From: Lonsdalea britannica | Lineage (GTDB): Bacteria > Pseudomonadota > Gammaproteobacteria > Enterobacterales > Enterobacteriaceae | Reading direction: 5' to 3' | Assembly: GCF_946477055.1 (NCBI RefSeq) | Contig: NZ_CAMKXG010000036.1 | Coordinates: 1 to 18,725, forward strand | Length of the DNA: 18,725 nt | Shown here: positions 1 to 18,725 of the stretch, piece by piece | Layout of the letters: each line of letters begins with the position of its first letter | Numbering within the stretch: position 1 is the first letter of the stretch | The notes under the pieces: generated by a model | The model's input: the letters and a program-made list of their open reading frames with translations, nothing else | Database searches by the model: none | What the model was told of the DNA's origin: nothing | Made by a program: the position numbers and the translations under genes

Positions 1-82
1 ATTTCGTCCTGTTGAAAACCGGGTTTATCTGCCACGCTTAATGACAAGCGCCGCCCCTTTTTCACCGGCTCCGCGTCCGCAT

Positions 83-114
83 GGCACGGGCCGTGCCGGG
101 TTGCCGATATCGGC
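83..114. promoter_or_regulatory. Palindromes upstream of scrB
   Basis: Two dyads lie in the 221 bases before scrB. The first is GGCACGG/CCGTGCC (83-89 and 91-97), which could fold as a 6-bp hairpin. The second is the perfect 12-bp palindrome GCCGATATCGGC (103-114). The first may end an upstream gene and the second may be a repressor site; neither has a recognised consensus. A TACAAT at 169-174 could be a -10 box but has no convincing -35. No coding segment was recognised in bases 1-212, and the reading frames entering from the left edge are too short to identify. Confidence 0.25.
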
Positions 115-221
115 CTGACGACGGGAACGGAACGCGATGATTCAGGCCTGCCGGAATATCGTGTTCGATACAATCTCGCCGTCCTCACAGGCCGTCATGC
201 ACGTCAGACAGAGTGAGAACA

Positions 222-1670
222 ATGATGAATCATCCCGTCGAGCGCGCCAGCGAGGCGCAGCCGGAATACGCTAACGTTAATCACACCTTCTACCCGACAT
301 TCCATCTGGCTCCACCGGCGGGATGGATGAACGATCCCAATGGGCTGATCTACCATCAGGGCCGCTACCACGCGTTCTATCAGCATTATCCTTATGAGCC
401 GAAATGGGGACCGATGCACTGGGGACATGCCACCAGCGAGGACATGATCCACTGGGAGCACCAACCCATCGCGCTATTTCCCGGCGGTGAGAACGAGCCG
501 GATCGGGACGGCTGCTTTTCCGGCTGCGCGGTGGATGATGACGGCGTTCTGAGCCTGATTTATACCGGCCATGTCGTCCTGCCTTCCTCTCCCGAAGAGG
601 GCGAGAAATTACAGCAGGTGCAGTGCCTCGCCATCAGCCACGATGGCCTGCATTTCGAAAAACAGGGCGCAATCCTCCTGCCGCCTCCCGGCATCATGCA
701 TTTTCGCGATCCCAAGGTGTGGCGCGAGGACGACGTCTGGTGGATGGTGGTGGGCGCCCGCAATGAACGGGATCAGGGACAGGTACTGCTCTATCGCGGC
801 GAGAGCCTGCGGGAGTGGACGCTCGACCGCGTGCTGGCGGAGAGCGACGGCGATTTGGGTTACATGTGGGAGTGCCCGGACTTCTTTCCGCTGGGCGATG
901 AGTGGCTGCTGATGTTCTCGCCGCAGGGCGTCTCGCCAAACGGCTATCTCTATCGCAATTTATTCCAGAGCGGTTGTCTGCGTGGCCACTGGCGGCCGGG
1001 AGCCGACTTCGAGATTACGCAGCCGTTCGCAGAAATGGATCTCGGTCATGACTTCTATGCGCCGCAGTCGTTCCTGGCGGCAGATGGTCGCCGTATCATC
1101 CTGGCATGGATGGATATGTGGGAATCGCCGATGCCTTCGCAGCAAGATGGTTGGGCTGGCTGCATGACGCTGCCCCGTGAGCTGAGCCTCGAAGACGGGC
1201 AGCTGCGGGTGCGGCCGGTGCGAGAAGTCGAGTCGCTGCGACGCGACGGACTGAGTATCGAACCGCAATGGATCGACTCGCCATCGCTGCCGCTGACGGA
1301 AAATGGCGATGCGCTGGAGCTGATATTGCGCTGGGATCTGAACGACAGCACCGCCGAACGTTTCGGTTTGATGCTCGGGGAGGGTATGCGCCTGTTTGTG
1401 GACTCGCAGTCCGAACGTCTGGTGCTGGAGCGTCATTACCCTGACGATGGCCTGAGCGGCTATCGCAGCGCGCCGTTACCGGCGCAATCGGTGCTATCGC
1501 TACGGATATTTATCGACCGCTCCTCGATCGAAGTGTTTGTTGGGGAAGGGGAGCGTTGCCTAAGCTCGCGTATTTACCCGCAGCCGGATCGACGTGCGCT
1601 GCGGCTGTTCGCCGATCATGGCCGCGCGCATCTCATTGGCGGAGAGCGCTGGTCTCTGCTCATGGAGTAG
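222..1670 (+). CDS. scrB: Sucrose-6-phosphate hydrolase (GH32 beta-fructofuranosidase)
   Basis: This cytoplasmic enzyme splits sucrose-6-phosphate, the product of PTS uptake, into glucose-6-phosphate and fructose. The 482-aa product has the three GH32 signatures in order: WMNDPNG near residues 35-41 with the nucleophile Asp38, FRDP at 161-164, and ECPD at 217-220 with the acid/base Glu217. A C-terminal beta-sandwich carries the late GH32 sequence DRSSIEVFVGEG. Length fits ScrB. Start choice: ATG at 222 (or 225) has the purine stretch GAGTGAG just upstream. A GTG at 213 is in frame but has no ribosome site. No scrA, scrY, scrK or scrR is visible, although scrA could lie to the left of the window. 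A plain beta-fructosidase acting on unphosphorylated sucrose or raffinose cannot be excluded by sequence alone. A hairpin terminator follows. Confidence 0.88.
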   Translation: MMNHPVERASEAQPEYANVNHTFYPTFHLAPPAGWMNDPNGLIYHQGRYHAFYQHYPYEPKWGPMHWGHATSEDMIHWEHQPIALFPGGENEPDRDGCFSGCAVDDDGVLSLIYTGHVVLPSSPEEGEKLQQVQCLAISHDGLHFEKQGAILLPPPGIMHFRDPKVWREDDVWWMVVGARNERDQGQVLLYRGESLREWTLDRVLAESDGDLGYMWECPDFFPLGDEWLLMFSPQGVSPNGYLYRNLFQSGCLRGHWRPGADFEITQPFAEMDLGHDFYAPQSFLAADGRRIILAWMDMWESPMPSQQDGWAGCMTLPRELSLEDGQLRVRPVREVESLRRDGLSIEPQWIDSPSLPLTENGDALELILRWDLNDSTAERFGLMLGEGMRLFVDSQSERLVLERHYPDDGLSGYRSAPLPAQSVLSLRIFIDRSSIEVFVGEGERCLSSRIYPQPDRRALRLFADHGRAHLIGGERWSLLME

Positions 1671-1727
1671 CCGCATAAAGGTCATACGGCCTCAGGACCG
1701 CGCTGCGGATCGTTCTCCGTCTGGAAA

Positions 1728-1757
1728 GGGAACCTGTTTTTCAGGTTCCCGGCGGGT
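1728..1757 (+). terminator. Intrinsic terminator after scrB
   Basis: A perfect 9-bp stem GGGAACCTG/CAGGTTCCC (1728-1736 and 1742-1750) encloses a TTTTT loop. It is followed by GGCGGG and then a short T run at 1757-1760. It lies 57 bases past the scrB stop. The T tract is displaced and short, so termination may be only partial. Confidence 0.55.
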
Positions 1758-1854
1758 TTTCTGCGCCTAAGATCTCAACCAATGCCCAGAAAAGGGCCAA
1801 TCTGTTTTATACTCCCCCGCTGCACCCCGATGTTTTTGCCGCCCTGCGGCGAGG

Positions 1855-1884
1855 GTGGGGTAAAAGACGGCGCGTCTGCCCCAC
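1855..1884 (+). other. Stem-loop in the rlmJ leader
   Basis: GTGGGG (1855-1860) pairs with CCCCAC (1879-1884), and AGAC (1865-1868) with GTCT (1874-1877), around a GGCGC loop. It ends 31 bases before the rlmJ start codon. A TATACT at 1808-1813 could serve as the -10 box of rlmJ, but no good -35 precedes it, and if it is used the hairpin would be in the 5' untranslated region. The role is unknown. Confidence 0.3.
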
Positions 1885-1915
1885 TCACGACTTAATCACT
1901 GGATAATCATTACCC

Positions 1916-2758
1916 ATGCTCAGCTACCGCCACAGTTTCCACGCCGGCAACCACGCCGACGTGCTCAAGCATACCGTTCAAAGCCTGATCCTCAGCGCAT
2001 TGGCGGAGAAAGACAAACCCTTCCTGTACCTCGATACGCACGCCGGGGCGGGTCGCTACAAGCTGCAAAGCGAACACGCCGAGCGCACTGCCGAATATCA
2101 GGCTGGGATTGCCCGCATCTGGCAGCGGGACGATGTTCCTGCCGAGCTGGATGCCTACATGCAGGTGGTGCGTAACTACAACCCGCAGGGACAGCTGCGT
2201 TACTACCCGGGTTCTCCGCTGATCGCCCGCCATCTGATGCGCGATCACGACCGACTGAACCTGAGCGAACTGCACCCGAGCGACTATCCGCTGCTGCGTC
2301 AGGAGTTCCAGCGTGATAATCGCGCCCGCGTGGTGCGTGAAGATGGCTATCAGCAGCTGAAAGCTCAGCTGCCGCCGCCGTCCCGCCGCGGACTGGTGCT
2401 GATCGACCCGCCTTACGAAATGAAGAGCGATTATCAGGCGGTGGTGAAGGGGATTCACGAAGGTTACCGCCGCTTCGCGACGGGCGTCTATGCTTTGTGG
2501 TATCCGGTTGTTCTGCGTCAGCAGATTAAACGGCTGCTGAAAGATCTGGAAGCGACCGGCATCCGCCGAATCCTGCAAATCGAGCTGGCCGTCTTGCCGG
2601 ACAGCGACCGCCACGGCATGACCGCTTCGGGCATGATCGTCATCAACCCGCCCTGGAAGCTGGAAGCCCAGATGAAAAGCGTGCTGCCGTGGCTGCATCA
2701 GGTACTGGTGCCGGAAGGCACCGGGCATACGCGCGTTGAATGGGTCGTGCCAGAGTAA
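1916..2758 (+). CDS. rlmJ: 23S rRNA (adenine(2030)-N6)-methyltransferase
   Basis: RlmJ (YhiR family) uses S-adenosylmethionine to methylate N6 of A2030 in 23S rRNA. The 280-aa protein matches the family length. The amino end MLSYRHSFHAGNHADVLKH is highly characteristic. The SAM-binding segment DTHAGAGRY is at residues 40-48 and the catalytic DPPY motif at 164-167. The start ATG at 1916 gives this conserved amino end; the ribosome site is weak (GGAT about 12 bases upstream). In E. coli this gene is followed directly by gor. Here gor lies 5.2 kb further on, with the rnz-rtcR-slipin-rlaP block between them. Confidence 0.95.
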   Translation: MLSYRHSFHAGNHADVLKHTVQSLILSALAEKDKPFLYLDTHAGAGRYKLQSEHAERTAEYQAGIARIWQRDDVPAELDAYMQVVRNYNPQGQLRYYPGSPLIARHLMRDHDRLNLSELHPSDYPLLRQEFQRDNRARVVREDGYQQLKAQLPPPSRRGLVLIDPPYEMKSDYQAVVKGIHEGYRRFATGVYALWYPVVLRQQIKRLLKDLEATGIRRILQIELAVLPDSDRHGMTASGMIVINPPWKLEAQMKSVLPWLHQVLVPEGTGHTRVEWVVPE

Positions 2759-2769
2759 ATTCGGCAGAG

Positions 2770-2796
2770 CCAATGCCCTGCGCCGCAGGGCATTGG
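2770..2796. terminator. Shared hairpin between convergent rlmJ and rnz
   Basis: A perfect 12-bp stem CCAATGCCCTGC/GCAGGGCATTGG (2770-2781 and 2785-2796) with a 3-base loop fills most of the 45-base gap between the two convergent stop codons. Neither side has a clear T tract, so it may work as a bidirectional block or RNA-stabilising end rather than a classic intrinsic terminator. Confidence 0.55.
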
Positions 2797-2803
2797 GCGC
2801 GCG

Positions 2804-3718
2804 CTACACCCGGAACGTCGCCAGATCGGTAGCCATGTCCGTGGCCGGGAAAATGGCCCGGCACTCCGCCAGCAGCCGCTCGCTATCTTCCTGACCATAT
2901 CGTGCGCTGATATGGGTGATAATCAAACGTCCTGCCCCCGCTTCCCGAGCCAACGTCGCCGCCTGTTCCGTCGTGGAATGACCGCGTTCGCTGGCGCGAT
3001 CGGCCATATTGGCCTCCACCGTCGCTTCGTGCACCATCACATCCACGCCCGCGGCCAGCAGGCGTCCCGCTTCCGACGGACGGGTATCGCCGAATATGGC
3101 GAGCGATCGGCCCGGCGTGGACGGCCCAAGGTAATCGGTGCCGTTTAAGGTCCGCCCATCTTCCAGCGTCACGGATTCGCCGCGCTTTAACTGCTGAAAC
3201 CATGAACCGGGGCGAATGCCCTCTTTGGCCAGTCGCGCCACGTCCAGTGCGCCGGGTTTAGGCCGCTCTTCGATGCGATATCCGACGCAGGTCAGCGTGT
3301 GCGACATGGGATAGGCCGTCACGACGCGGTGGTCGTCTTCGCAAACCGGTCCGGAGGTGACTTCGATCACCTCCATCGGATAGGTGAGATAAGAGCCGCT
3401 CAGGCTCAGCGCATTGTCGATAAATGTTTTCAGTCCGGCGGGGCCGTAAAGCGTCAGCGGCGCCTGACAACCGGCCATGGAGCGGGAACACAGCAGACCG
3501 GGCAGACCAAATAGATGGTCGCCATGAAGATGCGTGATGAAAATTTTCTCGATTTTGCTGGCGCTTAAACGCGTATGCAGTATCTGATGCTGCGTGCCTT
3601 CACCGCAGTCGAACAGCCAAAAGGCAGGGCGCGGGCCTTGCAGATCCAGCGCCAGGCTAGCCACATTGCGGGCTTTCGTCGGAATACCCGCGCTGGTGCC
3701 TAAAAATATCAGTTCCAT
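2804..3718 (-). CDS. rnz: Ribonuclease Z / RNase BN (tRNA 3'-end processing)
   Basis: A 304-aa metallo-beta-lactamase-fold nuclease, almost exactly the length of E. coli RNase BN (ElaC). The zinc motif THLHGDH is at residues 62-68 (His63, His65, Asp67, His68). Later metal ligands lie in FGDTRPSE and ITHIS. The exosite-like and GHSTTEQAA segments typical of tRNase Z are present. The family cuts precursor tRNA after the discriminator base and recognises the T-arm plus acceptor stem. Human ELAC1 of this family also trims tRNAs ending in 2',3'-cyclic phosphate so that CCA can be rebuilt. The gene begins 19 bases after the rtcR stop, in the same direction, with a GGAG ribosome site, so it is probably co-transcribed with rtcR. 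That placement differs from E. coli, where elaC and rtcR are unlinked. Confidence 0.93.
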   Translation of the reverse strand: MELIFLGTSAGIPTKARNVASLALDLQGPRPAFWLFDCGEGTQHQILHTRLSASKIEKIFITHLHGDHLFGLPGLLCSRSMAGCQAPLTLYGPAGLKTFIDNALSLSGSYLTYPMEVIEVTSGPVCEDDHRVVTAYPMSHTLTCVGYRIEERPKPGALDVARLAKEGIRPGSWFQQLKRGESVTLEDGRTLNGTDYLGPSTPGRSLAIFGDTRPSEAGRLLAAGVDVMVHEATVEANMADRASERGHSTTEQAATLAREAGAGRLIITHISARYGQEDSERLLAECRAIFPATDMATDLATFRV

Positions 3719-3737
3719 GGTGAAACTCTCCGATCAA

Positions 3738-5321
3738 TTAACGGTGCTTGACGTCATCCCAGCATAAATTGAACCGCGCCAGATACTTGCGCAGCCGGTC
3801 CGCGTCGTTCGGCTGTTTTTTCTGCTGGCGTGAGACGGCGAAAAGCTGGCGGCCCGCTTCCGACAGGCTGCTGGCCTGACGGCACACGTTCAGCACGCTT
3901 TCTAACTGGAAACGGTCAAACAGATCGCAGTCGCCGACGCTCTCCGGCAGAGGCGCTTGCTCAGCGTCGCTGGGCGCCCACTGCCGCTGGAGGCGTAAAA
4001 TCTCTTCGTCGACCAACGCGGGGGTAATGCGGCCATTATCCGCCAATGTCGCCATTCTGACGACGCTGGCGCTTAATTCTCTGAAATTCCCGCGCCACGG
4101 GGCCTGCGGTGAGCTGGCGAATCCCAGAAACTGCTGTCGCGCTTCGCGATCAAAGCGGACTTGCAGCTGCTGCGTTTCTGCAAAGCGCTGTAGCTCAAAG
4201 TCGATATTGGGCTCGATATCTTCACGCCGCTCCGCCAGTCCGGGAAGAGCAAAGGTCCACATATTGATGCGCGCGTAGAGATCGTCACGGAAATGACCTG
4301 CCGCGACCCAGCGCGGCATATCGCGATGCGTCCCCGCGATCAGTTGAAAATCGCTGCTGACTTCCTTATCCGAACCGAAGGGAAAAAAGGTTTTCTCTTC
4401 AATCGCTTTCAGCAGCATGGCCTGTTCATCCAGCCCCAGCTCGCCAATTTCATCCAGAAACAGGATGCCGCCGTCCGCTTCCCTCAACAGTCCGGTTCGC
4501 GCCTGCTGCGCGCCGGTAAAAGCGCCCCGGGCATGTCCGAACAACGTCGACATCGCATTATCTCCTCGCAGCGTCGCGCAGTTAACGGCGATAAAGCGTC
4601 CGGAAACCTGATGACGGGCGGCTTTTAATTCGAAGATCCGTCGCGCCAGAAAGGATTTTCCTGCGCCGGTCGGACCGGTGAGCAACAGCGGCGCGGAAGA
4701 ACGCAGCGCAACGCGCTCGATTTGGTCGATCAAGGCATTGTATGCCGTGTTACGCGTGGCGATGCCCGCTTTCAAAAACGAGGCAGACGCCTGCTGCTCC
4801 CGTTGAAAGCGGCTCGTCAGCGTCGCATAACGGCTGAGATCCAAATCGATAATCGAATAAAGGCCAGCAGGGGAAGGGGGGCCTTCTCGGCGGGAGACCG
4901 GACTGGTCTGCAACAGGCTGGCAGGCAGATAGCGCGCCTCCGTCAGCAGAAACCAACAGATCTGCGCGACGTGGGTGCCGGTGGTGATATGTACCAGATA
5001 CTCCTCATTCTCCGTGTCAAACGAATAGCGGGTGGCGAAGTCGAGGTAGGCGGTATAAACCTCCTCAAAATCCCAGGCATCCTGCAAATCGACGGCATGC
5101 AGGCGCACTTCAGTGCCGGGCGACAGCTCAGTGATGTCTGCCTGAACCTGTTCCGCCAGACCGATATTGCGCGACTGGTACAGCAACTCCAGCCGGTCCA
5201 CCGGCATCTCCGGCTGTTGGCACAGTGCGACGGTTGGTCGCCATTTATTCCAGCGGTTGGCCCGTTTGCCGCGCTTATCAAGGACGCTCCCTAGCGTGCC
5301 AATCACCACTCTGCGCTTCAT
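3738..5321 (-). CDS. rtcR: RtcR, CARF-domain sigma54-dependent activator of RNA repair
   Basis: RtcR is a bacterial enhancer-binding protein. Its divergent CARF domain senses RNA ends; in Salmonella these are tRNA fragments with 2',3'-cyclic phosphate. The 527-aa protein starts MKRRVVIGTLG. The CARF-like region spans about residues 1-180 and includes HITTGTHVAQ at 111-120. The AAA+ domain follows: Walker A GPTGAGKS at 216-223, the sigma54-contact loop GAFTGA at 266-271, and Walker B ILFLDE at 286-291. A helix-turn-helix-type carboxyl end (about 460-527) completes the family architecture. All key residues are intact, so it should be functional. It is divergent from the slipin/rlaP operon, and a sigma54 promoter pointing at that operon lies in the gap. 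No rtcBA genes are present in the window. Confidence 0.95.
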   Translation of the reverse strand: MKRRVVIGTLGSVLDKRGKRANRWNKWRPTVALCQQPEMPVDRLELLYQSRNIGLAEQVQADITELSPGTEVRLHAVDLQDAWDFEEVYTAYLDFATRYSFDTENEEYLVHITTGTHVAQICWFLLTEARYLPASLLQTSPVSRREGPPSPAGLYSIIDLDLSRYATLTSRFQREQQASASFLKAGIATRNTAYNALIDQIERVALRSSAPLLLTGPTGAGKSFLARRIFELKAARHQVSGRFIAVNCATLRGDNAMSTLFGHARGAFTGAQQARTGLLREADGGILFLDEIGELGLDEQAMLLKAIEEKTFFPFGSDKEVSSDFQLIAGTHRDMPRWVAAGHFRDDLYARINMWTFALPGLAERREDIEPNIDFELQRFAETQQLQVRFDREARQQFLGFASSPQAPWRGNFRELSASVVRMATLADNGRITPALVDEEILRLQRQWAPSDAEQAPLPESVGDCDLFDRFQLESVLNVCRQASSLSEAGRQLFAVSRQQKKQPNDADRLRKYLARFNLCWDDVKHR

Positions 5322-5341
5322 GTTTATCCTAATTTATAAAA

Positions 5342-5355
5342 CCTTATCGATAAGG
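5342..5355. promoter_or_regulatory. Candidate RtcR enhancer (14-bp perfect palindrome)
   Basis: CCTTATCGATAAGG is a perfect inverted repeat. Its centre lies 20 bp from the base of the divergent rtcR start codon, and about 137 bp upstream of the predicted sigma54 start site near 5486. That is the usual range for a sigma54 activator site. Binding here could also autoregulate rtcR. The RtcR recognition sequence is not known to me, so the assignment is inference. Confidence 0.45.
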
Positions 5356-5367
5356 ATAATTCATTCG

Positions 5368-5395
5368 TGTTGGCCCGAATAGCACGATGTTAGCC
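5368..5395. promoter_or_regulatory. Direct repeats spaced 20 bp upstream of the sigma54 promoter
   Basis: TGTTGGCC (5368-5375) and TGTTAGCC (5388-5395) match at seven of eight bases and start exactly 20 bp apart, close to two helical turns. An overlapping short dyad TCGTG/CACGA (5365-5369 and 5383-5387) is also present. They sit between the palindrome at 5342 and the IHF site. They could be an alternative or additional activator site. Confidence 0.3.
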
Positions 5396-5417
5396 AAATA
5401 AAATAAAAAATGAATAA

Positions 5418-5430
5418 TATCAATCTATTA
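5418..5430 (+). promoter_or_regulatory. Integration host factor (IHF) site
   Basis: TATCAATCTATTA fits the IHF consensus WATCAANNNNTTR at every position. It lies inside an A/T-rich stretch, between the putative activator sites and the sigma54 promoter, centred about 62 bp before the predicted start site. IHF bending at such positions brings enhancer-bound activators to sigma54 polymerase. Confidence 0.6.
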
Positions 5431-5459
5431 AGATTTTTATTTTGCTGTTTCTTTCCTAT

Positions 5460-5475
5460 TGGCACGAGTCTCGCA
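5460..5475 (+). promoter_or_regulatory. Sigma54 (-24/-12) promoter of the RNA/slipin/rlaP operon
   Basis: TGGCACGAGTCTCGCA matches TGGCACG-N4-TTGCA except for one base in the -12 element. The invariant GG (5461-5462) and GC (5473-5474) are 12 bp apart, as sigma54 requires. The expected start site is about 5486. The promoter points away from rtcR toward the structured RNA and slipin, which is the expected target arrangement for an RtcR-class activator. Confidence 0.85.
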
Positions 5476-5485
5476 ATATCTATCC

Positions 5486-5625
5486 CGTCGACACGTTGGT
5501 TTTGCTGTGATTCAGCACCACGCCGGCATTCCGGGAGCGGCTTCTCGCCGCTTTCCTGCGGATGTTCCGTCAAGCGTCGAACACTCGATAATTGGTTAAC
5601 TCGGGTTCGAATCCCGAATATCGCA
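5486..5625 (+). ncRNA. Candidate Y-RNA-like (YrlA-type) tRNA-mimic RNA
   Basis: The start of the predicted sigma54 transcript folds by eye into three parts. A long helix pairs 5488-5500 with 5569-5580, with one A·C mismatch and a bulged G5495. Inside it are two hairpins: TGCTG/CAGCA at 5503-5517, and a long one at 5526-5565 topped by AGCGGC/GCCGCT. Downstream is a tRNA-like module. Its T-arm TCGGG-TTCGAAT-CCCGA (5601-5617) has the canonical 7-base loop. It is preceded by ATTGGTTAAC, which carries a D-loop-like GG, and the whole is closed by CGATA (5586-5590) with TATCG (5619-5623). There is no anticodon arm, so it is not a tRNA. Bacterial Y RNAs of the YrlA type have such a tRNA-like module and accompany RtcR-controlled operons in Salmonella. 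The 3' end is uncertain. Confidence 0.6.
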
Positions 5626-5652
5626 CCTCGATATTGATAATGAAAAATAACC

Positions 5653-5785
5653 CTCCCGCCTCCGGGAAGTTGACGGTGGCCTCACGGGAGACCGACCGAC
5701 GCGCCGGGCGGCAGGCAGAAGGCTCATCCGTTCCATCAGGAACTCGTGAGCCTTCCCCCTGCGGCTTCGCCCCGACGTCCGTCTC
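5653..5785 (+). other. Second structured domain in the slipin 5' leader
   Basis: A long hairpin is visible. GCAGG (5711-5715) pairs with CCTGC (5758-5762). GAAGGCTCA (5718-5726) pairs perfectly with TGAGCCTTC (5747-5755). GTTCC (5730-5734) pairs with GGAAC (5739-5743) around an ATCA tetraloop. Further pairing is possible between GGGCG (5706-5710) and CGCCC (5768-5772), and between GAGAC (5688-5692) and GTCTC (5781-5785). A competing hairpin TCCCG-CCTC-CGGGA sits at 5654-5667. No T tract follows, so it is unlikely to be a terminator. It could be a second small RNA (a YrlB-like role), a processing site or a translational control element. Confidence 0.45.
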
Positions 5786-5821
5786 TACGTGTGCTGGAGG
5801 GACCATCAGGAGAAAAGCGTC

Positions 5822-6958
5822 ATGTTTAAGTTTTTAACCATTCGTAAAGGTCAGTTGGGTTTAGTGAGCCAAGACGGCGATTACCTGCGGGTATTGGAGG
5901 CGGGCCGACACCGCATTCCCCGTTGGTTTAATCGGCAGAAAATCGACATAGTTTCTTTGGATGGGTCTGAAGTGCTGGCGCCTTTGGACGACTATCTGCG
6001 CCAGTACCATCCGGAGTGGGTAAAGCAGTTTTGTTTAGATGTGGTATTGCCGGAAGAGGCGATCGGGCTTCGCTACGATCATGATGTGCTGCAGGAAATC
6101 CTGCCGCCCGCCACGCGCCGCCTTTACTGGCGTAAAGACGAGCATCGGCGCGTCGAACAGGTGAAAACCGACGACATTCGGGTGCCGGATACGCTGGTGT
6201 CCGCCCTGTTGCAGCCGACGCTGCGTCAGCGACACGTCATCGGCCATGCCGGCGTCTTGCTGGCGCAGGTTCCGGCCTGGCATCTCGGCCTCCTGAAAGT
6301 GGATGGCGCGGCGCAGGAACTGTTGCCGCCGGGCGTCAGCGGGTACTGGCGGTTTAATCACAGCGTAGAGGTGGAACTGATAGACACTCGTCAGCAGGCG
6401 CTGGAGGTGAGCGGGCAGGAAATTTTGACGCGCGACAAGGTCAATCTTCGGCTGAATCTGGTGGCTAACTGGCGCTACAGCGACATTTTGACGGCGTTCG
6501 GTCAGTTAACGAAGCCGGTTGATTCGCTGTATCGAGAGCTTCAGTTCGCGTTGCGTGAAGCGGTGGGAACCCGCACGCTGGATGAACTGCTGGAAAACAA
6601 GCACACCATCGATGAACGGGTGAATGCCCAGGTCCGTGAAAAAATGGCGGGTTATGGTATCGACGTCGTTTCTCTGGGAGTGAAGGACATCGTGTTGCCG
6701 GGCGATATGAAAACCATTTTGTCTCAGGTGGTGGAAGCCGAAAAGGCGGCGCAGGCCAACGTGATACGACGCCGGGAAGAAACGTCGGCGACGCGTTCCC
6801 TGCTGAATACCGCCAAAGTGATGGAGAACAACCCGGTCGCCCTGCGTTTGAAAGAGCTGGAAACGCTGGAGCGTGTGGCGGAACGCATCGATAAGATTTC
6901 CGTGTTCGGCGGATTGGATCAGGTGTTGAACGGACTGGTGAACTTGAAAGTCGCATAG
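5822..6958 (+). CDS. Slipin family protein (SPFH/Band 7)
   Basis: A 378-aa SPFH/stomatin-like protein. An amino-terminal region (1-150) contains the segment RKGQLGLVSQDGDYLRVLEAGRHRI, which is echoed around residues 156-178. The SPFH core at about 155-310 includes VEVELIDTRQQALEVSGQEILTRDKVNLRL. An alanine/glutamate-rich helix (about 303-355) is likely coiled-coil. No transmembrane segment or signal peptide is visible. SPFH proteins assemble membrane-associated rings, and slipins recur in RtcR-controlled RNA-repair operons, where their job is unproven. ATG 5822 is chosen because AGGAG lies 9 bases upstream and MFKFLTIRKG is the natural amino end. An upstream in-frame GTG at 5789 lacks this support. 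It is the first protein gene of the predicted sigma54 transcript, with rlaP 33 bases downstream. Confidence 0.88.
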   Translation: MFKFLTIRKGQLGLVSQDGDYLRVLEAGRHRIPRWFNRQKIDIVSLDGSEVLAPLDDYLRQYHPEWVKQFCLDVVLPEEAIGLRYDHDVLQEILPPATRRLYWRKDEHRRVEQVKTDDIRVPDTLVSALLQPTLRQRHVIGHAGVLLAQVPAWHLGLLKVDGAAQELLPPGVSGYWRFNHSVEVELIDTRQQALEVSGQEILTRDKVNLRLNLVANWRYSDILTAFGQLTKPVDSLYRELQFALREAVGTRTLDELLENKHTIDERVNAQVREKMAGYGIDVVSLGVKDIVLPGDMKTILSQVVEAEKAAQANVIRRREETSATRSLLNTAKVMENNPVALRLKELETLERVAERIDKISVFGGLDQVLNGLVNLKVA

Positions 6959-6991
6959 CGCGGCGACGTCTCAAAAAAGGAGGAGAGGAAT

Positions 6992-7786
6992 ATGACACGG
7001 GCATCTCAGGGCGTTAGCGAAAAAATGAAACAGCAGATCAAAGCGGCGCTGGACGATGTGGAAAAGGAGTTTGATGTCCGCATTCTGTACGCCTGCGAGT
7101 CCGGCAGCCGCGGCTGGGGGTTCGCCTCGCCGGACAGTGATTATGATGTCCGATTCATCTACGTTCATCCGCCAGAGTGGTATCTGCGGGTTGAACCGCA
7201 GCGTGACGTGATCGAGCGTCCGCTGACGGCGGAGTTGGACGTGTGCGGTTGGGAACTGCGAAAGGCGTTGGCGCTATTGAACCGGGGCAACCCCACGCTT
7301 ATCGAATGGCTGGATTCGCCGGTGGTCTACCGGCAGGATGATGTCGCGACGGACCGGCTGCGCCAGTTAATCCCCGGCTGTTTTTCCGCGCTCAAGGCGA
7401 GTCATCATTACCTCTCCATCGCGCGTAAAAACTTTCGTACCTATTTGCAGGATGAGCGCGTGCGGCTGAAAAAGTATTTTTACGTGCTGCGTTCGCTGCT
7501 GGCGGTGCAGTGGATTGCCAAGGGGAAGGGCGTTCCTCCCATGCAGTTCGAGGTGTTGCTGAACGCGATGGTAACGGACGCTGCGCTACTGGAAGAGGTT
7601 CGGGCGCTGCTGAAAATGAAATGCAGTGCGATAGAGACCGATGTGGTGGCGCGGCAACCGCATATCCACGCGTTTATCGCGCAGTCGCTGGAAACCACGA
7701 TAGACATCTCACCACCGGCAAAGGACAAACGCATCGATGCCGCGTTGGATCGCCTGCTGTTCGAAACCGTGCTGACCGGCGTTTAA
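6992..7786 (+). CDS. RlaP-type DNA-polymerase-beta-fold nucleotidyltransferase
   Basis: A 264-aa nucleotidyltransferase. The catalytic signature is GSRGWGFASPDSDYDVRF: Gly38-Ser39 for nucleotide binding, Asp50 and Asp52 for metal binding, and a third acidic candidate, Asp83, in AELDVCGWEL. This resembles the family once called YcgL-like (COG3541) and now known as RlaP, RNA repair pathway DNA polymerase beta family, found next to RtcR/RtcB genes. It presumably adds one or more nucleotides to an RNA end; the substrate is not established. A strong AAGGAGGAG ribosome site lies 6 bases before the ATG. The gene follows slipin by 33 bases in one operon, with a hairpin just after its stop. All catalytic residues appear intact. 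Confidence 0.85.
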   Translation: MTRASQGVSEKMKQQIKAALDDVEKEFDVRILYACESGSRGWGFASPDSDYDVRFIYVHPPEWYLRVEPQRDVIERPLTAELDVCGWELRKALALLNRGNPTLIEWLDSPVVYRQDDVATDRLRQLIPGCFSALKASHHYLSIARKNFRTYLQDERVRLKKYFYVLRSLLAVQWIAKGKGVPPMQFEVLLNAMVTDAALLEEVRALLKMKCSAIETDVVARQPHIHAFIAQSLETTIDISPPAKDKRIDAALDRLLFETVLTGV

Positions 7787-7792
7787 CATTGC

Positions 7793-7817
7793 GCGAGGCC
7801 CCGTAAGGCGGCCTCGC
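7793..7817 (+). terminator. Probable terminator after rlaP
   Basis: An 8-bp perfect stem GCGAGGCC/GGCCTCGC (7793-7800 and 7810-7817) has a 9-base loop and is followed by TATTTCATTGATTTC. The T tract is interrupted. It lies 7 bases past the rlaP stop and would close the slipin-rlaP operon before gor. Confidence 0.55.
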
Positions 7818-7951
7818 CTATTTCATTGATTTCAAAATTGCCGCAAGGCGCTTTGCGTTTCTGACTACAATCACGCTGCGATCTTTGCCGGAACAAGATC
7901 TCTGGCGTTACACTCTATATAACTTTTTATTCACACAACCTGGATCTCCCA

Positions 7952-9304
7952 ATGACTAAACATTATGACTATCTCGCTATTGGCGGCGGCAGCGGCGGCA
8001 TTGCCTCCATTAACCGTGCGGCCATGTACGGCAAGAAATGCGCGTTAATTGAAGCCAAATATCTGGGCGGGACCTGTGTGAACGTCGGCTGTGTGCCGAA
8101 GAAGGTGATGTGGCATGCGGCGCAGATCGCCGAGGCGATTCACAACTACGGCCCCGACTATGGTTTTGACGTCACGGTCAACGGCTTCAACTGGGATACG
8201 CTGGTGAAAAACCGCAGTGCCTACATTGACCGTATCCATCACTCCTATGACAACGTGCTGGGTAAGAATCAGGTTGAGGTTATCCGCGGTTTCGCCCGGT
8301 TCGTGGACGCCCACACGGTGGAAGTCAACGGCGAGAAAATCACCGCTGACCACATCCTGATCGCGACCGGCGGTCGTCCGACGCTGCCGGATGTCCCCGG
8401 TGCGGAATATGGCATTAACTCCGACGGGTTCTTTGAACTGGATGCGCTGCCGAAGCGCGTCGCCGTGGTGGGCGCGGGTTACATCGCCGTAGAAATCGCG
8501 GGCGTGTTGAACGCGCTGGGCGCGGAGACCCACCTGTTCGTGCGTAAACATGCGCCGCTGCGCCAGTTCGATCCGCTGATTGTGGAAACGCTGGTGGAAG
8601 TGATGCAGGCGGAAGGGCCGTCGCTGCACACCGAGTCGACGCCTAAGGCGGTAGTGAAAAACGCCGACGGCAGCCTGACGCTGCAATTGGAAGATGGCAA
8701 AACGCAGACGGTGGACTGCCTGGTTTGGGCGATTGGCCGTCAACCGGCCACCGATAACCTCAACCTTGAGGCGGCGGGCGTCGCGTTGGACGATCGCGGT
8801 TATGTGAAGGTCGATAAATTCCAGAACACCAACGTTGCCGGTATCTACGCCGTGGGCGACAACACGGGCGCGGTCGAGCTGACGCCAGTGGCGGTCGCCG
8901 CGGGACGTCGTTTGTCAGAACGCCTGTTCAACAACAAGCCGAACGAGCATCTTGACTACAGCAACATTCCTACCGTGGTGTTTAGCCATCCGCCTATCGG
9001 CACCGTCGGGCTGACCGAGCCGCAGGCGCGCGAGAAGTACGGCGACGAGCAGGTCAAAGTCTACAAATCCTCCTTTACCGCCATGTATACCGCCGTCACG
9101 CAGCATCGTCAGCCGTGCCGCATGAAACTGGTGTGCGTCGGCCCGGAAGAGAAAGTGGTGGGCGTTCACGGTATCGGTTTTGGCGTGGACGAAATGCTGC
9201 AGGGCTTCGCTGTCGCGGTGAAAATGGGAGCCACCAAGCAGGACTTCGACAACACCGTCGCCATCCACCCGACCGGGGCGGAAGAGTTCGTCACGATGCG
9301 TTAA
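7952..9304 (+). CDS. gor: Glutathione-disulfide reductase
   Basis: This cytoplasmic FAD enzyme reduces glutathione disulfide with NADPH and maintains thiol balance. The 450-aa protein is the same length as E. coli Gor. The amino-terminal FAD site is GGGSGG near residues 11-16. The redox pair Cys42/Cys47 lies in CVNVGC. The NADPH fold is [15 protein letters not shown], followed by VRKHAPLR, whose arginines favour NADPH over NADH. The carboxyl end [10 protein letters not shown] supplies the catalytic His439-Glu444 of the partner subunit. The enzyme acts as a homodimer. In E. coli gor follows rlmJ directly; here the RNA-repair block separates them, with the probable terminator at 7793-7817 just upstream. 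Confidence 0.96.
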
Positions 9305-9391
9305 TCCAGCGATGCGCGGCGCGTCATTATTCGGCAAGCGGACGGGGCGTGTCTCGCCTCGTCGGTACCGCCGCGGAGTGGTGAACCAAAA

Positions 9392-9415
9392 GCGACCACG
9401 GTTTCCAGCGGTCGC
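9392..9415 (+). terminator. Hairpin after gor
   Basis: GCGACC (9392-9397) pairs with GGTCGC (9410-9415) about 90 bases past the gor stop. There is no T run after it. It is a weak terminator or RNA-stability candidate. Confidence 0.3.
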
Positions 9416-9478
9416 ATGATTTAGCGCTTCACCTCTCAAATGCGGAGAGTCAGTCGCTCCGCCGCAAGGGGTGAAAGA

Positions 9479-9510
9479 GAGCCGCAACGCGGCTCATTTT
9501 TCTTTCTTTT
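9479..9510 (+). terminator. Strong intrinsic terminator just before the DUF1543 gene
   Basis: GAGCCGC-AAC-GCGGCTC (9479-9495) is followed directly by ATTTTTCTTTCTTTT, a classic Rho-independent terminator. It ends only 18 bases before the next start codon, with that gene's AGGGAG ribosome site immediately after it. It either ends the gor transcript or acts as an attenuator for the next gene. An upstream strand TTCACC (9428-9433) can pair with GGTGAA (9470-9475) just 5' of the terminator. Confidence 0.75.
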
Positions 9511-9528
9511 CAGGGAGTCAGAATCTTC

Positions 9529-10029
9529 ATGCCTACGCTTTTTCTTTTCTACGTCGGCGGTAGTGCGCCGGGCGCTAATATCGAATTACACGATGTGCAG
9601 TTCGCCGTGGTGGACCAACCGGAAGATGCCTTCCCCCTCCTCAAAGAAATCTGGTTCGGTGACAAAAAACAGATCCACGTCGATAGCTATACCCCGATTC
9701 AGTGGGCCGATGGCCATGACATCACGCTAAGCGAAACGCCCGCGACATCCTCACAGCGCCTCTGGTTCGTTAACATCGGCGGCTACCTGCCGGGCGAGCC
9801 AGCGGAGCTGCATCAGTTCGGCCTGTTTGTCGCACCAACGGCGGATGAAGCGAAGACGCAGGCCAAAAAAGTCCTTCTGCACGACACTTTCAAACAGCAC
9901 AAAGACGACCTGCGCGATGTGGACGACTGCCTGCTGCTGCAACAGCTGAACGGATGGCATATTCACCTGACGCCCAACCCGAATGGCGCACCCGCCGCAC
10001 CGCTCTGGCAGGGGTATTTGCCGATTTGA
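9529..10029 (+). CDS. DUF1543 domain-containing protein
   Basis: A 166-aa soluble protein of the DUF1543 family, function unknown. Family features visible are the opening LFLFYVGGSAPGANIELHD, a middle WFGDKKQIHVD, FVNIGGYLPG near residue 80, and DVDDCLLLQQLNGWHIHL toward the end. The spacing suggests two repeated alpha/beta halves (GGSAPG and GGYLPG). There is no signal peptide or membrane segment. An AGGGAG ribosome site is 11 bases from the ATG. It follows gor in the same direction, but a strong terminator lies directly upstream, so it needs its own promoter or read-through. Confidence 0.82.
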   Translation: MPTLFLFYVGGSAPGANIELHDVQFAVVDQPEDAFPLLKEIWFGDKKQIHVDSYTPIQWADGHDITLSETPATSSQRLWFVNIGGYLPGEPAELHQFGLFVAPTADEAKTQAKKVLLHDTFKQHKDDLRDVDDCLLLQQLNGWHIHLTPNPNGAPAAPLWQGYLPI

Positions 10030-10267
10030 TGGCGGACTGACGTCCGGGCTTGAACGGCCTTGCGCAGGGGATTTTTGTCGCTGAAGGTCTGCCACTCTGC
10101 CTGCGGTGTAAGCCCGAGGCGGGGCAACGAGGAAGAGAGTGTGGTGAGTTTGCGAAAAGCGTGACGGTTATTGGCTGAATGATAAATTTAATCAGCGGGT
10201 TAACGCGGTAGCAGAACAGGGCGGCGGTGGAGGGTGGCGATGCGCCTCGTCTCCGTCCGAAGAAGGG

Positions 10268-10296
10268 GCGACGCGGACTGAAACTGTCCGCGTCGC
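10268..10296 (-). terminator. Hairpin ending the PTS operon
   Basis: A perfect 11-bp stem GCGACGCGGAC/GTCCGCGTCGC (10268-10278 and 10286-10296) with a 7-base loop begins 11 bases past the EIIC stop on the minus strand. The downstream tract on that strand is CCCCTTCTTC, poor in T, so efficiency is uncertain. The rest of the 278-base gap (10030-10307), between the DUF1543 gene and the convergent PTS operon, shows no convincing gene. It holds one A/T-rich patch near 10175-10195. Confidence 0.5.
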
Positions 10297-10307
10297 CTGC
10301 CATACGC

Positions 10308-11570
10308 TTAGTGGAACAGCGCAACCACATTGCCGAGAATAATCCCCACGATGCCGAAGTCAGCGTCGCCGAACGTGGTGGCCGCCAGTCCTAACGACCC
10401 CATCAGCGGCAGCAGAATCGCCGGCAGGAAGGAGATCAGCAAACCTTGTACGAAGGAGCCGATCACCGCGCCGCGGCGTCCGCCGGTGATGTTGCCGTAA
10501 ATCCCAGCGGTCGCGCCGCAGAAGAAGTGCGGGACCAGTCCGGGAACGATCACGCTCAGGCCGAACAGTGGGCAAAGGAACATGCTGATCAGGCCCGCCA
10601 GGAAGCTACACAAGAAGCCGATAATTACGGCGTTGGGGGCAAACGGGAACACGGTCGGACAGTCCAGTGCAGGCTTGGCGTCTTTCACCAGCTTGTCCGC
10701 AATGCCCTTGAACGCGGGGACGATTTCCGCAATCACCATCCGCACCCCGGCCAGAATGACGTAGACCCCGGCGGCGAAGGTGATGGACTGAATGATGGCG
10801 AAAATCAGGTAATTTTGTCCGCCGCTCACCTGACTTTCTGTGTACTCCTTGCCTGCGAACAGCGCCAGCACGATGAACAGAATCATCATGGTCAGCGAAA
10901 TCGCGACCGAAGAGTCACGCAGGAAGTTCAGCGTTTTCGGGACTTTCAGCTCTTCCGTGGACGGGCTGCCTTTCCCAACCACTTTACCCACCAGCGCCGC
11001 CAGCAGATAACCGGCGGAGCCGAAGTGGCCGATAGCCAAATCATCCGACTGGGTGATCTTCCGGGTAAAGGGTTGCAGGATGGCAGGGCTGATGACCATC
11101 AGCGCGCCGAGAATGAGGGCGCCCGTCGCGATCAGGCTGACGCCGCGCATACCGCCGGTGGACAGGATTACCGCCAGCATGGCCGCCATATACAGCGTGT
11201 GGTGGCCGGTCAGGAAGATATATTTCAGCGGCGTAATCCGCGCCAGAATAATGTTCACAATCATGCCGAAGACCATGATCATGGCGGTTTCCGTGCCGAA
11301 GTTAGCCTGCGCCAGCGCTGCAACAACGTCGTTGTTGGGCACGACGCCGTGCATATTAAAGGAGTGCGTGAACAGCTGACTGAACACCGTCAGCGTGGAG
11401 GAAATGACATTGGCCCCGGCGATTAGAATCAAAAATCCCATGATGGTTTTCAGCGTGCCGGAAACCACCTCAGAGAAAGGTTTCTTTTGCAGCACCAGCC
11501 CCAGCAGGGAAAACAGCCCAACCAGAATGGCGGGCGTACCCAGCACATCCTTCATAATAAACTGCAACAT
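10308..11570 (-). CDS. PTS system EIIC component, ascorbate (UlaA/SgaT) family
   Basis: A 420-aa multi-span inner-membrane protein with many hydrophobic segments. It resembles UlaA in the pattern GTLKTIMGFLILIAGANV near the start, the LTGH sequence near the middle, and APNAVIIGF and GLVPHFFCGATAGIYGN later. E. coli UlaA is longer (465 aa), the difference lying at the carboxyl end. EIIC forms the sugar channel and presents the substrate for phosphorylation by EIIB. It is the last gene of a three-gene minus-strand operon (EIIA-EIIB-EIIC) with a GGAG ribosome site 6 bases before the ATG. The substrate may be L-ascorbate or another acid or polyol; no UlaD/E/F-type catabolic enzymes are nearby, so I leave it open. 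Confidence 0.85.
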   Translation of the reverse strand: MLQFIMKDVLGTPAILVGLFSLLGLVLQKKPFSEVVSGTLKTIMGFLILIAGANVISSTLTVFSQLFTHSFNMHGVVPNNDVVAALAQANFGTETAMIMVFGMIVNIILARITPLKYIFLTGHHTLYMAAMLAVILSTGGMRGVSLIATGALILGALMVISPAILQPFTRKITQSDDLAIGHFGSAGYLLAALVGKVVGKGSPSTEELKVPKTLNFLRDSSVAISLTMMILFIVLALFAGKEYTESQVSGGQNYLIFAIIQSITFAAGVYVILAGVRMVIAEIVPAFKGIADKLVKDAKPALDCPTVFPFAPNAVIIGFLCSFLAGLISMFLCPLFGLSVIVPGLVPHFFCGATAGIYGNITGGRRGAVIGSFVQGLLISFLPAILLPLMGSLGLAATTFGDADFGIVGIILGNVVALFH

Positions 11571-11602
11571 AAGCGACTCCGTTAGCGCGTCTGAACGCGC
11601 CG

Positions 11603-11869
11603 TTACAGGTTGGCAGCCAGAATTTCTCTGATCTTGTTGTTATCCAGCAGGTTGGTCAGGCCGAATATCTGGGCGTCGGATCCCTGAATCTGTTCAACGA
11701 TATCTTTGGCGCCGAAAATGATGTCCGGGCGTTCCGACTTGGCGGAGGTCAGATCGGTATGGCTGACCTCGGCTTCCTTGCCTAATTCCGCCACGATTTT
11801 TTTGACGTTCATTTCGACAATAAAGCTGCTGCCGAGCCCGTTACCGCACACAATGAGGATCTTTTTCAT
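11603..11869 (-). CDS. PTS system EIIB component (ascorbate/galactitol type)
   Basis: An 88-aa cytoplasmic phosphocarrier. The active-site cysteine Cys8 sits in the P-loop-like VCGNGLGSS, typical of the lactose/galactitol/ascorbate EIIB fold. It receives phosphate from EIIA and hands it to the sugar in EIIC. ATG 11869 is preferred to a GTG one codon upstream because the GAGG ribosome site is then 6 bases away. It lies 13 bases after EIIA and 32 bases before EIIC, so the three genes are surely one operon. Confidence 0.9.
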   Translation of the reverse strand: MKKILIVCGNGLGSSFIVEMNVKKIVAELGKEAEVSHTDLTSAKSERPDIIFGAKDIVEQIQGSDAQIFGLTNLLDNNKIREILAANL

Positions 11870-11882
11870 CACTGGCCTCGTC

Positions 11883-12326
11883 TTAATAGTTTTCGATAAT
11901 CGCCTGAATGGCGGGAAGGGAAGAAGCGGTCAGCAGCTGCTTCAGCGAATCTTCGTCGCTGAACAACGCCGCCAGCTCGGTAATCATCCGGATATGTTCG
12001 TCCCCCGTAAGGGCGCACAGCATAATCACGACCGTCACCGGGTCGTTTTCCTCCGACTCAAAATTTACCCCCTCGCGGATGCACAGCAGCGACAGCCCGT
12101 TTTGATTAGCGCCCTGCTCGGGTCGGGCGTGGGGCAGCGCCAGTCCGGGCGCAATCACGTAGTACGGACCCATCGACTGATGGGTGCTGATAATCGCCTC
12201 CAGATAGTCTTGAGTGATCGCGCCGTCAGCCAGCAACGGTTCCGCCGCCAGCGTGAGGGCTTCCTGCCAGTGGGAAACACGATCCACCAGGTGGATGGTT
12301 TTGGGCGTCAGCCACGTTGCGAGCAT
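11883..12326 (-). CDS. PTS system EIIA component (mannitol/fructose/ascorbate type)
   Basis: A 147-aa EIIA-2 domain protein. The phosphorylated histidine is His66 in GLALPHARPE, matching UlaC-type EIIA, as does the nearby GPYYVIAP. It takes phosphate from HPr and passes it to EIIB. It is the first gene of the operon, with GAGG 6 bases before the ATG. A perfect palindrome and a CRP-like site lie 60-90 bases upstream, suggesting repression by the divergent LacI-type regulator and activation by cAMP-CRP. Confidence 0.9.
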   Translation of the reverse strand: MLATWLTPKTIHLVDRVSHWQEALTLAAEPLLADGAITQDYLEAIISTHQSMGPYYVIAPGLALPHARPEQGANQNGLSLLCIREGVNFESEENDPVTVVIMLCALTGDEHIRMITELAALFSDEDSLKQLLTASSLPAIQAIIENY

Positions 12327-12386
12327 GTTGACCTCGTTACTCAGGGAAGGTGTGCCTCAATGTAGGCGAAATATCGACCGTCTTTC

Positions 12387-12402
12387 TGTGATAGGTTTCG
12401 CA
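12387..12402. promoter_or_regulatory. Putative CRP site
   Basis: TGTGATAGGTTTCGCA has the CRP half-sites TGTGA and TCGCA separated by 6 bases, one mismatch from TGTGA-N6-TCACA. It lies 61 bases upstream of the EIIA start and 2 bp from the palindrome at 12405, fitting catabolite control of a PTS operon. Confidence 0.55.
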
Positions 12403-12404
12403 AA

Positions 12405-12416
12405 GTTAGCGCTAAC
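12405..12416. promoter_or_regulatory. LacI/GntR-type operator
   Basis: GTTAGCGCTAAC is a perfect 12-bp palindrome with the central CG step typical of LacI/GalR-family operators. It is in the divergent intergenic between the PTS operon and the LacI-type regulator gene, the natural target of that regulator. The only other notable element in this 295-base gap is the adjoining CRP-like site. Confidence 0.65.
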
Positions 12417-12621
12417 ATTTCCCCGCAGAGGTGAATAATGTGCGGAGTGAGACGTCGACGACGAATGTGAATGCCTGACCGGTTATCGCGCCTGCGGCGG
12501 TGCTACCATAAGCCGCCGGTTCCGATTGGGGCAGGCGGTTGACGAGGCTTAGGCGGTGGCGCATCGGGACGATGGCCCGGACGGAAATGGCGACAGGCGA
12601 ACAGAGGGAGGCGGTGAAAGC

Positions 12622-13647
12622 ATGAAAGAAAAACGGCGGCGTAACACAGGGAAAAGTACTCTGGCCGATGTGGCTCAGTTGGTCGGCGTCAGCGCGATGA
12701 CGGCCTCCCGGGCGCTGCGCGTGCCGGAAAAGGTGTCGCCGGTGCTGCGTGAGAAGATCGCGGCGGCGATTGCCGAGCTGGATTACGTACCGAATCTGGC
12801 GGCGAGCGCGCTGGCATCCGCCTCATCGCAGCTGATCCTCATGGTGGTGCCCTCTTTTGCGACGCCGGGATGTGCTCAGGTGTCGGAAGCGCTGCAAGCG
12901 GTGCTGAAAGAAGCGGAGTACAGCATGATGCTGGTGGAAGCGAATCACTCCGCCAGCGGCGAACGGCAGCTGATCGAGCGCCTGCTCGCCTATCATCCTG
13001 CCGCGATGGTGCATTTTAATTTCGACAGCACGGACGAAGGGCGTCGACTGTTGATCAACGCCGGTTTGCCGGTGATGCAGGTGGGGGCCCTTCATCCGCA
13101 GCCGCTGGATGTCAGCGTCGGCGTCGACTACGCCCAGGCGGTGGCGGCGCTGGTACACCAGCTGGCGGGAAACGGCTATCGACATCTGGGGCTGTTGTGC
13201 AGCCAGACCAGCGGTACGACGCTCAAACAGATTATGCACGGTTGGCACAGCGCGATGCTGGCCGTGAATCATTCGCCGCATCGGGTTATCGCGACGACGG
13301 AACCACCGGCGTTCGCCACCGGTCATCAGCGCCTGCCGGAAATTCGTCTGACCTGGCCGGAGCTGGACGTGCTGATCTGCACCACGGATGAAGTCGCCTG
13401 CGGCGTAATTATGGCCTGCCATGCGGAAGGGGTGGATGTGCCTAGCCAGCTGGCGGTCGCTAGCCTCGGCGGCGGCGACCTTTCCGCCGTTTGCTCGCCG
13501 CCGTTAACCACGGTTGCGTTGCCCTATCGGCAGATGGGGACGTTAGCCGGTGAACAGCTGTTGGCGGAGCTGCGGGGGCAGGAGGTCGACGCGAGGCAGC
13601 CGCTTCCGGCGCCGCTGGTGGTGCGGGCTAGCACCCGCCAACGCTAG
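12622..13647 (+). CDS. LacI-family transcriptional regulator (GntR-like)
   Basis: A 341-aa regulator. The amino-terminal helix-turn-helix TLADVAQLVGVSAMTASRAL (residues 13-32) is followed by a hinge helix near YVPNLAASAL, then a periplasmic-binding-protein-like effector domain to the carboxyl end. The arrangement resembles the gluconate repressor GntR of E. coli. ATG 12622 is chosen because GGGAGG lies 10 bases upstream and it gives a normal LacI amino end; a GTG at 12556 would add 22 unlike residues. It is divergent from the EIIA-EIIB-EIIC operon with a palindromic operator between, so it is probably the local repressor. The inducer is unknown, perhaps the transported sugar or its phosphate. 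Confidence 0.88.
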   Translation: MKEKRRRNTGKSTLADVAQLVGVSAMTASRALRVPEKVSPVLREKIAAAIAELDYVPNLAASALASASSQLILMVVPSFATPGCAQVSEALQAVLKEAEYSMMLVEANHSASGERQLIERLLAYHPAAMVHFNFDSTDEGRRLLINAGLPVMQVGALHPQPLDVSVGVDYAQAVAALVHQLAGNGYRHLGLLCSQTSGTTLKQIMHGWHSAMLAVNHSPHRVIATTEPPAFATGHQRLPEIRLTWPELDVLICTTDEVACGVIMACHAEGVDVPSQLAVASLGGGDLSAVCSPPLTTVALPYRQMGTLAGEQLLAELRGQEVDARQPLPAPLVVRASTRQR

Positions 13648-13652
13648 ACGCT

Positions 13653-13666
13653 ATGCCGTCTGGCAT
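13653..13666. terminator. Short hairpin between convergent genes
   Basis: ATGCC-GTCT-GGCAT lies in the 37-base gap between the stop codons of the LacI-type gene and the aminotransferase. The stem is short and there is no T tract, so it is only a weak terminator candidate. Confidence 0.25.
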
Positions 13667-13684
13667 TGACGGGCGGGGTGCCGA

Positions 13685-14809
13685 TTAGGCGACGTTGAAC
13701 TCGCCGCTGCTAATCAGGAAGTCGATCAGCGCGGTGAGCTTTTTCACATCATCGAGTGCGATGTTATGGAACAGGGCGATACGCAGCTGGTTGCGTCCCA
13801 GCGCCCGATACCCTTCGATGCCGTGGACCAGCCCCTGCTCGTCCAGATAGCGGGTTAACTGGTCGACGGAAATGGCGTCGGCCACGTCAATCGCCGCGAC
13901 GGTGGTGGAGCGGAAAGCCGGATCTTCCACGTAAGGCGTCAGATAGTCTCTGTCGGTGGCCCACTGGTAGAGGTGCTCCGCTTTGGCGGCGGCCTGACGC
14001 TGTACTTCGGCAAACCCAAGCGCGCTCATGCGTTTCACCTGTTCGGCGAACAGGAACAGGGTGACGGTCGCCGGCGTATTGTAAGTCTGCTGTTGTTCAC
14101 TGTTGTTGAGCGCAATCTGCCAGTCGGCGAAGACGGGAATATAGCGCGTCTTGTCGGCCGAAACTTCCGCGATCCGCGCTTTCGCCTTCGGCGACAGGAT
14201 GGCGACGAACAGCCCGCCTTCGCTGGCGAAGACTTTCTGCGGGGAGAACAGGAACACGTCAACGCGCGACAGGTCGCAGGCGATCTGACCGGCGCCGCTG
14301 GTCGCATCGACGGCCAGCAGACAATCATCACCCACTTCGGGCAGCGTCGTGTTCATCACGCCGGTAGACGTTTCGTTCAGCGTGCAGGTCACGACGTCAG
14401 CGTTGGCCGTGCTGAACTCGCGGTGCCCTTGTCCGTAGTCCACTTCCAGGCTGGCGGCCTCAATCCACGGAATGCGCTTGGAGGCTTTAAACCATTTCCC
14501 GGAGAACTCACCGCAGACGTGGTGAACGATACGTTTTTTCACCATTCCCAGCCCGACCATATCGAACAACAGCGTCGCGCCGCCGTTGCCCAGCACGATG
14601 CTGTAGTCGTCCGGAACGGACAGCAGAGAACGCAATCCTTCCTGAATCTCGCCGCACAGCGCGCGTACCGGCGCTTTACGGTGGCTGGTGCCCAGCAGGT
14701 GGGGGCCTTTGTTCATCAGGCGGGTTAAATCATCAAGGTGAATGAGTGAAGGGCCGCAGCCGAAACGAGGATCGGCGGGGATAAGCGCCTCCGGAATGGT
14801 GAGCGTCAT
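13685..14809 (-). CDS. Phosphoserine transaminase-like class V aminotransferase
   Basis: A 374-aa PLP enzyme. The presumed PLP lysine is Lys192 in FSPQKVFASEGG, and the PLP-pyridine aspartate is Asp168 in AVDATSGAGQ. The amino end DPRFGCGPSLIHLD and the GTSHRK segment match the SerC branch known from actinobacteria and archaea rather than the E. coli SerC type, whose gene normally sits beside aroA. The reaction would convert 3-phosphohydroxypyruvate and glutamate to phosphoserine and 2-oxoglutarate, though another amino donor or acceptor is possible. A strong AAGGAG ribosome site lies 6 bases before the ATG. It stands alone on the minus strand, convergent with the LacI-type gene and divergent from glk. 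Confidence 0.8.
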   Translation of the reverse strand: MTLTIPEALIPADPRFGCGPSLIHLDDLTRLMNKGPHLLGTSHRKAPVRALCGEIQEGLRSLLSVPDDYSIVLGNGGATLLFDMVGLGMVKKRIVHHVCGEFSGKWFKASKRIPWIEAASLEVDYGQGHREFSTANADVVTCTLNETSTGVMNTTLPEVGDDCLLAVDATSGAGQIACDLSRVDVFLFSPQKVFASEGGLFVAILSPKAKARIAEVSADKTRYIPVFADWQIALNNSEQQQTYNTPATVTLFLFAEQVKRMSALGFAEVQRQAAAKAEHLYQWATDRDYLTPYVEDPAFRSTTVAAIDVADAISVDQLTRYLDEQGLVHGIEGYRALGRNQLRIALFHNIALDDVKKLTALIDFLISSGEFNVA

Positions 14810-15166
14810 GCATATCTCCTTAGGGAATGAGCTGATTTTTCTTTTAGATGAAGATACTCAGGATGGGCGGAAAGCGATACGGAAATTTTATTGCGATGCA
14901 GCGGAGTCGGACGTATCCGGCTAGATTTGTGTCAGGGGTCGAGATAACCTTACCGAAACGTATTCCGCCGTGAAACCGGGGTCTGTTCGCGGGTTCGCGG
15001 TCAGCGTCCGAGGCTCTGCCTTACGCAGGGCGCCTCTTCTACGGCCTAACGCCATCTCCCCGTCAGGAAAGCCCTATCCCGTTTACGGCGGACGGTGCGC
15101 TGTCGGGCAATGGGTCGGTCACTTTCTCGTTGGGATACGCAGCCATCTAATCGGAGAACATAAAAT
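14810..15166. other. 357-bp divergent intergenic between the aminotransferase and glk
   Basis: No gene was recognised. The stretch holds a perfect tandem 8-base repeat GTTCGCGG (14985-14992 and 14993-15000). An imperfect stem-loop joins GAGGC (15010-15014) to GCCTC (15032-15036), with inner CTGC/GCAG. Promoters for both flanking genes must lie here, but I see no convincing -35/-10 pair. The stem-loop would be in the glk leader if transcription starts upstream of it. Confidence 0.4.
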
Positions 15167-16135
15167 ATGCACCAGTATGCATTGGTGGGTGATGTGGGTG
15201 GAACGAACGCCCGCCTGGCGCTTTGTCAGTTGGATGACGGAGCGATTTCACGCAGCAAACAGTATTCGGTCGACGATTTTCCCAGTCTGGAAGCGGTGAT
15301 CAAAGCGTTTCTGTCCGAGCACAGCGAGCTGACGATCAAAAGCGGCTGTATCGCCATTGCCTGTCCGGTCGTGGACGACTGGGTGGCGATGACCAATCAC
15401 TACTGGGCATTCTCTATTACCGAACTGCAACAGCAGCTGGGGTTCGACCGTCTGGACGTCATCAATGACTTCACGGCGGTCAGCATGGCGATCCCGGTGC
15501 TGCGGGAAGATGACGTGATCCAATTCGGCGGCGAGAGCGCCGAAGCGGGCAAACCCGTGGCGGTGTACGGCGCGGGAACGGGACTCGGCGTGGCGCACCT
15601 GCTGCCGGTGGCAGGCAAGTGGTTCAGCCTTCCCGGCGAGGGCGGCCATGTGGACTTCGCGCCGAACAGCGAGGAGGAAGACACGATTTTGTCCGTCCTG
15701 CGTCACGATATGGGCCATGTGTCGGCGGAGCGCGTGCTGTCCGGTCCGGGGCTGGTGAATATCTATCGCGCGGTGGTGAAGGCCGACGGCCGCATGCCGG
15801 AGGATCTGAGTCCCAAAGCGGTATCGGAACGAGCGCTGGCGGATGACTGTATCGACTGCCGTCGCGCATTATCGCTGTTTTGCGTCATGCTGGGGCGCTT
15901 CGGCGGCAATCTGGCGTTGACGATGGGCACGTTCGGCGGCGTCTATATCGCGGGCGGGATCGTGCCTCGGTTTATGGAGTTCTTCAGTCACTCCGGCTTC
16001 CGGGCGGCGTTCGAAGACAAGGGACGCTTCAAAGATTACCTCGCGCCCATCCCGGTCTTCATGATTTCTCATAAACAGCCCGGCCTGCTGGGCGCTGGCG
16101 CCTATCTGCGTCAGGAGTTGGGCTACACCCTCTGA
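15167..16135 (+). CDS. glk: Glucokinase
   Basis: This cytoplasmic ROK-unrelated glucokinase of the proteobacterial Glk family phosphorylates free glucose with ATP. The 322-aa protein is nearly the same length as E. coli Glk (321) and very similar to it throughout. The phosphate-binding loop [12 protein letters not shown] is at residues 8-19. The catalytic Asp101 lies in [12 protein letters not shown]. The [11 protein letters not shown] and [17 protein letters not shown] segments are intact. A GGAG ribosome site is 9 bases before the ATG. It can use glucose released by scrB-type hydrolysis of non-phosphorylated sugars. Its last 13 bases overlap the end of the convergent MocR-type gene. Confidence 0.96.
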
Positions 16136-17640
16136 AGCCCACTGGCGGCGATATCGGGGTCGCCCAACGTGCGGAAAGCCTCCGCCAGACGGGCGATGCC
16201 CGGCGCGATCCGCGCCTCATCGATGGCGTGAAAGCCTAATCGGAAAAAGTTGTCTGGCGCATTGGAACCCAAAAAATGCGCCTGTCCCGGTTCTATCAAC
16301 ACTCCCCTGTGCGCGGCCCGCCACGCCAGCTGATGCGTATCGACGCCCTCCGGCGCCTGTAGCCAAAACGCGTTGGCATGCTCGCTCCCGGCCATTCGGC
16401 GGCAGGCGGGCAGGCAGTGCTCCAACGCTTCATTCAATCTGTGCCACCGGCGCGCGGAGTCTTCACGATAGCGGTGAAGATAGGCCTCGTAATAGCCCTG
16501 CGCCAGAAAATGGGCCATCTGATGTTGAATCGTGGTCGGCGGGTGGCGATAGGACAGGCGACGCAGCGCCCGCAGCTCGTCAATCAGCTCGGCGGGCGCC
16601 ACCAGAAATCCCAGCCGTAAGCCGGGGGACAGCGATTTGGACAGACTGCTGACGTAAATCACCCGGTTATGCACATCGCTGGCTTTCAGCGCGGCGCGCG
16701 GCTGTGGGTCTAGGTTGGTTTCCGAGTCGTAATCATCCTCGATAATGATCCGATCGTGCAGGCGCGCATACTCCAGCAGCGCGGTACGGCGCGCGTTGCT
16801 CATCCGAATGCCGGTGGGCGCCTGATGACTGGGCGTGACGTAAAAATAGTCGCACTCGGCGGAGGCGGCGTTCAACTGCAGGCCTTCGTGGTCCAGGGAA
16901 TGTGGCACGATCTGCGCGCCCTGGAGCGCAAAGGTATTCACCGCCTCGCGAAAAATAGGATTTTCCACGGCGACGCGGGTGCCGGGGTTAAATAGCAGCT
17001 GCGACAGGAGCGAAAGCGCGTTCTGCGAGCCGAGCGTGATCAGGATTTCATCGGCTTGAGCGATGATGCCGCGCTTGGGCAAAATCCGTTGTCGAACCTG
17101 TTCAATCAGCAGCGGCACGTCCTGATCGATATGGTCATAGAGCCAGCGGTGGTCGCGATGCAGGCCGGTGATGCGGCGGGTGGTTTCACGCCACTGTTCG
17201 AGCGGAAACAGCTGGGTATTCGGCTGACCGTAGATAAACGGGAAGGGATAATCCATCCAGCGCGCCGGTTTCATAATGGCGAAGAAACCGCTTGGGCTGA
17301 CGTTGAGTCGTTTGCCCCAGTCCGGCGGCTGCTGCGTTTCGTCAGGAGTCTTCTGCTGGCGGCGGATCTCGGCGAGCGTCTCGGGCTGGTGATAGTCCGG
17401 ATGCAGAAAATAGCCGCTGCGGGGACGGCTGACCAGATAGCCGTCGTTCAGCAGACTTTCATACACCAGCGCCACGGTGTTGCGCGAAATGGCGAGCTGG
17501 TTCGATAACTTCCGACAAGACGGCAGCGACTCTTCCGCCGGGAATACGCCCGTCAGAATGGCATCTATCAGCTTTTCGCGCAGCTGCTCCTGCAGGCTCC
17601 GGCTGGCGACAAAATCGATGTGCAGACAGCGATCGATCAT
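16123..17640 (-). CDS. MocR-type (GntR/aminotransferase fusion) transcriptional regulator
   Basis: A 505-aa fusion. An amino-terminal GntR winged helix (about residues 12-80) includes [20 protein letters not shown] and [13 protein letters not shown]. It is joined by a linker to a fold-type I aminotransferase domain. The PLP lysine is Lys335 in [10 protein letters not shown] and the pyridine-binding Asp303 lies in EDDYDSE, so PLP binding is likely. Such proteins (PdxR, GabR) use PLP adducts as signals. The target is unclear: no pyridoxine or GABA gene is adjacent. Its start is 88 bases after the carbonic anhydrase stop, in the same direction, and its 3' end overlaps glk by 13 bases on the opposite strand. 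Autoregulation is usual in this family. Confidence 0.9.
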
Positions 17641-17728
17641 CCTGTGGTCCTCATGGGTCTAAACAGCCTCAGGATGAGAGTAGCAATATCTATACCGAAT
17701 CGCTCGCGGCAACGGAGCCTGCCCGGAG

Positions 17729-18463
17729 TTAATCGATCACGACACGGCCGTGCAGCGGCTGAGGCGGACGATTGTTGTGATGATGCATGACGGCGCTAAA
17801 GCGCTGAATCTGCTGTTCGGAGACCGTTTGCGGATGTTTCAGCACCATCCAGCGCACGCCTTCGGTGCAAGGCGGGGTCGTCAGCGAACCGCTGTAGCGG
17901 TAGTAGCTCAGATTCTGCGGGAGCAGTTTACGCAGCTGAATATGGGCGGTCAGCGCGTTCTCGTGAGCAATCTCGGTCGGCATCTGCTGCCAGATTTTGT
18001 CCAGTTCCGGGTTGGGCGCGCCTATGCGATACATAACGGCGACGACAACCGCCTCGCCCTGAGCGTTGGTATGCACGAAGTGCCCTTCAAACGGGAAGGT
18101 TTTCCCATCAATTTGATTTTCACTCGGGGCGTGAAAATGAAACTGTTGCAGGGTAAACGTTTCGCCATCGACCGTTAAGGTGTCGCCTTTCTTATCTTCG
18201 ACTTCGATCGTGTGACCGTTGTTAATGACGCGCAGGCTGTCTTCTTGACTGAAATGCAGCTGCAACGGTTTCTGGTGAGTATGCTGAACGGTGGTGATAT
18301 TAATGGGCGATTGGTACATGCCGTCGCCGCAGGTATGGAAATCAGCGCCCCAATGAGCGGGATCGTGCTCCCCTTCATAAGACCAATGGGCATGTTCTGC
18401 GCTCAATACCGGGGATGAACAGGCCAGAAATAAGCTGGCTGTAAATAATGGGATATATTTCAT
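17729..18463 (-). CDS. Periplasmic alpha-carbonic anhydrase
   Basis: This zinc enzyme interconverts carbon dioxide and bicarbonate in the periplasm. The 244-aa precursor has a signal peptide (MKYIPLFTASLFLACSSPVLSA), with a likely signal peptidase I cut after Ala22. The lipobox-like FLAC is poor. Zinc ligands are His109 and His111 in QFHFHAPSEN and His128 in EGHFVH. The QSPINI and TTPPCTEGVRW motifs are present, and the cysteines at residue 45 and in TPPC probably form the usual disulfide. ATG 18463 is preferred over a TTG two codons upstream. A TATAAT at 18502-18507 on the minus strand gives a short leader of about 30 bases. Confidence 0.94.
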   Translation of the reverse strand: MKYIPLFTASLFLACSSPVLSAEHAHWSYEGEHDPAHWGADFHTCGDGMYQSPINITTVQHTHQKPLQLHFSQEDSLRVINNGHTIEVEDKKGDTLTVDGETFTLQQFHFHAPSENQIDGKTFPFEGHFVHTNAQGEAVVVAVMYRIGAPNPELDKIWQQMPTEIAHENALTAHIQLRKLLPQNLSYYRYSGSLTTPPCTEGVRWMVLKHPQTVSEQQIQRFSAVMHHHNNRPPQPLHGRVVID

Positions 18464-18501
18464 TAACAACTTTAACCTTAATCAGAAATCTATGGGGCTA
18501 A

Positions 18502-18507
18502 ATTATA
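18502..18507 (-). promoter_or_regulatory. -10 box for the carbonic anhydrase gene
   Basis: TATAAT, reading on the minus strand, lies 38 bases before the ATG. The matching -35 position (TAACCC) is poor, so an activator or another sigma factor may contribute. Confidence 0.45.
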
Positions 18508-18555
18508 CTGCGTTGTTAATCATGGGGTTAGTGATAAATCCTCATTATTTATATG

Positions 18556-18570
18556 CCCTTGAACCAAGGG
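18556..18570. repeat. Small dyad in the terminal intergenic
   Basis: CCCTTG-AAC-CAAGGG forms a 6-bp stem with a 3-base loop. It has no clear role. No gene is recognised between 18464 and the end of the window. Confidence 0.25.
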
Positions 18571-18708
18571 TTAAGCGCTCTGTGGGAAGGGGGGAATTGG
18601 ATGGTGGATTCTGCATCAGGTAATATTTTTGGTCGCGCGTTATAGTTCTCTAGTTAAAGATTGTTATACGGAGCTCATCGCATAGCGGAAATCAAATAGT
18701 GGCTATAA

Positions 18709-18725
18709 CTGTCTCTTATACACAT
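18709..18725 (+). other. Tn5 mosaic end / Nextera adapter remnant at contig end
   Basis: CTGTCTCTTATACACAT equals the first 17 bases of the 19-base Tn5 mosaic end used in transposase-based sequencing libraries, and it abuts the edge of the window. It is almost certainly untrimmed adapter rather than genome sequence. Confidence 0.93.

Follow-up and report, generated by a model that had tools for sequence, protein, structure and literature searches.

The cassette described here, which lies in an 18,725 nucleotide stretch of Lonsdalea britannica DNA (contig NZ_CAMKXG010000036.1, the whole of which is referred to as the window), is probably a ligase-free form of an RtcR-controlled, SPFH-type tRNA-damage operon, and this reading includes the scaffold and RlaP mechanism which we propose below. 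RtcR systems have been read as RNA-sealing pathways. The gene order, the promoter, conservation of an RNA fold whose tRNA T-loop is invariant, the strict co-occurrence of this RNA with a slipin gene in the genomes surveyed and the independence of rnz from the cassette were all established computationally, as was a repeated change in the presence of rtcB with the rest of the cassette remaining under purifying selection.

Organization of the locus and its control region

Two genes are found on the minus strand, rnz at 2804-3718 (NF000800 ribonuclease Z equivalog, 500 bits with a cut-off of 398) and, 19 bases away, rtcR at 3738-5321, encoding a CARF-AAA+-HTH sigma54 activator (NF038308 equivalog, 836 bits with a cut-off of 650; PF06956). 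On the plus strand a sigma54 promoter is followed by a structured RNA, a slipin gene and rlaP, the latter two spaced by 33 bases, with no RNA ligase gene in the operon. This anatomy was confirmed in Lonsdalea, where rlmJ and gor flank the entire block. The RtcR-type control in the original prediction was borne out, and PADLOC defence annotation gave a strong match for RtcR only. In relatives, the signal described as activating RtcR is a tRNA 5' fragment that carries a 2',3'-cyclic phosphate at its end (PMC7790460).

The -24/-12 promoter TGGCACGAGTCTCGCA (5460-5475, plus strand) was the sole match in the window with 0.04 expected, a value which reflects a search pattern fitted to this same site. 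A strict sigma54 pattern matched 0 of 28 regions, and a score-based scan then applied to 26 of these, all from relatives, revealed a sigma54-like site at a comparable place in all 26, taken as the best site per region and without a shuffle control. A candidate RtcR upstream element of two TTATC-GATAA type repeats (5324-5359, no strand assigned) scored 13.8 as compared to a maximum of 8.9 among 300 mononucleotide shuffles. The element failed in one related locus (L110, score -7.5, p 0.13) and was weak at E. coli rtcBA (score -3.7, p 0.02).

The structured RNA

The non-coding RNA occupies approximately 5484-5800 of the plus strand (fold z -3.96), and compensatory changes were observed in 43 of its 54 predicted pairs. 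None of 500 shuffles, which do not preserve kinship among the sequences, scored as high, and slid controls gave at most 14 pairs versus 43. The covariation model contains a 5' branched domain (5495-5574, helices 1-4, 93%–99% of cells paired) and a 3' hairpin domain with approximate limits of 5658-5786 (helices 6-9), and between these lies a tRNA-like T-arm (5601-5617) with a 5-bp stem and the loop TTCGAAT, all on the plus strand. The loop, as TTCGANT, was present in each of the 22 slipin loci examined and the full 5-bp T-stem in 10 of them, while the T-arm motif was missing from all six slipin-less rtcR regions examined. An acceptor-like stem enclosing the T-arm (CGATA/TATCG, 5586-5623, plus strand) is tentative, as shuffles were mostly not beaten (p averaged 0.27 and was ≤ 0.05 for two of the 22 sequences).

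Neither ARAGORN nor Rfam identified a tRNA in the window, nor was there a cloverleaf above the Rfam gathering score, and the description of the RNA as a tRNA mimic is therefore based on the T-arm and on relatives. The Burkholderia RNAs contain a tRNA-like cloverleaf, above the Rfam tRNA gathering score of 29 in two of four (42.4 and 44.0), in which the anticodon loop is shortened and the arm is closed by GAAA or AAA; ARAGORN labels one of these cloverleaves (L188) as tRNA-Phe (aaa). The earlier suggestion of a folded, tRNA-mimicking RNA was upheld.

In a survey of 149 family genomes the RNA model R1 gave 13 strong matches, which fell in exactly the 13 slipin-bearing genomes and in each case beside slipin, with no match in the eight genomes carrying rtcR without slipin. 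A 14th family match (G048) scored 26 bits. The R1 training loci came from most of the genomes later matched, so that the independent observations are the absence of matches elsewhere, the match in G029 and the recovery of E. coli sequences outside the training set at 78.8 and 85.1 bits. Among 369 class-wide genomes, scanned with strict filters and eight candidates scored per genome, only G001 and a weak match in G402 (27.8 bits) were obtained. Distant forms of the RNA are missed by R1, since the Burkholderia RNA scored only 10.7 bits.

The SPFH protein and RlaP

The slipin gene (5822-6958, plus strand) encodes an N-terminal beta domain and an SPFH/Band_7 domain (PF01145), assigned with a structure model and fold matches; the listed open reading frame begins at GTG 5789, but the ATG at 5822, which is preceded by AGGAGA, fits better as the start. 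Proteins of the SPFH/slipin family form rings, and the membrane-anchored stomatin/slipin proteins have a hydrophobic membrane hairpin. Hydropathy, which was used here in place of a dedicated predictor, showed no membrane segment in the slipin (top 19-residue value of 1.27, and no more than 1.46 across 22 sequences), and the proposal that it acts as a membrane-associated platform was not supported. A phage origin of slipin was also rejected, with 0 matches among 50,697 phage records.

The product of rlaP (6992-7786, plus strand) is a pol-beta-type nucleotidyltransferase matching PF10127 (Pfam RlaP) with 314 bits and modeled with a pLDDT of 92. It retains GS...DxD and the third acidic residue in an alignment of 33 sequences, and a search by sequence gave no convincing solved relative (best E 0.024). 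The pairing of slipin with RlaP in the original prediction was confirmed. RlaP has been predicted to restore lost nucleotides ahead of ligation (PMC7824862). One form of the cassette (G057) consists of rtcR, RNA and slipin only and has no RlaP match, which makes RlaP optional.

Presence and probable loss of rtcB

Among the 16 open reading frames of the window scanned, none was rtcB, rtcA, rsr or prfH. Many relatives have the order rtcR / RNA-slipin-rtcB-rlaP, and in trees of rtcR, slipin and rlaP the absence of rtcB is placed separately in Lonsdalea and in further lineages. These trees, in which many branches are weak and those of L113, L123 and L145 are long, gave no support for the ligase-free form having arisen only once. 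The position of rtcB between slipin and rlaP in relatives, among them Burkholderia, favours its loss over its gain. The dN/dS values of rtcR, slipin and rlaP among three Lonsdalea sequences were 0.04-0.15, indicating purifying selection. Matches to rtcR were absent in three of five Lonsdalea genomes, of which G151 and G152 hold remnants, while in G150 an assembly gap may be the cause.

The operon in E. coli

Of 5426 complete E. coli genomes, 1624 matched the ligase-free RNA-slipin-rlaP operon and 1617 retained 80% or more of its length. In strain IAI1 rtcR is not beside this operon but at a separate rtcBA, and since the operon is not at the corresponding place in K-12 MG1655 it would have been missed by work with the reference strain. 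Activation of RtcR in E. coli has been reported to require RtcAB (PMC9650030), which predicts that the cassette would be silent where both RtcB and RtcA are absent.

Proposed function and alternative explanations

In the mechanism that we favour the structured RNA would bind a soluble SPFH oligomer and present a tRNA elbow without an anticodon, gathering tRNA-handling enzymes or damaged tRNAs. This gathering may take place on a ribonucleoprotein scaffold, where RlaP would re-add nucleotides to RNA 3' ends. Sealing would not be carried out by the cassette but by a ligase in trans in genomes that have one (rtcBA in both E. coli IAI1 and Klebsiella, the RtcB2-PrfH pair in Lonsdalea relatives), and no RtcB-based sealing would be expected where RtcB was not found (three Citrobacter genomes, G024 and G057). 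More tentatively, the core effector could be no repair enzyme but a ribonucleoprotein resembling a vault, in which soluble SPFH protein forms a cage around the anticodon-less tRNA mimic and to which RtcB and RlaP are optional additions. It would act free of RtcB in some bacteria, and about 30% of complete E. coli genomes would carry it within the RtcR regulon as a second operon that is unlinked. If the ligase has repeatedly been lost while the RNA and SPFH protein were kept, both must be useful by themselves, and in a commensal strain such as E. coli IAI1 this question can be put to a direct test.

The cassette could still belong to a sealing pathway in which repair is finished by a trans ligase, either RtcB2-PrfH or a separately encoded rtcBA, once RlaP has acted, and we consider this somewhat unlikely. 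RtcB2 lies beside PrfH away from the cassette in Lonsdalea relatives and is open in G118, G150 and G152, rtcR-rtcBA is found elsewhere in E. coli IAI1, rtcB and rtcA are found elsewhere in Klebsiella and Superficieibacter genomes, and in two Burkholderiales MAG contigs (L019 and L020) RtcB2 and PrfH come after rlaP, on one of these contigs behind rtcR. However, the RtcB2 frame is broken in G001, the nearest genome, and neither RtcB nor RtcA was found in G024, G057, G153, G155, G156 or G158. The original description of the cassette as being without ligase is correct for the cassette itself only, given the RtcB2-PrfH pair elsewhere in Lonsdalea relatives. That the cassette is a non-working relic drifting after loss of rtcB is very improbable: remnants are all that G151 and G152 hold, but dN/dS is well under 1, the active-site residues and RNA fold are kept and the ligase-free form persists nearly whole in the E. 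coli genomes noted above.

Protection rather than repair would be the function if the anticodon-less mimic were a decoy which captures nucleases that cut tRNA, or the partners of these nucleases, with slipin holding the complex and RlaP maintaining the 3' end of the mimic. The invariant T-loop, the shortened Burkholderia anticodon loop and the G057 form without RlaP are consistent with this, and a similar role has been raised for the YrlA tRNA-like domain (PMC7790460), but the usual co-encoding of RlaP and RtcB is left unexplained and we regard a decoy as unlikely. The original prediction, in which the 3' ends of damaged tRNAs are trimmed by RNase Z and rebuilt by RlaP at a membrane slipin platform, is now the least probable of these readings. 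Although rnz and rtcR are close together on one strand and may be co-transcribed here, and rtcR or a remnant of it also adjoins rnz in G013, G131 and G083, the survey of 149 genomes found rnz in all 21 rtcR genomes and adjacent to rtcR in only three. In 11 of the 20 rnz regions fetched, other genera included, rnz was accompanied by rlmJ and gor with no rtcR there, and two sister Lonsdalea have the cassette reduced to remnants with rnz whole; the lack of a slipin membrane segment by hydropathy also counts against this model. RNase Z was rejected as a functional member on this synteny, its linkage to rtcR being only local, and rnz is probably a syntenic neighbour of the ligase-free SPFH operon rather than a working part of it.

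Comparison with known systems

The RtcR-regulated rtcBA operon of E. coli and rsr-yrlBA-rtcBA of Salmonella share with the cassette RtcR and a divergent sigma54 promoter, and the Salmonella operon also encodes a non-coding RNA that is partly tRNA-like, although the cassette RNA is a different one; the cassette is without RtcB, RtcA and Rsr and has instead an SPFH protein and RlaP. The YrlA Y RNA (RF02553) resembles the Burkholderia RNA in having a T-arm followed by a D-arm, with a score in L182 of 18.7 bits, far under the gathering score of 69, and RF02553 was absent among the Rfam matches of the window up to E 10. The slipin shares a fold with stomatin/HflK-type SPFH proteins and the major vault protein, a likeness which says nothing on function, and differs in having no membrane segment by hydropathy. 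The cassette RlaP resembles known RlaP nucleotidyltransferases in its full-length PF10127 match and retained active-site residues and differs in having no ligase adjoining. A search of the literature by title listed no paper on the ligase-free form. The 2016 survey by Burroughs and Aravind reportedly described the same components as those of the cassette, with a tRNA-like RNA as the cognate partner of a Band-7 module and the nucleotidyltransferase beside diverse ligases, and to these the present analysis may add the E. coli operon, the form without ligase and the synteny of rnz.

Gene order and rnz as a neighbour

As originally predicted, rnz (2804-3718) and rtcR (3738-5321) run together on the minus strand of the window, while a sigma54 promoter (5460-5475, plus strand), a structured RNA (about 5484-5800, limits approximate), a slipin gene (5822-6958, plus strand) and rlaP (6992-7786, plus strand) face the opposite way. 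The rlmJ gene lies at 1916-2758 (plus strand). The closest protein relatives were those of Lonsdalea britannica LMG 26267 (L001; RlaP identity 98%), and our whole-genome statements refer to relatives of the window. Among three Lonsdalea sequences dN/dS was 0.040-0.080 (rtcR), 0.062-0.101 (slipin) and 0.122-0.152 (rlaP), compared with 0.008-0.036 (rlmJ), 0.014-0.034 (gor) and 0.078-0.137 (rnz) in the flanking genes.

The original prediction made rnz a working part of the cassette and called for a survey of its linkage to rtcR, which did not bear this out. Among 149 evenly drawn family genomes, rnz was above cut-off in 62 and rtcR was found in 21, all of which carry an above-cut-off rnz; the two genes adjoin in only three of the 21 (G001, the genome nearest the window, G118 and G013) and lie approximately 10 kb apart in one more (G091). 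In 11 of 20 fetched rnz regions (a non-random choice from the 62) rlmJ and gor stood beside rnz with no rtcR at that place, tightly arranged in eight (L129, L130, L132, L135, L136, L140, L142 and L146, the last from G104, whose rtcR is elsewhere) and with extra intervening sequence in three (L139, L143, L147). The remaining nine comprised an rtcR remnant (L144), the G091 region (L145) and seven without any of these neighbours. In two Lonsdalea genomes only pieces remain between a whole rnz and a whole gor: of rlaP in G151, and of rtcR and rlaP in G152. A genome search of a further genome, G150, gave no rnz and no rlmJ match, perhaps through an assembly gap.

Judged by gene neighbourhoods, rnz is a bystander of the cassette. 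Two points count against this. First, rnz has rtcR as its neighbour in G013 too, and an rtcR remnant in G131 and G083, so that the rnz-side site is either old or was occupied repeatedly. Second, with only 19 bases between the two genes in Lonsdalea, rnz may have come under control of the rtcR promoter. Lonsdalea and G013 were not grouped on the rtcR tree.

On its other side the cassette adjoins gor (7952-9304, plus strand). In E. coli, a gor deletion is listed among the inducers of Rtc (PMC9650030, Table 1); the adjacency seen here may be coincidence. Positions 213-1670 and 10308-17640 hold ordinary metabolism genes, including sucrose-6-phosphate hydrolase, ascorbate-type PTS genes, a GntR/LacI-type regulator, a phosphoserine transaminase-like gene, glucokinase and a PdxR-like regulator. 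An SPFH gene is described within the P. aeruginosa rtc locus in PMC13086221, and we also drew on PMC7790460, PMC6514570, PMC7824862, PMC9650030, PMC9879122, PMC10272220, PMC11090510 and PMC4012209.

Structured RNA

For an alignment of 20 loci (some near copies; 380 columns) RNAalifold predicted 54 pairs, and in 43 of them both partners vary. Pairing was observed in 94.7% of cells; shuffles gave 83.3% and slid versions no more than 50.1%, the latter comparison being tilted in favour of the structure, which was derived from the same 20 loci. The loop TTCGANT was present at all 22 slipin loci examined, where the T-arm stem had its full 5 bp in ten, 4 bp in eight and 3 bp in four; GGTTCGA occurred in none of six slipin-less rtcR regions examined, a set without G043 and G146. 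The RNA model built from these relatives (R1) matched 14 of the 149 family genomes, 13 strongly and one weakly (G048). Every strong match adjoins a slipin gene, and slipin was found at E 1e-40 in the same 13 genomes.

Slipins with the N-terminal domain in apparent tandem (about 510-535 aa) were also seen (P0004, P0013, P0015, P0107; L182:4734-6344). At four loci (L110, L114, L116, L152) RtcR faces a sigma54-like site behind which rlaP comes first, and neither slipin nor such an RNA is present.

Four Burkholderia loci carry two tRNA-like modules each in the slot of the cassette RNA (L182:4360-4500 in one). Module one combines a T-arm and an acceptor-type stem; module two is a cloverleaf, its anticodon arm capped by GAAA (3/4, including L182) or AAA (1/4). 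Opening the closing pair would enlarge these loops to 6 or 5 bases, short of 7. ARAGORN called all four tRNA-like, naming L188 tRNA-Phe (aaa), and the Rfam tRNA gathering score was reached by L182 ('evalue' mode) and L188, with L187 and L189 below it.

Presence and probable loss of the ligase gene

Many relatives have rtcB between slipin and rlaP (L005, L006, L009, L014, L015, L118, L119, L120, L122, L145, L150, L151). In Burkholderia, slipin is followed by rtcB in 4/4, with rlaP behind it in three (the fourth stretch ends early). In the 13 slipin genomes of the survey rtcB was whole in seven, in pieces in one (G029) and absent from five (G001, G118, G024, G057, G062); a genome search of G057 gave no RlaP match.

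RtcB and RtcA were searched for in 16 handles representing 14 different genomes (G160 is G118 and G161 is G152). No RtcB was found in seven of the 14 (G151, which has lost the cassette, G024, G057, G153, G155, G156 and the metagenome assembly G158), RtcB together with RtcA was found in two (G154, G157), and seven handles had only a distinct shorter form that we label RtcB2 (G118/G160, G152/G161, G150, G062, G159). PrfH adjoins RtcB2 in every searched genome that has it; the G001 copy of RtcB2 is frame-broken. The Lonsdalea RtcB2-PrfH pair lies between rlmB and rpsF (L105:6048-7783, L104:6479-8213).

On the rtcR tree the distribution of rtcB absence requires at least three changes along well-supported branches, and on the slipin and rlaP trees at least two; none of the trees distinguishes loss from gain. 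Loss is favoured because the gene order is common out to Burkholderia. RlaP may also serve the RtcB2-PrfH ligase. In two Burkholderiales MAG contigs (L019:1-3971, L020:8001-11496) RtcB2 and PrfH come after rlaP, which in L019 stands behind the end of an rtcR gene. Just past the G071 cassette, on the opposite strand, there is a second RtcB-like gene, a distant one (L119:11011-12183).

The E. coli operon and known systems

Promoter, RNA, slipin and rlaP of the ligase-free operon of E. coli IAI1, searched for as one query, matched 1624 of 5426 complete E. coli genomes in RefSeq, an uneven sample of the species, 1617 over at least 80%; 11 of the 12 matches listed were one contiguous piece. An rtcA/rtcB/rtcR query matched 5375 (4788 over at least 80%), counted over all 5426 and not per operon carrier. 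The IAI1 operon is flanked by yjbD and lysC, has no adjoining rtcR and is followed by a convergent zeta-toxin-family gene (L183:6236-9122); IAI1 has rtcR and rtcBA between malT and glpG. The operon has its own sigma54-like site and a cassette-like upstream element scoring 15.0, against a highest score of 6.5 in 300 shuffles, but E. coli rtcBA scored only -3.7 and L110 -7.5, so this no more than suggests shared control. In K-12 MG1655 the operon was not found between yjbD and lysC; what remains, a matching flank of 156 bases (88%) and a piece of 26 bases resembling the RNA (E 9e-4), suggests deletion.

The 2016 survey of Burroughs and Aravind reportedly linked Band-7 modules to tRNA-like RNA and described the nucleotidyltransferase, and on that account we regard the cassette described here as a variation on an already known kind.
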